Shown here one piece after another: positions 1 through 62,330 of a stretch of DNA of 62,330 nucleotides (the stretch's first letter is position 1; each line of letters opens with the position of its first letter). The notes below the pieces were generated by a model that was not told where the DNA came from, made no database searches, and saw only the letters and a program-made list of their open reading frames with translations. A program made the translations under genes and the position numbers. Source of the DNA: Alphaproteobacteria bacterium (lineage in GTDB: Bacteria > Pseudomonadota > Alphaproteobacteria > Acetobacterales > Acetobacteraceae); contig JAPLOI010000076.1 of the NCBI GenBank assembly GCA_026400815.1, positions 125,237 through 187,566 on the forward strand, given 5' to 3'.

Positions 1-1
1 C

Positions 2-508
2 CTCTGGCGCATCGCGCGGGGCCAGGTGCGGATGCACGTGCTCGTCGCCAGGCTGGATCGCCTCGCCCTGCGCTGGCTCGAAGGCACCCTCCCCAAGCCC
101 CGCCGCAAGCCCCTCACCCCCCGCGCGCCCAAGCCGCGCCCCACGCCCGAGGCACAAACCACCCCCAAACCGCCCCGCGAGCGCGACCCCTCCGGCCAGG
201 CCTGGCTCGTCCGGGTCTGGCAACCCGCCGCCCAGGGCGGCGAAGCCCTCAACCACATCTTCGCCAACCGGCAGGACCTGCGCGACCTCGTCGCCGCCTC
301 CCCCCAGGCCGCCCGCCTGCTGCGCCCGCTCGCCCGCATGCTCGGCGCCACCCTCCCGGACTGGCTGCGCCTGCCCCCGCGCGCCCCGCGCAAGCCGCGC
401 CCCAGGAAACCGCGCCCCGAACGCCCCTGGAAACTCACCGATCCCAGGCTCAACCTCCCGCCCAACATCATCGCCGCCGCCCGCTACTTCCGCAAAAAAT
501 ACGGCTGA
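2..508 (+). CDS. Arg/Pro-rich hypothetical protein, 5' end outside window
   Basis: I do not recognise the function. The frame is open to the left edge and the residues before the first possible start (GTG at 26, ATG at 32) look like the rest of the protein, so the gene probably begins upstream. What is visible is a basic helical stretch, a low-complexity Lys/Arg/Pro linker (about residues 23-53 from the GTG), a short ordered middle containing ASPQAARLLRPLARMLG, a second Arg/Pro linker, and a conserved-looking C-terminus ending AARYFRKKYG. There is no signal peptide or membrane segment. Third positions are strongly C-rich, like recO and parC downstream. The charge suggests nucleic-acid or surface binding, but that is only a guess. 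Confidence 0.6.
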   Translation, partial: LWRIARGQVRMHVLVARLDRLALRWLEGTLPKPRRKPLTPRAPKPRPTPEAQTTPKPPRERDPSGQAWLVRVWQPAAQGGEALNHIFANRQDLRDLVAASPQAARLLRPLARMLGATLPDWLRLPPRAPRKPRPRKPRPERPWKLTDPRLNLPPNIIAAARYFRKKYG

Positions 509-606
509 CCCCACCCACCCCAACGCACGCCCATTTCATTACGATATCACTCCATTCTACTAAAACCACCCTTGCGAACCCCGCCCCCACCCCCCACAAC
601 ACCGCC

Positions 607-1365
607 ATGGAATGGGAAGCCCCCGCGATCATCCTCGATGCCCGCCCCTACGGGGAGGCAGACGCCCTCGCCACGGTCATGACCGAAATCCACGGCGCCC
701 ATCGCGGCCTCGCCCGCGGCGCCCAGTCCCGCACCCGCGCCGCCCTCTGGCAGCCCGGCAACCTCATCCAGGTCCGCTGGATCGGCCGCCTGTCCGATCA
801 GCTCGGCTCCTTCTCCGCCGAACTCATCCACCCCGCCGCCGCCCTGGTGCTGGATGATGCCCTCGCCCTCACCATGCTCACCGCCAGCTGCGCGGTGGCC
901 GAAGGCGGCCTGCCGGAACGCCACCCCTACCCCGCCGCCTTCGATGGCCTGCTCCACCTCCTCGCCCGCCTCCCCCAGCCCGAACGCCAGATGGCCGAAC
1001 TCATCCGCTGGGAACTCGCCCTCCTGCGCGACCTCGGCTACGGCCTCGATCTCACCACCTGCGCCATCTCCGGCGAATCCGGGCTGGGTAATTCAGGAAA
1101 ATTGGCCTACGTATCCCCCCGCACCGGCCGCGCCGTCAGCGAGGAAGCGGCAGGCACCTGGAAGGACCGTCTCCTCCCCCTCCCCCCCTTCCTCATCGAA
1201 GGCGGCGAGGGATCGCCCCCCGAATGGGCGGATGGCCTCCGCCTCACCGCCCACTTCCTCGCCCGCGACGTGTTCGGCCTGCAACACAAGCCATTGCCCC
1301 AAGCCCGAATCGCCCTGTACGACCGCGTCACCGCCCTGAAGGACCAATCCCCCGATGCCCGATGA
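607..1365 (+). CDS. recO: DNA repair protein RecO
   Basis: RecO works with RecF and RecR to load RecA onto SSB-coated gapped DNA. The 252-residue product has the family's usual length. Its N-terminus ([19 protein letters not shown]) is the typical start of the OB-fold domain, including the motif for resuming or switching DNA partners. A helical C-terminal domain follows, with the [16 protein letters not shown] segment common to proteobacterial RecO at about residues 133-150. The ATG at 607 starts the OB fold cleanly, although no strong Shine-Dalgarno site precedes it. The 3' end overlaps parC by 11 bases, so the two are probably cotranscribed and translationally coupled. Confidence 0.93.
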
Positions 1366-3574
1366 CCTGATCGGCAACGTGCAAGACACCAAGCTGCGCG
1401 AGGCGCTCTCCCAGCGCTACCTCGCCTATGCCATGTCCACCATCACCAGCCGCTCGCTGCCGGACCTGCGCGACGGCCTCAAGCCCGTGCACCGCCGCCT
1501 CGTCTACGCCATGCACCAGCTTCGGCTCGATCCCACCGCCGGCTTCAAGAAATGCGCCCGCATCGTCGGCGACGTCATGGGCAAGTACCACCCCCACGGC
1601 GACGCCTCGATCTATGATGCCATGGTCCGCCTCGCCCAGGATTTCGCCGCCCGCTTCCCCCTGGTCGAAGGCCAAGGGAACTTCGGCAATATCGACGGCG
1701 ATAACCCCGCGGCGATGCGCTACACCGAAGCCCGCCTCACCGAAGTCGCCAAGGCCCTCCTGGCCGGCATCGATGAGGACGCGGTCGATTTCCGGCCGAC
1801 CTACGACGGCGAGGAAGCCGAGCCGGTCGTCCTGCCCGGCAGCTTCCCCAACCTGCTCGCCAACGGGGCCGCCGGCATCGCCGTCGGCATGGCCACCTCC
1901 ATCCCGCCCCACAATGCCGGCGAGGTCTGTGCCGCCGCCATCCACCTCATCCGCCACCCCGATGCCACCACGGCAGACCTGCTGGCCTTCATGCCCGGCC
2001 CCGATTTCCCCACCGGCGGCCTGCTGGTGGAAGAACCCGCCAGCATGCTCCAGGCCTACGAAACCGGCCGCGGCGGCTTCCGCCTGCGTGCGAAGTGGGA
2101 GGTGGAAAAGGGCCGCATGGGCACCTGGTCCATCGTCATCACCGAGATCCCCTACCAGGTCCAGAAATCCCGCCTCATCGAGCAGATCGCCCAGCTCATG
2201 GAGGAAAAGAAACTCCCCCTCCTCGGCGACGTCCGCGATGAATCCACCGAACTCGTCCGCCTGGTGCTGGAACCCAAGGCCCGCGGCGTGGAGCCGGAAG
2301 CCCTCATGGCCACCATGTTCCGCGCCACCGCGCTGGAATCCCGCTTCCCGCTCAACATGAACGTGCTCACCGCCGAACGCACCCCCCAGGTCCTCGGCCT
2401 CAAGCCCCTGCTCTCCCAGTGGCTCGCCCACCGCCAGGAAGTCCTGGTCCGCCGCAGCAACCACCGCCTCGCCGCCATCCAGCGTCGCCTCGAAATCCTC
2501 GAAGGCTTCCTCGCCGTCTACCTCAACCTCGATGAGGTCATCCGCATCATCCGCACGGAGGACGAACCCAAAACCGTCCTCATCCGCACCTTCTCGCTGA
2601 CCGATACCCAGGCCGAAGCCATCCTCAACATGCGCCTGCGCAGCCTGCGCCGCCTGGAGGAGATGGAGATCCGCAAGGAACACAAGAACCTCACCAAGGA
2701 GCTGAAGGAGGTGCAAACCCTCCTCGGCAGCGAAGCGAAGCGCTGGGACCGCATCGTGGGCGAGCTGGAAACCATCAAGGGCAAGTTCGGCGAAGGCCCC
2801 CTCGGCAACCGCCGCACCGAACTCGCCGGCCCCCAGAAGGAAATCATCGTCGACCCCGACGCCTACATGGAACGCGAGCCGATCACGGTCATCCTGTCCG
2901 ACAAGGGCTGGGTCCGCGCCGTGAAGGGGTCGGTCGCCAACCCCGACGACCTGAAGTTCAAGGAAGGCGACCGCCTCAAGCTGATCGTCCCCTGCGAGAC
3001 CACCGATCGCCTCTGCCTCTTCGCCACCAACGGCCGCGCCTACACGCTCAAGGCCGGCGACCTCCCCCGCGGGCGCGGCGACGGCCAGCCGATCCGCCTC
3101 GTGGTCGACCTCACCAACGAGGACGACGTCACCGCCCTGTTCATCTGGCGCGATGGCATCAAGCACCTCGTCGCCTCCGATACCGGCCGCGGCTTCGTGG
3201 TGAAGGCGGAAGACCTGCTGGCGGAAAAGCGCACCGGCAAGCAGGTGCTCAACCTCAAGCCCGGCGAGGAAGCCGCCCTCATCGCCCCGGTGAATGGCGA
3301 CCACGTCGCCATCATCGGCAGCAACCGCAAGCTGCTGGTTTTCCCGCTGGAACAGGTGCCGGAGCTGGCCCGCGGCGGCGGCGTGATGCTGCAGAAATAC
3401 AAGGACGCGACCCTGGCCGACCTCAAGACCTTCGCCATGGCCGACGGCCTCACCTGGCGCCTGGGCGACAAGACCCGCACCGAGGAAAAACTGACCGACT
3501 GGCTCGGCGAACGCGGCCAGGTTGGCCGCCTGCCGCCGAACGGCTTCCCCAAATCCGGCAGGTTCAGCGGCTGA
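1355..3574 (+). CDS. parC: DNA topoisomerase IV subunit A
   Basis: ParC is the DNA-cleaving subunit of topoisomerase IV, which decatenates daughter chromosomes with ParE. The catalytic Tyr is at about residue 123 in the AMRYTEARL context. The [11 protein letters not shown] and [15 protein letters not shown] segments are the breakage-reunion domain hallmarks. A coiled-coil tower follows, then a short beta-pinwheel C-terminal domain. At 739 residues, and without a GyrA-box, it is ParC and not GyrA. parE is not in the window. The start codon lies inside recO. The last 11 bases overlap the 3' end of the convergent histidine kinase gene, so the two messages are antisense there. Confidence 0.96.
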
Positions 3575-5438
3575 ACAGAACCGGCTGATCCACTGGTCCA
3601 TCCACTGGCCGGCGCCCGGCCGCCTGCCGGGCCTGGCGCATGTGGGCCAGCAGCTCGGTGTGGGTGAACGGCTTGCGCAGCAGGTTCATCTCGGCCTCCT
3701 CCGCGCCCTGTGCCGCCAGCGTGGCGGTGGGGTAGCCGGAGATCAGCAGCACCGGCAGCTCCGGCCGCAGCCGGGCTGCCGACCGCACCAACGCCACCCC
3801 GCTCACCGCGCCGGGCATCACCACGTCGGTCACCAGGATATCCAGCGGCACATCGCCTTCCAGAACCGCGCTCGCCGCCGCCCCATCGGCGGCCTCGGTC
3901 ACCTCCCAGCCGCTGGCGGCCAGGCTCTCCTTCAGCACCTCGCGCACATCGGCATCGTCCTCCGCCAGCAGCACCCGCCCGGCGAAGGCCGGCGCCTCAT
4001 CCATCGCCGGGGCGGGCTCGGCCACCAGCAGCGCGGGCAGTAGCAGGCTCACCGCCACCCCGCCCTCCGGCGGTTGCTCGATCCGGGCGGTGCCGCCGGA
4101 CTGGTGGGCGAAGCCATGAACCTGCGACAGGCCCAGCCCGCTGCCCTGCCCCACCTCGCGCGTGGTGAAGAAAGGCTCGAAGGCACGGGCCGCCACCTCC
4201 GGCGCCATGTCGGGCCCGGTGTCGCTCACCCGCACGCAGGCGAAGGCGCCCGCCTCGTCCTGCGCCACCAGGCTGGTGGCGATGGTCAGCCGCCGCCCCG
4301 GCGGGCTGGCATCGCGCGCATTGATCACCAGGTGCAGCAACGCGGCCTGGAACTGCGCGGGGTCGGCCAGCACCAGCAACCGCACCGGCGCCAGTTCCAG
4401 CGCCAGTTCCATCCGCCCATGCAGCGTGCGGCGCAGCATCGGCGCGGCCTCCCGCAGCATCGCGTTGAGGTCCACCTCCTCCGGCCGCAGGCGCTGCTCG
4501 CGCGAGAAGGACAGCAGGCTGGCGGTCAGCCGGGCGCCCCGCTCGGTGGCGCGCTCGGCCGCGGCGACCAGGCGCTGGATATCCGCATTGCCCTCGCCGC
4601 GCTTGCCGATCAGTTGCAGGTTGCCGCCGATCACCGCCAGCACGTTGTTGAAGTCATGCGCGATGCCGCCGCTCAGCTGCCCGATCGCCTCCATGCGCTG
4701 TGCCTGGCGCAGCGTCGCGCCGGTGGCGCGATGGTCCTCGATCTCCGCCCGCAGCGCCGCATTGGCCGCGTCCAGCTCATGGGTGCGGCGTGCCAGCTCG
4801 ATCTGCAGGCGCAGGGTGTCGCCGAAATGCCGGGCCGAGCGGCGGGCCGCCCACGCCATGGTCGCGGCGAACAACAGCACCGCGGCGGCCATCAGCCAGT
4901 ACCGCGTGTCCCCCCGTGCGGCCAGGCCGACGGCCAGCGGCAGGCAGGCCGGCAGCACGAAGGCCAGGGCCACCGGCACATGCATGCCGTGCACCGTGGC
5001 CGCCCCGGCGCACATCGCGGCAAGCAGCAGCAGCATCACCAACGGGCCGGTGGAGCCGATCGCGCCGGCCTCCGTGCCTGGCAGCAGCACCGCACCCAGC
5101 CCCCAGACCAGCCCGGAGGCAAAGGCACCGCCCAATGCCAGCCCCAGCCACACCCCGGCATGGCCGATCCCGGCATGGCGGAAGCGCAGCCACAGCGCGG
5201 CCCGCAGCACAGTCAGCCCGGCCAGCAGCGCAAGCCAGGCCCAGGCCATGCGGCCCGTGCCACTTGCGGCGAGCACGAAGGCGGCCGCGGCGGAATTGAC
5301 CGTCGTGATGGCCAGCGTCACCGGAAGCCGCTCGAACACCGCCCTCAGCCGCGCCGCCCGGATCTGCACATCGATATCCACGGCGCTCCCCCCGGAGGTA
5401 TCGTCCTGGGATACGGCCCCGGCCGCGGCCAGGGTCAC
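3564..5438 (-). CDS. Membrane-bound hybrid histidine kinase with C-terminal receiver
   Basis: The 624-residue protein has about six hydrophobic segments in residues 40-200, a short coiled coil (205-245), a HisKA dimerisation domain with phospho-acceptor His261 in [14 protein letters not shown], an ATPase domain (N box NARDAS near 373), and a receiver domain with phospho-acceptor Asp538. The order is that of cytoplasm-facing hybrid kinases that pass phosphate to a separate partner. No response regulator is adjacent, so it is an orphan. One oddity is that the G1 box reads DTGPD (406-410) where the family has D-x-G-x-G; the G2 region [11 protein letters not shown] is intact. A GTG start is used. 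The input signal cannot be read from the sequence. Confidence 0.88.
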
Positions 5439-5485
5439 CTCACGAAAGAGCTAGCACGGCGCTGCAGGGTCCGGCAGCCATCATC

Positions 5486-5508
5486 CGTATCGGAGACGAT
5501 TGGATACG
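5486..5508. promoter_or_regulatory. Inverted repeat upstream of the hybrid kinase gene
   Basis: The arms CGTATC and GATACG are separated by 11 bases, about 48-70 bases upstream of the kinase start and in a locally AT-richer stretch. It could be an operator or part of the promoter. It also lies just beyond the glutathione peroxidase stop codon. No partner protein can be named. Confidence 0.25.
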
Positions 5509-5527
5509 AATGTAGGCTGGGGCCGGA

Positions 5528-6097
5528 TCAGCCCTGGCTGGTGCCCGGGGTGGCAATGGCGGTGGCGATAGCGGACGAGAGGCGGCTGCCGGCGGGTTCG
5601 TCCGAGGCGCCGAACACCCCAGCCACGCGGCCATCGCGGCCCACCAGTACCTTGTTGAAGTTCCAGCCCGGCTCCCAGCCGCGCACGCCTTTCACCCAGC
5701 GATAGAAGGGATGGGCCTGCGGGCCGCGCACCTTCAGGATCGCCGTCATCGGGAAGTCGATGCCGAAATTCGCCTCACAGAAGCGCTTCACCTCAGCCTC
5801 GGTGCCAGCTTCCTGGTTGAAGTCCTGGGAGGGGATGCCAACCACCACCAGCCCTTCCTTCGCGCGGTCGGTGTGCAGCTTCTGCAGGGCGTCGTACTGG
5901 CGGGTGTAGCCGCAGAAGCTGGCGGTGTTGACCACCAGCAGCACGCGCCCCTTGTGGGCGGCAAAATCGAGCGTGCCGCCCTCGATATCCGGGAAGGTGA
6001 AGTCCCAGGCCAGCTGTTCCATCGTCCGTGCCTCCGTGCGTGACGCGGCCGACGCCAGGATGGCGGCCAGCAGCAGGCGCCGCGTTGCCTCAGCCAT
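5528..6097 (-). CDS. Glutathione peroxidase-family protein, exported
   Basis: This thiol peroxidase probably reduces hydroperoxides in the periplasm. From the ATG at 6097 it has 189 residues: a signal-like N-terminus of about 24 residues (hydrophobic AAILASAA), then the thioredoxin-fold peroxidase. The peroxidatic residue is Cys62 (not selenocysteine) in VNTASFCGYT. The second motif is GIPSQDFNQE, where classical enzymes have GFPCNQF. The WNFNKVLVGRDG motif supplies the conserved Trp and Asn. The frame stays open further upstream, but this start gives a signal peptide and overlaps the stop of the molybdenum oxidoreductase gene by 8 bases, suggesting translational coupling. A shared role in envelope redox repair is inferred. 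Confidence 0.88.
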   Translation of the reverse strand: MAEATRRLLLAAILASAASRTEARTMEQLAWDFTFPDIEGGTLDFAAHKGRVLLVVNTASFCGYTRQYDALQKLHTDRAKEGLVVVGIPSQDFNQEAGTEAEVKRFCEANFGIDFPMTAILKVRGPQAHPFYRWVKGVRGWEPGWNFNKVLVGRDGRVAGVFGASDEPAGSRLSSAIATAIATPGTSQG

Positions 6098-6752
6098 AGC
6101 GTTCCTCCTGCCAGGGATCGGCGTTGTTATGGTAGCCGTTGCGCTCCCAGAAGCCGGGCTTGTCGCGCTCCGTGATCTCGATACGGCGGATCCACTTGGT
6201 GGATTTCCACAGGTACAACCGCGGAATGAGGGCGCGCACCGGGCCGCCATGCTCGCGGGTGATCGGGGCGCCTTCCCAGCTGTGCACCAGGAACACGTCC
6301 GGCTGGTCGAACTGGTCAAGCCGCAGGTTGGTTGCGTAGCCATCGTACGCATGCAGCACGACATGGGCCGCACTCTCGCGCGGCTGCACCATCTCCAGCA
6401 GCGTGCGGGCGGCCACGCCGCGCCAGCTATTGTCGTAGCGCGACCATTGCGTGACGCAGTGCATGTCAGACACGCTGTCCTGCTGCGGCAGGGCCATGAA
6501 TTCGGCCAGCGTGAGGCTCAGCGGGTGGCGCACGGCGCCATCGACATCCAGGCGGAAGCGCGCCTCGGTCACGTCCGGCTGGGCGCCGAGATCGAGCACC
6601 GGCCAATCCTGCGTCAGGCGCTGGCCCGGCGGCAGGCGATCCGCCTCCGGATCGGCCGTGGTGCCGGTGAGCAATCGTCCATCGCGGGCCCAGCCGCGCT
6701 TGGCGGCGAGCAGCTTCTCGCCTTTCGGCCCGAATTCCGGATCATCCGTCAT
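6090..6752 (-). CDS. Sulfite oxidase-like molybdopterin oxidoreductase (YuiH type)
   Basis: The 220-residue protein is a single oxidoreductase-molybdopterin domain of the sulfite-oxidase fold. The molybdenum-ligating Cys is residue 99 in SDMHCVTQWSRYDN, and the HSWEGAPITREHGGPVRALIP block is the cofactor-binding loop typical of the family. No Tat or Sec signal is seen, so unlike MsrP it is predicted cytosolic. An ATG at 6773 is also in frame, but GGAGG sits five bases before the ATG at 6752, so I prefer the shorter form. Substrate and electron partner are unknown. Its stop overlaps the glutathione peroxidase start. Confidence 0.87.
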   Translation of the reverse strand: MTDDPEFGPKGEKLLAAKRGWARDGRLLTGTTADPEADRLPPGQRLTQDWPVLDLGAQPDVTEARFRLDVDGAVRHPLSLTLAEFMALPQQDSVSDMHCVTQWSRYDNSWRGVAARTLLEMVQPRESAAHVVLHAYDGYATNLRLDQFDQPDVFLVHSWEGAPITREHGGPVRALIPRLYLWKSTKWIRRIEITERDKPGFWERNGYHNNADPWQEERYG

Positions 6753-6784
6753 GGCACCCTCCGGCGCCAGCATATGGGCACCGG

Positions 6785-7714
6785 CTAGGGCCGCGCCAGG
6801 GCGGAGGCGGCGGCGGCGCGTGGCTTCAGGCCCAGGAAGCGCTCCATCAACGGCCCCCAGATCGCCGAGCCGCCACGGCCGGTGAACAGGATGTGCCCAT
6901 CGCGCCCCCAGGCCGGCAGGGCTGCCAACTCCGCACGGCCGCCGGCGGCGGTGAAGGCGCGGTGCATGGCGGCGGCGAGGTCGGGGGCGAAATAGCTGTC
7001 ATTGGCGGTATAGACCCACAGCATCGGCGCCTTGGCGGTGGCGCCAAAGCGGGCCATGGCGGCCTCCAGCGCCTGCGGCTGGCAGACGGCGCCCGGCACG
7101 CGGTTGAGGTGGCCGCCATCGCCGCCGGCCATGCTGGCCAGGGCCGCGATGCGCCGGTCGTTCAGGCTGGCCAGCGCCACGGTGCCGAGCCCGCCGGCGG
7201 ACTGGCCGACCACCACCACCTTGTCTGGCAGGATGCCCGGCAGGGCGGTGGCGTAGTCGATCGCCGCCCGAATATCGCGCGCCGATTCCGTGGCGCTGGG
7301 CACGTAGTCGCGCGAGGCGGCGCAGGTGGGGTTGCGTTCGGCCACCGTGCCGCCGCTGGCGCCGTAGCCGCGGCGCAGCGGCAGGATCACGGCGAAGCCG
7401 CGCTCCAGGAACCAGCGCACCTGCTCCGCCTCGCAGGATGGCAGGGTGAAGGCCTCGATCTCCGCGGTGCTGACCGGCTTGCCGTGGTTGAGCACGGCCA
7501 GGCGGCGGGGCGCATCGCCGGGCGGGCGGCACAGGCGGGCCAGGATCAGGCGGGGGCCGCCGGGCCCGGCCACCGGCACGGCGTGGAATTGCTGGGCCCA
7601 GGGTCCTTCCGGCCGACCGAGCGGACCGGGCTCGCGCAGGGCCGGTGCTTCCGCGGCGCAGCCGGCCATGACCAGGAGCAGCAGCCCAAGCAGGCGCTGG
7701 CCGGCACGGCGCAT
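6785..7714 (-). CDS. Alpha/beta-hydrolase lipoprotein
   Basis: This is a 309-residue serine hydrolase predicted to be a lipoprotein. The N-terminus has a basic region, a Leu-rich core and a lipobox-like LVMAGC with Cys19. The catalytic fold is shown by the nucleophile elbow VVVGQSAGG (Ser172), a candidate Asp239 in YTANDSYF and His274 in GRDGHILF. The domain resembles dienelactone-hydrolase or prolyl-oligopeptidase-like esterases. The substrate is not evident. It lies 32 bases upstream of the molybdenum oxidoreductase on the same strand and only 4 bases after the smpB stop codon, so it may be cotranscribed with both. Confidence 0.8.
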   Translation of the reverse strand: MRRAGQRLLGLLLLVMAGCAAEAPALREPGPLGRPEGPWAQQFHAVPVAGPGGPRLILARLCRPPGDAPRRLAVLNHGKPVSTAEIEAFTLPSCEAEQVRWFLERGFAVILPLRRGYGASGGTVAERNPTCAASRDYVPSATESARDIRAAIDYATALPGILPDKVVVVGQSAGGLGTVALASLNDRRIAALASMAGGDGGHLNRVPGAVCQPQALEAAMARFGATAKAPMLWVYTANDSYFAPDLAAAMHRAFTAAGGRAELAALPAWGRDGHILFTGRGGSAIWGPLMERFLGLKPRAAAASALARP

Positions 7715-7718
7715 GGGG

Positions 7719-8207
7719 TCAGCCGCGGTCGCGCATCAGGCGGGCCTTGTCGCGCTGCCAATCGCGGGCGGCGACGGTGGCGCGCTTGTCGGCCTTGTTC
7801 TTGCCGGCGCCGAGGCCAAGCTGCACCTTGGCCATGCCGCGCTCGTTGAAATGGATATCCAGCGGCACCAGCGTCATCCCGTCGCGGCCGATGGCGCCCA
7901 GCAGCTGGTCGCGCTGCTTGGCCTTCACCAGCAGCTTGCGGGGCGCGCGTGGCTCGAACCGGCTGAGCACGCCGCCCTGGTATTCCGGGATGTAGCAGTT
8001 GAACAGGAACAGCTCGCCTTCCCGCTCCCCGGCCCAGGCCTCCGTAAGGGTGGCGCGACCGTGGCGGAGGGATTTCACCTCGGGCCCCTTCAGGACCACG
8101 CCGGCCTCGATGGTTTCCTTGATGGCGTAGTTGAAGCGGGCACGGCGGTTCTGGGCGGCAATGCCGTGGCTGATGAGGCCCGATTTCTTTTTGGTGGGCG
8201 GGGCCAT
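7719..8207 (-). CDS. smpB: SsrA-binding protein SmpB
   Basis: SmpB binds tmRNA and delivers it to stalled ribosomes for trans-translation. The 162-residue protein has the family length. Its N-terminus contains GLISHGIAAQNRRARFNYAI, the typical opening of the OB barrel, followed by GPEVKSLRHGRATL. It ends in the basic KRATVAARDWQRDKARL tail that enters the decoding centre. It is the second gene after dapA, with a hairpin between the two. ssrA is not in the window. The neighbour dapA is a common partner of smpB in this class. Confidence 0.96.
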   Translation of the reverse strand: MAPPTKKKSGLISHGIAAQNRRARFNYAIKETIEAGVVLKGPEVKSLRHGRATLTEAWAGEREGELFLFNCYIPEYQGGVLSRFEPRAPRKLLVKAKQRDQLLGAIGRDGMTLVPLDIHFNERGMAKVQLGLGAGKNKADKRATVAARDWQRDKARLMRDRG

Positions 8208-8227
8208 GGGAAACTCCAGCGAGGAAA

Positions 8228-8266
8228 GGGCCGGGGCGTGCCCGTCGTATCGGGAAGCCCCGGCCC
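8228..8266 (-). terminator. Hairpin between dapA and smpB
   Basis: The 10-bp arms GGGCCGGGGC and GCCCCGGCCC are perfect, separated by a 19-base loop that can itself pair. On the minus strand it follows the dapA stop directly and is trailed only by TTTCC. It is therefore a weak intrinsic terminator or attenuator and would let some transcription reach smpB. Confidence 0.5.
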
Positions 8267-8271
8267 TCCCT

Positions 8272-9150
8272 TTAGTTCAATAGACCCGCATTGGTCATCG
8301 CATCGCGCACGCGTGCCCGTGTGGCCTCGCCCGGAGGGGCGAGCGGCAGGCGCACCGTCTCGGCGGTGAGGCCGAGCAAGGAGGCGGCGAACTTGATCGG
8401 GCCCGGCGAGGTTTCGCTGAACAGCGCGTCGTGCAACGGCATCAGGCGGTCCTGGATGGCCAGCGCATCCTTGATGCGGCCTTCCTGCCACGCCGCGTGC
8501 ATGGTGCTGCACAGGCGGGGCGCGATGTTGCCGGTGACCGAGATGCAGCCATGGCCGCCGCCGGCGAGGAAGGCCAGGATGGTGGCATCCTCCCCGGACA
8601 TCTGGGCGAAATCCTCACCGCAGGTGGCGCGGGTATGGATCGGCCGGGCGAGGTCGTTGGTGGCATCCTTCACGCCGACGATGTTCCGGATCTTGGCGAT
8701 GCGGGCCATCGTCTCGACGGAGATGTTCACCACCGAGCGGCCGGGGATGTTGTAGACCACGATGGGAATGTCCACCGCATCGGCCACCGCCTTGAAGTGA
8801 AGGTACAGGCCTTCCTGGGTGGGCTTGTTGTAGTACGGCGTCACCAGCATCGCGGCATCGGCACCCGCCTTCTTGGCGTGCTTGGTGAGATCGATCGCCT
8901 CGGCGGTGCTGTTGGAGCCGGTGCCGGCGATCACGGGCACGCGGCCCTTGGCGACCGAGAGCACGACCTCGACGACGCGCTTGTGCTCATCATGCGTCAG
9001 CGTGGGCGATTCGCCGGTCGTGCCGGTGGGGACCAGGCCGTTGGTGCCCTCCTGGATCTGCCATTCCACCAGGGCCTCAAGCTTTTTCTCGTCCACAGAG
9101 CCATCCGTGCGCATGGGCGTGATCAGGGCGACGTATGACCCTTTGAACAT
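8272..9150 (-). CDS. dapA: 4-hydroxy-tetrahydrodipicolinate synthase
   Basis: DapA condenses pyruvate with aspartate semialdehyde, the first committed step to meso-diaminopimelate and lysine. The 292-residue length is that of the E. coli enzyme. The Schiff-base Lys161 is in GVKDAT, Tyr133 is in YNIPGR, and the Thr44/Thr45 pair is in PTGTTGES. The ATG at 9150 is preceded by GGAGG at six bases. The frame stays open far upstream, but that part is antisense to the lytic transglycosylase gene and is not coding. The gene is divergent from the transglycosylase, with a 117-base promoter region between them. Confidence 0.97.
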
Positions 9151-9267
9151 CTGCGTCCTCCGGTGGGTGTGTTGCAGCCGGATTTTCATCGTTTGCCGGC
9201 CGTTGGAAGGCCGTGACCCTAGTGCCGTGGGGGATGCAGGGCAAGGGCGGGCGCGGTAGGATGGCGC

Positions 9268-11202
9268 ATGCGTTCCATGCTCTCCGTTGCGATTCGTCTC
9301 GGGTTCCTGCTGACGGTGCTGCTGCCCAGGGCGGGTGCGGCGCAGGAGGTCATGGACCATGTGCGCGCCGATCGCTGGGCGGAGGCGCAGGCGGCCGTGG
9401 CCGGGCATCCCGATCCGGTGGCGCGCAAGCTGGTGGCCTGGATGCGGCTGATGGCCCCGGGCCAGGGGCGGGTGGACGAGATCGGGGCGTTCCTGGCGAC
9501 AAACCCGGATTGGCCGATGCAGGTGAGCCTGGCGCGGCGACGCGATGAGGCGCTGGCGCTGGAGCCGGACAACGCGCTGGCGCGGGCGGAATGCAAGCGC
9601 GCGGCACCCACGCTGACCGGCGCGCTGCTGCGCTGCGCCGATGCGCTGGCGGCCTCGGGCGAAACGGCCGCGCCGATGCTGAAGACGGCCTGGGCTACCG
9701 CGGCCGGCGATGCGGCGTGGGAGGCGCGGTTCATCGCGCGCTGGTCCGGCGTGCTCAGCCCCGAGGACCATCTGAAGCGCTTCGAGCAGCTGAGCTGGAC
9801 AGACCCGGCGGCGGCGCGGCGCCAGGCAGACCGGCTCGACAAGCCCTGGCAGGCCCTGGCCGAGGCGCGGCTGGCGCTGCGGCGCGACGATCCCGCCGGC
9901 GTGGCGCAGGCCCGCGCCGTACCGCTGCCGCAGCGCGAGGACCCGGCGCTGTTCCTGGACCACGCGCGCTACCTGCGCCGCGTGGGCCGCGATGAGGAGG
10001 CGGTGGCGCTGTGGAAGGCACAGGGCAACGCCGCCGAACGCGCAACGCCCGTCGCGCGGCGGGCGCAGTTCTGGGACGAGCGCAACCTGATGGCGCGCCG
10101 CCGGCTGCGGCAGGGCGACGATGCCGGGGCCTATGCGCTCGCTTCCGGCCACGCGCAGATCGGCGAGCCGCGCACCGATGCGGAATTCCTGGCCGGGTTC
10201 ATCGCACTGCGGCGGCTGAAGGATGCCGGCACGGCGGCGGGGCATTTCCGCGCGCTGGCCGAGGCCTCCCGCGCCGCCATCACGCAGGGGCGGGCGCAAT
10301 ACTGGCTGGCGCGCGCCGCCGGCAGCGAGGCAGAGCGGCGGAACGGGTTCGCGCGCGCGGCGGCCTGGAGCAGCACCTATTACGGCCAGCTCGCGGCGCT
10401 GGCGCTGGATGGCGATGGCAAGGCCTTCGCTGCGCGGATGGCGGCCACGCGCGATCCGCAGCCGGATGCCGGCCAGGCGCTGGACCTTGCGGGGCGGGAG
10501 CTGGCGCGGGCGGCAGCGTTGCTGGTGGCCTGGGGCGAGAAGCGACGGGCGACGCCGTTCCTGCTGCAACTGTATGAGGTGTCGCCCGATGCGCCGGACC
10601 GGGCGCTGGCGGCACGGCTGGCGGCGGGGCTCGGCCTCACCGAAACGGCGGTGGCGATTGCGCGCCGCGCCGGGCGGGATGGGGTGATGCTGCCGGAAGT
10701 GGGCTGGCCGACGCTGCCGGGGGTTCCCGCGCAGCCCGTGGAGCCGGCGATGGCGCTGGCGATCATCCGCCAGGAGAGCAATTTCGATGCGGCCGCGGTG
10801 AGCCATGCCGGCGCGCGCGGGCTGATGCAGCTGATGCCGGGCACGGCGGTGGCGGTGGCCAAGGGGCTGGGCATGGCCGCCCCGCCGCTGCCGGCACTCA
10901 CCGGCGATCCCGCGCTGAACATGAAGCTGGGCACCACCTATCTGCGCGGGCTGCTGGACCAGTTCGATGCCAACCTCGCCATGGCCGCCGCCGGCTACAA
11001 TGCCGGGCCGCGGCGGGTGGTGGAGTGGATCGATCTGAACGGTGATCCACGCGCGCCGGGCACGGATATCGTGGACTGGATCGAGCTGATCCCGTTCTCG
11101 GAAACACGCAACTACGTGCAGCGCGTGGTGGAGAACACGGTGCTCTACCGGGCGCGGCTCGGTGGGTCGGGCGGGCATCCGCTGGCGCCGTGGCTGCGCT
11201 GA
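9268..11202 (+). CDS. Soluble-type lytic murein transglycosylase
   Basis: This enzyme cleaves peptidoglycan glycan strands to 1,6-anhydro products. The 644-residue protein has a signal peptide ending near Ala-Gly-Ala-Ala (residues 1-25), a long helical superhelix typical of Slt70, and a C-terminal SLT domain. Catalytic Glu503 is in IIRQESNFD, followed by [13 protein letters not shown] and the [12 protein letters not shown] motif. It is periplasmic. It is divergent from dapA and is followed after 4 bases by the alpha/beta hydrolase, so the two are likely cotranscribed. Third positions favour G, unlike recO and parC. Confidence 0.93.
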
Positions 11203-11206
11203 GCTT

Positions 11207-12025
11207 GTGACCTTCGTTTCATCCTGGGATGGGCTGGCGCTGAAGGTGCATGCCTGGGGGCAGGAGGGCGAGCGCCTGCCGCTGCTGTGCCTGCCCGGGC
11301 TGGTGCGCACCGGGCTGGATTTCGAGGACCTCGCGGCACGGCATCCTGGCCGGCGCGTGGTGTCGCTGGACTATGCCGGGCGCGGCGGCTCCGGCCGGGC
11401 GAGGGATGTGGCGCGCTATGCGCCGGAAGCCTGCCTGCGCGATGTGATGGAGGTGTGCGCGGCGCTGCACCTGCATCGTGCCGTGGTGGTGGGCACCTCC
11501 ATGGGTGGGCTGCCCGCAATGGGGCTGGCGGCGGCGCGGCCGACGCTGGTGGCCGGCGTGGTGCTGAACGATATCGGGCCGGAGATCGGCAGCGCCGGAC
11601 AGGCCATGGTGCGGGATTTCGTCGGCCACGACCCGGCTGCGCCAGACCAGGCGAGTGCCGCGGCGCTGCTGCGGGCGCGGCTGCCGGATCTCTCGCTGAA
11701 GACGGACGCGGAATGGCTGCGCATGGCGGCGCTGACCTATGCGCCCGGGGCCGACGGGCGCTGGCATCCGCAATGGGACATCCGCATCGCCACCCTGCTC
11801 GGCCGGCCCGCGCCGCCGCTGTGGCCGCTGTTCGGGGCACTGGCCGGCATTCCGGTTCTGCTGGTGCATGGCGGGCGCAGCACGATCCTCACTGGCGAGA
11901 CAGTGGCGCGGATGCGCGCGGCGCGGCCGGACATGGGCTATGTTACGCTGCCGGAGGTGGGGCACGCGCCGCATCTGGGCGAGCCTGAACTGGCCGCGGC
12001 GCTGGAGGAATTTCTGGGATCATGA
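11207..12025 (+). CDS. Alpha/beta-fold hydrolase
   Basis: This is a 272-residue cytosolic hydrolase of the esterase/peroxidase-like group. The nucleophile elbow is [12 protein letters not shown] (Ser98), the oxyanion-hole region is [10 protein letters not shown], and the catalytic His is in EVGHAPHL near the C-terminus. I use the GTG at 11207, because the earlier in-frame GTG at 11162 lies inside the transglycosylase gene and adds residues unlike the family. No clear ribosome binding site is seen, so translation may be coupled to the upstream stop 4 bases away. The 3' end overlaps pgpA by four bases (ATGA). The substrate is unknown. Confidence 0.8.
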
Positions 12026-12540
12026 GGGTATCGCGGGCGATGCCACGAGGCGGCGCGTTCTGGGTGGCGAGCTTCGGCGGCAGCGGGCTGTCCCCGGTGG
12101 CGCCGGGCACGGTGGGCTCGGCGGTGGCATTGGTGCTGGGCATGGCGCTGCTGGCGCTGGAGCCGGCGTTGCTGCCGCTGGCCGCCGCGGTGGCGACGAT
12201 GGGCGGGCTGTGGGCGGTGCAGGCGTGCCAGCCCGAAGGCGACCCCGGCTGGGTGGTGATCGACGAGGTGGCAGGGCAGTGGATCGCGCTACTGCCGCTG
12301 GCGCTGCTGCCGCCGGGGGCGGAATGGAACCTGCCCTCGCTGGCGCTGGCCTTCCTGGCGTTCCGGGCGCTGGATATCCTCAAGCCTGGCCCGGTGGGCT
12401 GGGCGGATCGGCAGGAAGGTCCGGCGGGGATCATGGCGGATGACGTGATCGCCGGGCTGCTGGCGGCAGGCTTGGTGCGCGTGGCGCAAATGCTGCTGCC
12501 GGAATGGTTCACGGTGCCGATGGCGGCGCTGACGGGCTAG
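12022..12540 (+). CDS. pgpA: Phosphatidylglycerophosphatase A
   Basis: PgpA dephosphorylates phosphatidylglycerophosphate to phosphatidylglycerol at the inner membrane. The 172-residue protein has the family signature: GLSPVAPGTVGS near residue 25, the VVIDEVAGQ metal-binding motif near 76, FRALDILKPGP near 115 and GIMADDVIAG near 141, with hydrophobic helices between them. The start overlaps the preceding hydrolase stop as ATGA. A Shine-Dalgarno-preceded gene follows within 27 bases. Confidence 0.94.
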   Translation: MRVSRAMPRGGAFWVASFGGSGLSPVAPGTVGSAVALVLGMALLALEPALLPLAAAVATMGGLWAVQACQPEGDPGWVVIDEVAGQWIALLPLALLPPGAEWNLPSLALAFLAFRALDILKPGPVGWADRQEGPAGIMADDVIAGLLAAGLVRVAQMLLPEWFTVPMAALTG

Positions 12541-12566
12541 GCAAGACCCATAAACGGGAGGGCGGG

Positions 12567-13589
12567 ATGGCGACGAAGATCGGCATCGAGGGCGAGACAT
12601 TCCTGCTGAACGGCGTGCCGACGCATGCCGGGTGCCGCTTCCGCGGGCGTTCGATCGAGGGGCTTCTGTTCGTCTCGCGCATGGCCAATGCGATCGTGAA
12701 CGACCGCAATCCCGGCACGATCGGGGTGTGGGAGTATGCCGACGGGCCCTGGAGCGCGGAGCGCAACACGCGCGAGTTCATCGCCGCCCTGCCCGCCTAT
12801 AAACGCTGCGGGCTGGATGCGGTGGCGGTGAACCTGCAGGGCGGCTCGCCCCAGGGCTATTCCTGGCACCAGCCCTGGAAGCTCTCCGGCTTTGCGCCGG
12901 ACGGAGCGCCCTACCCCGATGCGCTGGATCGGCTGGGCCAGGTGGTGCGGGCGGCGGATGCGCTGGGGATGGTGGTGAATCTCGGGCTGTTCTACGGCGC
13001 GGCGGCGCGCTCGCTCACCGGAGAGGCGGCGGTGGTGCGGGCGGCTACCGAGGCGTGCGACTGGCTCGCGGCCGGGGGCTTCGGCAACGTGCTGCTGGAG
13101 ATCGGCAACGAGATCGACATCCCGGCCTTCAGCCACGACATCATCAAGCCAGAACGCTGTGGCGAACTGATTGCGCTGGCCAAGGCGCGGGCGCCGGGGA
13201 TCGCGGTGAGCACCAGCTTCAAGGGCGGCGTGGTGCCGCCGGATCACCTGATGGCGGCAAGCGACTACATCCTGCTGCACGGCAACCGGGTGGACCATCC
13301 CGATGGGATCCGCGCCCAGGTGGCGGCCACGCGGGCGAGTGGCGCCTATCGCGGCCAGCCGATCTTCTTCAACGAGGACGACCATTACGATTGCGATGCG
13401 GCCGACAACAACTTCGTTGCCGCGGTGGAAGGCGGGGCGGGCTGGGGGTTCTTCGACTACCGCCGCATCCGCGAGGGTTTCGTGGAGGGCTACCAGTCCT
13501 TGCCGGTGGATTGGGGCATCAACAGCGAGCGCAAGCGCGGCTTCTTCCGCCTGCTGGCGGAGATGACGGGCGGCGAGGCGCCGGCTTGA
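12567..13589 (+). CDS. Putative clan GH-A glycosidase-like protein
   Basis: This 340-residue protein resembles uncharacterised TIM-barrel proteins related to cellulase-type glycoside hydrolases. It opens with a beta-hairpin (GEGTFL-like, then LNGVPTHAGCRFRG) and continues EGLLFVSRMANAI. Candidate catalytic acids are Glu182 in LLEIGNEIDI (Asn-Glu pair, as on strand 4 of clan GH-A) and Glu270 in IFFNEDDHYD (strand 7 nucleophile position). There is no signal peptide, so it would act in the cytosol. The ATG at 12567 is preceded by GGGAGGGCGGG. It ends overlapping the amidase gene by four bases. The substrate is not known, and the enzymatic assignment rests on the two motifs. Confidence 0.65.
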   Translation: MATKIGIEGETFLLNGVPTHAGCRFRGRSIEGLLFVSRMANAIVNDRNPGTIGVWEYADGPWSAERNTREFIAALPAYKRCGLDAVAVNLQGGSPQGYSWHQPWKLSGFAPDGAPYPDALDRLGQVVRAADALGMVVNLGLFYGAAARSLTGEAAVVRAATEACDWLAAGGFGNVLLEIGNEIDIPAFSHDIIKPERCGELIALAKARAPGIAVSTSFKGGVVPPDHLMAASDYILLHGNRVDHPDGIRAQVAATRASGAYRGQPIFFNEDDHYDCDAADNNFVAAVEGGAGWGFFDYRRIREGFVEGYQSLPVDWGINSERKRGFFRLLAEMTGGEAPA

Positions 13590-14080
13590 TCGACGACGCT
13601 GTTCTCGCGCAGGCGGCCGCACTTCTGGCGCAGTGCCGCGCGGCCGGGCTGCGCGTGGCCACGGCGGAAAGCTGCACCGGCGGGCTGGTGGCCGCGGCGC
13701 TGACGGCGGTGCCGGATAGTTCCGCCGTGGTGGAGTGCGGCTTCGTCACCTACAGCATCGCCGCCAAGACGGAGCTGCTGGGCGTGCCCGCCGCGCTGAT
13801 CGCGGAACAGGGCGCGGTGAGCGAGGCGGTGGCGCGCGCGATGGCTGAGGGCGCGCTGATGCGGTCTCGCGCGCAGCTGGCGGTTTCCGTCACCGGGCTG
13901 GCCGGGCCCGGCGGCGGCACGGCGGAGAAGCCGGTGGGGCTGGTGTGGCTGGCCTGCGCGCGTGCGGGGATGGAGACGGTAGCGGCGCGGCATGTGTTCC
14001 CCGGCGACCGGGCGGCGGTGCGGCGCGCGGCGGTGGTGGAAGCTTTGGCCCTGCTCGACCGGTGTCTGAGAGTGTCTTGA
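13586..14080 (+). CDS. Nicotinamide-nucleotide amidohydrolase, CinA C-terminal domain type
   Basis: This enzyme deamidates NMN to nicotinate mononucleotide in pyridine nucleotide salvage. The 164-residue protein is the stand-alone CinA C-terminal (PncC) domain: VATAESCTGGLVAA near residue 30 with the catalytic Ser, GFVTYSIAAKTELLGV near 57, and VTGLAGPGGGTAEKPVGLVW near 102. Translation probably starts at TTG 13586, which overlaps the upstream stop as TTGA and places the first residues (LIDDAVLAQAAALL) correctly for the family. Earlier in-frame starts lie inside the glycosidase gene. Confidence 0.9.
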   Translation: MIDDAVLAQAAALLAQCRAAGLRVATAESCTGGLVAAALTAVPDSSAVVECGFVTYSIAAKTELLGVPAALIAEQGAVSEAVARAMAEGALMRSRAQLAVSVTGLAGPGGGTAEKPVGLVWLACARAGMETVAARHVFPGDRAAVRRAAVVEALALLDRCLRVS

Positions 14081-14115
14081 AGCGCGGGTGGCGCGTAGCC
14101 ACCTCAGATGGACCC

Positions 14116-14159
14116 GGATCCGAGCCCCTCGGGCAGCGCGGTGCCGCACTGTCGGATCC
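14116..14159 (+). other. Compact structured element between the CinA-type gene and the exoD region
   Basis: The closing arms GGATCCGA (14116-14123) and TCGGATCC (14152-14159) are perfectly complementary. Inside lie a GCCC/GGGC hairpin and a CAGcGCGG/CCGCaCTG hairpin that share one base, so a three-way junction is possible. No T tract follows. It could be an inefficient terminator or a leader structure for the small ORF and exoD downstream. Confidence 0.35.
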
Positions 14160-14198
14160 TTCACCTGCCGCCCGCGAGGGGGGCATCTGGAGGTCGAC

Positions 14199-14258
14199 AT
14201 GGAGTGGATCGTCACCGCGGGGAACGCCGCCCCGATGCGCGCGGACGCGGGGGGCTGA
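14199..14258 (+). CDS. 19-codon small ORF ahead of exoD
   Basis: An ATG at 14199 is preceded by GGAGG with a five-base gap, the best ribosome binding site in this stretch. The ORF encodes MEWIVTAGNAAPMRADAGG and stops three bases before the exoD ATG at 14262. exoD itself has only AGGG immediately before its start, so it may be translated by reinitiation from this ORF. The product may be a real small protein or just a leader peptide. No known family is recognised. Confidence 0.4.
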   Translation: MEWIVTAGNAAPMRADAGG

Positions 14259-14261
14259 GGG

Positions 14262-14906
14262 ATGGATGCCCACCTGCCTGCAACAGACCACCTGGCGGCC
14301 TCGGCGCGGCTGCGTGCATTGGCCGAACGTGTGGCCGGGCCGGAGGCGGCGCGGGTGAGCGTGGGCGAGATGGTCGATACGCTTGGCGACACCGGGCTGG
14401 GGCTGACGCTGCTGCTGCTGATGCTGCCGGTGTTCATCACCATCCCGGGTTTGCCGGTGGGCATCTTCTTCGGCTTCCTGGTGGCGCTGCTGGGGGTGCA
14501 GATCGCACGCGGTGCGGATCGACTGCACCTTCCCGCTGGTATCCGCGCCCGCACCCTGGCGGCTGGGCAGGTGCGGCACGTGCTGCTGGCCGCACTGCCT
14601 TGGCTGGAGCGGGCGGAACGCTGGCTGCGCGGCGGGCGGCTGGCCGGGCTCACCTCTCCGCCGGCGCGGCGCCTGCTCGGGCTGGTGCTGGTGGTGCAGG
14701 GACTGGCACTCGCGGTGCCGCTGCCCTTCGGCAACCATCCGCCGGCACTGGCGGTGGTGGCGATCGGGCTGGGGTTGATGGAACGCGACGGGGCGGCCAT
14801 CGCTTTGGGGCTGGTGCTGTCGGTGCTGGGCGTGGCCTGGAACCTGCTGCTGATCTTCGCCAGCGCCGAACTTCTGGCCTGGGCCGCGGGCTGGCTGGGC
14901 TGGTAG
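14262..14906 (+). CDS. ExoD-family membrane protein
   Basis: ExoD proteins are integral membrane proteins first linked to exopolysaccharide production in rhizobia; their biochemical role is unknown. The 214-residue protein has the family opening (helical VSVGEMVDTLGDTGLG near residue 30), then hydrophobic segments at about 44-60, 62-76, 140-156, 163-180 and 185-210. Amphipathic basic helices lie between residues 88 and 135. It lies between the CinA-type gene and ftsH, on the same strand, behind a 19-codon ORF with a strong ribosome binding site. Confidence 0.85.
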   Translation: MDAHLPATDHLAASARLRALAERVAGPEAARVSVGEMVDTLGDTGLGLTLLLLMLPVFITIPGLPVGIFFGFLVALLGVQIARGADRLHLPAGIRARTLAAGQVRHVLLAALPWLERAERWLRGGRLAGLTSPPARRLLGLVLVVQGLALAVPLPFGNHPPALAVVAIGLGLMERDGAAIALGLVLSVLGVAWNLLLIFASAELLAWAAGWLGW

Positions 14907-14955
14907 CCGGCCGGGCCGTAGGCTGTGGGCCTTCGTCATTCATGGATCGCCCGAA

Positions 14956-16776
14956 ATGGACAAGAAGACGACGTTCAACGTTTGGTACTTCGTGGCGGCC
15001 TTCGCGGGGATCCTGCTGCTGCAGAGCGTGATCTCTGGCTATGTGGGCACCAAGCCGATCGCCTACAGCGAGTTCCAGCAGCTGTTGCGCGAGAACAAGG
15101 TGGCGGAGGTGGCGGTCTCCGACCGGTTCATCTCCGGCACGGTGAAGGAGGCGTTCGCCAGCGGGCAGACGCGGTTCTCCACCACGCGGGTGGAGGACAG
15201 CTTCGCCGAGGAACTCGGCAAGCACGGTGTGACCGTGAGCGGGCAGATCGAGAACACCTTCCTGCGCGACCTGATGAGCTGGGTGGTGCCGGTGCTGCTG
15301 TTCGGGGCGCTCTGGTATTTCCTGATCCGGCGCATGGCCGGCAGTGGCGGGCTGGGCGGCGGGCTGATGTCGATCGGCAAGAGCAAGGCCAAGGTCTATG
15401 TGGAGACCGATACCGGCGTGACCTTCGCCGACGTGGCCGGGGTGGATGAGGCCAAGGAGGAGCTGCAGGAGGTGGTGGACTTCCTGAAGAACCCCGAACA
15501 CTACGGACGCCTGGGCGGGCGCATGCCCAAGGGCGTGCTGCTGGTGGGCCCGCCCGGCACCGGCAAGACGCTGCTGGCCAAGGCGGTGGCGGGTGAGGCG
15601 AAGGTGCCGTTCTTCAGCATTTCCGGCAGCGAGTTCGTGGAGATGTTCGTGGGCGTGGGTGCCGCGCGCGTGCGCGACCTGTTCGAGCAGGCGCGCGCCC
15701 GGGCGCCGGCGATCATCTTCATCGACGAGCTGGATGCGATGGGGCGCAGCCGCATGGCGGGGATGGCGGGCGGCGGCAATGACGAGAAGGAGCAGACGCT
15801 GAACCAGCTGCTGGTGGAGCTGGATGGGTTCGACACGAAATCGGGCGTGGTGTTGCTGGCGGCGACCAACCGGCCGGAGATCCTGGACCCCGCGCTGCTG
15901 CGCGCCGGGCGGTTCGACCGGCAGGTGCTGGTGGACAAGCCGGACAAGAAGGGGCGCATCCAGATCCTGGGCGTGCACATGAAGAAGATCCAGCTGGGGC
16001 CGGACGTGAACGAGGAGCAGGTGGCCGCGCTCACACCCTGGTTCACCGGGGCGGACCTGGCCAATCTGGTGAACGAGGCGGCGCTGCTGGCCACGCGGCG
16101 CAATGGCGATGCGGTGACAATGGCGGATTTCAACAATGCCATCGAGCGCATCATCGCCGGGCTGGAGAAGCGCAACCGGATCCTGATCCCGAAGGAGCGC
16201 GAGGTGGTGGCGTTCCATGAGATGGGCCATGCGCTGGTGGCGATGGCGCTGCCGGGCAGCGACCCCGTGCACAAGGTTTCCATCATTCCGCGCGGGCTCG
16301 GCGCGCTGGGCTACACGATCCAGCGGCCGACGGAGGATCGCTACCTCGTGACCCGCGAGGAGCTGGAGAACAGGATGGCCGTGCTGCTGGGCGGGCGGGC
16401 GGCGGAGTGGATCGTGTTCCATCACCTCTCCACCGGTGCGTCCGACGATCTGCGCCGGGTGACGGAGATCGCGCGGGCGATGGTGGTGCAGTACGGCATG
16501 TCCCCGGAACTTGGCCCCGTGACCTATGAGCGCGACCAGCGCAGCTTCCTGGGCGGCATGGCGATGCCGGCGGACCGGGCCTATGCCGACAGCACGGCCA
16601 GCAAGATCGACCGCGAGGTGCACGATATCGCCGAGCGGGCCTTCGGCCGGGCGGTGGAGGTGCTGACGGCGCGGCGGACGCTGCTGGACGCGACCTCCCA
16701 CAAGCTGCTGGCGCAGGAGACGCTGGAGGCGGGCGACATCACGGCGATCGCGGTGGAGATGAAGGTTCCGGCTTGA
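14956..16776 (+). CDS. ftsH: ATP-dependent zinc metalloprotease FtsH
   Basis: FtsH is a membrane-anchored AAA+ protease for membrane-protein quality control and regulated proteolysis. The order is TM1 (11-29), a periplasmic domain (30-105), TM2 (108-124), Walker A GPPGTGKT (198-205), Walker [12 protein letters not shown] (253-263), the second region of homology, and the zinc site His421-Glu-Met-Gly-His425. The motif is HEMGH where most FtsH have HEAGH. At 606 residues it lacks the long charged C-terminal tail of E. coli FtsH and ends soon after the protease helices. It may therefore be a second, specialised paralogue. Confidence 0.95.
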
Positions 16777-16788
16777 CGGATATCCCGC

Positions 16789-16809
16789 ATCCGGGAAATT
16801 CTCCCGGAT
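16789..16809. promoter_or_regulatory. Inverted repeat abutting the XRE-cupin start codon
   Basis: The perfect 8-bp arms ATCCGGGA and TCCCGGAT flank AATTC. The right arm ends at the base before the ATG at 16810. A related GGATATCCCG lies just upstream. The position over the translation start fits an autoregulatory operator for the XRE regulator. It also lies 13 bases after the ftsH stop and could pair as an RNA hairpin. Confidence 0.45.
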
Positions 16810-17382
16810 ATGGAAGATGTGTTGGACACGGCATTGGACTCCCGGCTGGCCGCACGGCTCGCGGCGCTGCGGGCGGAGCATGGGTGGTCACTCGACCAGC
16901 TGTCCCAGCGGGCCGGGATTCCGCGGGCCACGCTCTCCCGGCTGGAGCGGGGCGAGACGAGCCCGACGGCCGCATTGCTGGGGCGGCTGTGCACGGCCTA
17001 TGGCCGCACCATGTCGCGGCTGCTGGCCGAGGTGGAGGCGGAGCCGGCCAGGCTGTTGCGGGCCGAGGAGCAGCCGGTCTGGACCGACCCTGAGACAGGC
17101 TATGTGCGACGCAGCGTTTCCCCGCCCGCCGCCGGGTTCGATGCCGAGCTGGTGGAGGCACGGCTGCCGGCGGGGGCGGACATCGCCTATGCCGCGCCGG
17201 GCGTGGCCGGGCTGGAGCAGCATATCTGGGTGCTCGGCGGCGTGCTGGAACTGACCGTGGAGGGCCGCACGCACCGGCTGGAGCGCGGGGATTGCCTGCG
17301 CTTTAGGCTGTTCGGCCCCACCCGCTTTCGCGCGCCGGCGGCGGATGGCGCGCATTATGCCCTGGTGGTGTGCCGGCCGTGA
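16810..17382 (+). CDS. XRE-family regulator with C-terminal cupin domain
   Basis: The 190-residue protein has an N-terminal helix-turn-helix (about residues 14-66; LSQRAGIPRATLSRLERGETSPT) and a C-terminal cupin sensor domain (about 115-185) with HIWVLGGVLELTVEG and ERGDCLRF motifs. Such proteins repress neighbouring genes and release on binding a small ligand in the cupin; the ligand here is unknown. No Shine-Dalgarno site precedes the ATG, and the inverted repeat reaches the start codon, so the message may be leaderless or coupled to ftsH. It overlaps the acetyltransferase gene by four bases (GTGA), so that gene is the likeliest target. Confidence 0.88.
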   Translation: MEDVLDTALDSRLAARLAALRAEHGWSLDQLSQRAGIPRATLSRLERGETSPTAALLGRLCTAYGRTMSRLLAEVEAEPARLLRAEEQPVWTDPETGYVRRSVSPPAAGFDAELVEARLPAGADIAYAAPGVAGLEQHIWVLGGVLELTVEGRTHRLERGDCLRFRLFGPTRFRAPAADGAHYALVVCRP

Positions 17383-17903
17383 CCGAGATCGTTCTGCTGA
17401 CGTCCGATGCCTTCGAAGCTGCGCTGGACGGGCTGGCGGAGGTGCTCCATGCCAGCGTGCTGGAAGGGGCGAGCGTGGGCTTCGTGCTGCCTTTCGCCGT
17501 GGCCGAGGCGCGGCGGTTCTGGGAGGGGCAGCGTGCGGCGGTGGGCAGCGGCGACAAGCGCATCCTGGTGGCACGTGAGGGCGGGCGCATCCTGGGCACC
17601 ACGACGGTGATCCTGGGCATGCCGCCGAACGGGCGCCAGCGCGGCGAAATCGCCAAGGTGCTGGTGCACCCCGCGGCCCGGCGGCGCGGGATCGCACGGC
17701 GGCTGATGCTGGCGGCCGAGCAGCTTGCGCAGGCGGATGGGCGCCGAACGCTGGTGCTGGACACCGCCGGGTTGGAGGCGGAGCGGCTGTACCTGTCGCT
17801 TGGCTGGACGGTGGCCGGGATCGTGCCGAACTACGCGCTGAACATCCACGGCGTGCCCGAACGCACCATCTTCATGTTCAAGGAGCTGCCGGCCGATGCG
17901 TGA
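17379..17903 (+). CDS. GNAT-family N-acetyltransferase
   Basis: This 174-residue acetyltransferase has the acetyl-CoA binding motif A in AKVLVHPAARRRGIARRLM (about residues 92-110) and the motif B region in AERLYLSLGWTVAGIVPNYA. The GTG at 17379 overlaps the regulator stop and is preferred; a GTG at 17370 is also in frame. The acceptor is unknown. The operon arrangement with an XRE-cupin regulator suggests that the substrate, or a related metabolite, is what the cupin senses. The 3' end overlaps the next small gene by 8 bases. Confidence 0.86.
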   Translation: MTEIVLLTSDAFEAALDGLAEVLHASVLEGASVGFVLPFAVAEARRFWEGQRAAVGSGDKRILVAREGGRILGTTTVILGMPPNGRQRGEIAKVLVHPAARRRGIARRLMLAAEQLAQADGRRTLVLDTAGLEAERLYLSLGWTVAGIVPNYALNIHGVPERTIFMFKELPADA

Positions 17904-18117
17904 GGCGAAAGTCGGCGACAATGGTGGCCCGCCGCTGGAGGAGGAGGATCCCGGCGAGGCCTCCTGGAAAGGCTGGATCTGGCGCAAGAAGCACAAGGCC
18001 GCCTGGAAGACACCGCCGCGGGAGATCGCGCTGCGCCGGCTGGAGCGGGCGGAGGCGCTGGGGATGACGTACAAGGAATACACGCTGGAGATCCTGGAGC
18101 GGGGAAAATACCTGTAG
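17896..18117 (+). CDS. 73-residue conserved-looking hypothetical protein
   Basis: I do not recognise the function. The protein is soluble, with an acidic start (DNGGPPLEEEDPGEASW), a basic Trp/Lys middle (WRKKHKAAWKTPPREIAL) and a helical C-terminus (RRLERAEALGMTYKEYTLEILERG). The start overlaps the GNAT gene by 8 bases, so expression is coupled to it. The charged, helix-rich pattern and genomic placement argue for a real gene and not a chance frame. Confidence 0.65.
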   Translation: MREAKVGDNGGPPLEEEDPGEASWKGWIWRKKHKAAWKTPPREIALRRLERAEALGMTYKEYTLEILERGKYL

Positions 18118-18201
18118 GGCCTGTTGCGATATGGCCCCGGGCCAGGCTTCGGGTGTGAAGCGCCGTCGCTGGGCGCGGTGTTCTCGCAAGCCCGGTCGTG
18201 C

Positions 18202-19755
18202 CTAGTGCGCCTCCGCCGCCGCGGCGCTGGGGGCGGGTTTCTTGAGCAGCAGGGTGAATGGCAGGGCCAGCAGGAAGACCAGCGCCATCAGCAACAGCAC
18301 ATCGTTGTAGGTGAGGGTGAGGGCTTCACGGCGGACCAGCATGGCGGTGCGCTTCAAGGCGGAGAGCTGGGCGGCCTGTTCCTGGGTGGGCGTGTAGGCG
18401 TGGGTGAGGCTGTTCAGCCAGTTCATCGCGCCCGAGCGAGACCAGGTGACCTGTTCCGACAGATGCAGGGCGTGGGCGGCGTAGCGGGTGGTGGCGAGGT
18501 AGTTGATGAGTGCCAGGCCGAAGGCGCCACCGAGGTTGCGCATGAGGTTGTAGAGGCCGGAGGCGTTCTTCACCTGGGCCGGCGGCATGGTGCCGAGCGC
18601 GATCTGGTTGATCGGCACCATCAGCAGCATCATGGCCGAGCCGCGCAGGGCCTGGGGCCAGAACAGATCCGCGAAGGAGGATTGGCTGGTGAGGTGGCCC
18701 ATCCACCACACCGACAGGGCGAAGCCGAGCAGGCCGATGGCGAGCTGGAGGCGGAGGTCGATCTTGCTGGCGAGCTTGCCGGCGATGGGCGCGGTGAGGA
18801 ACATCGCCACGCCGGTGGCGAACATCACCTCGCCGATCTGCATGGAATCGTAGCCACGCACGCGGCCGAGGAAGAGCGGCACCACATAGACGGAGCCGTA
18901 GAGGCCGATGCCCATGATCAGGCTGAACAGGGAGCCGAAGGCGAAGTTGCGGTTGCCGAAGGCGCGCAGATCCACCAGCGGATCCGGCCGGGTGAGCATG
19001 CGCCAGAAGAAGGCCATGCCGGCGGAGAGGGTGACGAGAGTGAGGAGGAGGATGGTTTCGTCCTCGAACCACCCTGCCCGTTCGCCTTCCTCCAGCACAT
19101 ATTCGAGCGAGCCTAGGAAGAGGGCCATCAGGACGAGGCCGATATAGTCGAAGCGGCGCCAGAGCGACCAGTCCGGCTTGTCCAGGTGCATGAAGGCGAA
19201 GACGGCGGCGGCGATGGCGAGGCCGACGGGGACGTTGATGAGGAACAGCCAGTGCCATGACATCGCCTGGGTGAGCCAGCCGCCCAAAGTGGGGCCGATG
19301 GTGGGCGCCAGCGTGGCGGTGAGGCCGATCAGCACGGAGACGCCGGTGCGGCGGCTGGGCGGAAAAAGCAGGAAGGTGGTGGCAAACACGGTGGGGATCA
19401 TCGCGCCGCCCAGGAAGCCCTGCAGCGCGCGATAGACGATCATCTCGTTGAGGCTGGTGGCGGTGGCGCACATCGCGGAGAACACCGCGAAGCCGAGCGC
19501 GCTGGCGACAAAGAGGTAGCGGGTGGAGAGCAGGCGGGAGAGCCAGCCGGAGAGCGGGATCATGACGATTTCCGCGATCAGGTAGCTGGTTTGCACCCAG
19601 GCCACCTCATCAGGCCCGGCGGAGAGGCCGGCCTGGATCTCGGCGATGGAGGCGCTGACGATCTGGATATCGAGGATCGCCATGAACATGCCGACGACCA
19701 TGGCCATGAAGCCCAGCCAGTCAGCGCGGGTGAGCGGGCGGGTCGGCTGGTCCAT
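18202..19755 (-). CDS. DHA2-family multidrug MFS transporter (EmrB type)
   Basis: This 517-residue proton-driven exporter has 14 predicted membrane segments, as in the DHA2/EmrB-QacA group. The N-terminal half has GMFMAILDIQIVSASI and the motif-C-like GPTLGGWLTQAMSWHWLFLINVPVG near residues 155-178, which mark drug:proton antiporters. It follows the membrane-fusion protein gene by 5 bases in the same operon, so the pair should form an EmrAB-like pump working with an outer-membrane channel encoded elsewhere. Regulation is likely by the divergent TetR protein. Confidence 0.94.
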   Translation of the reverse strand: MDQPTRPLTRADWLGFMAMVVGMFMAILDIQIVSASIAEIQAGLSAGPDEVAWVQTSYLIAEIVMIPLSGWLSRLLSTRYLFVASALGFAVFSAMCATATSLNEMIVYRALQGFLGGAMIPTVFATTFLLFPPSRRTGVSVLIGLTATLAPTIGPTLGGWLTQAMSWHWLFLINVPVGLAIAAAVFAFMHLDKPDWSLWRRFDYIGLVLMALFLGSLEYVLEEGERAGWFEDETILLLTLVTLSAGMAFFWRMLTRPDPLVDLRAFGNRNFAFGSLFSLIMGIGLYGSVYVVPLFLGRVRGYDSMQIGEVMFATGVAMFLTAPIAGKLASKIDLRLQLAIGLLGFALSVWWMGHLTSQSSFADLFWPQALRGSAMMLLMVPINQIALGTMPPAQVKNASGLYNLMRNLGGAFGLALINYLATTRYAAHALHLSEQVTWSRSGAMNWLNSLTHAYTPTQEQAAQLSALKRTAMLVRREALTLTYNDVLLLMALVFLLALPFTLLLKKPAPSAAAAEAH

Positions 19756-19760
19756 GGCGG

Positions 19761-20948
19761 CTACTCGAGGCCCAGAGTGGCGGCGGCGCTGCCGAACAGG
19801 CCGAGGCGGTGGGCGCCGGGCGTACGCGTATCCACTTCCGCGGTGACGGAGAGGCCGGCGCGCAGCCAGGGGGCGGCGGCGGCATCCTGCGCATCGATGG
19901 CGATGCGGACGGGCACGCGCTGCACCACCTTGGTGAAGTTGCCGGTGGCGTTCTCCGGCGGCAGCAGGGAGAACAGCGCGCCGGTGGCGGGCGCGAGGCT
20001 GGCGACGGTGCCGCGCACGGCCTTGGCGCTGTCGATATCCGGCACCAGGCGCACGGCCTCCCCGGGCTGCATGCGGCGCAGCTGGGTTTCCTTGAAGTTG
20101 GCGGTGACGAACAGGCGCGTGGCCGGCGGGGTGATGGCGATCAGGAGTTGGCCGGGGGACACGCGCTGGCCGAGCTGGGCGGCGCGGTTGCCCACCACGC
20201 CATCGAACGGGGCGCGGATCGTGGTGTCGTCCAGGTTGTTCTCGGCCAGGCGCACCGCGGCTTCGGCGGCCAGGTGGCGGGCGGCGGCCTGGGCGGACTG
20301 GGCCTCGGCCACCGACAGGGCGGCGGTGGCGCCGAGGTGGCTTGCCTGGGCGGAGGCGAGACTGGCCTCGGCCTTCTGCTGGGCGGCGATGGCGGTTTCG
20401 TTGGACTGGCGGGAGGCCCAGCCGCCGCCGGCCAGGGTGACGCTGCGGGTGGCTTCGTTGCGGGCGCGGGTGAGCTCGGCCTCGGCGGCGGCGATGCTGG
20501 AGGCGGCCTGGGCGATGGCGGCACGGGCCTGTTCCACCTGGCGGGCGGCGGTGAGCTGGGCGGCTTCGGCCTCCGCGGCGCTGGCGCGGGCCTGGTCCAG
20601 GCGGGCCTGCCAGTCGCGCGGGTCCAGCCGGATCAGGGGGTCACCGGCCTTCACGGCGGCGTTGTCGGCGATATCGATGGCCATCACGGTGCCGTCGATG
20701 CGGGCGGCGAGGGTGGCGATGTCGCCCTGGATGTAGGCGTTGTCGGTGCTCTCGATGTAGCGGCCCTCCACGCGCCACCAATTGCCGGCGAGGCCGGCGC
20801 CGAGCAGGGCGGGGATGAGGGCCAGGGCGAGGAGGCGGCGCTTGCGGTTGGGTTGCGGCTTCGCGGGGGGTGGCGGCTCCGTGGGGATCGGCCGGGAGAA
20901 AGGTGCGTCTGCGGTGGCGGGAACCGGCTTTTCGGGGATGGCATTCAT
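19761..20948 (-). CDS. HlyD/EmrA-family membrane-fusion protein
   Basis: This 395-residue periplasmic adaptor joins the MFS pump to an outer-membrane channel. It has a Pro-rich cytoplasmic N-terminus, one membrane anchor (about residues 36-57), the first lipoyl half (YIESTDNAYIQGDIATLAARIDG region), an Ala/Glu-rich coiled-coil hairpin of about 130 residues, and the second lipoyl half with DTTIRAPFDGVVGNRAAQLG. The start at 20948 has GAGG seven bases upstream. It is the first gene of the efflux operon. An operator-like palindrome lies 18 bases upstream of its start codon. Confidence 0.94.
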   Translation of the reverse strand: MNAIPEKPVPATADAPFSRPIPTEPPPPAKPQPNRKRRLLALALIPALLGAGLAGNWWRVEGRYIESTDNAYIQGDIATLAARIDGTVMAIDIADNAAVKAGDPLIRLDPRDWQARLDQARASAAEAEAAQLTAARQVEQARAAIAQAASSIAAAEAELTRARNEATRSVTLAGGGWASRQSNETAIAAQQKAEASLASAQASHLGATAALSVAEAQSAQAAARHLAAEAAVRLAENNLDDTTIRAPFDGVVGNRAAQLGQRVSPGQLLIAITPPATRLFVTANFKETQLRRMQPGEAVRLVPDIDSAKAVRGTVASLAPATGALFSLLPPENATGNFTKVVQRVPVRIAIDAQDAAAAPWLRAGLSVTAEVDTRTPGAHRLGLFGSAAATLGLE

Positions 20949-20965
20949 GGCGGCGCCTCGAATTG

Positions 20966-20982
20966 AACTGGACGGTTCAGTC
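20966..20982. promoter_or_regulatory. TetR operator-like palindrome, proximal to emrA
   Basis: AACTGGACGGTTCAGTC matches the perfect palindrome at 21025-21041 at all but two non-central positions. It lies 18 bases upstream of the emrA-type start, where a bound repressor would block transcription. The partner is presumed to be the divergent TetR protein. Confidence 0.65.
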
Positions 20983-21024
20983 TGATGCCGGTTCTACGTC
21001 CCCGGGCTGGTGGGGTCAACGCAA

Positions 21025-21041
21025 AACTGAACCGTTCAGTT
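21025..21041. promoter_or_regulatory. TetR operator-like palindrome, proximal to tetR-type gene
   Basis: AACTGAACCGTTCAGTT is a perfect 8-bp inverted repeat around one central base. It lies 42 bases upstream of the TetR-type start and 59 bases centre-to-centre from the second copy. That placement suits simultaneous control of both divergent transcripts. Confidence 0.7.
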
Positions 21042-21082
21042 CATTCTTGACGGAGGCGGGGGGTGCATATCAGAGTGCGGGC

Positions 21083-21730
21083 ATGGAAACGCGCCTCGCC
21101 CCCGCCCCCTGCCCCGGCCCGGTGGCGGAGGGGCCGCCCTCCCGCAAGCGCCAGCAGGTGATACAGGCGGCGGCGGAACTGTTCATCGCGCAGGGCTATG
21201 GCGCCGTGAGCATGGATGCGGTGGCGCGCGCCGCCGGCGTCTCCAAGGCCACGCTGTATGCCCACTTCACCTCCAAGGACGCGCTATTCGCCACCATCGT
21301 GGGCGAGGCGGCACGGCAGGGGCCGGTGGAGGCCGCGCAGATGCCGGCACAGGTGGAAAATGTGGAGGCGGCGCTGCGCGCACGCGGCGTCAAGCTGCTG
21401 CGCTTCCTGCTGGAGCCGCGCACGGTGGCGATCGCGCGGGTGGCGATTGCGGAGAGCGCACGGTTTCCCGAGTTGGGCGCGGCGTTCCTGGCCAGCGGGC
21501 CGATGGCATTCCAGACGCAGGTGGCCATCTGGCTGGGGCGGCTGCACGCGCAGGGCGCGATCCATGCGCCCGATGCCGATCTCGCGGCCCAGCACCTGGG
21601 CGCGCTGCTGCGCGGGACGCTGCATATCGAGGCGCTGCTGACGCCGGGGTTCACGCCGGATGAGGCGCGGATCGAGGCGGCGGTACAGGGGGCGGTGGGG
21701 GCGTTCTTGCGGGCTTATGCGCCACAGTAA
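21083..21730 (+). CDS. TetR/AcrR-family regulator
   Basis: This 215-residue repressor is predicted to control the divergent EmrAB-type efflux operon. The helix-turn-helix is at about residues 38-62 (VSMDAVARAAGVSKATLYAHF), followed by TSKDALFATIVGEAA and an all-helical ligand domain resembling the AefR-like group. The ATG at 21083 fits the family; longer in-frame versions would run through the operators and lack similarity. Two 17-bp palindromes lie between the genes. The 3' end is followed after 7 bases by a dispersed hairpin repeat. Confidence 0.92.
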   Translation: METRLAPAPCPGPVAEGPPSRKRQQVIQAAAELFIAQGYGAVSMDAVARAAGVSKATLYAHFTSKDALFATIVGEAARQGPVEAAQMPAQVENVEAALRARGVKLLRFLLEPRTVAIARVAIAESARFPELGAAFLASGPMAFQTQVAIWLGRLHAQGAIHAPDADLAAQHLGALLRGTLHIEALLTPGFTPDEARIEAAVQGAVGAFLRAYAPQ

Positions 21731-21737
21731 GGAAGCG

Positions 21738-21811
21738 GTTCTTTTTTGAAAAAAAGAACCAAAAAACGTTCGTTCGTTTGATGCGGACAGGGCCGCATCA
21801 AACGGACGAAA
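21738..21811. repeat. Dispersed multi-hairpin repeat, copy 1 (convergent 3' ends)
   Basis: The invariant first hairpin has a 10-nt arm GTTCTTTTTT, a GA centre and the exact complement (21738-21759), then CAAAAAAC. The variable second hairpin has 16-bp arms (21771-21786 and 21793-21808) around ACAGGG with one G-T pair. No third hairpin is present. On the minus strand the second hairpin is followed by a T-rich stretch, a good intrinsic terminator for the threonine aldolase gene. Confidence 0.85.
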
Positions 21812-21817
21812 TCTTGT

Positions 21818-22888
21818 TCAGGCGGCTTTCACCACCTCGCCGATCACCTGCACCGCCATGTCCATGTCGGCGGCGGTCACGTCGAGATGCGTGCAGGCGC
21901 GCACGCGGTATTTGCCGTTGGTGCTGACGGCCACGCCGTGCGCGCGGGCGCGGTCGGACAGCTCGGCGGCAGTGAGGCCGGCGCCCTGGGTGTTGAAGAA
22001 GACGAGGTTGGTTTCCGGGTCTTCCACCGTGATGCCCGGGAGCTGGGCGAGGCCGCGGGCGAGGCGGCGGGCGTTGGTGTGGTCATCCGCCAGCCGGTCG
22101 ACATGGTGTTCCAGCGCGTGGATGCAGCCGGCGGCGAGCATGCCGGACTGGCGCATGGAGCCGCCCAGGCGCTGCTTCCAGCGCCAGGCCGCGCCGATGA
22201 ACTCCTTGGTGCCGCACAGCACGGCGCCGACGCCGGTTCCGAGCCCCTTGGTGAAATCCAGCCACAGGCTGTCCATGCCGGCGACCATGTCCTTAGGCGC
22301 GATGCCGGCGGCGACGCAGGCGTTCATCAGCCGGGCGCCGTCCATGTGGGTGCTGAGGCCTTTCTCATGCGCGATGGCGCAGAGTTCGTTGATGGTCTCC
22401 ACCTTCCAGACCGCGCCGCCGCCGGAATTGGCGGTCTGCTCGATTTCCAGCAGGGTTTGCGGCGGCGAGTAGCGGGTGCGCGGGCGGATGGCGGCGCGCA
22501 GCGTTTCTGCGTCGAACTGGCCGCGGGCGCCGCGGAGGCCGGTGATCTGCGCGCCGGTGATGGCGCCGACGGCGCCGCCCTCGCTGGTGAGGATGTGGGC
22601 GGTTTCATGCGCCAGGATCTCGTCGCCGGGGCGGCAATGGGTGGCGATGGCGATCTGGTTGCACATGGTGCCGCTGGGCAGGAACAGGGCGGCTTCCTTG
22701 CCCATCAGGGCGGCCATGCGCTCCTGCAGCTGGTTCGTGGTGGGATCCCAGCCGAACTGCTCGTCGCCCACTTCGGCCGCCAGCATCGCGGCCTTCATGG
22801 CCGGGGTGGGCTTGGTCTGCGTGTCTGAATAGAGGTTGACGCGCAGCGGCGGCAGCGAGGCATCCATGCGCAGCGGGGTGTAGTCCAT
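21818..22888 (-). CDS. Low-specificity threonine aldolase-like PLP enzyme
   Basis: This 356-residue fold-type I PLP enzyme probably splits threonine or allo-threonine to glycine and acetaldehyde. It has NLYSDTQTKPTPAMKAAM near residue 18, the FLPSGTMCNQIA phosphate-binding turn, HMDGARLMN with the cofactor Asp, and the Schiff-base Lys in LWLDFTKGLGTGVG. ATG 22888 has GGAGAAG upstream; an ATG at 22867 is a possible alternative. It is the last gene of the long minus-strand run that starts at pdhA, separated by 70 bases from the DUF4394 gene. A bidirectional hairpin repeat ends it. Confidence 0.9.
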   Translation of the reverse strand: MDYTPLRMDASLPPLRVNLYSDTQTKPTPAMKAAMLAAEVGDEQFGWDPTTNQLQERMAALMGKEAALFLPSGTMCNQIAIATHCRPGDEILAHETAHILTSEGGAVGAITGAQITGLRGARGQFDAETLRAAIRPRTRYSPPQTLLEIEQTANSGGGAVWKVETINELCAIAHEKGLSTHMDGARLMNACVAAGIAPKDMVAGMDSLWLDFTKGLGTGVGAVLCGTKEFIGAAWRWKQRLGGSMRQSGMLAAGCIHALEHHVDRLADDHTNARRLARGLAQLPGITVEDPETNLVFFNTQGAGLTAAELSDRARAHGVAVSTNGKYRVRACTHLDVTAADMDMAVQVIGEVVKAA

Positions 22889-22958
22889 GGCGGGGGCTTC
22901 TCCGAATTCTGTGGCCGAAGAGAAGCACCCCGCCACGGGTTGCGCCAGGGGTGGGCGG

Positions 22959-23738
22959 CTACTTCGCCACCGCGATCGACACGATCTCCTTGGCCGAAAG
23001 CCCGGCGATGCGTCCCATCGGGGTGAGCTGGCCGGTTGCGATGTCCAGCCCATGCAGCGCGCCGGCGGCGACGACGAAGCCTTTGTTGCCGCCCATGCCG
23101 TCGGCCAGGATGTCGAAGCCGGCATTGGCGGGGACGGCCTGGTTGAGGCGGCCCTTGGGCTGCTGGACGCCATCATTGGGCGGCATCTGCACGTTCATCA
23201 GGCCGAGCTTGGCATCGAGCGTGTAGAGCGCCGTCTCCTTGGTGCCGGCGAAATGGTTGGAATAGGCGCCGGTGGTAACCATCGGCTTGGCCTCGGAATA
23301 GGCGGAGTCCGTCGCGTATTTCAGGCCGCCATCAACGGTGACGGCGCCGGTATCGGGGTGGATGCGCCAGTTGCCGCCGTTGCTGGAAACCACGCGCAGG
23401 CGATCGACCACCGGGTTGAAGTTGATGGTGGTGCGGGCGGCGCCATCCAGCGGCTTGTCGAGGCGGGCGACCTCCTTGGCCATGGCGGTTTCGGTATCGA
23501 CGGTAACGAGCTGGCCGCGGGCAGTGAGGCCGTAGAGCTTGCCGTCGGCCGGGCGCAGGGCGATGGCGAGCAGGGCGCCATCGGTGCCCTTCACCGGCTT
23601 GGCCGGCATGGCCTTGCGGGTGTCGGTATCGATCTTGGCGAGGGCGCCGGCGGCGTCCAGCGCCCAGATGGTGGCGGCCTCGGCCGGGGCGGCGGCAGTG
23701 AACAGGGTGGCGGCGAGGGCGAGCGTGGTGCGCATCAT
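22959..23738 (-). CDS. Secreted DUF4394-domain protein
   Basis: This 259-residue exported protein has a signal peptide (hydrophobic ALAATLFTAAAPAEA, cleavage near residue 22). The mature part is a repeat-like beta structure with IWALDAAGALAKIDTD, LYGLTARGQLVTVDTET and NGGNWRIHPDTG, which matches the DUF4394 family of presumed beta-propeller proteins. The biochemical role is unknown. ATG 23738 follows GGAGAAACACC. It lies downstream of an ECF sigma/anti-sigma pair and is a candidate target or partner of that system. Confidence 0.8.
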   Translation of the reverse strand: MMRTTLALAATLFTAAAPAEAATIWALDAAGALAKIDTDTRKAMPAKPVKGTDGALLAIALRPADGKLYGLTARGQLVTVDTETAMAKEVARLDKPLDGAARTTINFNPVVDRLRVVSSNGGNWRIHPDTGAVTVDGGLKYATDSAYSEAKPMVTTGAYSNHFAGTKETALYTLDAKLGLMNVQMPPNDGVQQPKGRLNQAVPANAGFDILADGMGGNKGFVVAAGALHGLDIATGQLTPMGRIAGLSAKEIVSIAVAK

Positions 23739-23831
23739 GGTGTTTCTCCTCCGTGCTGGGGGCCAATGCGGCCCCGACACCAGTGCTACGGAGGGGATGT
23801 GCCGGCGGATGCGCGAACGATGCGCCGCCGC

Positions 23832-24029
23832 TCAGATTTCCGCGTGGGAGGGCGCGGCGGCCGGGGCCGGGGCGCAGGCGGCGGGCATGATCGTGGCCGA
23901 GCGGGGATGGGTGGCGATGTGTTCGGCGCGGGTGGCCACGCGCTCGGCCGCGGGTTCCGTCTGGGCCAGCAGCGCGGCGGCGCCGAGGGCCAGAGTGGCG
24001 GCGGAGGCGAGCATCAGGCGGAAGACCAT
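23832..24029 (-). CDS. Small secreted protein of unknown function
   Basis: This 65-residue protein consists of a signal peptide (LMLASAATLALGAAALLAQ) and a short mature peptide rich in Ala, Pro and His, ending APAAAPSHAEI. AGGA lies nine bases before the ATG. It lies 26 bases after the anti-sigma gene and 93 bases before the DUF4394 gene, in the same direction. No family is recognised. Its conserved position within an envelope-signalling cluster is the main reason to keep it. Confidence 0.55.
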   Translation of the reverse strand: MVFRLMLASAATLALGAAALLAQTEPAAERVATRAEHIATHPRSATIMPAACAPAPAAAPSHAEI

Positions 24030-24055
24030 GGCAATGTTCCTGTTGGGTGCGGGGA

Positions 24056-24760
24056 TCAGTTCGGAGGGGCCTCGATGAGGCGGCCGTAGAACAGGATCGG
24101 GCCGGTGGGGCGGCCGGTGGGGGAGCCGCCTTCGGGCTCCAGGCTGATCTCGATCAGCATGTTGTTCACCGGGCGCAGCGCGGGGGCCGGAATGCTGATG
24201 CGGCCGGGCGTGCGTGGCAGCAAAGCGAGGCTGGTGGGCGCGGTCTCGCCCGGGCGCAGGCCCCAGAGCTGCATCACGCGGCCATCAGGGGTGGTGGACT
24301 GGGGCTCGCCGAAGGCGGGGCGGACGGCGGCCAAGGTGATGCCGCCGGTGCGGTCGGCCTGGGCGATCCAGGCCGGCGCGGCGCGGTCGCTGACCAGCAC
24401 GGTCATGTAGGCAGGCTTCTCGGCGCGCGGGATAAAGGCGAGGCCGGCGAACACCGCGGCGGCGAGCGAGGCGCCGATCGCCCAGCCCTGCCAGAACCAG
24501 GAGCGGCGCAAGGCGGGGCGGGCGGCAGGCGTGGCGCCGGGCAGCCGGGCCTCGATTCGGTCCCATAGATCCGGCGGCGGGGCTTCCGGCGCGGCGAGGC
24601 GGGTGAGGGGGGCGAGGCGGTTGGTCCAGGCGGCGACGGCTTCGGCCAGGGCGGGGTCGGTGGCGAGCCGGGCTTCCACGGCGGCGGAGGCGCGGGCATC
24701 GAGCGTGCCGAGCACGTATTCGGCGGCGAGCAGGTCGCGGTCTTCGGCGGTACCGCTCAT
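24056..24760 (-). CDS. RskA-like anti-sigma factor
   Basis: This 234-residue single-pass membrane protein is predicted to sequester the upstream ECF sigma factor. The N-terminal cytoplasmic part has the LLAAEYVLGTLDARASAAVE helix typical of the anti-sigma-K group. One membrane segment lies at about residues 92-110 (GWAIGASLAAAVFAGLAFI), followed by an extracytoplasmic beta-rich anti-sigma-K domain with VMQLWGLRPGE and a GPILFYGRL end. The start overlaps the sigma stop as ATGA, the usual coupling that keeps the pair balanced. Release would be by proteolysis or redox change, neither visible here. Confidence 0.88.
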   Translation of the reverse strand: MSGTAEDRDLLAAEYVLGTLDARASAAVEARLATDPALAEAVAAWTNRLAPLTRLAAPEAPPPDLWDRIEARLPGATPAARPALRRSWFWQGWAIGASLAAAVFAGLAFIPRAEKPAYMTVLVSDRAAPAWIAQADRTGGITLAAVRPAFGEPQSTTPDGRVMQLWGLRPGETAPTSLALLPRTPGRISIPAPALRPVNNMLIEISLEPEGGSPTGRPTGPILFYGRLIEAPPN

Positions 24761-25296
24761 GACAGGCACTTCCGCAGCGAAAGCAGGCCGCGGCGGATCC
24801 AGGATTTCACCGTGCCCAGCGGGGTGGCGAGGCGTTCGGCGACCTCGGGGTGGGACAGGCCGTGGACGAAGGCGAGCAGGATGCCCTCGCGCGGCTTGGG
24901 ATCAAGCCTGGCGAGGCAGTCGCGCAGGCGGGCGCCGTCCTCGGCTTCGGCGAGGTCATCGAGCACGGAGGGTTCGAAGGCGCCGTCGCCCAAAGTGGGG
25001 TCGTCGGTGAGCACCTCGCGGCCGCGGGCACGGGCGGCATCCAGCGCGGTGTTGCGCACGATCTGGCCGAGCCAGGCGGCCGCCGGGCCGCGGCTGGGGT
25101 CGAACTGGCCGGCGCGCTGCCAGACCTTGAGGAAGGCATCCTGGAGCACGTCGGAGGCTGCGGCACGGTCGCGCAGGATGGCCATGGCTATTCCGAACAG
25201 TCGGGTGGACTGCCTGGCATAGACGGACTTCAACGCATTGCGGTCGCCCGTGGCGACGGATGCCAGCAGCCCTGCCAAGTCGGCCTGTTCTGACAT
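24757..25296 (-). CDS. ECF RNA polymerase sigma factor (SigK-like)
   Basis: The 179-residue sigma factor has region 2 at about residues 20-90 (AILRDRAAASDVLQDAFLKVWQ) and region 4 at about 125-175 (FVHGLSHPEVAERLATPLGTVKSWIRRGL). There is no extra sensory domain. The ATG directly follows the ratA stop codon, so it may be transcribed from the pdh operon as well as from its own promoter. It is translationally coupled to its anti-sigma factor. Likely targets include the secreted proteins just downstream, but no promoter signature could be confirmed by eye. Confidence 0.92.
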   Translation of the reverse strand: MSEQADLAGLLASVATGDRNALKSVYARQSTRLFGIAMAILRDRAAASDVLQDAFLKVWQRAGQFDPSRGPAAAWLGQIVRNTALDAARARGREVLTDDPTLGDGAFEPSVLDDLAEAEDGARLRDCLARLDPKPREGILLAFVHGLSHPEVAERLATPLGTVKSWIRRGLLSLRKCLS

Positions 25297-25791
25297 CTAC
25301 GAGCCGGCGCTCCCTTCGGATGCAGCGCGGGCCGTGAGGGGGGGGGCCGGGGCGGCAGGGGGCGGGCCATACACGGTGCGGGCGCGGGTGAGGAAGGCGG
25401 CGACCATGCGGCGCACCGCCTCGTGGAACACGGCGCCGATCGCTATCTCCAGCAGCTTGGAGCGGAATTCAAAATCCACATGGAAATGCACGCGGCAGCC
25501 GGTGTCGGTGGCTTCGAAGCGCCACTGGTTGGTCAGGTAGCGGAAGGGACCATTTTCGTAGCGCACGCCGATCTTGTCCGGCCGGTGCAGCGCCACGCGG
25601 CTGGTAAAGCTCTCCCGGAACGGGCCGAAGCCGATGGTGAGGTCGGCCACCATCTCTGCCTCGGTGCGGGTGCGCACGCGCGCGCCGACGCACCAGGGCA
25701 GGAATTCCGGATAGCGGCCGACATCGGCCACGAGGTCGAACAGCTGTTCCGGCTGGTAGGGAACGTGGCGGGTTTCGCTATGGCGGGGCAT
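25297..25791 (-). CDS. COQ10/RatA-type SRPBCC (START) protein
   Basis: This 164-residue protein of the polyketide cyclase/START superfamily is related to mitochondrial COQ10, which binds ubiquinone, and to RatA. It has PYQPEQLFDLVADVGRYPEFLPWC near residue 12, GFGPFRESFTSRV and FRYLTNQWRF. In alphaproteobacteria this gene sits beside lipA, as here (4 bases). A lipid or quinone-binding role in respiration is likelier than a toxin role in this setting. ATG 25791 gives the normal start; upstream extensions overlap lipA. Confidence 0.9.
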   Translation of the reverse strand: MPRHSETRHVPYQPEQLFDLVADVGRYPEFLPWCVGARVRTRTEAEMVADLTIGFGPFRESFTSRVALHRPDKIGVRYENGPFRYLTNQWRFEATDTGCRVHFHVDFEFRSKLLEIAIGAVFHEAVRRMVAAFLTRARTVYGPPPAAPAPPLTARAASEGSAGS

Positions 25792-25795
25792 GGCC

Positions 25796-26767
25796 CTAGG
25801 CGGGCACCGGGCGAGCCGCCAGCTTGGCGCTGCGGGCGGCCTGCAGCTTCGCGAAATCGGCATCCGCGTGGTACGAGCTGCGGGTGAGCGGAGTGGCGGA
25901 GACCAGCACGAAGCCGCGGGCGCGGGCAAGGCTGGCGTATTCCTCGAACGCCTCGGGCGTGACGAACTCCGCCACCGCAGCGTGCTTCACGGTGGGCTGG
26001 AGGTACTGGCCGATGGTGAGGAAATCGACCTCTGCCACGCGCAGGTCGTCCATCACCTGCAGGATCTCGGGCTTGGCCTCGCCGAGGCCGACCATCAGGC
26101 CGGACTTGGTGAAGATGGTGGGATCGAGCTGCTTCACGCGATCGAGCAGGCGCAGCGACTGGTAGTAGCGCGCGCCCGGGCGGATGGTGGGGTAGAGCCG
26201 CGGCACGGTTTCCAGGTTGTGGTTGAACACATCCGGCCGGGCCTGCACGACGATTTCGAGCGCGCCATCCTTGCGCAGGAAATCCGGCGTCAGCACCTCG
26301 ATCGTGGTGCCGGGGGCGGCGGCCCGGATGCCCTGGATGACGGCGGCGAAGTGCCCTGCCCCGCCATCGCGCAGATCGTCGCGGTCCACCGAGGTGATGA
26401 CCACATGGCGCAGGCCGAGCTTGGCCACGGCATCGGCCACGCGGTTCGGCTCATCGGCATCCAGCGCATCGGGCTGGCCGGTGCGCACGTTGCAGAAGCT
26501 GCAGGCGCGGGTGCAGGTGTCGCCCATGATCATCATGGTGGCGTGGCGCTGGGACCAGCACTCGCCCACGTTCGGGCAGGCGGCTTCCTCGCAGACCGTG
26601 GTGAGGCGGTTGGCGCGCATCAGCTCCCGTGTTTCGTGGTACACGGGGTGATTGGGCGCCTTCACCCGAATCCAGGCGGGTTTGCGCTGGATCGGGTTGT
26701 CGGGCCGGTGCGCCTTCTCGGGATGGCGCGAAATGCGGTGGTCGATGACGACGCGGGTGGTGGTCAT
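25796..26767 (-). CDS. lipA: Lipoyl synthase
   Basis: LipA is a radical-SAM enzyme that inserts two sulfurs into octanoyl groups on lipoyl domains, here those of PdhB and PdhC. The 323-residue protein has both cluster motifs: the auxiliary [12 protein letters not shown] near residue 60 and the SAM-binding [10 protein letters not shown] near 86. The RSSYHAD segment near the C-terminus supplies the Ser ligand of the auxiliary cluster. It lies 3 bases after lpd, so the apparatus and the lipoylated enzyme are made together. Confidence 0.97.
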
Positions 26768-26770
26768 GGG

Positions 26771-28171
26771 CTAGAAGTGGAGGGCGCGCCCGTAGGCGTC
26801 AAGCACGGCTTCGTGCATGGCTTCGCTGATGGTGGGGTGCGGGAACACGGTGTGCATCAACTCCGCCTCCGTCGTCTCCAGCGTGCGGCCGATCGCGTAG
26901 CCCTGGATCATCTCCGTGACCTCCGCGCCGATCATGTGGGCGCCGAGGAGTTCGCCGGTTTTGGCATCGAAAATGGTCTTCACCAGGCCCTCGGGCTCGC
27001 CGAGCGCGATGGCCTTGCCGTTGCCGATGAAGGGGAATTTGCCGACCCGGATCTCGCGGCCGGCGGCCTTCGCGGCGGCTTCGGTCATGCCGACGCTGGC
27101 CACCTGCGGGTAGCAATAGGTGCAGCCGGGGATGTTGCCGGTGTTCATGGGATGGACGCCGGGGACGCCGGCGATCTTCTCCACGCAGATCACGCCCTCA
27201 TGCATCGCCTTGTGGGCGAGCCAGGGGGCGCCGGCCAGGTCGCCGATGGCATAGACGCCGGGCTCGCCGGTGCGGCACCACTCGTCAATCACGACATGGG
27301 TGCGGTCCACCTTCACGCCGGTGCCTTCGAGGCCGATGTTCTCCACATTGCCCACGATGCCGACGGCGGAGATGACGCGATCGACGGTGATCTCCTGCGC
27401 CTTGCCGGCCTGCTCGACGGTGACGGTCACGCTGTCCGCGCCCTTCTTCACGCCCTTCACGGCGGCGCCGGTGAGGATCTTCATGCCCTGCTTCTCGAAG
27501 GATTTGCGGGCGAAGGCGGAGATCTCGGCATCCTCCACCGGCAGCACGCGGTCCATCACCTCCACCACCGTCACTTCCGCGCCCATAGTGCGGTAGAAGC
27601 TGGCGAACTCGATGCCGATGGCGCCGGAGCCGATGACGAGCAGGGATTTCGGCATGGCGGGCGGCACCATCGCCTCACGGTAGGTCCAGATCAGCTTGCC
27701 GTCCGCCTCGATTCCCGGCAGCGCGCGGGCGCGGGCGCCGGTGGCCAGGATGATGTGCGGGGCCTTCAGCGTGGCGGTGGGCTTGCCCTCGGCTTCCACG
27801 GCCACGGTGTGCTTGCCGGCCAGCTTTCCGTTGCCCATCACCACGGTAATCTTGTGCTTACGCATGAGGTGGCCGACGCCGCCCGAGAGTTGCTTGGCGA
27901 CGGCGCGGGAACGGGCCACCACGGCGGCGAGGTCGAAGCGGATATTGTCCGCCGCCAGGCCGTAGGCCTTGAGGTTGTGCAGCGTGTGGTAGATTTCGCT
28001 GGTGCGCAGCAGCGCCTTGGTGGGGATGCAGCCCCAGTTGAGGCAGATGCCGCCGAGGTTCTCGCGCTCCACCACCGCGGTCTTCATGCCGAGCTGGGCG
28101 GCGCGGATGGCCGCCACATAGCCGCCGGGGCCGCCGCCGAGCACGATCAGGTCGAATTGCTGGTCGGCCAT
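26771..28171 (-). CDS. lpdA: Dihydrolipoyl dehydrogenase (E3)
   Basis: E3 reoxidises dihydrolipoyl groups of the pyruvate dehydrogenase complex with NAD+. The 466-residue protein has the FAD-binding GGGPGGYVAAIRAAQLG, the redox-active disulfide in GGICLNWGCIPTK, the NAD-binding VIGSGAIGIEFASFY and the C-terminal HPHPTISE-type motif with the catalytic His-Glu pair (reads FPHPTISEAMHEA). ATG 28171 is used; longer versions run into the acetyltransferase gene. It is fifth in the pdh operon. Confidence 0.97.
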   Translation of the reverse strand: MADQQFDLIVLGGGPGGYVAAIRAAQLGMKTAVVERENLGGICLNWGCIPTKALLRTSEIYHTLHNLKAYGLAADNIRFDLAAVVARSRAVAKQLSGGVGHLMRKHKITVVMGNGKLAGKHTVAVEAEGKPTATLKAPHIILATGARARALPGIEADGKLIWTYREAMVPPAMPKSLLVIGSGAIGIEFASFYRTMGAEVTVVEVMDRVLPVEDAEISAFARKSFEKQGMKILTGAAVKGVKKGADSVTVTVEQAGKAQEITVDRVISAVGIVGNVENIGLEGTGVKVDRTHVVIDEWCRTGEPGVYAIGDLAGAPWLAHKAMHEGVICVEKIAGVPGVHPMNTGNIPGCTYCYPQVASVGMTEAAAKAAGREIRVGKFPFIGNGKAIALGEPEGLVKTIFDAKTGELLGAHMIGAEVTEMIQGYAIGRTLETTEAELMHTVFPHPTISEAMHEAVLDAYGRALHF

Positions 28172-28206
28172 GGTGGGTCCTTTCGGGAAGGGTTCGTCAG
28201 GTGGCG

Positions 28207-28701
28207 TTAGCGGCCCGCCACCTTGGCCAGGGTTTCGCCCTGCAGGCGCTGCACCGTCCAGTCTTCCATGCCGACGGCGCCCAGCGAGCGGTAGAAGGCG
28301 ATGGAGGGGGCGTTCCAATCCAGCACGGACCACTCCATGCGCGCGCAGCCCTGGTCGAGCGCGCGGCAGGCCAGCACCTTGAAGATCGCCTTGCCAATCC
28401 CGCGGCCGCGATAGGCGGGGGCGACGAAGATGTCTTCCAGGTAGAGCCCGGGCTGCGCCATGAAGGTGGAGAAGTTGAAGAAGTAGAGCGCCAGCCCGAT
28501 CGGCTTGCCGGCATCCTCCACCAGCATGGCGAACACGCGCGGCGGGGTGCCGAACAGGGCGCGGGCGAACATCTCCGGCGTGCCGGTCGCGAGATGCTCC
28601 ATCTTTTCGTAGACGGCGAGCTGGCGGACGAAATGATCCACCAGCCCTTCGTCGCCGGGTACGGCGTCGCGCAGGGTGATGCCGGCGGGCAGGTCGCTCA
28701 C
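28207..28701 (-). CDS. GNAT acetyltransferase of the diamine (SSAT-like) group, inside the pdh operon
   Basis: This 164-residue acetyltransferase sits between pdhC and lpd. Motif A is in [20 protein letters not shown] (about residues 87-106), and [19 protein letters not shown] is the family's C-terminal signature. The YFFNFSTF and LEDIFV segments resemble spermidine/spermine and thialysine acetyltransferases. The GTG start overlaps the pdhC stop as GTGA, so it is coupled to E2. A polyamine or amino-acid acceptor is plausible. The link to pyruvate dehydrogenase may be simply that this operon makes acetyl-CoA, its donor. Confidence 0.87.
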
Positions 28702-29978
28702 AGCAGCAGCCCCAGCGGGTCTTCGCAGAGGCGCTTGAACTCGCGCAGCCAGGTGGCGCCGAGCGCGCCATCCACCACGCGGTGGTCGCAGGACAGCGTG
28801 CAGGTCATCACGCGCGCCACGGCCAGCTCGCCGTTCTTGACCACCGGCTTGGGGGCAGCCGCGCCCACGGCCAGGATGGCGGCCTGGGGCGGGTTGATGA
28901 TGGCGCTGAAGTGCGACACGCCGAACATGCCCATGTTGGAGATGGAGAAGCCGCCGCCCTGGAATTCCTCCGGCTTCAGCTTGCCGGCCTTGGCGCGGCC
29001 GGCGAGGTCGCGCATCTCAGCGCTGATCGTCTGCAGGCCCTTCTGGTCGGCGCGGCGGATGATCGGCGTGATCAGGCCATCGGGGATGGCGACGGCCACC
29101 GAGATGTCCACGTCGTCGAACAGCACGGTGGCGTCGTCGGTCCAGGCCGCGTTCACCGCCGGCACGCGGCGCAGGGTGCGGGCGGCGGCCTTGATGACGA
29201 GGTCGTTCAGCGTGATGACGAAGCGGCCCTCGCCTTCCTTCGGGCTGCGGGCGTTGAGGTCCTCGCCGAGCTTCCACAGCGCATCCACCTCGATATCCAT
29301 CGAGACATAGAAATGCGGGATGCTGGACTTCGCCTCGCTGAGGCGGCGGGCAATCACGCGGCGCATGGAGGAATGCGGCACCAGCTTGTGCGGCGCGGTG
29401 ATGACGGGGGCCTGGCCGCGCGGGGCGGGGGCCGGGGCGGGAGCGGCCGCGGCGACCGGTGCCGGGGCGGCGGCAGCGGGGGCGCCCTTCGCGGCGGCTT
29501 CAACGTCGGCTCGCACGATGCGGCCGCCGGGGCCGGAGCCGGCGAGCTTAGACAGATCCAGCCCGGCCTGCTGCGCCATGCGGCGGGCGAGCGGCGAGGC
29601 GATCACGCGGTCACCGCTGGCGGCGGCCGGTGCGGGTGCGGCAGGGGCCGGGGCTGCGGCTGCCGGAGCCGGCGCGGGGGTGGGCGCGGCGGCGGCGGGG
29701 GCCGGTGCGGCCACCGGCGTGGCGGAGACGGATTCGCCGGGCTCCACCAGGATAGCGATGGGCTGGTTCACCTTCACGCCCTCGGTGCCGTCGGCCACCA
29801 GCAGCTTGCCGAGAATGCCTTCATCCACCGCTTCCACTTCCATCGTGGCCTTGTCGGTCTCGATCTCGGCGATCACGTCGCCGGCCTTCACCGTGTCGCC
29901 TTCCTTCTTGAGCCAGCGCGCCAGCGTGCCCTCGGTCATGGTTGGGCTCAGGGCAGGCATCAGGATATTGGTGGCCAT
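28698..29978 (-). CDS. pdhC: Pyruvate dehydrogenase E2, dihydrolipoamide acetyltransferase
   Basis: E2 is the core of the complex and transfers acetyl groups to CoA. The 426-residue protein has one lipoyl domain (residues 1-77, lipoylated Lys in [14 protein letters not shown]), a long Ala/Pro linker (about 85-125), the E3/E1-binding domain (about 130-165, [16 protein letters not shown]) and the catalytic domain with [15 protein letters not shown] near the C-terminus. Linker sequences contribute a strongly G-rich plus strand here. The spacing to pdhB is 43 bases. Confidence 0.97.
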
Positions 29979-30021
29979 GTCGCTTCCCCTGTGTCGGGTC
30001 GTTTTCTTGCCGGCAGGCGCG

Positions 30022-31359
30022 TCAGACGATCTTCTTCACCGCGTCCACAACCCATTCGGGCTGCGGCAGGGCGAGCTTTTCCAGATTGGCGGCGTAGGGC
30101 AGCGGCACGTCAGCGCCATACACACGCACCGGCGGCGCATCGAGCCAATCGAAGGCCTGCTCAATGATCTGCATGTTCACCTCGGCACCGATGCCGGCAT
30201 AGGGCCAGCCTTCCTCGACGGTAACGATGCGGCTGGTTTTCTTCACGCTTTCCACGATCGTGGCGGTATCGAGCGGGCGCAGCGAGCGCAGATTGATCAC
30301 CTCCGCCTCGATGCCCTGCGCAGCCAGTGCCTCGGCCGCCTTCATCGCCACGCCCACCATGATGGAGAAGGCAACGATCGTCACGTGCTTGCCAACGCGC
30401 TCCACCTTCGCCTTGCCGATCGGCAGCACGAAATCGGGGTCGGTCGGGCACTCGAAGCTTTGGCCGTAGAGGATCTCGTTCTCCAGGAACACCACCGGGT
30501 TCGGATCACGGATCGCGGCGCGCATCAAGCCCTTGGCATCCGCGGCGGACCAGGGGGCGACCACCTTCAGGCCGGGCACATGCGCGTACCAGCTGGCGTA
30601 GCACTGGCTGTGCTGGGCAGCGACGCGGCTGGCAGCACCATTGGGGCCGCGGAACACGATGGGGCAGCCCATCTGCCCGCCAGACATGTAGAGCGTTTTC
30701 GCCGCCGAGTTGATGATCTGGTCCATCGCCTGCATGGCGAAGTTGAAGGTCATGAACTCCACGATCGGCTTGAGGCCGTTCATGGCGGCACCCACCGCCA
30801 TGCCGGCAAAGCCGTGCTCGGTGATCGGCGTATCGATCACGCGCTTGTCGCCGAACTCCTCCAGCAGGCCCTGGCTGATCTTGTAGGCGCCCTGGTACTG
30901 CGCAACCTCCTCGCCCATCAGGAACACGCCGTCATCGGCGCGCATCTCCACGGCCATGGCGTCCCGCAGGGCTTCGCGCACGGTGAGGGGGGCTGTGGGG
31001 CCCCAATCCTTCTCCTCCCGCAGCGGCGCGGCCAGGGCCGGTGCCTGGGCGTGCGCCTGGGCAGGTGCCGCGGCGATGGCAACCGGCGCAGCAGCAGCCG
31101 GGGTGGGGGCCGCAGCCCCTGCCCCGCCATTCAGCTCGGCGATCGGGGTGTTCACGGCCACGCCCTCGGCGCCCTCCGGCACCAGGATGGCAGTGAGCGT
31201 TCCCTCGTCGACCGCCTCCACTTCCATCGTCGCCTTGTCGGTCTCGATCTCGGCCAGCACGTCGCCCGCCTTGATGGTGTCGCCAACGGCCTTCAGCCAC
31301 TTGGCGAGCTTGCCCTCGGTCATGGTCGGCGACAGCGCCGGCATCAGGATCTGCGTCAC
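30022..31359 (-). CDS. pdhB: Pyruvate dehydrogenase E1 beta with N-terminal lipoyl domain
   Basis: E1 beta pairs with E1 alpha to decarboxylate pyruvate. The 445-residue protein starts with a complete lipoyl domain (1-78, Lys in [14 protein letters not shown]) and an Ala/Pro linker, then the transketolase-like domain from about 122 ([18 protein letters not shown]) with [12 protein letters not shown] and the C-terminal domain. The lipoyl fusion is typical of alphaproteobacteria. A GTG start follows the pdhA stop by four bases without a clear ribosome binding site, so translation is probably coupled. Confidence 0.97.
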
Positions 31360-31363
31360 GGGA

Positions 31364-32425
31364 TCAGGACTCCACCAGCACGTCGGTCCAGAGTTCCTTC
31401 GGATCCGGCTCCGGGCTGCTCTGCGCGAAATCGGCGCTGTCCTGCACGATGCGCTTCACCTCGTCGTCGATCGTCTTGAAGGCGGCCTCGGCCACGCCCA
31501 TGCCCTCCAGCTTGTGGCGCGCACCCTCGATGCAGTCGCGCTCGGTGCGCATCTTCTGCACCTCCTCACGCGTGCGGTAGCGGCCGGGGTCGGACATGGA
31601 GTGGCCGCGGTAGCGGTAGGTCTTCACCTCCAGCAGGTACGGGCCCTTGCCGGCGCGGCAATGGGCAACCGCGATCTCGGCGGCCGCATGCATCGCCTCC
31701 ACGTCCATGCCATCCACCTGCGCGCCAGGGATGCCCCAGGGGGCGCCGTTCTGGCTCAGGTCGCGGCTGGCGCTGGAGCGGTCCACCGCCGTGCCCATGC
31801 CGTATTTGTTGTTCTCGATCACGTAGATGCAGGGCAGCTTCATCAGGGCGGCGAGGTTGAAGCTCTCGAACACCTGGCCCTGGTTGCTGGCGCCGTCGCC
31901 GAAATAGGTCACGCACACCCGGTCATTGCCGCGATAGCGGTTGCTGAACGCCAGCCCGGTACCCAGGCTCACCTGCGCGGCGACGATGCCGTGGCCGCCG
32001 AAGAAGTTCTGCTCCTTGCTGAACATGTGCATGGAGCCGCCCTTGCCGCGGGAATAGCCGCCCTCGCGCCCAGTCAGCTCAGCCATCACGCCGCGGGCTT
32101 CCATGCCGGTGGCGAGCATGTGGCCGTGATCGCGGTAGGAGGTGATCACTTGGTCGCCCTTGCCGAGCGCCAGCTGGATGCCGACCACCACGGCTTCCTG
32201 GCCGATATACAAATGGCAGAACCCGCCGATCAGCCCCATGCCATAGAGCTGGCCCGCCTTCTCCTCGAAGCGGCGGATCAGAAGCATATCGCGATAGGCC
32301 TTCAGCAGGGATTCCTGCGGCAGGCCGGGCTGGTTTGTACCTGGAGTACGGCCGGCGGGGGCACGCGCGGCTTTCGCGCGCTTGCCCTTGTCCGCCGCCT
32401 TGGCTCGCTCCGCTGCCTGGGCCAT
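31364..32425 (-). CDS. pdhA: Pyruvate dehydrogenase E1 alpha
   Basis: E1 alpha binds thiamine diphosphate. The 353-residue protein has a basic N-terminal tail rich in Ala/Lys (about 1-35), the catalytic [23 protein letters not shown] region, the thiamine-diphosphate motif [13 protein letters not shown] and the phosphorylation-loop-like [18 protein letters not shown] 32425 has GGAGG eight bases upstream. It is the first gene of a run of closely spaced minus-strand genes reaching at least to ratA. Regulation is discussed under the inverted repeat at 32547. Confidence 0.97.
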
Positions 32426-32546
32426 GGCGCTGCCTCCGTCGAGAAGCTGGTGGAACGGGATTGTGGCCTATTCACGTAGCGCCGCCCCCCCAGCCCGGCA
32501 AGCGCGCAGCGACAAAAACGCGTTATTGTGCAATGCAATAGAGGCT

Positions 32547-32567
32547 GTTAACCACAATCCGGTTAAC
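32547..32567. promoter_or_regulatory. Inverted repeat in the pdhA upstream region
   Basis: Perfect 7-bp arms GTTAACC and GGTTAAC are separated by seven bases, 122-142 bases upstream of the pdhA start in an unusually AT-rich island (about 32,511-32,580). It does not match E. coli PdhR sites, and the TTAA spacing of 11 does not fit the CtrA consensus. An operator for a pdh regulator is the simplest reading. Confidence 0.4.
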
Positions 32568-32636
32568 TGCTTGAACGACTGATGCAGCGCCATGGTGCTC
32601 CGCACGAGACAGCAAGAAACCGCCCGATTCAGCGCA

Positions 32637-32668
32637 CGAAAATTTCGCACAACCGCCGAAATTCGCAC
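32637..32668. promoter_or_regulatory. Pair of direct AT-core motifs between ftsB and pdhA
   Basis: CGAAAATTTCGCAC (32637) and CGAAATTCGCAC (32657) are near-identical, each centred on a small palindrome, 20 bases apart start to start (about two helix turns). This suits a protein that binds cooperatively to one DNA face. It lies downstream of ftsB and far upstream of pdhA. Confidence 0.3.
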
Positions 32669-32705
32669 CGCCGTTGCGCCACACCCCGGCGCCGCGGCTG
32701 GCCGG

Positions 32706-33035
32706 TCAGAACAGCTTCTGGCCGTTCGGATACATCATGATCACGTCGTTCGGGTCGCTGACGTTCAGCATGGCGCGCCCCCGCTCATCCAGCGCATCGC
32801 GATCCAGCCGCGCGCCGCGCAGCCCGTTCACCCGGCGGTCCCACAAGGCGAGTTCCAGCTGCGCCCGCTCCAGCTGCGCCTTGGCCAGCACCAGGTCCTT
32901 CTGCCGCTCGGCATAGGAGAGCAGGCCGCGATCGCCCTGGGAGGCATGCCAGACGAAATACGCACTGAGCGACAGGAACACCACGGGCGCCACTGCTGCC
33001 CGCATCTGCCGCTTCACGCTTCGCCAGATATCCAT
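32706..33035 (-). CDS. ftsB: Cell division protein FtsB / septum formation initiator family
   Basis: FtsB forms a complex with FtsL and FtsQ that activates septal peptidoglycan synthesis. The 109-residue bitopic protein has a short basic cytoplasmic end, a membrane segment (about 13-31, VAPVVFLSLSAYFVWHA) and a periplasmic coiled coil (about 40-75). It ends with the conserved-type LDERGRAMLNVSDPNDVIMM. ATG 33035 gives the expected short N-terminus. The position between eno and pdhA is the usual one in alphaproteobacteria; here a small divergent gene lies in between. Confidence 0.88.
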   Translation of the reverse strand: MDIWRSVKRQMRAAVAPVVFLSLSAYFVWHASQGDRGLLSYAERQKDLVLAKAQLERAQLELALWDRRVNGLRGARLDRDALDERGRAMLNVSDPNDVIMMYPNGQKLF

Positions 33036-33242
33036 GCCAGCCCGCACCTCCGAAGCCCCAGCTATACCAGAGCCCCGGGGAACGTACAGTTGGAAAATCA
33101 ATGCGGCAGCAGACGGAAGTACGATTTTTCCGCCAGCGTGGCGGGCCTGCCACCATCCTGCCACACCAGCAGCCCGAATTTCGCCGTCCGTTGTGGAGCA
33201 TGATCGCCCCAGTCGGCCATCCGGCCGCACCAGGAGGCATTC

Positions 33243-33575
33243 ATGAAGGCACGATCCGCGTTCCTTGCCGCCGCAGCGGCAATCGGGCTGGCCGCTGCCA
33301 TGCCGGCGACCGCCGAGGCCGGGGGCTACCGACACGACGGGTATGGCCCAGGGTATGGTGGGGGCTATCGCGGGGGCCATGGTGGAGGCTACGGCCATGG
33401 CGGCTGGGGCGGCCCCCGGTGGCACAACCCGCACTGGCACAACCCGCACTGGCGCCACCCAGGCTACTACGCGCCGCCGCCCGTCTACTACGCACCGCCG
33501 CCGGTCTATTACCGGCCGCGCCCCTACGCCTACGCCCCGCCGCCCTCGGTGTTCTTCGGCTTCCGGGTGCCCTGA
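33243..33575 (+). CDS. Small secreted Gly/His/Tyr/Pro-rich protein
   Basis: This 110-residue protein has a clear signal peptide (AFLAAAAAIGLAAAMPATAEA, cleavage near residue 26) and a low-complexity mature region. GYGPGYGGGYRGGHGGGYGHGG is followed by three WHNPHW-type repeats, two PPPVYYAPP units and FFGFRVP. AGGAGG five bases before the ATG is a strong ribosome binding site. His clusters could bind metal and the Tyr/Gly repeats suggest a surface or matrix protein; both are guesses. It is the only plus-strand gene between 22 and 53 kb. Confidence 0.75.
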   Translation: MKARSAFLAAAAAIGLAAAMPATAEAGGYRHDGYGPGYGGGYRGGHGGGYGHGGWGGPRWHNPHWHNPHWRHPGYYAPPPVYYAPPPVYYRPRPYAYAPPPSVFFGFRVP

Positions 33576-33593
33576 GCGCCGGGAACGCCCGCC

Positions 33594-34940
<1,347 letters not shown>

Positions 34941-37001
34941 CTAGGCCGCGCGCACGCCGGCGATGAACCCGCCCACCTCGCGCGTCAGCGCCTCCGCCTC
35001 GCGGGAAACCTGGCCCGCGGCTTGCAGCACCTCGGTGGCAGAGCGGCCGGTATCCGCCGCCGCCTGGCTCACCTCGGAAATATTGCCGGTCACCTCGCCA
35101 GAGCTCAACGCCGCCTGCTGCACCGAGCGTGCGATCTCCTCCGTTGCGGCGCCCTGCTGCTCCACCGCCGCGGCGATGCCGGCAGCGATTCGGCTCACCT
35201 CGGCGATGGTGGTCACGATGCCGTCGATCGCCTCCACCGCGGCGCGGGTGGCGGCCTGGATCTCCTGCACCTGCTGGCCGATCTCCCCGGTGGCACGGCT
35301 GGTCTGGCTGGCCAGCGACTTCACCTCGCTCGCCACCACGGCGAAGCCCTTGCCGGCCTCCCCGGCGCGGGCCGCCTCGATCGTGGCATTCAGCGCCAGC
35401 AGGTTGGTCTTGCCGGCGATCTCACTGATCAGCCCCACCACGTCGCCGATGCGCTGCGCGCCGGCCGCGAGGTCCTTCACGATCCCGTCCGTCCGCGCCG
35501 CATCCTGTGCCGCGCGGTCGCTGATGGCGGCGGATTGCGAAACCTGGCGCGCGATCTCGCGGATCGAGGCGCCGAGCTCCTCCGCCGAGGCAGCCACCAC
35601 GTTCACGCTGCCCGACATCTGGTGCGCCGCAGCGGCCACCTGGGTGGCCCGGCCATCGGTGCGCGCCGCCGTGTCGGTCATGGAAGTCGCGGTACCCTGT
35701 AGTTCGTCGGCCGCCTGTGCCAGGGTCTGGGTCAGCGTGCCCACCTTGCCCTCGAAATCCTGCACCAGGGTGGCAAGGGTTTCGGCGCGGCGTTGCCGTG
35801 CCGCCTGCTCCTGCGCCTCCGCGGTGGCCAGGCGCTCGGCACGCATGCCGTTCTGCTTGAACACCTCCACCGCCTCGGCCATGGCGCCGATCTCGTCGCG
35901 GTTTTCACGGCCCGGCACCTCCACCGCCCAGTCGCCTTGTGCCAGCCGCGTCATCGCCGCCGTCATCCCGCGCACCGGCCGCAGGATGCTGTGCGCCACC
36001 AGCACCGCAAAGAACATCCCCGCCAGCAGGCACGCGGCGGCCAGCGCCAGCTCCACCACCCAGGAACTGTCGATCGAGTCGAGCGCCGCCTGGTCCGCCG
36101 TCTTGAAATCGCCCGCCAGGATCTCCGCCACCTTGGACAGCGCGGCCTTGGCCTGCTGCAACGCGGCCACCTGGCGCTCACGGTAAAGCTCCGACTGCTC
36201 CAGGATGGAAACGCTGGCCTCGGTGAAGTCGTCGCGGAAATCCACGCTCAGTGTGCGGGCATCCGCCCCCAGGCGCAGGATCGTCTCGTCCAGCTGCCCG
36301 TCCAGGGCATTGAGCGCGAATTCGTAGTGGTCGCCCGCCTGCTTGAACTGGCCCACGGCCGAAGCATCGCGCGTGGCCAGGAAGCGCCAGTTGGCCATCT
36401 GCGCCTGCAGGTTCGCGGTCTCCAGCATGTCCGCCGTGCCGCCCAGCGCACCGTCGTCCACGCCGCGCGCGGCCTTGGCCAGGCGCTCGGTGATGCGCGC
36501 CAGGCGCTGGCCGTTGCGGTAGAGCCGCGTGCGCGCCTCCTCGGCGGTGGTGCCCAGCTCCAGCATCCGGCGCGCCGTGGCTTCCAGCGCATCGACCTGG
36601 GCGGCAACATCCTTCAGCACCGAGGCTACGCCGGCATCGCGGGAGGCTGCGGCCACCGCTTCCATGTCCCGGCGGATCTGCGCGGGCAGCGCGATCATGT
36701 CGGCGGCATTGCCATCCAGCATGTAGCGCAGCTGCACGGCATCGAATTCCTGCATGCGGTCCCGCGCCCGCTCCACCAGCTGCACGGCGCCGGTGTTCTG
36801 CCGCAGCCGGTCGATCTGGCCGCCGATCACGTGCAGGGCCCACAGCCCCGCCCCGGCCAGCGCGAGCGACAGCAGGATCAGCACCGCGTAGCCGCCATAG
36901 AGCCGGGTGCGCAGCGGCAGCCGCCAACGCCCTGTGAGCCCAGACGACAGGCCACCCGACAATTGTTCCGATGCCCGCAACCCGGCTTCGCTCGTGCTCA
37001 T
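34941..37001 (-). CDS. Methyl-accepting chemotaxis protein
   Basis: This 686-residue receptor relays an external signal to CheA/CheW. It has a membrane segment (about 33-55), a helical periplasmic domain (about 56-315), a second membrane segment (318-342), a HAMP domain (about 344-398) and a long signalling hairpin. The tip contains EIAGKTNLLALNATIEAARAGEAGKGFAVVASEVK. The sensor domain resembles four-helix-bundle inputs with no recognisable ligand motif. No che genes are nearby, so it is an orphan receptor. A hydrophobic end (VGGFIAGVRAA) replaces any CheR-tether pentapeptide. Confidence 0.95.
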   Translation of the reverse strand: MSTSEAGLRASEQLSGGLSSGLTGRWRLPLRTRLYGGYAVLILLSLALAGAGLWALHVIGGQIDRLRQNTGAVQLVERARDRMQEFDAVQLRYMLDGNAADMIALPAQIRRDMEAVAAASRDAGVASVLKDVAAQVDALEATARRMLELGTTAEEARTRLYRNGQRLARITERLAKAARGVDDGALGGTADMLETANLQAQMANWRFLATRDASAVGQFKQAGDHYEFALNALDGQLDETILRLGADARTLSVDFRDDFTEASVSILEQSELYRERQVAALQQAKAALSKVAEILAGDFKTADQAALDSIDSSWVVELALAAACLLAGMFFAVLVAHSILRPVRGMTAAMTRLAQGDWAVEVPGRENRDEIGAMAEAVEVFKQNGMRAERLATAEAQEQAARQRRAETLATLVQDFEGKVGTLTQTLAQAADELQGTATSMTDTAARTDGRATQVAAAAHQMSGSVNVVAASAEELGASIREIARQVSQSAAISDRAAQDAARTDGIVKDLAAGAQRIGDVVGLISEIAGKTNLLALNATIEAARAGEAGKGFAVVASEVKSLASQTSRATGEIGQQVQEIQAATRAAVEAIDGIVTTIAEVSRIAAGIAAAVEQQGAATEEIARSVQQAALSSGEVTGNISEVSQAAADTGRSATEVLQAAGQVSREAEALTREVGGFIAGVRAA

Positions 37002-37210
37002 TCCCCAGCCTCCATCGTCGGCGCACCGCCGGTCTGAGGGCTTCGGATATCGGGCTGAAATTAATAAATCATGTGAAGCAGGGGTTCGGATCCCCGCATA
37101 ATTGCCGTACGGTCACGAATGCCCCGTTGCCGGGCATCGGCGCCGCGGCACAGGGCGCCACCCGGCATCCGGACCGCGTGGTCCGAACCCGGGCGGGCCC
37201 GCGTGCGGGA

Positions 37211-37546
37211 TCAGACCCCGAGCAGTTCCACGTCGAACACCAGCGTGGCATTCGGCGGGATCACGCCGCCGGCGCCGTGCGCGCCATAGCCCATCTCCGG
37301 CGGGATGATCAGCGTGCGCTGCCCGCCCACCTTCATGCCGGCCACGCCCTGGTCCCAGCCCTGGATCACGCGCCCGGCGCCGAGCGGGAACACGAAGGGG
37401 TCGTTGCGGTCGCGCGAGCTGTCGAACTTGCGGCCCTTGTTCTCCGGCGCACCGGCATCAAACAGCCAGCCGGTGTAGTGCACGGTCACCATCTTGCCGG
37501 CAACGGCCTCGGCGCCATCGCCGGTCTTGTGGTCGATCATCTGCAT
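37211..37546 (-). CDS. FKBP-type peptidyl-prolyl isomerase
   Basis: This 111-residue single FKBP domain catalyses proline cis-trans isomerisation. It has [11 protein letters not shown] near residue 20, [22 protein letters not shown], the active-site [21 protein letters not shown] and a [25 protein letters not shown] end. The FKBP12-like core is complete and there is no signal peptide, so it is cytosolic. The ATG at 37546 is 20 bases after the kdsA stop, so it is likely in the same operon. Confidence 0.94.
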
Positions 37547-37566
37547 CGTCGTCTTCCTTGTTGGGA

Positions 37567-40460
<2,894 letters not shown>

Positions 40461-40535
40461 TTCCCCAAGGGAGGTCGCAAGCCGCGCCTTCTACAGGCTG
40501 CGGCCGCCCTTGGGAAGCAGCCGCGGCCGTATCCC

Positions 40536-41276
40536 TCAGCCCCGTGCCGCGCGCGCGATGCCCAGGAAATCCTCGGCCACCAGGCTGGCACCGCCCACCA
40601 GCGCCCCGCCAACCTCCGGCAGGGCCATCAGGGCCGCCGCATTGGAAGGCTTCACGGAGCCGCCATAGAGAATCCGCAGCCCCGCCCCGGCCGCGCCCAG
40701 CCGCGCCACCAGTTCGCGGCGGATATGCGCGTGCATCGCGGCAACATCCGCCTCGGTGGGCGTGCGCCCGGTACCGATGGCCCAAACGGGCTCATAGGCC
40801 ACCACACCGGCGAACCCGTCCGGCAGGCTGCCGGCCAGCTGGGCGGCCACCACCGCATCCTGCTCGCCCGCCACGCGCTGCGCCTCGGTCTCGCCCACGC
40901 ACACGATCGGCATCAAGCCCGCGCCCACCGCCGCCACCACCTTGGCGCGCACCAGGGCATCGGTTTCGCCATGGTCGGCACGGCGCTCGGAATGGCCCAG
41001 GATCACATGCGTGGCGCCGCAATCGCGCAGCATCGCCGCCGAGATGTCGCCGGTATGCGCGCCAGATGCCTTGGCGTGGCAATCCTGCCCGCCCACCGCC
41101 ACCGGGCTGCCCTGCAGAGCCTGGGCGGCGATCGTTACCAGCGTGGCTGGCGGGCACACCAGCAGGTCGCAGGCCAGCGCCTTGTCCGCGGCCGCCGCGT
41201 GCAGCGCGTTCGCCAACGCCCCCGCCATGGCCAGCGAGCCGTTCATTTTCCAGTTGCCCGCGATCAGCTGTCGCAT
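40536..41276 (-). CDS. tpiA: Triose-phosphate isomerase
   Basis: TpiA interconverts dihydroxyacetone phosphate and glyceraldehyde 3-phosphate. The 246-residue protein has the N-terminal GNWKMNGS with the catalytic Lys, the electrophilic His in ILGHSERR, the catalytic Glu in [14 protein letters not shown] and the phosphate-binding [14 protein letters not shown] 41276 fits the family. The gene begins 58 bases downstream of the hybrid kinase stop, so a promoter in that gap or read-through is possible. Confidence 0.97.
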
Positions 41277-41334
41277 TCTGTCCTCCCTTAACCGGTTCTC
41301 GCCGTATCGGCCCAAGCGGACGACCGTTCAAGCC

Positions 41335-44289
41335 CTACACACTTGGCGCGGCGGGCACCTGCCAGCGCCGAAGGGAGTCCAGCCCCGCCAGCACCAGCGG
41401 CTCCAGCGCCTCCACCCGCTCGCGCAGCCCGTCATAGCGCCCGGCCGCCACTTCCTCCTGGATCGCCGCCGCTGCCAACCCCAGCTGCGCCAACCCCACC
41501 GTACGCGCCGCCCGCGCCACCAACCGCGCCTGATGCCCCAGCAGATCCATCCGCCCGGCCTGCACCAGGTCGCGCATGTCCTCCATCTGGCGCAGCGCAT
41601 CGGCCTGGAACTGGCGCACCACCTCCGCCACCGGCCCGGTACCGATCTCCTCCACCAGCGCGGCCAGCCGCTGCGCATCGAACCCCGCCGGCAGCCGCAC
41701 CGCGGGAGCCTCCGCCGGCACCACCACGGCGGGGGCCGGCGCGGCCACGGGCTCGGTCGCCACCAGTTCCAGCGCCCGGACGATCGCGGCCCCGAGGCGG
41801 GAGGCACTGATCGGCTTGGTCTCGAAATGCGTCATCCCCGCCGCCAGGCAGCGTTCCTGGTCGGCCGCCATGGCATTGGCGGTCAGCCCGATGATCGGAA
41901 TGCCCGCCGCCGCGCCACCCAGCCGACGGATCGCCTCGGTGGCTGCCAGCCCGTCCATCTCCGGCATCATCACATCCATCAGCACCAGGTCGAACCCGCC
42001 GCGCTGCACCGCCTCCACCGCCTCGCGCCCGTTCTCCACCGCCTCCACCCGGTGGCCCATGCGCTCCAGCATGCGCGTGGCCACCAGCCGGTTGGTCGGG
42101 TTGTCCTCAGCGATCAGGATACGCCGAGGCACCACGCCCCCCTCCTGCGCCACCGGCGCCAGGGGTGCGAGGTCGCCGCGCGGCAGCGTCAGCAGCACGT
42201 CGAAATGGAAGGTGCTGCCCTGCCCCGGCGTGCTCTCCACCCCGATCGTGCCGCCCATCCGCTCAACCAGCCGCCGGCAGATCGCCAGCCCCAGCCCGCT
42301 GCCCCCGAACCGGCGGGAGATGGAGCTGTCCACCTGCGTGAACTCCGTGAACAGCCGCCCCTGCGCCTCGGGCGCGATGCCGATGCCGGTATCGCTGATC
42401 GCGAAGCCCAGCCGGATCGCGCTGCCCTCGCTGCCCACCAGCCGCACCGCCAGCCGCACGCTGCCTTCGCTGGTGAACTTGATGCCGTTGCCAATCAGGT
42501 TCAGCAGCACCTGGCGCAGCCGGTGTGCGTCGCCCACCGCGCGCACCGGCACCTCCGTCGCCACCTCCTGCGACAGCAAAAGCCCCTTGGTCGCCGCCTC
42601 CGCTGAGAGCAGCTCCATCGAATCGCGCACCACCTCGCGCACGTCGAACGCCGTCTCCTCCAGGTCCAGCCGCCCGGCATCCAGGCGCGAGAAATCCAGG
42701 ATATCGTTGATCAGCTGCAGCAAATGCTGGCCGGAATCGAGGATGATCCGCACGTAGTGCTTCTCGGTGCCCCCCAGCGGCATGTCCTGCAGCAGCCCGG
42801 CCACGCCGATGATCCCGTTCATCGGCGTGCGGATCTCGTGGCTCATCACCGCCAGGAACTCGCTGCGCGCCCGCCCCGCCGCCTCCGCCGCATCGCGCGC
42901 CGCAGCCAGGGCGCGCTCGTTGCGCCGGCGCTCGGTGATGTCGGTATAGGTCCGCACCGCGCCGCCATCCGGCAGCCGCTCCGTGCGCACCTCCAGCACC
43001 ACGCCGTTCGGCCGCATGCGCTCGAAATGCGCGTTCTGCGCCGAAAGATCACCGGTCTCCAGGAAGCGCAGCACGCCGGGTTCCACCCGCCCGGGCGTTC
43101 CGAACTCGCCGCAATCCACCTGCCATTGCACGATGTCGCGAAAGGACGGATTCATCTGCACCAGGTCGGCCGGCAGGTCGAGCAACGCGATGGCGCGCTG
43201 GTTGATCACCGGCACCTGCCCCGTGGCATCGATCATCATGATGCCCTGGCTGATGTTCTGCAGCGTCGCGGTCAGTGCCTGCTGGCTGGCCAGCAGCCGG
43301 TGGTGCTGGCGCTGCACCAGCGCGCCCACACCGATCACACCCACCGTCATCAGCAGCCCGGCGCCCACGAACTGCAGCCGGTGCCGCCGGAAGCTGGAAA
43401 ACACATCGGCGCTGTCGATGCCGATCATCACCGCCAGCGGGTAGAAGCGCAGCCGCCGCCAGGCGCCGATGCGGTCCACCTCGTCCAGCCCACCGGCGCC
43501 GCGGAAGATGCCCTGGGCCTCCCCCCCGCCGGTCACCGCCGCCGCCTCGCTGCCGGCATAGACCTGGCCGATCGCGCCAGGCAAAGGCGGCATGCGCGCG
43601 CGCACCAGCCCATCGGGCCCCACCACCAGCATCACCGCCTCGCCCACGTCCAGCGCCTCGGCAAACCGCGTCAACTCCTCCGCCGCCAGCGTCGCCACCA
43701 CCCCGCCCAGCACCGTGCCATCGGCCGCCGCGATGCGCCGCATCGCATGGACAGACCACCGCCCGGTCGCCCGGCTTCGCATCGGCGGCCCCAGCCGCAG
43801 CCGGTCGTCGCCACCGCCGCGCAGCCAGGCCAACTCCCCATCCGAAAGCTCCACGCGCCCAGCACCGGGCCCGGCGCTGCTCGCCTTCACCGCCCCGTAG
43901 GGATCCAGCAACGCCACCTGCACCTGCCGCCGCCCCAGCACCGGCCCGCGGCTCAGCGCCACGGGATCGAACCCGGCGGGGTCGCGCAGGTAGCTCTCGC
44001 GCAGGAACAGCAGGCTCTGGTCCAGCGCCTCGAAGCTGCGCTCCAGGTTCTCGGCGAAGCCATAGGCGGTGTTGCGCGCCTTCTGCATGGCATCGAAGCT
44101 GGTCTGCCGGTATTCGCCCAGCAGGTGGATGTACACGCTGCCCCAGGTCAGGCAGATCGCCACCCCAACCAGCATGGCAAAGGCATAGGAAGCCCGGAAC
44201 GCCCCGCGCTTCGGCGGCGGCGCCGCGCCCACCATGCGCGCCGCATCGCCGCGCGGCTCGCCCGCTCCCGCGGCGCCCGCATCATTCAT
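41335..44289 (-). CDS. Multidomain hybrid histidine kinase (sensor-PAS-HisKA-HATPase-REC-HPt)
   Basis: This 984-residue protein holds almost a whole phosphorelay. It has a membrane segment (about 35-57), an extracytoplasmic CACHE-like sensor (about 60-300), a second membrane segment (306-326), a PAS domain (about 338-455), HisKA with His484 in [12 protein letters not shown], and an ATPase domain with DTGIGI (633-638) and [10 protein letters not shown] receiver follows with Asp772, then a C-terminal HPt domain with His919 in LLGHQARLV. The partner response regulator is not adjacent. It is placed between trpE and tpiA, where related genomes usually keep housekeeping genes together, so it looks like an insertion into the syntenic block. 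The stimulus is unknown. Confidence 0.94.
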
Positions 44290-44392
44290 GGTGATGGCCT
44301 CGCGCGCGTCCCATGGGGCGTCAGCCGCACTCCCGTCCCGATCCGTGCCGGGATGCTAACGCGGAACGGGAGCCAGCGCACGCCGAAGCGCG

Positions 44393-45925
44393 CTAAACCG
44401 GCCCCGCGTTCGGACCCTTGCCGGCGGCGAAGCGCACCGCCTCCTCCGCCGCGCGGAACAGGGCGCGCGCCTTCTGCCGGCACTCCTCGTATTCCGCCTC
44501 CGGCACCGAATCCGCCACCACCCCGGCCCCGGCCTGCACATACATCGTGCCGTCCTTCACCAGCGCGGTACGCAGCGCGATGCAGGTATCCATGGAGCCA
44601 TCGGCGGCGAAATAGCCGATGCAGCCGCCATAGATGCCGCGCCGCACCGGCTCCACCTCCTCGATGATCTCCATCGCCCGCACCTTCGGCGCGCCGGAAA
44701 GCGTGCCGGCCGGGAACCCCGCCGCCAGCGCATCCACCGCCTCCAGCCCCTCGGCCAACCGGCCCTGGACCTCCGACGAGATGTGCATCACGTGGCTGAA
44801 CCGTTCGATGATGAAGCTCTCCTTCACCTTCACCGAGCCGATCTCCGAAACCCGGCCCACGTCGTTGCGGCCGAGATCCAGCAGCATCAGGTGCTCGGCC
44901 CGCTCCTTGGGATCGGCCAGCAGCTCCTCTTCCAGCCGCAAATCCTCCTCGTTCGTCGCCCCGCGCCGGCGCGTGCCGGCCAACGGCCGGATGGTCACCG
45001 CGCCATCGCGCAGCCGCACCAGGATCTCGGGCGAGGAGCCGACGATGGAGAACCCGCCGAAATCCAGGAAGAACAGGAACGGCGCCGGGTTGATCCGCCG
45101 CAGCGCGCGATACAGCGAGAACGGCGGCAGCGCGAACGGCGCCGAGAAGCGCTGGCTGGCCACCACCTGGAACGCGTCTCCGGCGCGGATGTATTCCTGG
45201 CACCGCTCCACCGCGGCCAGGAATTCCTCGCGCCCGAAGGTCGAATCCGGCTCCGCCATCGGCGGCAGCGCCACCGGCGGCGCGCCCTGCGGCAACGGCC
45301 GCTCCAACGCCGCCTCCGCCTCGGCCAGCCGCGCCTGCGCCGCCTCCCACGCCTGCAGCGCGCTGGTGCCCGCCCGCGGATAGACCGGGGCCGCCATCGT
45401 CAGCGTGTCGTTCACGTTGTCGAAGATCGCATACAGGCTCGGCCGCGCCATGATCGCCTCGGGCAGGCCGATATCGTCCTTGTTCTTGGCCGGCAGCTTT
45501 TCCATCAGCCGCACCATGTCGTAGCTGAGATAGCCGATCAGCCCGCCGCACATCGGCGGCAGCCCATCGGGCACCGCCAGCCGGCTCTCGGCGATCAGCG
45601 CGCGCAGGCTGTCCAGCGGCGCCTTCGCCTCCGGCACGAACGCGAACGGCGCGGAGCGCGCATCGCGGTTTAGCTCCGCCATCGTGCCCCGGCAGCGCCA
45701 CACCAGGTCGGGATCGAGCCCGATGATCGTGTATCGCCCGCGCGAGGCCCCGCCTTCGACGGATTCCAGCAGGAACGTATTGGGCTTGCCATGCGCCAGC
45801 TTCAGGAACGCCGCCACCGGCGTCTCCAAATCCGCCACCCCGTGCGACCACAGCAGCCGGCCGCGGCCCTGCTCGTAGTCGGCGCGGAATTCGGCAAAGC
45901 CAGGCGGCGGCGAGGCGTTCATCAT
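44393..45925 (-). CDS. trpE: Anthranilate synthase component I
   Basis: TrpE makes anthranilate from chorismate with glutamine-derived ammonia, opening tryptophan synthesis. The 510-residue protein has the N-terminal feedback region with LLESVEGG, then the chorismate-binding domain with VASQRFSAPF, PLAGTRRRGA, DLGRNDVGRVSE and GAGVVADSVPEAEYEEC. Two consecutive ATG codons (45925, 45922) follow GGAG; the second has better spacing. It lies 28 bases after ppiD. trpG and trpD are not adjacent, unlike in many alphaproteobacteria, because the hybrid kinase follows. Confidence 0.96.
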   Translation of the reverse strand: MMNASPPPGFAEFRADYEQGRGRLLWSHGVADLETPVAAFLKLAHGKPNTFLLESVEGGASRGRYTIIGLDPDLVWRCRGTMAELNRDARSAPFAFVPEAKAPLDSLRALIAESRLAVPDGLPPMCGGLIGYLSYDMVRLMEKLPAKNKDDIGLPEAIMARPSLYAIFDNVNDTLTMAAPVYPRAGTSALQAWEAAQARLAEAEAALERPLPQGAPPVALPPMAEPDSTFGREEFLAAVERCQEYIRAGDAFQVVASQRFSAPFALPPFSLYRALRRINPAPFLFFLDFGGFSIVGSSPEILVRLRDGAVTIRPLAGTRRRGATNEEDLRLEEELLADPKERAEHLMLLDLGRNDVGRVSEIGSVKVKESFIIERFSHVMHISSEVQGRLAEGLEAVDALAAGFPAGTLSGAPKVRAMEIIEEVEPVRRGIYGGCIGYFAADGSMDTCIALRTALVKDGTMYVQAGAGVVADSVPEAEYEECRQKARALFRAAEEAVRFAAGKGPNAGPV

Positions 45926-45953
45926 CGGTCTCCGAAGGCAGCAGGCGCCAAAC

Positions 45954-47867
45954 CTACTCCGGCTGCACGATCCGGTCGACCATGGCGCGGTTGATCAGCG
46001 GCTTGGCGCGCGCGCGCAGCCCGGCGGTCAACGCCGCCTGCACGTCGTCGCCGATCGCCGCCGCCAACGCATCGCGCACCTGGCCATAGCCGATCGGGTC
46101 CGCATCCGGTGCCGCCGGCTGGATCTCCGCCAGCACCGCCACCGCGAACCCGTCCACCGTCTCCACCATGGTGGCCTCGCCCAGCTTCAGCTCGAACAGC
46201 GGCGCAACCAGCTGCAGCGGAACTTCCTCGGCGGGACGCGCCCCGCGGCTGATCTCCGGCAGGCGCCGCACCGGCAGGTCGGCGATCACCGCCACATCGG
46301 CCAGGCTCTGGCCGCCCTTGATCGCCTCCAGGATCTTCGCCGCCGCCTCCTCCTGGCTGCGGCGGATCGCCGCCTGGGTCCAGTCGGCCAGCACCGCCTC
46401 GGCCACCTCCTCATAGGGGCGCGCCGCCGGCGGCATGATGTCCTCCACCACGAAGGCATAGAAGCCCGAAAGGATGCCCGGCTTGCGCGGCCCCTCGATC
46501 AGCCGCGGTGTCTCACCCTTCTGGGCCTGGAACGCCGCCGTGATCAGCGCATTGCGCAAATCATCCCCGCCCGGGATCGGCGCCGGCTGCCCTTCCGCCG
46601 TCATCCCGCGCGCATCCAGCGTGCCCATCACGCCGGTCAGGGCGAGATCCCCCGGCATCTCGTCCAGCGGCGTGCCGCCAGAGAGCAGGTCATCTACCTT
46701 GTTGGCGCGATCATACAGCGCATCGGCGGCGCGCTCGTTGCGGATCTGCGCCTCCAGCTGGGCGCGAACCTCCTCGATCGGCCGCACCACGCCCGGTGTC
46801 ACCTTGGTCACTCGCACCACATGCCAGCCGAGCGCGCTGCGCACCGGTGCTGGCACCGCCCCAGGCGCCGCGGCGAACACCGCCATGGCCAGCTCGGGGG
46901 CCGGGATCTCGCTGCGCACCGCATCGGTCAGCTCCACCGGCGCCGCGCCCTCGGCCTTCGCCGCCTCCTGCATCGCCGCCCAGTCGGCCCCCGCGGCCCA
47001 TTTCTCCGCCAGAGCCTTGGCCTTCGCCTCATCCTGGCTCAGCAGCACCTGCACGCTGCGCTTCTCCGGCAGGTTGAACTCCGCCGCCCGCGCCGCATAG
47101 GCCGCGCGCACATCCGCCTCCGTCACCGCCACATCGGCCGCCAGCCGCTCCGGCGAAAGGATCACCGCCTTCACCCGGCGGAATTCCAGCGTCGAGAACT
47201 TGGCGATGTTGTTGGCATACCAGCGCTCCAGCGCCACCGCCGGCGGGGCCTCCGGCGCCGGTGCGGCATCCAGCCGCAGCTCCACCAGCTCGGCGATGCG
47301 CTTCTCCTGCTGGAAGGCATAGACCAGCTTGGTCATCGTCTCCGGGCTCGAAGCCCCGGCCCGGGCGGCTGCGATCAGCTGGCGCTGGGCGATCTCGATA
47401 CGCATCAACGACAGGAAGCGCTGCTCCGTCAGCCCGTTGTTGCGCAGAACCTCCTCGAACTGCCGCCGGCTGAACTTGCCGTCCGGCCCGGCAAACGCCG
47501 AGGTATCCCACACCGCCTGGCGCAGCGCCTCGTCGGGCACCACCAGCCCCATGTCCTGCGCCGCCCCGGTCAAGGCCACCTGGGTGATCAGCCGCTCCAG
47601 CGCCTGCGCCGCCACGCCGCGCTTCATCTCCATCGTCGGCTCCACCGTGCCGCCCAGCATGCGCGACACCTGGGAAAGCTGGCGCCGGTAGGAATCGGCC
47701 ACCTCGTCCATCTCGATCCGCCGGTTGCCCACGGTGGCCACCGCCGTGTCCGTGGGGCGCTTGGTCAGCACGTCGCCCACGCCCCAGATCACGAACACGC
47801 CGATCAGCAGCATGAAGAACACCTTCGCCGCCCAGGTGTTCAGGAAGGCGCGAAAGATGGAAATCAT
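45954..47867 (-). CDS. SurA/PpiD-type periplasmic peptidyl-prolyl isomerase
   Basis: This 637-residue inner-membrane-anchored chaperone acts on exported proteins. It has a short cytoplasmic end, a membrane segment (about 12-32, AKVFFMLLIGVFVIWGVGDVL), a SurA-like N-terminal helical domain (about 35-180), a parvulin domain in the middle (about 250-370, ending in LGWHVVRVTKVTPG) and a C-terminal domain. PpiD commonly precedes trpE in this class. The gene starts a minus-strand run of ppiD, trpE and the hybrid kinase. A 232-base gap separates it from the sugar transferase. Confidence 0.9.
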   Translation of the reverse strand: MISIFRAFLNTWAAKVFFMLLIGVFVIWGVGDVLTKRPTDTAVATVGNRRIEMDEVADSYRRQLSQVSRMLGGTVEPTMEMKRGVAAQALERLITQVALTGAAQDMGLVVPDEALRQAVWDTSAFAGPDGKFSRRQFEEVLRNNGLTEQRFLSLMRIEIAQRQLIAAARAGASSPETMTKLVYAFQQEKRIAELVELRLDAAPAPEAPPAVALERWYANNIAKFSTLEFRRVKAVILSPERLAADVAVTEADVRAAYAARAAEFNLPEKRSVQVLLSQDEAKAKALAEKWAAGADWAAMQEAAKAEGAAPVELTDAVRSEIPAPELAMAVFAAAPGAVPAPVRSALGWHVVRVTKVTPGVVRPIEEVRAQLEAQIRNERAADALYDRANKVDDLLSGGTPLDEMPGDLALTGVMGTLDARGMTAEGQPAPIPGGDDLRNALITAAFQAQKGETPRLIEGPRKPGILSGFYAFVVEDIMPPAARPYEEVAEAVLADWTQAAIRRSQEEAAAKILEAIKGGQSLADVAVIADLPVRRLPEISRGARPAEEVPLQLVAPLFELKLGEATMVETVDGFAVAVLAEIQPAAPDADPIGYGQVRDALAAAIGDDVQAALTAGLRARAKPLINRAMVDRIVQPE

Positions 47868-47970
47868 GGAATCATCCCGAACATCAGGCCGCCCGCGGCG
47901 GATAAGGTGCCCGCCCTATGCCAGATCGCCCCGCCAACCGCAAAAGCCATGGCGACGGCCGTACACGAAA

Positions 47971-47996
47971 CCGGGGAGCGGCGTCCCGCTCCCCGG
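47971..47996 (-). terminator. Hairpin downstream of the sugar transferase gene
   Basis: The perfect 11-bp arms CCGGGGAGCGG and CCGCTCCCCGG have a 4-base loop. On the minus strand it is followed by TTTCGTG, a short T tract, 104-129 bases after the sugar transferase stop. It would separate that transcript from ppiD. Confidence 0.55.
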
Positions 47997-48099
47997 CCCG
48001 TTTCGGCTGAAAACCCTGGTCGTGAAAATCGTGGGCTTGAATGCTTTCCCGGGACATAATCTCGTCGTGCGCCTGCTCCCGGCGGGAGCGGCAGGCGCC

Positions 48100-48807
48100 C
48101 TACTGGCCGCGCCCGCTCACCATCACATTGAGCGTACGAAACATGATCATCACGTCGGAGACGAGCCAGCCGCCGAAAGTGGCCAGCCGCATCGCATAGG
48201 CGGCATCGAACCCCACCTTGCGCCGCACATCCTCCACGCTGTTGTCGTAGCCCTGCACCACCTGGGTCAGGCCCGTCACGCCCGGCCGCAGCCCGGCGGT
48301 GCGGTCGGCGAAGAACGGCACCGCCTGCTCCAGCCGCCGGTACATCGCGGGCCGCTCCGGCCGCGGCCCCACCACAGACATGTCGCCACGCAGCACGTTG
48401 ATCAGCTGCGGCAGTTCGTCCAGCCGCGTCTTGCGGATGAAGGCACCCACGCGGGTGATGCGCGGATCGTGCTTCTGCGCCCACACCGCCCCGGTGGCCT
48501 TCTCGGCATCGGCGCGCATGGAACGGAATTTCAGGATCTCGAACAGCTCGGTCCGGTCGGACAGGATCCGCCCGACCCGCATCTGGCGGTAGATCACCGG
48601 GCCCGGGCTATCCAGCCGGATCGCCAGCGCCACCAGCGGCCATAGCGGCGCCGTCAGCACCAGCCCCACCAGCGCCACCACGATGTCCATGATCCGCTTG
48701 GCCACCAGCACGCTACGCGGGATGTATTCCAGCGCCAGGAACTGCTCGGTCGTCAGCGCTGCGGTGCTGTGCTTGCGGTGGGACATCAATCGTTCCTGGT
48801 CGGTCAT
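48100..48807 (-). CDS. Undecaprenyl-phosphate sugar-1-phosphate transferase (polysaccharide initiating)
   Basis: Enzymes of this family transfer a sugar phosphate to the lipid carrier to start exopolysaccharide or O-antigen units. The 235-residue protein has a polar N-terminus, a hydrophobic re-entrant segment (about 38-63, [19 protein letters not shown]), then [17 protein letters not shown], the [20 protein letters not shown] block and [13 protein letters not shown]. The sugar is not predictable. ATG 48807 has GAAGG six bases upstream; ATG 48786 is possible. No other glycosyltransferase is adjacent, so it acts with genes elsewhere. A sigma-54-type promoter precedes it. Confidence 0.93.
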
Positions 48808-48864
48808 GGTCGGCCTTCGTGCCGGGCGCCATGGAGAGCCAGGCGCTTGCAGCAGGCATAGTAA

Positions 48865-48880
48865 TGCAATCGCCATGCCA
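48865..48880 (-). promoter_or_regulatory. Sigma-54 (-24/-12) promoter for the sugar transferase
   Basis: Read on the minus strand the element is TGGCATGGCGATTGCA. It has GG and GC 12 bases apart, as required, and matches TGGCACG-N4-TTGCW at all but one position. Transcription would start near 48854, about 47 bases before the start codon. The adjacent gene encodes a sigma-54 activator. Confidence 0.75.
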
Positions 48881-48940
48881 TGGTGCAGGAATGTCGCCCA
48901 AACGTTACCCGCAGGTTGCGAAACCGCGAATTCCCGCCGA

Positions 48941-50422
48941 TCAGCCAGTGGGCAGCAACCCTTCCGCCCGCCAGCTCTGCAACTTGCGGTAGATGGTCGA
49001 AGGGTTGATCTCCAGCAGCGCCGCCGCCCTGGGAACGTCTTGCCCGGTGTGCCGCAGCGCCGCCAGGATCAGCCGCCGCTCCATCAGCGCCAGCGGCACG
49101 ATCTCCGCCATCTCCTCCTCGGCGGCCTCGGCGGCCTCGGCCGCGGGCCGCACCACCCGCGCCGCGGTCGCCGCCGGCACCAGGCCAGGCGCTGGACCCG
49201 CGGCAGAAGGGGGTGCCGCCTCGGCGCGATCGCCCTCGGCACCATCGGGGCGCCGCACGGCGCGCGGGATCATGTCCAGCTCCACCCGGTCGCCGTCGTG
49301 CAGCACCACGATGTTGCGCACCACGTTCTGCAGCTGGCGCACATTGCCCGGCCAGCCGTACTGCCCCAGCGCCTGCTCCGCCGGGGGGCTGAAGCCATGG
49401 AAGCCGCGCCCCTCCTCGCGCGCGAACTGCGCCAGGAAGTGCCGCGCGATCAGCAGCACGTCCTCGCCCCGCCCGCGCAGCGGCGGCAATTCCACCGGCA
49501 CCACATACAGCCGGTAATACAGATCCTCGCGGAACCGCCCGGCCTGCACCTCCAGCATCGGGTCCCGGTTGGTGGCACACACGAAGCGCACATCCACCCG
49601 CTCCAGCCGCGAAGACCCCACCGGGGAGAACGTGCCGGTCTGCACGAAGCGCAGCAACTTAACCTGCATATCCAACGGCATCTCGCCGATTTCATCCAGG
49701 AACAGCGTGCCCCCGTCGGCCAGCTTCGCCGCCCCCTCGCGGTCTGCACTGGCGCCGGTGAAGGCGCCGCGCACATGGCCGAACACCTCGCTCTCCAGCA
49801 GGTCGCGCGGGATCGCGCCGCAGTTCAGCGCCACGAAATTCCGCCCCGCCCGCGGGCTCGCCCGGTGCACCGCCTCGGCCGCCAGCTCCTTGCCGGTGCC
49901 GCTTTCGCCGGTGATGAACACGCTGGCCTTGCTCGCGGCCACGCTCTCGATGGTGCGATACACCGCCTGCATCGGCGCGCAGGCCCCGATGAAGCCGAAG
50001 AACTGGCCGCGATCCAGCCGCGCCTTCACGCTGGCCAGCTGCGCCGCCAGCGCCTGCTTCTCCAGCGCATTGCCCAGCGTCACCGCCAGCCGCGCCTTGG
50101 CATAGGGCTTCACGATGAAGTCCACCGCCCCGGCCCGCATCGCCTCCACCGCGGCGTTGATGGAGGCATTCGCCGTCACCACCACCACCGGCACGTCGAT
50201 CCCTTCGGCGCGCAGCCGCTGCATCAGCTCCATGCCGTTGAAGTCCGGCAGCTCGATATCCAGCAGGATCGCATCCGGCCGCCAATCCCGCGCCGCCACC
50301 AGCGCCGCCCCGGCGGTCTCGGCCACCTCCACCTCGTGCCCCAGCCCCACCAGCAATGCACGCGCCAGTTGTGCCTGGGTCGGGGTATCCTCCACGACCA
50401 GAACGCGGGCCACGCCGTTCAT
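48941..50422 (-). CDS. Sigma-54-dependent response regulator (REC-AAA+-Fis)
   Basis: This 493-residue enhancer-binding protein activates sigma-54 RNA polymerase. It has a receiver (1-120, phospho-acceptor Asp55 in ILLDIELPD), a AAA+ domain (about 146-375; Walker A GESGTGKE 172-179, sigma-contacting GAFTGA 219-224), a Pro/Ala-rich linker, and a C-terminal Fis-type helix-turn-helix (about 445-485; AAALLEINPSTIYRKLQSW). The start overlaps the HPt gene stop as ATGA, so the two are a pair. Neighbouring genes have sigma-54-type promoters, which makes them its likely targets. The kinase feeding it is not adjacent; either hybrid kinase in this window could do so. Confidence 0.95.
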   Translation of the reverse strand: MNGVARVLVVEDTPTQAQLARALLVGLGHEVEVAETAGAALVAARDWRPDAILLDIELPDFNGMELMQRLRAEGIDVPVVVVTANASINAAVEAMRAGAVDFIVKPYAKARLAVTLGNALEKQALAAQLASVKARLDRGQFFGFIGACAPMQAVYRTIESVAASKASVFITGESGTGKELAAEAVHRASPRAGRNFVALNCGAIPRDLLESEVFGHVRGAFTGASADREGAAKLADGGTLFLDEIGEMPLDMQVKLLRFVQTGTFSPVGSSRLERVDVRFVCATNRDPMLEVQAGRFREDLYYRLYVVPVELPPLRGRGEDVLLIARHFLAQFAREEGRGFHGFSPPAEQALGQYGWPGNVRQLQNVVRNIVVLHDGDRVELDMIPRAVRRPDGAEGDRAEAAPPSAAGPAPGLVPAATAARVVRPAAEAAEAAEEEMAEIVPLALMERRLILAALRHTGQDVPRAAALLEINPSTIYRKLQSWRAEGLLPTG

Positions 50423-50754
50423 CCGCGGCCGTCGAGTCGGGTCAGCACCCGGGTCACGTCGCCCAGCGCCGCTTCCGCCCGCGCCCGGATATCGGCCAGC
50501 AGCGCACCCAGCGGCCCCGCCTCGGCCATGGCCGTGCGGCACGCCGCTTCCAGCCGCGCCGCCCCCACGGCCCCGGCAGCCCCCGCGAGCCCATGCGCCG
50601 CGCGGCGGAAGGCAGTGCCGTCCTCCGCCGTGGCCGCCCCGGCCATCGTATCCGTCAGGCGCTGCACATCGGTGCGGAACACCGAAAGCACCAGCCGGAG
50701 GTCTTCCTTCGACAGGTCCTCCGCCAGTTGCGCCGCAAAGCCGTTGTCACCCAT
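50419..50754 (-). CDS. HPt (histidine phosphotransfer) domain protein
   Basis: This 111-residue helical protein carries a single HPt domain with phospho-acceptor His54 in RRAAHGLAGAAGAVGAARLE. It should shuttle phosphate from a hybrid kinase receiver to the response regulator encoded directly downstream, whose gene overlaps by four bases. The coupled pair indicates a multistep phosphorelay. The transmitter must be a separate hybrid kinase. No sigma-54 promoter element is seen upstream, so the pair is probably expressed constitutively. Confidence 0.87.
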   Translation of the reverse strand: MGDNGFAAQLAEDLSKEDLRLVLSVFRTDVQRLTDTMAGAATAEDGTAFRRAAHGLAGAAGAVGAARLEAACRTAMAEAGPLGALLADIRARAEAALGDVTRVLTRLDGRG

Positions 50755-50857
50755 TCATCCCGTCCGTGCTGTCGCCGGGTCTGCCCGCCGCGGCGGCGCA
50801 TCCATTGCGCGAACGTCGCGCAAAGGTGCATCCGCATGCAAGGGCCCCAAATAAGAA

Positions 50858-50886
50858 GGCCCGGATGGTGAACCACCATCCGGGCC
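50858..50886 (-). terminator. Intrinsic terminator of the STAS gene
   Basis: The 13-bp arms GGCCCGGATGGTG and CACCATCCGGGCC are perfect with a three-base loop. On the minus strand it is followed by TTCTTATTTG. It lies 65-93 bases after the STAS stop and 104 bases before the HPt start, so it insulates the HPt/regulator pair from the STAS transcript. Confidence 0.75.
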
Positions 50887-50950
50887 GCTTAAATCAGCCA
50901 GTGTGAATGCATGCCGGCCGAAGCCGGCACCTTAAAAATCCCTCAGTCCC

Positions 50951-51304
50951 TCAGCGCGCCCAGGCCAGGCCGGGCAGCGCCAGGAAAAAACCTTTGCGCT
51001 CCTCCTCCAGCCCCAGCGCGCGCGCCAGGCCCAGATGCCGCAACATCGCCAGCGGCTGCCCGCCCACACCGGCCAGCGTCAGCCGCCGCCCGCGTGCCGC
51101 CAGGCGCTTGAACAGGAACGAAATTGCTCCCACGCCAGACCCATCAAGATGCGTCACGTTGGAAAGATCGATCACCACCTCACGCGCTTCCACGCTGGCC
51201 AGGGCACTGAACCCATCCCGCATGGCCCGGCTCGCCTCGCCATCCAGCCCGCCGCGCAGATGCAAACGCACCAGGCCGGGCTCGTTGTGGATCCGCTCGA
51301 ACAT
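50951..51304 (-). CDS. STAS-domain protein (anti-sigma factor antagonist type)
   Basis: This 117-residue protein is a single STAS domain. Its phospho-acceptor-like Ser56 lies in THLDGSGVGAI after the REVVIDLSNV strand. Such proteins are switched by a serine kinase, bind an anti-sigma factor when dephosphorylated, and can also act in polysaccharide or biofilm control. I choose ATG 51304 because GGAGGA lies four bases upstream and because the sigma-54-type promoter at 51372-51387 would start transcription near 51361. The ATG at 51367 would lie before that start point and has no ribosome binding site. No kinase or phosphatase partner is nearby. Confidence 0.82.
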   Translation of the reverse strand: MFERIHNEPGLVRLHLRGGLDGEASRAMRDGFSALASVEAREVVIDLSNVTHLDGSGVGAISFLFKRLAARGRRLTLAGVGGQPLAMLRHLGLARALGLEEERKGFFLALPGLAWAR

Positions 51305-51371
51305 CCATCCTCCGGTTTCGGCGAGCCCGGCATCGACCGGCAGCTCGGAAACATTCAACGAAACCATCCTA

Positions 51372-51387
51372 TGCACGCCCCATGCCA
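51372..51387 (-). promoter_or_regulatory. Sigma-54-type promoter for the STAS gene
   Basis: On the minus strand the element is TGGCATGGGGCGTGCA. The TGGCATG block equals that of the other two elements and GG/GC spacing is 12. The -12 block reads GTGCA where TTGCA is ideal. Predicted transcription start is near 51361, giving a 57-base leader to ATG 51304. Confidence 0.6.
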
Positions 51388-51436
51388 ACTCGCCCGCCCC
51401 ATGCCGGGTCGCCTTGCAGGCGAATGTGAACGCAAT

Positions 51437-51500
51437 GACGTTAATAAAATCTTTCACTTTGGGCGAAATGCATCGCATTTTGCATTTGGTCATTAACGTC
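51437..51500. promoter_or_regulatory. AT-rich region with inverted repeats upstream of the STAS promoter
   Basis: Two inverted repeats occur in this unusually AT-rich stretch: AAATGCA/TGCATTT (51466-51487, 8-base spacer) and GACGTTAAT/ATTAACGTC (51437-51445 and 51492-51500). They lie 50-113 bases upstream of the -24 element. That is near the usual distance for enhancer-binding-protein sites, so they may be upstream activating sequences. Confidence 0.4.
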
Positions 51501-51544
51501 CATGTTGCAGAATGCATCAGCGGCCGGCGGCCAGACGTGGCCGC

Positions 51545-51790
51545 CTAGGACTTCGCCTGCTGCGCCCGCGTCACCGGCCCCGGCACGCGCACCCCGGCCT
51601 CCAGCTCCGCCACCCGGCCCGACCAGTATTCCAGCATTTGCGCCAGGGATTGCAGGTCTGCCCGCTGCATATCGTCCAGATCGTCGTATTCGCCATGCGC
51701 CAGCCGGAACCCAAGGTCCGCCGCCGCCTCGCGCAATTGCTGGCTCACCATGATGCCCGACAGGCTTTCCAGGACCGAGGGCGGGATCAT
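51545..51790 (-). CDS. 81-residue protein of unknown function under a sigma-54-type promoter
   Basis: I do not recognise a family. The protein is soluble and helical: PPSVLESLSGIMVSQQL, a second helix LREAAADLGFRLAHGEYDDLDD with an acidic stretch, then MQRADLQSLAQMLEYWSG and a basic end (VTRAQQAKS). ATG 51790 follows GGGAGGGCGGC. An in-frame ATG at 51877 is possible but lacks a ribosome binding site and adds unlikely residues. The promoter element lies 122-137 bases upstream. Its placement beside STAS and HPt genes suggests a role in the same pathway. Confidence 0.68.
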   Translation of the reverse strand: MIPPSVLESLSGIMVSQQLREAAADLGFRLAHGEYDDLDDMQRADLQSLAQMLEYWSGRVAELEAGVRVPGPVTRAQQAKS

Positions 51791-51911
51791 GCCGCCCTCC
51801 CGCCACGCACCGGCGTCAACGCCATCGTGATCCCCCTGCGCCCCAACGGGCCTGGCCCCGTTAATGTAAAGAAACATTCTTTAATCAAATATCTGAACAT
51901 GCAAGGGGCGG

Positions 51912-51927
51912 TGCAACGGGCATGCCA
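51912..51927 (-). promoter_or_regulatory. Sigma-54 (-24/-12) promoter for the 81-residue protein gene
   Basis: On the minus strand the element is TGGCATGCCCGTTGCA. It has TGGCATG, four bases, then a full TTGCA, with GG/GC spacing 12. This is the best of the three matches. It lies in the loop and inner arm edges of an 11-bp inverted repeat (51905-51915 and 51929-51939). Confidence 0.75.
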
Positions 51928-51973
51928 CTGCACCGCCCCCAACATGTCGGGCCGAAAACGACCCCGGCAGCGC

Positions 51974-52050
51974 CTCAGCGCGTATCGGTATGGCCAGCGC
52001 GTCTCAGCGCGTATCGGTATGGCCAGCGCGCCTCAGCGCGTATCGGTATG
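51974..52050. repeat. 29-bp tandem repeat, 2.7 copies, at the 3' end of the NTF2-like gene
   Basis: Two full 29-base units (51974-52002, 52003-52031) differ only in the last base. A 19-base third copy (52032-52050) contains the last five codons and stop of the NTF2-like gene, so the end of that gene has been duplicated twice downstream. The array is in a non-coding stretch, 47-123 bases upstream of the best sigma-54 element. Confidence 0.95.
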
Positions 52051-52407
52051 AAACGTCTTGGCCACCACCTTCCACGCCCCGCCGACCTTCGCCAGCGACA
52101 GGTAGTCGGTGAAATAGCGCGGCGGAATCTGGCACTGCACCTTGGCGAAAGCGGTGGTCGGCCCCGAGCGGTCGATCGACACCACCCAATCCTTCCGCTC
52201 CAGCCCCTGCGCCTTGGCCGAAGGACGGCTCTTCACGCCTTCCAGCCAGGTCCCGCGCGGCAGCACCGCCAACGAGCCATCGGCCGCCACGCTGCGCAGA
52301 TCCGCCGTCTCATGGAACGCCGCCGCCAGCTTGCCGGCATCCCCCTCATACAGCCCATCAAAATAGGTCTGCAGCACCGCCTCGATCTGCTTGATGTCGT
52401 CAGACAT
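52033..52407 (-). CDS. NTF2-like (lumazine-binding-type) protein
   Basis: This 124-residue small protein of the SnoaL/NTF2-like fold has IEAVLQTYFDGLYEGDAGKLAAAFH near the start, WLEGVKSRPSA, YFTDYLSLAKVGGAWKVVAKTFHTDTR at the end, and hydrophobic strands between. Family members bind small ligands or act as isomerases or dimerisation domains; no specific function is predictable. The stop codon lies inside a tandem repeat unit, so the 3' untranslated region carries two extra copies of its own gene end. The next gene in the same direction (acr3) is upstream by 11 bases. Confidence 0.82.
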   Translation of the reverse strand: MSDDIKQIEAVLQTYFDGLYEGDAGKLAAAFHETADLRSVAADGSLAVLPRGTWLEGVKSRPSAKAQGLERKDWVVSIDRSGPTTAFAKVQCQIPPRYFTDYLSLAKVGGAWKVVAKTFHTDTR

Positions 52408-52418
52408 GCATCACTCCC

Positions 52419-53462
52419 CTAGTTTTGCCCCGCACGCCGGCGCACCGCCGGCCCGCTTTCATACCAGCCGCGCGACACCCGGGCGAGATGCACCACGCTC
52501 AGCATCACCGGCACCTCGATCAGCACGCCCACCACGGTGGCCAGCGCCGCGCCGGACCCGAACCCGAACAGGCTGATCGCCGCGGCCACCGCCAGCTCGA
52601 AGAAATTGCTCGCCCCGATCAACGCCGAGGGCGCCGCCACGCAATGCGCCTCGCCGGAAACCCGGTTCAGCCAGTACGCCAGCCCCGCGTTGAAATACAC
52701 CTGGATCAGGATCGGCACCGCCAGCAGCGCGATCACCAGCGGCTGCGCCAGAATGGCCTCGCCCTGGAACCCGAACAGCAGCACCAGCGTGGCCAGCAGC
52801 GCCACCAGGGAGGCCGGCCCCAGCCGCCCCAGCATCGCCGCCAACCCGCCCGAGGCCAGCAACCGCGCCCGCCATACCTGCGCGATCACCACCGGCACCA
52901 CGATATAAAGCACCACGCTGAGCACCAGCGTCCCCCACGGCACCACGATCGCCGACAGCCCCAGCAGCAGCGCCACAATCGGCGCAAACGCGAACACCAT
53001 GATCGTATCGTTCAGCGCCACCTGGGAGAGCGTGAAATTCGGCTCCCCGTCGATCAGGTTGGACCACACGAACACCATCGCCGTGCACGGCGCCGCCGCC
53101 AGCAGGATCAGCCCGGCGATATAGCTCGCCACCTCCCCCTCCGGCAGCCACGGCCGGAACAGCCAGCCGATGAACACCCAGCCCAGCAGCGCCATCGAGA
53201 ACGGCTTCACCGCCCAGTTGATAAACAGCGTTACCGAAATCCCGCGCCAGTGCTTCGTCACCTGTCCCAGCGCGCCGAAATCGATCTTCATCAGCATCGG
53301 GATGATCATCAGCCACACCAGCACGGCCACCGGCAGGTTCACCTGTGCCACCTCCAGCCGCCCCACCGCCTGGAACACGCCGGGCATCACATGCCCCAGC
53401 CCGATCCCCACCACGATGCACAGCCCAACCCACAGCGTCAGGTACCGTTCGAACAGGTTCAT
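52419..53462 (-). CDS. arsB: ACR3-family arsenite exporter
   Basis: This 347-residue membrane exporter extrudes arsenite. It has ten hydrophobic segments, the conserved Cys in LLAAAPCTAMVFVWSN (about residue 127) that binds arsenite, LNDTIMVFAFAPIVALLLG, and GVLIEVPVMLSVVHLA with the essential Glu near the C-terminus. The symbol arsB is often used for ACR3 members. No arsR, arsC or arsH is present, so it is isolated or regulated from elsewhere. It lies 11 bases upstream of the NTF2-like gene. The divergent gene is RraA-like. Confidence 0.93.
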   Translation of the reverse strand: MNLFERYLTLWVGLCIVVGIGLGHVMPGVFQAVGRLEVAQVNLPVAVLVWLMIIPMLMKIDFGALGQVTKHWRGISVTLFINWAVKPFSMALLGWVFIGWLFRPWLPEGEVASYIAGLILLAAAPCTAMVFVWSNLIDGEPNFTLSQVALNDTIMVFAFAPIVALLLGLSAIVVPWGTLVLSVVLYIVVPVVIAQVWRARLLASGGLAAMLGRLGPASLVALLATLVLLFGFQGEAILAQPLVIALLAVPILIQVYFNAGLAYWLNRVSGEAHCVAAPSALIGASNFFELAVAAAISLFGFGSGAALATVVGVLIEVPVMLSVVHLARVSRGWYESGPAVRRRAGQN

Positions 53463-53516
53463 GCTTTTCCCTCGGGCCCGGCCGGCGCATGCTCACGCCA
53501 ACCGGAGGACCCTGCC

Positions 53517-54221
53517 ATGAACCCTGAAACCCTGGCCACCCTGCGCCGCGTCAGCACCGCCACGCTCACCACCCAGATGTTCAAGCGCGGCTTCCGCAAC
53601 GTGTTCATGCAGGGTGTGCGCGGCCTCGGCACCTACGAACACAACATGGTCGGCCCCGCCACCACCGTCCGCAACATCCCCTCGCGCGAGGACATCGACG
53701 TCATGTCCAGCCTCGGCAACCCCGAGCACCCGCAGCGCAAGGCCGTCGAAACCTGCAAGCCCGGCCACGTCCTGGTCATGGATTGCCGCGGTGACGCCCG
53801 GGCTGCCAGCGGCGGCGACATCCTCATGACCCGCCTGCTCCGCCGCGGCGCCGCCGGCGTGGTAACGGATGGCGGCATCCGCGATGCCGGCCCCATCTCC
53901 AAAATGCCCCTCCCCGTCTTCTGCGCCGGCCCCTCCGCGCCGCTCAACATCGTCCAGCACCACGCCGTCGAGATCGACGCCCCGATCGCCTGCGGCGGCG
54001 TGGCCGTCTACCCCGGCGACATCCTGGTGGGTGACGCAGATGGCGTCGTCGTCCTCCCCGCCCACCTCGCCGACGCCGTCGCGCAGGACGCCGCCGCCCA
54101 GGAAGCCCTGGAGGAATTCCTCCTCGCCAAGATCGACGCCGGCGCCCCGCTGCCCGGCACCTACCCCCCGAACGAGGCCACGCTCGCCGAATACGAAGCC
54201 TGGAAGAAATCCCGCGGCTGA
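53517..54221 (+). CDS. RraA-like (4-hydroxy-4-methyl-2-oxoglutarate aldolase/oxaloacetate decarboxylase family) protein
   Basis: This 234-residue protein belongs to the RraA/HMG aldolase-like family. It has the GDARAASGGDILMTRLLRRGAAGVVTDGGIRDA segment, in which Arg and Asp bind the metal and substrate, then FCAGPSAPLN and GVAVYPGDILVGDADGVVVLP. A C-terminal helix of about 45 residues extends the usual RraA core. GGAGG lies 9 bases before ATG 53517. True RraA inhibits RNase E, but the catalytic Arg/Asp and longer tail fit the aldolase group better. It is followed by malate synthase, which fits oxo-acid metabolism. Confidence 0.82.
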   Translation: MNPETLATLRRVSTATLTTQMFKRGFRNVFMQGVRGLGTYEHNMVGPATTVRNIPSREDIDVMSSLGNPEHPQRKAVETCKPGHVLVMDCRGDARAASGGDILMTRLLRRGAAGVVTDGGIRDAGPISKMPLPVFCAGPSAPLNIVQHHAVEIDAPIACGGVAVYPGDILVGDADGVVVLPAHLADAVAQDAAAQEALEEFLLAKIDAGAPLPGTYPPNEATLAEYEAWKKSRG

Positions 54222-54293
54222 GCCGCCCACTCGACAAACCCTCCCCCCTCGGCCACAAACGACCGCTTAAGGAAAACAACGGGGAGTACGGGC

Positions 54294-56462
54294 ATGACCC
54301 ATGTCGAGGTGGGCGCGCTCAAGGTCGCGCCGGTCCTGAAGACCTTCATCGAAGCCGAAGCCCTCCCGGGCACCGGCATCGCCGCCGACGCGTTCTGGTC
54401 CGGCCTCGCCGCCCTCGTCGCCAAGTTCGCCCCGCGCAACCGCACCCTGCTCGACACCCGCGACCGCCTCCAGGCCCAGATCGACGCCTGGCATCTCGGC
54501 CGCAAGGGCAAGCCGCACGACGCCGCGGAATACGAAGCCTTCCTGCGCGCAATCGGCTACCTCCTCCCCGCCCCCGCCCCCTTCGCCGTCTCCACAGCCA
54601 ACGTGGACCCGGAAATCGCCACCATCGCCGGCCCGCAGCTCGTCGTGCCCGTCAGCAACGCCCGCTACGCGCTGAACGCCGGCAACGCCCGCTGGGGCAG
54701 CCTCTACGACGCGCTCTACGGCACCGACGCGATCCCGGAAGATGACGGCGCCACCAAGGGCCGCGGCTACAACCCCGCCCGCGGCGCAAAAGTCATCGCC
54801 GCCGCGAAGAAGTTCCTCGACGAAGCCGTCCCCGTCGCCGGCTATTCCCACGCCGACGTGCGCGCCTACACCGTCACCGGCGGCGTCCTGAAAATGACCC
54901 TCGCCCCCGGCCTCGGCCAGACCGGCCTGGCCGACACCACCCAGTTCGTCGGCTTCCACGGCGACGCCGTGCTGCCGCAAGCCATCCTGCTCAAGCACAA
55001 CGGCCTGCACATCGAACTCGTGCTGGACCGCACGCACGCCATCGGCAAGGACGACCCGGCCGGCCTCGCCGACGTCATGGTCGAATCCGCCATCACCACC
55101 ATCATGGATTGCGAAGACAGCGTCGCCGCCGTCGATGCGGCCGACAAGGTGGACGTCTACCGCAACTGGCTCGGCCTGATGAAAGCCGACCTCGTCGCCA
55201 GCCTCGAAAAGGGCGGCCGCACCATCGAACGCCGCCTGAACCCGGACCGCCCCTACACCAACCCGCGCGGCGGCGCCGCCATCACCATCCCCGGCCGCTC
55301 CCTCATGCTGGTCCGCAACGTCGGCCACCACATGTTCACCGACGCCGTGCTGGACAGCGCCGGCAACGAAATCCCCGAAACCATCCTCGATGCCACGATC
55401 ACCTCCATGATCGCCATCCACGACCTCAACTCCGAAAGCCCGATCCGCAACTCCCGCGCCGGCTCCGTCTATATCGTGAAGCCCAAGATGCACGGCCCGG
55501 AGGAGGTCCAGTTCGCCTCCGACCTCTTCGCCGCCGTCGAAGACCTGCTCGGCCTCGCCCGCAACACCCTCAAGATGGGCATCATGGACGAGGAGCGCCG
55601 CACCACCATCAACCTCGCCGCCTGCATCCACGCCGCCCGCGAGCGCGTCGCCTTCATCAACACCGGCTTCCTCGACCGCACCGGCGACGAAATCCATACC
55701 TCCATGGAAGCCGGCGCCATGATCCGCAAGAACGACATGCGCGCCACGCCCTGGATTGCCGCCTACGAGAACAACAACGTCGATACCGGCCTCGCCTCCG
55801 GCCTGCGCGGCAAGGCGCAAATCGGCAAGGGCATGTGGGCGATGCCGGACCGGATGGCGGACATGCTCACCCAGAAAATCGGCCACCCGAAGGCCGGCGC
55901 CAACACCGCCTGGGTCCCCTCCCCCACCGCCGCCACGCTGCACGCGCTCCACTACCACCAGGTCAGCGTCGCAGACCGCCAGACCGAAATCTCCACCCGC
56001 ACCCCGGCCGCCCTGTCCGACATCCTCACCCTGCCCCTCGCCGACCGCCCCAACTGGGCGCCCGACGCCGTGCAGCAGGAACTGGACAACAACATCCAGG
56101 GCATCCTCGGCTACGTCGTCCGCTGGATCGACCAAGGCGTCGGCTGCTCCAAGGTGCCAGACATCCACGACATCGGCCTCATGGAAGACCGCGCCACCCT
56201 GCGCATCTCCAGCCAGCACGTCGCCAACTGGATCCACCACGGCATCACAACCGAAGCCCAGGTGATGGAAACCATGAAGCGCATGGCCACGGTGGTCGAC
56301 CGCCAGAACGCCGACGACCCGCTCTACACACCGATGGCGCCGGGCTTCACCGGCCCCGCCTTCGCCGCCGCCTGCGACCTCATCCTCCAGGGCCGCGCCC
56401 AGCCGAACGGCTACACCGAATTCGTGCTGCATGCCCGGCGCCGGGAGGCGAAAGCGAAGTAA
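54294..56462 (+). CDS. glcB: Malate synthase G
   Basis: Malate synthase G condenses glyoxylate with acetyl-CoA in the glyoxylate bypass. The 722-residue protein has [16 protein letters not shown] (catalytic metal Asp-Glu area), the [18 protein letters not shown] loop, [51 protein letters not shown] and the EEVKAK-like basic end. Isoform A would be about 530 residues. GGGGAG precedes the ATG. No isocitrate lyase is nearby. The stop is followed after four bases by a dispersed repeat that terminates it. Confidence 0.97.
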
Positions 56463-56466
56463 GCGC

Positions 56467-56578
56467 GTTCTTTTTTGAAAAAAAGAACCAAAAAACTTTC
56501 ATTCGTTTGCGGCTCGCCCTGAAGCGAGCGCAAACGAATGAAGTCTTTTTTGCTTCTTTTTTCTTCAGAAAAAAGAAG
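56467..56578. repeat. Dispersed multi-hairpin repeat, copy 2 (bidirectional terminator)
   Basis: The first hairpin (56467-56488) is identical to copy 1. The second has left arm 56500-56517 and right arm 56524-56540 with one bulged G. It is followed on the plus strand by GTCTTTTTTG and on the minus strand by AAAGTTTTTT. A third hairpin with perfect 12-bp arms lies at 56553-56578. It lies between convergent stops of glcB and ppk2 and would terminate both. Confidence 0.9.
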
Positions 56579-56586
56579 ACTCTTCC

Positions 56587-57519
56587 CTAGTACCGATCCG
56601 GCACATACAGCTCCTGCGGCAGCGAAGCCCGCTCATAATCCGGATTGTAAACCCGCTCCGGCAGCTCGATCGGCTCGTGCGGCACCACGTCATAAGGCAC
56701 CTGCGACAGCAGATGCGCGATGCAATTCAGCCGCGCCCGCTTCTTGTCATTGCCCTGCACGATGTACCACGGCGCCTCCGCGATGTTCGTCCGCGCGAAC
56801 ATCTCCTCCTTCGCCTTGGTATACTGCTCCCACCGCACGCGGCTCTGCAGGTCCATCGGTGAAAGCTTCCACTGCTTGATCGGGTCATGGATGCGCATCA
56901 GGAAGCGCAGCTGCTGTTCCTCGTCCGTCACCGAGAACCAGTACTTGATCAGGATAATGCCCGACCGCACCAGCATCCGCTCGAACTCCGGCACGTCGCG
57001 GAAGAAATCCTCCACCTGCGCCTCGTCGGCGAAGCCCATCACCCGCTCCACCCCGGCCCGGTTGTACCAGCTGCGATCGAACAGCACGATCTCGCCGGCG
57101 GCCGGCAGATGCGGCACATAGCGCTGGAAATACCACTGCGTCTTCTCGCGGTCGGAAGGTGCGGGCAGCGCCACCACACGGCAGGTGCGCGGGTTCACCC
57201 GCTGGGTGATGCGCTTGATCACCCCGCCCTTGCCGGCACTGTCGCGCCCCTCGAACAGCACCACCACCTTCAGCCCGCGGTGCATCACCCAATCCTGCAG
57301 CTTCACCAATTCCGCCTGCAGCCGCAGCAACTCGCGGAAATACACTCCCCGCTCCAGCGTGTTCGCCGGCCGGCGCGACAACAGGTCGCGCAGCTCCGCA
57401 GGCAGGCGGGAATCATCGATCTCCTGCTCCAGCTCCTCATCGAAATCATCCTGCAACTCGCGGTGCAGCCAATCCGTGCCCGCCGCCGCCGCTTCGTCCT
57501 TGCCGCTGTCGTGCGTCAT
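56587..57519 (-). CDS. ppk2: Polyphosphate kinase 2
   Basis: PPK2 transfers phosphate between polyphosphate and nucleoside diphosphates or monophosphates. The 310-residue protein is acidic at its N-terminus (DDFDEELEQEIDD), with Walker A FEGRDSAGKGG (about 90-100), RVVALPAPSDREKTQWYFQRY, the Walker B-like VLFDRSWYNRAGVERVMGF and the ending typical of class I. No other polyphosphate genes are near. Its 3' end faces malate synthase across a shared terminator repeat. The region between it and the plus-strand hydrolase is 160 bases and has no recognisable feature. Confidence 0.95.
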   Translation of the reverse strand: MTHDSGKDEAAAAGTDWLHRELQDDFDEELEQEIDDSRLPAELRDLLSRRPANTLERGVYFRELLRLQAELVKLQDWVMHRGLKVVVLFEGRDSAGKGGVIKRITQRVNPRTCRVVALPAPSDREKTQWYFQRYVPHLPAAGEIVLFDRSWYNRAGVERVMGFADEAQVEDFFRDVPEFERMLVRSGIILIKYWFSVTDEEQQLRFLMRIHDPIKQWKLSPMDLQSRVRWEQYTKAKEEMFARTNIAEAPWYIVQGNDKKRARLNCIAHLLSQVPYDVVPHEPIELPERVYNPDYERASLPQELYVPDRY

Positions 57520-57680
57520 CCGTCCCGTCCCGTCGCTTCAGGTCCCATCCTCTTCCCGTAGCCCATCACGGCGCCAGGAAAACGTGAACAAGCAAAGACA
57601 CTGCGCGCCACCGCCCCTTGATTTGTCCACCCATCCGGGACAGGAGGGCAGCATCCGCCCTGCGCAGGAACCATCCCGCC

Positions 57681-58535
57681 ATGCACATCACCGTCAACGG
57701 CGCCCGCCTCTTCTTCGACGTTCGCGGCGAGAAGCTGGTCCCCGTCGGCCCGCGCATGGTCGAGCGCCCCACCCTCCTCCTCCTCCACGGCGGCCCCGGC
57801 GGCGACCACTCCATGTTCCGCCCCCGCTTCGATGAGCTGTCGGACATCGCCCAGGTGATCTACCTCGACCACCGCGGCAACGGCCGCAGCGAGCGCCGCA
57901 CGCCGGAGGAATGGACCCTCGCCCAATGGGGCGACGACGTGAAAACCTTCTGCGACCTGCTGGGGATCGAGAAGCCCATCGTGCTCGGCTACTCCTTCGG
58001 CGGCATGGTCCTGCAGGCCTACGCCACCCGCCACCCCGCCCACCCCGGCAAGCTGATCTTCTACAGCACGTCCCCAAAGGTCGACCGCGAGGAAAACTAC
58101 GCCGTCTTCGAACGCCTCGGCGGCCCCCACGCCCGCGCCGTCGCCGAAGCCCGCTGGAAAACCCCCAACCCAGACTCCCAGCGCGCCTATATCGAAATCT
58201 GCTACCCGCTCTACAACCGCCGCGGCACGCGCGACCCCGATGCCGCCCTGCGCAGCATCAACAACGATGCCGTCGCCTTCCACTACGGCGGCCCCGAGGG
58301 CGAAGCCGTCCGTCTCGACTACACCGCCGCCCTGGCCACCATCCAATGCCCCAGCCTCGTCGTCGCCGGCGAGGACGACCCCATTACCCCCATCACCCGC
58401 AGTGAACTCCTCGCCGCCAGCCTGCCGAAACACCTTGTCCGCTTCGAGCGCTTCGCCAACGCAGGCCACGGCGTCCATAACGACGACCCCACGGCCGCCA
58501 TGGCGCTCCTGCGCGATTTCATCCTGAACGCCTGA
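57681..58535 (+). CDS. Alpha/beta hydrolase, proline iminopeptidase-like
   Basis: This 284-residue hydrolase opens with ITVNGARLFFDVRGEKLVP and has the oxyanion HGGPGGDHSMF typical of prolyl aminopeptidases, IYLDHRGNGRS, the nucleophile elbow GYSFGGMVLQAYA (Ser about 116) and the catalytic His in FANAGHGVHND. Many relatives are proline iminopeptidases or tricorn-interacting peptidases. A chemically distinct substrate is also possible because the next gene, overlapping by one base (TGATG), is MaoC-like. An operon role in cleaving or modifying an organic acid conjugate is inferred. Confidence 0.83.
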   Translation: MHITVNGARLFFDVRGEKLVPVGPRMVERPTLLLLHGGPGGDHSMFRPRFDELSDIAQVIYLDHRGNGRSERRTPEEWTLAQWGDDVKTFCDLLGIEKPIVLGYSFGGMVLQAYATRHPAHPGKLIFYSTSPKVDREENYAVFERLGGPHARAVAEARWKTPNPDSQRAYIEICYPLYNRRGTRDPDAALRSINNDAVAFHYGGPEGEAVRLDYTAALATIQCPSLVVAGEDDPITPITRSELLAASLPKHLVRFERFANAGHGVHNDDPTAAMALLRDFILNA

Positions 58536-58963
58536 TGCTCACCCTCGAAACCCTGCCCCTCGGCGCCTGGTTCCCCTGCGGCACCTTCCGCCTCACCCGC
58601 GAAGAGATCGTCGCCTTCGCGGAGCGCTACGACCCCCAACCCTTCCATCTCGATGAAGCCGCGGCGGCGCAAAGCTACTTCACCCGCCTCTGCGCCTCCG
58701 GCCTGCACACCCAAGGCATGGCCATCGGCCTCATGGTCCGCGCCATCACCAACGTCGCCGTCGTCGCCGGCTACAGCCTCAACCAGGCCCGCTTCCGCGC
58801 CCCCACCTGGCCCGACACCACCTACACCGTCCGCGCCCGCTGGACCGAAACCAGCCCCTCGCCCCGAGACCACACCCGCGGCCGCGCCACGATCGAGATC
58901 GAGGTGCATGAAGGGGAAAATCTCGTCGCCACGCTTGGCGTCACCTACGTGGTAAGCAAGTAG
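58535..58963 (+). CDS. MaoC-family hot-dog dehydratase
   Basis: This 142-residue hot-dog protein has FRLTREEIVAFAERYDPQPFHLDEAAA, the hydratase motif with the catalytic Asp/His pair, and LCASGLHTQGMAIG. Relatives hydrate enoyl-CoA or act in short acyl chain metabolism. The start codon overlaps the hydrolase stop. The stop codon TAG supplies the first base of a dispersed repeat, so the repeat sits exactly at the end of the gene. Confidence 0.9.
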   Translation: MLTLETLPLGAWFPCGTFRLTREEIVAFAERYDPQPFHLDEAAAAQSYFTRLCASGLHTQGMAIGLMVRAITNVAVVAGYSLNQARFRAPTWPDTTYTVRARWTETSPSPRDHTRGRATIEIEVHEGENLVATLGVTYVVSK

Positions 58964-59070
58964 TTCTTTTTTGAAAAAAAGAACCAAAAAACTTTCATTC
59001 GCTTAGTGCGAGGCCCCTCCGCACCAAACGAACAAAAGTCTTTTTGCTTCTTATTCTCTGGAAAAAGAAG
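58963..59070. repeat. Dispersed multi-hairpin repeat, copy 3 (bidirectional terminator)
   Basis: The first hairpin (58963-58984) is identical to the others. The second hairpin has 13-base arms (58998-59010, 59020-59032) with two mismatches, followed by GTCTTTTTG. The third hairpin has 10-base arms (59047-59056 and 59061-59070) with one mismatch. It lies between the convergent MaoC and decarboxylase stops. Confidence 0.88.
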
Positions 59071-59078
59071 ATCCTTGC

Positions 59079-60536
<1,458 letters not shown>

Positions 60537-60548
60537 TCAGGAGCCCCC

Positions 60549-61967
60549 ATGCAGAACACCGACAAAGTCTGGACCCTCGTCGAAGCCAAGCGCCAGGAAT
60601 TCCTCGATCTCGCCGACCGCATCTGGGACAAGCCCGAGATCGCCTACGACGAATACGAGTCCACCGCCGAACACACCGCCATGCTGGAACAGCAGGGCTT
60701 CCGCATCACCCGCGAGGTCGCCGGCATCCCCACCGCCGTCATGGGCGAAGCCGGTGAGGAAGGCCCCGTCATCGCCATCCTCGGCGAATACGACGCCCTG
60801 CCCGGCCTCAGCCAGGAAGCCGGCATCGCCGAAAAGCGCCCCCTCCCCGGCAACGGCCTGGGCCACGGCTGCGGCCACAACCTCCTCGGCTCCGCCGCCC
60901 TCCTCGCCGCCACCGCGGTCAAGGACTGGCTCGCCGAAAACGGCCTCAAGGGCCGCGTCCGCTACTACGGCTGCCCCGCCGAGGAAGGTGGTGCGGCGAA
61001 ATCCTTCATGGTCCGCGAAGGCGCCTTCAAGGATGTGGACATCGCCATCTCCTGGCACCCCGCCGCCTTCTCCGGCGTCAACGACGCGATGAGCCTGGCC
61101 AACACCCGCATCGACTTCACGTTCACAGGGCGGCCCAGCCACGCCGCCGCCTCCCCCCATCTCGGCCGCAGCGCGCTCGATGCCGTCGAACTCATGAACG
61201 TCGCCGTCAACTACATGCGCGAACACATGCCCAGCGACGCCCGCATCCACTACGCCTACCTCGATACCGGCGGCATCGCCCCCAACGTCGTCCAGGGCAC
61301 CGCCAAGATCCGCTACGCCATCCGCGCCCGCGAGCTGCCCGAACTCTGGCCCCTCATCGAACGCGTCAAGAAATGCGCCGAAGGCGCCGCCCTCATGACC
61401 GAAACCACCGTCACCCACCAGGTCGTCAGCGCCGTCTCCAACCTCCTCGGCAACACCCCGCTCGAAAAAACCATGTACGCCGCCTTCGAACGCCTCGGCC
61501 CCCCGCCCTTCGACGAAGCCGACCGCGAATACGCGAAGCAAATCCAGTCCACCCTCTCCCCGGAAGACATCACCAGCGCCTACCGCCGCATCGGCGCCAA
61601 GCCCGACCTCGAAAAACCCCTCTGCGACTTCATCGTCCCCATAGATGCCAAAGGCGCCCCCATGATGGGCAGCACCGATGTCGGAGACGTCTCCTGGGTC
61701 GTCCCCACCGTCCAGGCCCGCGGCGCCACCTACGCCATCGGCACCCCCGGCCACTCCTGGCAACTCACTGCCCAAGGCAAGAGCGGCATCGCCCACAAAG
61801 GCCTCCTCCACGTCGCCAAAATCATGGCCAGCACCGCCGTCGACGCCCTCGCCAACCCCGAAATCATCGCCCAAGCCAAAGCCGACTACGCCACCCGAAC
61901 CGCCACCAATCCGTACGTCTGCCCCCTCCCGACAGACGTAAAGCCGCCGATCAAAAAGCGCGCCTGA
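60549..61967 (+). CDS. M20-family amidohydrolase (AbgB-like)
   Basis: This 472-residue zinc amidohydrolase resembles p-aminobenzoyl-glutamate hydrolase subunit B and indole-acetyl-amino-acid hydrolases. The metal ligands are in GLGHGCGHNLLGSAAL and CPAEEGGAAKS, with RIDFTFTGRPSHAAASPHLGRSALDAVELMN opening the dimerisation (lid) domain and a GTPGHSWQL His near the end. The N-terminus is IWDKPEIAYDEYES. AGGAG lies five bases before the ATG. It probably cleaves N-acyl or peptide bonds of an unusual amino acid. A G-rich hairpin follows the stop by 12 bases. Confidence 0.9.
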   Translation: MQNTDKVWTLVEAKRQEFLDLADRIWDKPEIAYDEYESTAEHTAMLEQQGFRITREVAGIPTAVMGEAGEEGPVIAILGEYDALPGLSQEAGIAEKRPLPGNGLGHGCGHNLLGSAALLAATAVKDWLAENGLKGRVRYYGCPAEEGGAAKSFMVREGAFKDVDIAISWHPAAFSGVNDAMSLANTRIDFTFTGRPSHAAASPHLGRSALDAVELMNVAVNYMREHMPSDARIHYAYLDTGGIAPNVVQGTAKIRYAIRARELPELWPLIERVKKCAEGAALMTETTVTHQVVSAVSNLLGNTPLEKTMYAAFERLGPPPFDEADREYAKQIQSTLSPEDITSAYRRIGAKPDLEKPLCDFIVPIDAKGAPMMGSTDVGDVSWVVPTVQARGATYAIGTPGHSWQLTAQGKSGIAHKGLLHVAKIMASTAVDALANPEIIAQAKADYATRTATNPYVCPLPTDVKPPIKKRA

Positions 61968-61978
61968 CCCTACCTTCT

Positions 61979-62093
61979 CTCCCCCCTGCTCTTCACAGGG
62001 GGGAGCCGGAGGGGGGCTCTCCGATCAACACCAACCCCGCAAGGGGACGTTTTGTCCCCCTGCACCCCCTACCAGGGGAGCAGCCTCCCCTGG
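61979..62093 (+). repeat. Cluster of three G/C hairpins downstream of the M20 gene
   Basis: The first hairpin (61979-61988 and 61996-62005, arms CTCCCCCCTG/CAGGGGGGAG), the second (62043-62048 and 62054-62059, GGGGAC/GTCCCC) and the third (62072-62080 and 62085-62093, CCAGGGGAG/CTCCCCTGG) are perfect. The first may terminate the M20 transcript. The other two resemble compound intergenic repeats seen in Acetobacteraceae, from memory and not checked. Confidence 0.7.
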
Positions 62094-62194
62094 ACCCGCG
62101 GCATACAGGTTTCCGCGCCAAGTCCGCTTCTGATGCACCAAAGCGCACCCCGTTTGAACCTATGCTTTTTTTGTAGGGGGGCTAGACTTCCTAA

Positions 62195-62330
62195 GAGCCC
62201 ATCCGGAAAGAAGTTGAATCGCCTGAATCGGATGTGATTCCCTGCCCGTTGGGACGATTCGTGGGGGTGAGGGATGGCATGGACAGCGGAACATCGACGC
62301 GCGGCGGATCGGCGTGGGCTGCGCTACCCG
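62195..62330 (+). mobile_element. Left end of an IS5-family-like insertion sequence, truncated by the window
   Basis: GAGCCCATCCGGAAAG at 62195 begins an element-like stretch preceded by CTAA, which is compatible with an IS5-type short target duplication. The transposase gene starts at 62274. The right end and partner inverted repeat lie outside the window, so family and boundaries are unverified. Confidence 0.55.
62274..62330 (+). CDS. IS5-family-like transposase, N-terminus only
   Basis: The first 19 residues visible (MAWTAEHRRAADRRGLRYP) resemble the opening of IS5/IS1031-type transposases, which usually continue into a DLTDAEW motif. GTGAGGG lies directly before the ATG. Only the first codons are present, so the catalytic DDE triad cannot be checked. 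Confidence 0.55.
   Translation, partial: MAWTAEHRRAADRRGLRYP

Follow-up and report, generated by a model that had tools for sequence, protein, structure and literature searches.

Does a cluster that sets a sigma-54 activator and an HPt phosphotransfer gene beside a STAS gene and a sugar transferase represent a regulatory system of its own, or a form of one already described? A sequence-only reading of this locus, which lies within the 62,330-nucleotide stretch of DNA analyzed here (the window), proposed that phosphorelay input switches on a polysaccharide-initiating enzyme together with a STAS switch, and knew of no published system that combines exactly these parts. The latter claim does not stand, since the SypF(HPt)-SypG-SypA set of the squid symbiont Vibrio (Aliivibrio) fischeri with its syp polysaccharide genes qualifies, as do the scv loci. 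Judged by its sequence, the window cluster is a dispersed relative of these syp/scv biofilm systems, and we consider it probable (about 0.77) that a freshwater genus of Acetobacteraceae has here, in reduced and dispersed form, the control core of a syp-type system for biofilm polysaccharide.

All of the genes previously described at the locus are present, each on the minus strand. The activator (48941-50422) possesses an intact GAFTGA motif and REC, sigma-54 AAA+, AAA lid and Fis-type HTH domains; together with an rpoN gene found in the genome, these are all the features of a sigma-54 enhancer-binding response regulator. The stand-alone HPt protein (50419-50754; PF01627, 37.5 bits) is encoded in the coupled arrangement reported, its stop overlapping the activator start at ATGA. 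For the single-domain STAS protein (50951-51304, 117 aa), the most likely start is the ATG at 51304 (MFERIHN, preceded by GGAGG) rather than 51517, and this ATG is kept in all nine genomes of the genus. The sugar-1-phosphate transferase (48100-48807, 235 aa), a short polyprenyl-phosphate type with a Bac_transf domain (PF02397, E = 6e-58), is likely the first enzyme for a polysaccharide, and its corrected start would lie near 48807. With the starts so moved, the promoter elements proposed for both genes fall upstream of their own genes. The remaining gene (51545-51790) encodes SP81, an 81-residue, genus-limited protein of no family with a predicted helical hairpin. A perfect inverted repeat, GGCCCGGATGGT-N5-ACCATCCGGGCC, between the STAS and HPt genes (50858-50886) is probably a transcription terminator.

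The activator is a relative within the LuxO family, not LuxO itself: it scores 594 bits against the LuxO model NF041946, below the curated 800-bit cut-off. Its nearest solved structure by sequence is LuxO (5ep0), its identity to LuxO (49-50%) slightly exceeds that to SypG (44-45%), and its recognition helix, PSTIYRKLQ, is that of two of three Vibrio LuxO proteins. In a tree in which the program flagged several long outgroup branches, it falls within a LuxO/SypG branch (100/100; 37 of 45 rows), apart from the NtrC, PrsR and FlrC types and outside the gammaproteobacterial LuxO/SypG clade. Amongst 20 fetched loci of the family, an HPt match adjoins the activator in 19, and no STAS gene was found adjoining it in 13. 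The pairing of HPt and activator genes, the recognition helix and a box resembling TTGCAWWWTGCAA are shared with LuxU-LuxO, whereas the candidate targets here are STAS and polysaccharide genes; no Rfam match was detected between 44000 and 56000 of the window in this comparison.

Several features ally the STAS protein with SypA. With a STAS profile built here, the SypA-like proteins of two Vibrio and of Agaribacterium were found at 2e-21 to 2e-18 and the next STAS protein at 8e-10, in a comparison of the proteins of five genomes, three of them Vibrio, two of which yielded a SypA-like protein. Residues D47, D55, K67, R68, G83 and Q84 of SypA are all retained in the window protein, which we describe as SypA-like on the grounds that SypA appears to be its nearest kin among the STAS proteins compared. 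In Vibrio, SypE phosphorylates a serine of SypA. The corresponding position, Ser56, is serine in 3/3 gammaproteobacterial proteins; among 22 Acetobacteraceae proteins (9 from one genus) it is Gly in 20, the window protein included, Asp in one and Asn in one, so that by this residue the Acetobacteraceae proteins would not be SypA proper. Mature Vibrio biofilm requires R93 of SypA; at this position 21 of the 22 have Gly and one has a gap. In the sections consulted of PMC4517449, the way in which SypA promotes Vibrio biofilm is presented as an open question.

The sequence-only reading placed minus-strand -24/-12 elements before three genes, and these were found as written: TGGCATGGCGATTGCA upstream of the transferase (48865-48880), TGGCATGGGGCGTGCA for the STAS gene (51372-51387), and the candidate TGGCATGCCCGTTGCA for SP81 (51912-51927), the last within an inverted repeat, GGGGCGGTGCA-N13-TGCACCGCCCC. 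It also described the HPt gene as free of such an element, which holds within the window. The consensus TGGCAYGN4TTGCW is exact at 48865 and 51912, with one mismatch at 51372. A scan of the window allowing one mismatch gave five matches against 1.5 expected, a count reached in 2 of 100 shuffles, which taken alone argues weakly for the elements; one of the five falls within the activator coding region. The genome-wide scan that had been proposed as a check returned nine exact sites, compared with one for a reversed control pattern.

Conservation separates these promoters: it is good for two of the three and partial for the third, so the original observation is confirmed in part. The STAS element occurs in 9/9 genus genomes, each with one mismatch. 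The transferase element is found at up to one mismatch in six of the seven genus loci that reach the gene, exactly in five of them; that of G005 carries one mismatch and sits in a tandem repeat, and that of G008 carries two. The SP81 element is exact in G000, G001, G002, G004 and G007 and has one mismatch in G008, but is not at the expected position in G003, G005 and G006. In G005 a different site, 282 nt upstream, has one mismatch; the only sites of G003 and G006, approximately 400 nt upstream, have two. As five of these genomes are closely related, the nine are not independent tests. The genus consists of uncultured freshwater Acetobacteraceae, kin of the acetic-acid bacteria. Outside it, the 120 nt nearest the STAS gene, a distance picked after the loci were seen, include an element at up to one mismatch in 6/7 loci (0.022 expected, P ~1e-13), and one at two mismatches in 7/7 (0.10 expected; mean 0.04 of 7 in mononucleotide-shuffled windows). 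L173 has a STAS gene and a box, yet its spacing is GG-N9-GC. Before the transferase, an element is present in two of the four other-genus loci that have this gene, and none at up to two mismatches was found in G120, G129 and L164.

The STAS promoters also feature candidate activator sites. Two LuxO-type boxes precede the STAS element on the minus strand: box 1, ATGCATTCTGCAA, at 51505-51517 (130 bp upstream), and box 2, ATGCAAAATGCGA, at 51473-51485 (98 bp upstream). Counting boxes with at most one mismatch, the 250 bp that precede the STAS element hold one or more in 9/9 genus loci and in all seven other-genus loci (background 0.05 each). The box was derived partly from these loci, and independent support therefore comes from L163, L164 and L167, where both element and box are present, from the count in the source genome (six boxes, box 2 among them, against none for the control), and from the published LuxO site, given as TTGCAWWWTGCAA in the portion consulted of PMC10162802, which the genus box matches if T/C and A/G wobble is allowed. 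A combined box-plus-element pattern gave five matches in 397 genomes and none for its control; a STAS gene follows in four, in two of which (G107 and G269) lipoprotein and export genes come next, and lipoprotein/export genes follow the fifth. These predicted sites suggest LuxO-type DNA recognition at STAS promoters. No such box was found within 250 bp upstream of the window's transferase or SP81 elements. Comparison of elements and upstream boxes across genera thus supports the proposed phosphorelay-sigma-54 switch for the STAS gene and, less widely, for the transferase.

The promoter assigned to SP81 is the most doubtful of the three. Its element could instead be part of the terminator hairpin of the upstream gene, leaving the window SP81 outside the regulon, a reading that we regard as possible though not the one we prefer. 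The element does lie inside an 11-bp perfect inverted repeat, is out of place in three of the nine genomes, and has no box upstream; against this, G002 keeps the element though the left arm of the repeat is lost, no T run follows the stem, and all nine genus genomes hold an unlinked SP81 paralogue preceded by a sigma-54 element and accompanied by one or more boxes. The paralogue, whose boxes lie 476-580 bp downstream in all nine, supports membership of the SP81 family in the regulon better than the window gene does. A search of 60 genomes found the family in nine, precisely those of the genus. A fold search against the PDB returned nothing below E 0.9, and assignment to DUF7310 was rejected, its Pfam values (0.059 for the window protein, 0.017 at best among seven members) falling far short of the cut-off.

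Gene neighborhoods bear on the link to polysaccharide synthesis. The transferase adjoins the STAS gene in the seven genus loci that extend far enough, in Agaribacterium, and in 4/7 other-genus STAS loci; two of the three contigs without it stop soon after the activator. The window transferase is 55% identical over 199 aa to that adjoining the Agaribacterium SypA-like gene. Some relatives carry SypB/C/D-like genes, SypC-like in G028, G130, G107 and G269 and SypD-like in G028 and G130, and over 680-717 aa the G028 export protein shares 47-49% identity with its counterparts from Agaribacterium and two Vibrio syp loci. The lipoprotein matched in one Vibrio locus only. Neither SypB/C/D-like proteins nor SypE gave a match in the window at 1e-4; Agaribacterium has a receiver-SpoIIE protein. 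The names sypB, sypC, sypD, PrsK/PrsR, CtrA-like and GlmS-like are presumptive, assigned by gene order and Pfam content.

How, then, does the cluster compare with the described systems? Syp homology was measured on L265 and L266, which are syp-type loci of Vibrio, rather than on V. fischeri itself. The V. fischeri system shares a LuxO-family sigma-54 activator with HPt input (RscS/SypF-SypG), a SypA-like STAS protein under a sigma-54 element, and polysaccharide genes in the regulon. In contrast, the HPt here is a separate gene, the phospho-serine is replaced, the genes are dispersed, LuxO-type boxes stand in place of the published SypG box, the SP81 family is additional, and the window lacks SypE, export and polymerase genes. 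Within the two Vibrio loci and Agaribacterium, a consensus scan at up to one mismatch gave no element near sypA; the two Vibrio loci have no LuxO-type box near sypA, and Agaribacterium is the only one of the three with boxes before the STAS gene. The scv loci, by the sections consulted of PMC8941931, are syp-like, controlled by the sigma-54 activator ScvE, lack SypE and SypF in V. parahaemolyticus, and extend beyond Vibrionaceae to 28 genera including Agaribacterium and the Alphaproteobacteria Elstera and Terasakiella; no mention of Acetobacteraceae was found in those sections. Relative to these, the window is not a complete locus, containing the control core (STAS, HPt, activator) and the transferase only. 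Open-license literature contained no published Acetobacteraceae syp-like system among the matches listed. What is new here are the LuxO-type boxes before the STAS gene, the separate HPt gene, the replacement of the phospho-serine and the genus-only helical-hairpin family.

From these families we infer that a hybrid kinase would pass phosphate to the stand-alone HPt protein and thence to the LuxO/SypG-family activator, which would bind the TTGCA-type boxes in the SP81-STAS interval and, together with RpoN, fire the STAS promoter and probably that of the sugar transferase. The SypA-like protein may then license polysaccharide production via a partner. As the serine phosphorylated by SypE is replaced in all 22 proteins, the STAS protein should be always competent, with control exerted mainly at transcription. 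SP81 and its paralogue would probably be co-induced accessory or feedback proteins, the weakest step of this scheme. A bolder version, which we hold as rather unlikely, envisages an alphaproteobacterial syp line with a SypA free of the serine phospho-switch and controlled at the promoter, an activator that also uses boxes approximately 500 bp downstream of promoters, and feedback onto the HPt-activator relay from a duplicated helical-hairpin protein confined to the genus.

Two other readings retain the regulon while detaching it from SypA or from this activator. STAS proteins commonly act on anti-sigma factors, and a quorum or stress activator might govern one that is an ordinary anti-sigma-factor antagonist, or part of a different partner switch, not directly linked to polysaccharide. 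The activator's best model score is indeed LuxO, and its Azospirillum orthologues adjoin lactate-use genes and a response-regulator protein, not polysaccharide genes; this reading is nevertheless unlikely given that the phospho-serine of partner switching is missing, that the STAS protein is nearest to SypA among the STAS proteins compared, with the main biofilm residues kept, and that the transferase or, in G107 and G269, lipoprotein and export genes accompany it. Alternatively, the boxes and sigma-54 sites of the genus could be served mainly by a LuxO-type paralogue on contig C61 or by PrsR, the window activator having other targets. The C61 protein, whose recognition helix is similar (STIYRK), could use the same boxes, and the genome holds PrsK-PrsR, exosortase and PEP-CTERM genes with sigma-54 sites. 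We judge this reading similarly unlikely: box and element follow the HPt-activator locus itself in several genera, the window activator's helix is closer to that of LuxO, and the paralogue has GSFTGA where the window activator has GAFTGA.

Preferring the syp-type control core, we dropped a PEP-CTERM set as the activator's main regulon because the genome has an exosortase locus and a PrsK-PrsR-like pair of its own. Of 25 parsed PEP-CTERM genes (27 loci, two not parsed; scanned from 400 nt upstream through the frame), nine have a sigma-54 site at up to one mismatch, and only one of the genome's six LuxO-type boxes lies by such a gene (on C11). The activator on C21, where an exosortase is also present, is presumably PrsR, judged by likeness; the window activator differs, scoring 360.7 bits on TIGR02915 against a 502.6-bit cut-off. 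RpoN-controlled surface-matrix genes are a likeness to Aquincola, in which, according to the part consulted of PMC9850573, PrsK-PrsR and RpoN control PEP-CTERM genes. A transcript on C78, its promoter read by eye in both orientations, was also considered as a Qrr-like RNA that would pair with the ribosome sites of PEP-CTERM genes; a perfect CCAGGAGAC match was present in 1/25 genes, a scan of seven loci gave no Rfam match, and the idea is mentioned here only in passing.

The cluster hints at the reach of the syp-type switch and at the ways in which it can change. A family that keeps most functional residues of SypA while lacking its phospho-serine in all members seen offers a natural test of the working part of SypA, and of what the serine switch adds. 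These data further suggest that LuxO-type DNA recognition has been conserved across Alpha- and Gammaproteobacteria and is linked with genes for polysaccharide, a point relevant to the original job of the LuxO/SypG family. As to the source of the phosphate, one idea is that the hybrid kinase of the window (41335-44289) is the cognate kinase of the HPt-activator relay: mainly its kinase and receiver part aligns by BLAST with kinases of G134, G098 and G120, which stand directly upstream of STAS.

Each of the five minus-strand genes proposed by the sequence-only reading lies at its place in the window: a sugar transferase (48100-48807), an activator (48941-50422), an HPt gene (50419-50754), a STAS gene (50951-51304) and the gene of an 81-residue protein, SP81 (51545-51790). 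The families it gave for four of them (a response regulator with an intact GAFTGA motif, HPt, STAS and Bac_transf) were all matched, and a family search of the window SP81 gene assigned no family. We moved the STAS start to 51304, where GGAGG lies ahead of an ATG kept in all nine genomes of the genus, and the transferase start to ~48807; both sigma-54 elements (-24/-12 matches) thus lie upstream of their own genes. The activator start is overlapped by the HPt stop. A hybrid histidine kinase (PAS, HisKA, HATPase, REC; 41335-44289) is encoded 3.8 kb beyond the transferase; its likeness to the kinases that adjoin STAS in other genera lies chiefly in the kinase and receiver part. Three tandem ~29-bp copies lie at 51970-52050, at the end of a SnoaL-like gene of the window genome; relatives have fewer.

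The order SP81-STAS-HPt-activator is kept in 9/9 genomes of the genus, with the transferase next in all seven contigs long enough to show it; SP81 was found in nine of 60 genomes searched, precisely those of the genus. Because five of the nine are very close, their effective number is below nine. When aligned, the intergenic DNA is diverged except for blocks. The proposed STAS element (51372-51387), TGGCAYGGGNNGTGCA, is present in every genome of the genus, and upstream of it each locus has at least two copies, with at most one mismatch apiece, of a LuxO-type palindrome, here termed the box (51473-51485 and 51505-51517 in the window). The other two proposed elements hold in part: that of the transferase (48865-48880) departs from consensus by no more than one mismatch in six of seven loci and by two in the seventh, and that of SP81 (51912-51927) is exact in five of nine genomes and has one mismatch in a sixth, but is gone from that place in three.

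Judged from the window alone, the element pattern is unconvincing (five matches with up to one mismatch vs 1.5 expected; 2/100 shuffles reach five). A genome-wide scan of the window genome found nine exact sites vs one for the reversed pattern; this genome has one rpoN match and ten activator matches in all, six of them strong. As far as sequence can tell, it is comparison across genomes, and not window statistics, that decides whether the elements are real. A further one-mismatch sigma-54 match lies inside the activator coding region (50352-50367) and is kept with it in the genus. On contig C55 of the window genome, a 498-aa frame with an RpoN match has its first ATG 81 nt after an exact sigma-54 consensus (L010:2288-2303), making autoregulation of this gene possible.

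Across genera, activator orthologues (E up to 1e-120) occur in 32 of the 120 family genomes searched. Of the 20 neighborhoods read, 19 have an HPt match next to the activator, seven have STAS there and four the transferase. The STAS element recurs within 120 nt upstream of the gene in 6/7 other-genus loci with at most one mismatch and in 7/7 with two, where 0.022 and 0.097, respectively, are expected from the same loci. Among four further loci it is found at L163, L164 and L167, the first two being close to genome G120; L173 has no standard element before STAS, the spacing being 9 instead of 10. The transferase element is present in two of four other-genus cases (genomes G134 and G098), but was not found in G120, G129 or L164.

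The box, TYGCAWWWTGCRA, recurs upstream of elements at activator/STAS loci. With at most one mismatch it lies within 250 bp upstream of the STAS element in all seven other-genus STAS loci, against a background of 0.05 per 250 bp, the motif having been read off partly from the STAS loci on which it was then counted. Scanned jointly across 397 family genomes, box, gap and element give five matches, and the reversed control gives none; four are followed by STAS and one by lipoprotein/export genes. None of the joint matches falls in the window genus, where the spacing is longer. In Rhodovarius lipocyclicus, a culturable relative, record L175 has the activator and HPt but gave no STAS match; its matching contig in genome G103 shows two one-mismatch elements, with boxes 31-32 bp upstream. 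Box and element also precede lipoprotein/export genes in genomes G028 and G130 and, in three genera (G018, G035, G028), a gene directly after the activator whose product has glutamine-amidotransferase and SIS domains. The elements of this last gene (L126:6551, L130:6739, L133:6706) have two, one and one mismatches, two being the count for G018; the G035 box has one mismatch, and the G035 frame is cut off and does not cover SIS. We take this gene to be GlmS-like, and its placement under element and box would tie the regulon to amino-sugar supply. Six boxes lie in the window genome, vs 0 for the control. Two are upstream of STAS, one is behind a paralogue of SP81, and a fourth is 86 bp downstream of the sigma-54 site of a PEP-CTERM gene. 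A fifth, ahead of an OmpR-type regulator gene (L151:536-1513, contig C18), precedes that gene's element (two mismatches) by 128 bp; the sixth has no sigma-54 site. The receiver domain of the OmpR-type regulator scores below the Pfam cut-off; by eye, we presume the protein to be CtrA-like.

The SP81 paralogue is found elsewhere in all nine genomes of the genus (loci L058-L066; in the window genome L061 / L080:2420-2975, contig C40). In each, the strongly diverged region ahead of the gene contains a sigma-54 element (one mismatch at most), and one or more exact boxes lie at or just past the gene's 3' end, 476-580 bp after the element; on that strand these loci (~3 kb each) contain no second element with up to two mismatches. 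The window likewise has the order element, SP81, boxes. The shared arrangement suggests, as the boldest of our proposals, that the activator may work from downstream boxes at SP81-type genes. An AlphaFold2 model of SP81 (7 rows) predicts helices at 15-31 and 40-67 that form a hairpin (pLDDT 91-95 over residues 21-60, mean 78), for which family and fold searches gave no family and no convincing fold match.

By sequence, the nearest solved structure to the activator is LuxO; against the NCBIfam LuxO model the activator scores 594 bits, below the model's 800-bit cut-off. In our tree, a 100/100 branch holds 37 LuxO/SypG-type rows; one clade (97/96) groups Vibrio LuxO, SypG, Aeromonas and Agaribacterium, and another (97/96) groups Azospirillum with 23 Acetobacteraceae rows. 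The activator is therefore sister to LuxO and SypG alike, with 49-50% identity to the former and 44-45% to the latter. Two of the three Vibrio LuxO proteins compared have the same recognition helix as the activator, PSTIYRKLQ, and the published LuxO site is TTGCAWWWTGCAA (excerpt of PMC10162802). A second LuxO-type activator of the window genome (L015; G000:C61:70020-71417) is 52% identical and reads GSFTGA where the window activator has GAFTGA.

We built a profile from 16 STAS proteins of these loci and searched five distant genomes with it, in the stretches that carry STAS. Its three best matches are SypA-like proteins, from two of the three Vibrio genomes and from Agaribacterium (2e-21, 2e-18, 1e-18; next 8e-10), and all three sit in loci with a SypG-type activator. 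Scans of these three loci found no consensus element near sypA, and boxes in Agaribacterium only. One 19.5-kb stretch of Agaribacterium haliotis contains a GlmS-like gene, a transferase, a box-bearing gap, the SypA-like STAS, an OmpA-type lipoprotein, a multi-SLBB export protein, an ATPase, a hybrid kinase, a receiver-SpoIIE protein and the activator. Over 680-717 aa, the export protein of G028 shares 47-49% identity with its Vibrio and Agaribacterium counterparts, and the ATPase beside it matches theirs at 3e-20 to 1e-25; the G028 lipoprotein matches one Vibrio locus only (1e-5).

According to an excerpt of PMC4517449, V. fischeri SypA is phosphorylated at Ser56 by SypE; the S56A variant is functional and the S56D variant is not, K67 and R68 are indispensable, and the D47A, D55A and Q84A proteins are undetectable. 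Of 22 Acetobacteraceae STAS proteins, nine of them from a single genus, 20 have Gly at the Ser56 position, one has Asp and one Asn; all three gamma proteins have Ser there. The D47 and D55 positions are Asp in 22/22, K67 is Lys or Arg in 22/22, R68 is Arg in 21/22 and Q84 is Gln in 19/22, while R93, another needed SypA residue, is Gly in 21 with a gap in one. Because a Ser adjoining the Ser56 position is kept in 16/22, another phospho-site is possible.

Gene content, homology and the conserved elements and boxes are direct observations. Judging by the families, phosphate would flow from kinase to HPt to activator, which would act with RpoN at the promoters, and STAS would license the polysaccharide; that SP81 might be a feedback or accessory protein is a guess. 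The sequence-only reading knew of no described system with this exact set, and here it was mistaken, the set being already known from syp, the V. fischeri biofilm polysaccharide locus. Reports of syp-like (scv) loci cover 28 genera, including two from the Alphaproteobacteria (excerpt of PMC8941931); among the matches listed in a search of open-licence literature, none described an Acetobacteraceae syp-like system. What is new here, on comparative grounds, is the Acetobacteraceae branch with its conserved box, together with the lost phospho-serine, the separate HPt, the dispersed candidate targets and the SP81 family.

On contig C78 of the window genome, the ~160 nt after a sigma-54 element contain two copies of the repeat GTCTCCTGGTCCG and a strong intrinsic terminator (L008:1083-1246). 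The only same-strand frames are of 39 and 54 codons, from TTG, and an Rfam search of the stretch gave no match; its sequence and element are conserved in genomes G001, G002 and G007. The stretch, which lies downstream of a PEP-CTERM gene, may encode a small RNA driven by sigma-54. The window genome has 27 PEP-CTERM matches, and on contig C21 (L078, L079) an exosortase polysaccharide locus with a two-gene regulatory pair, presumably PrsK-PrsR-like.
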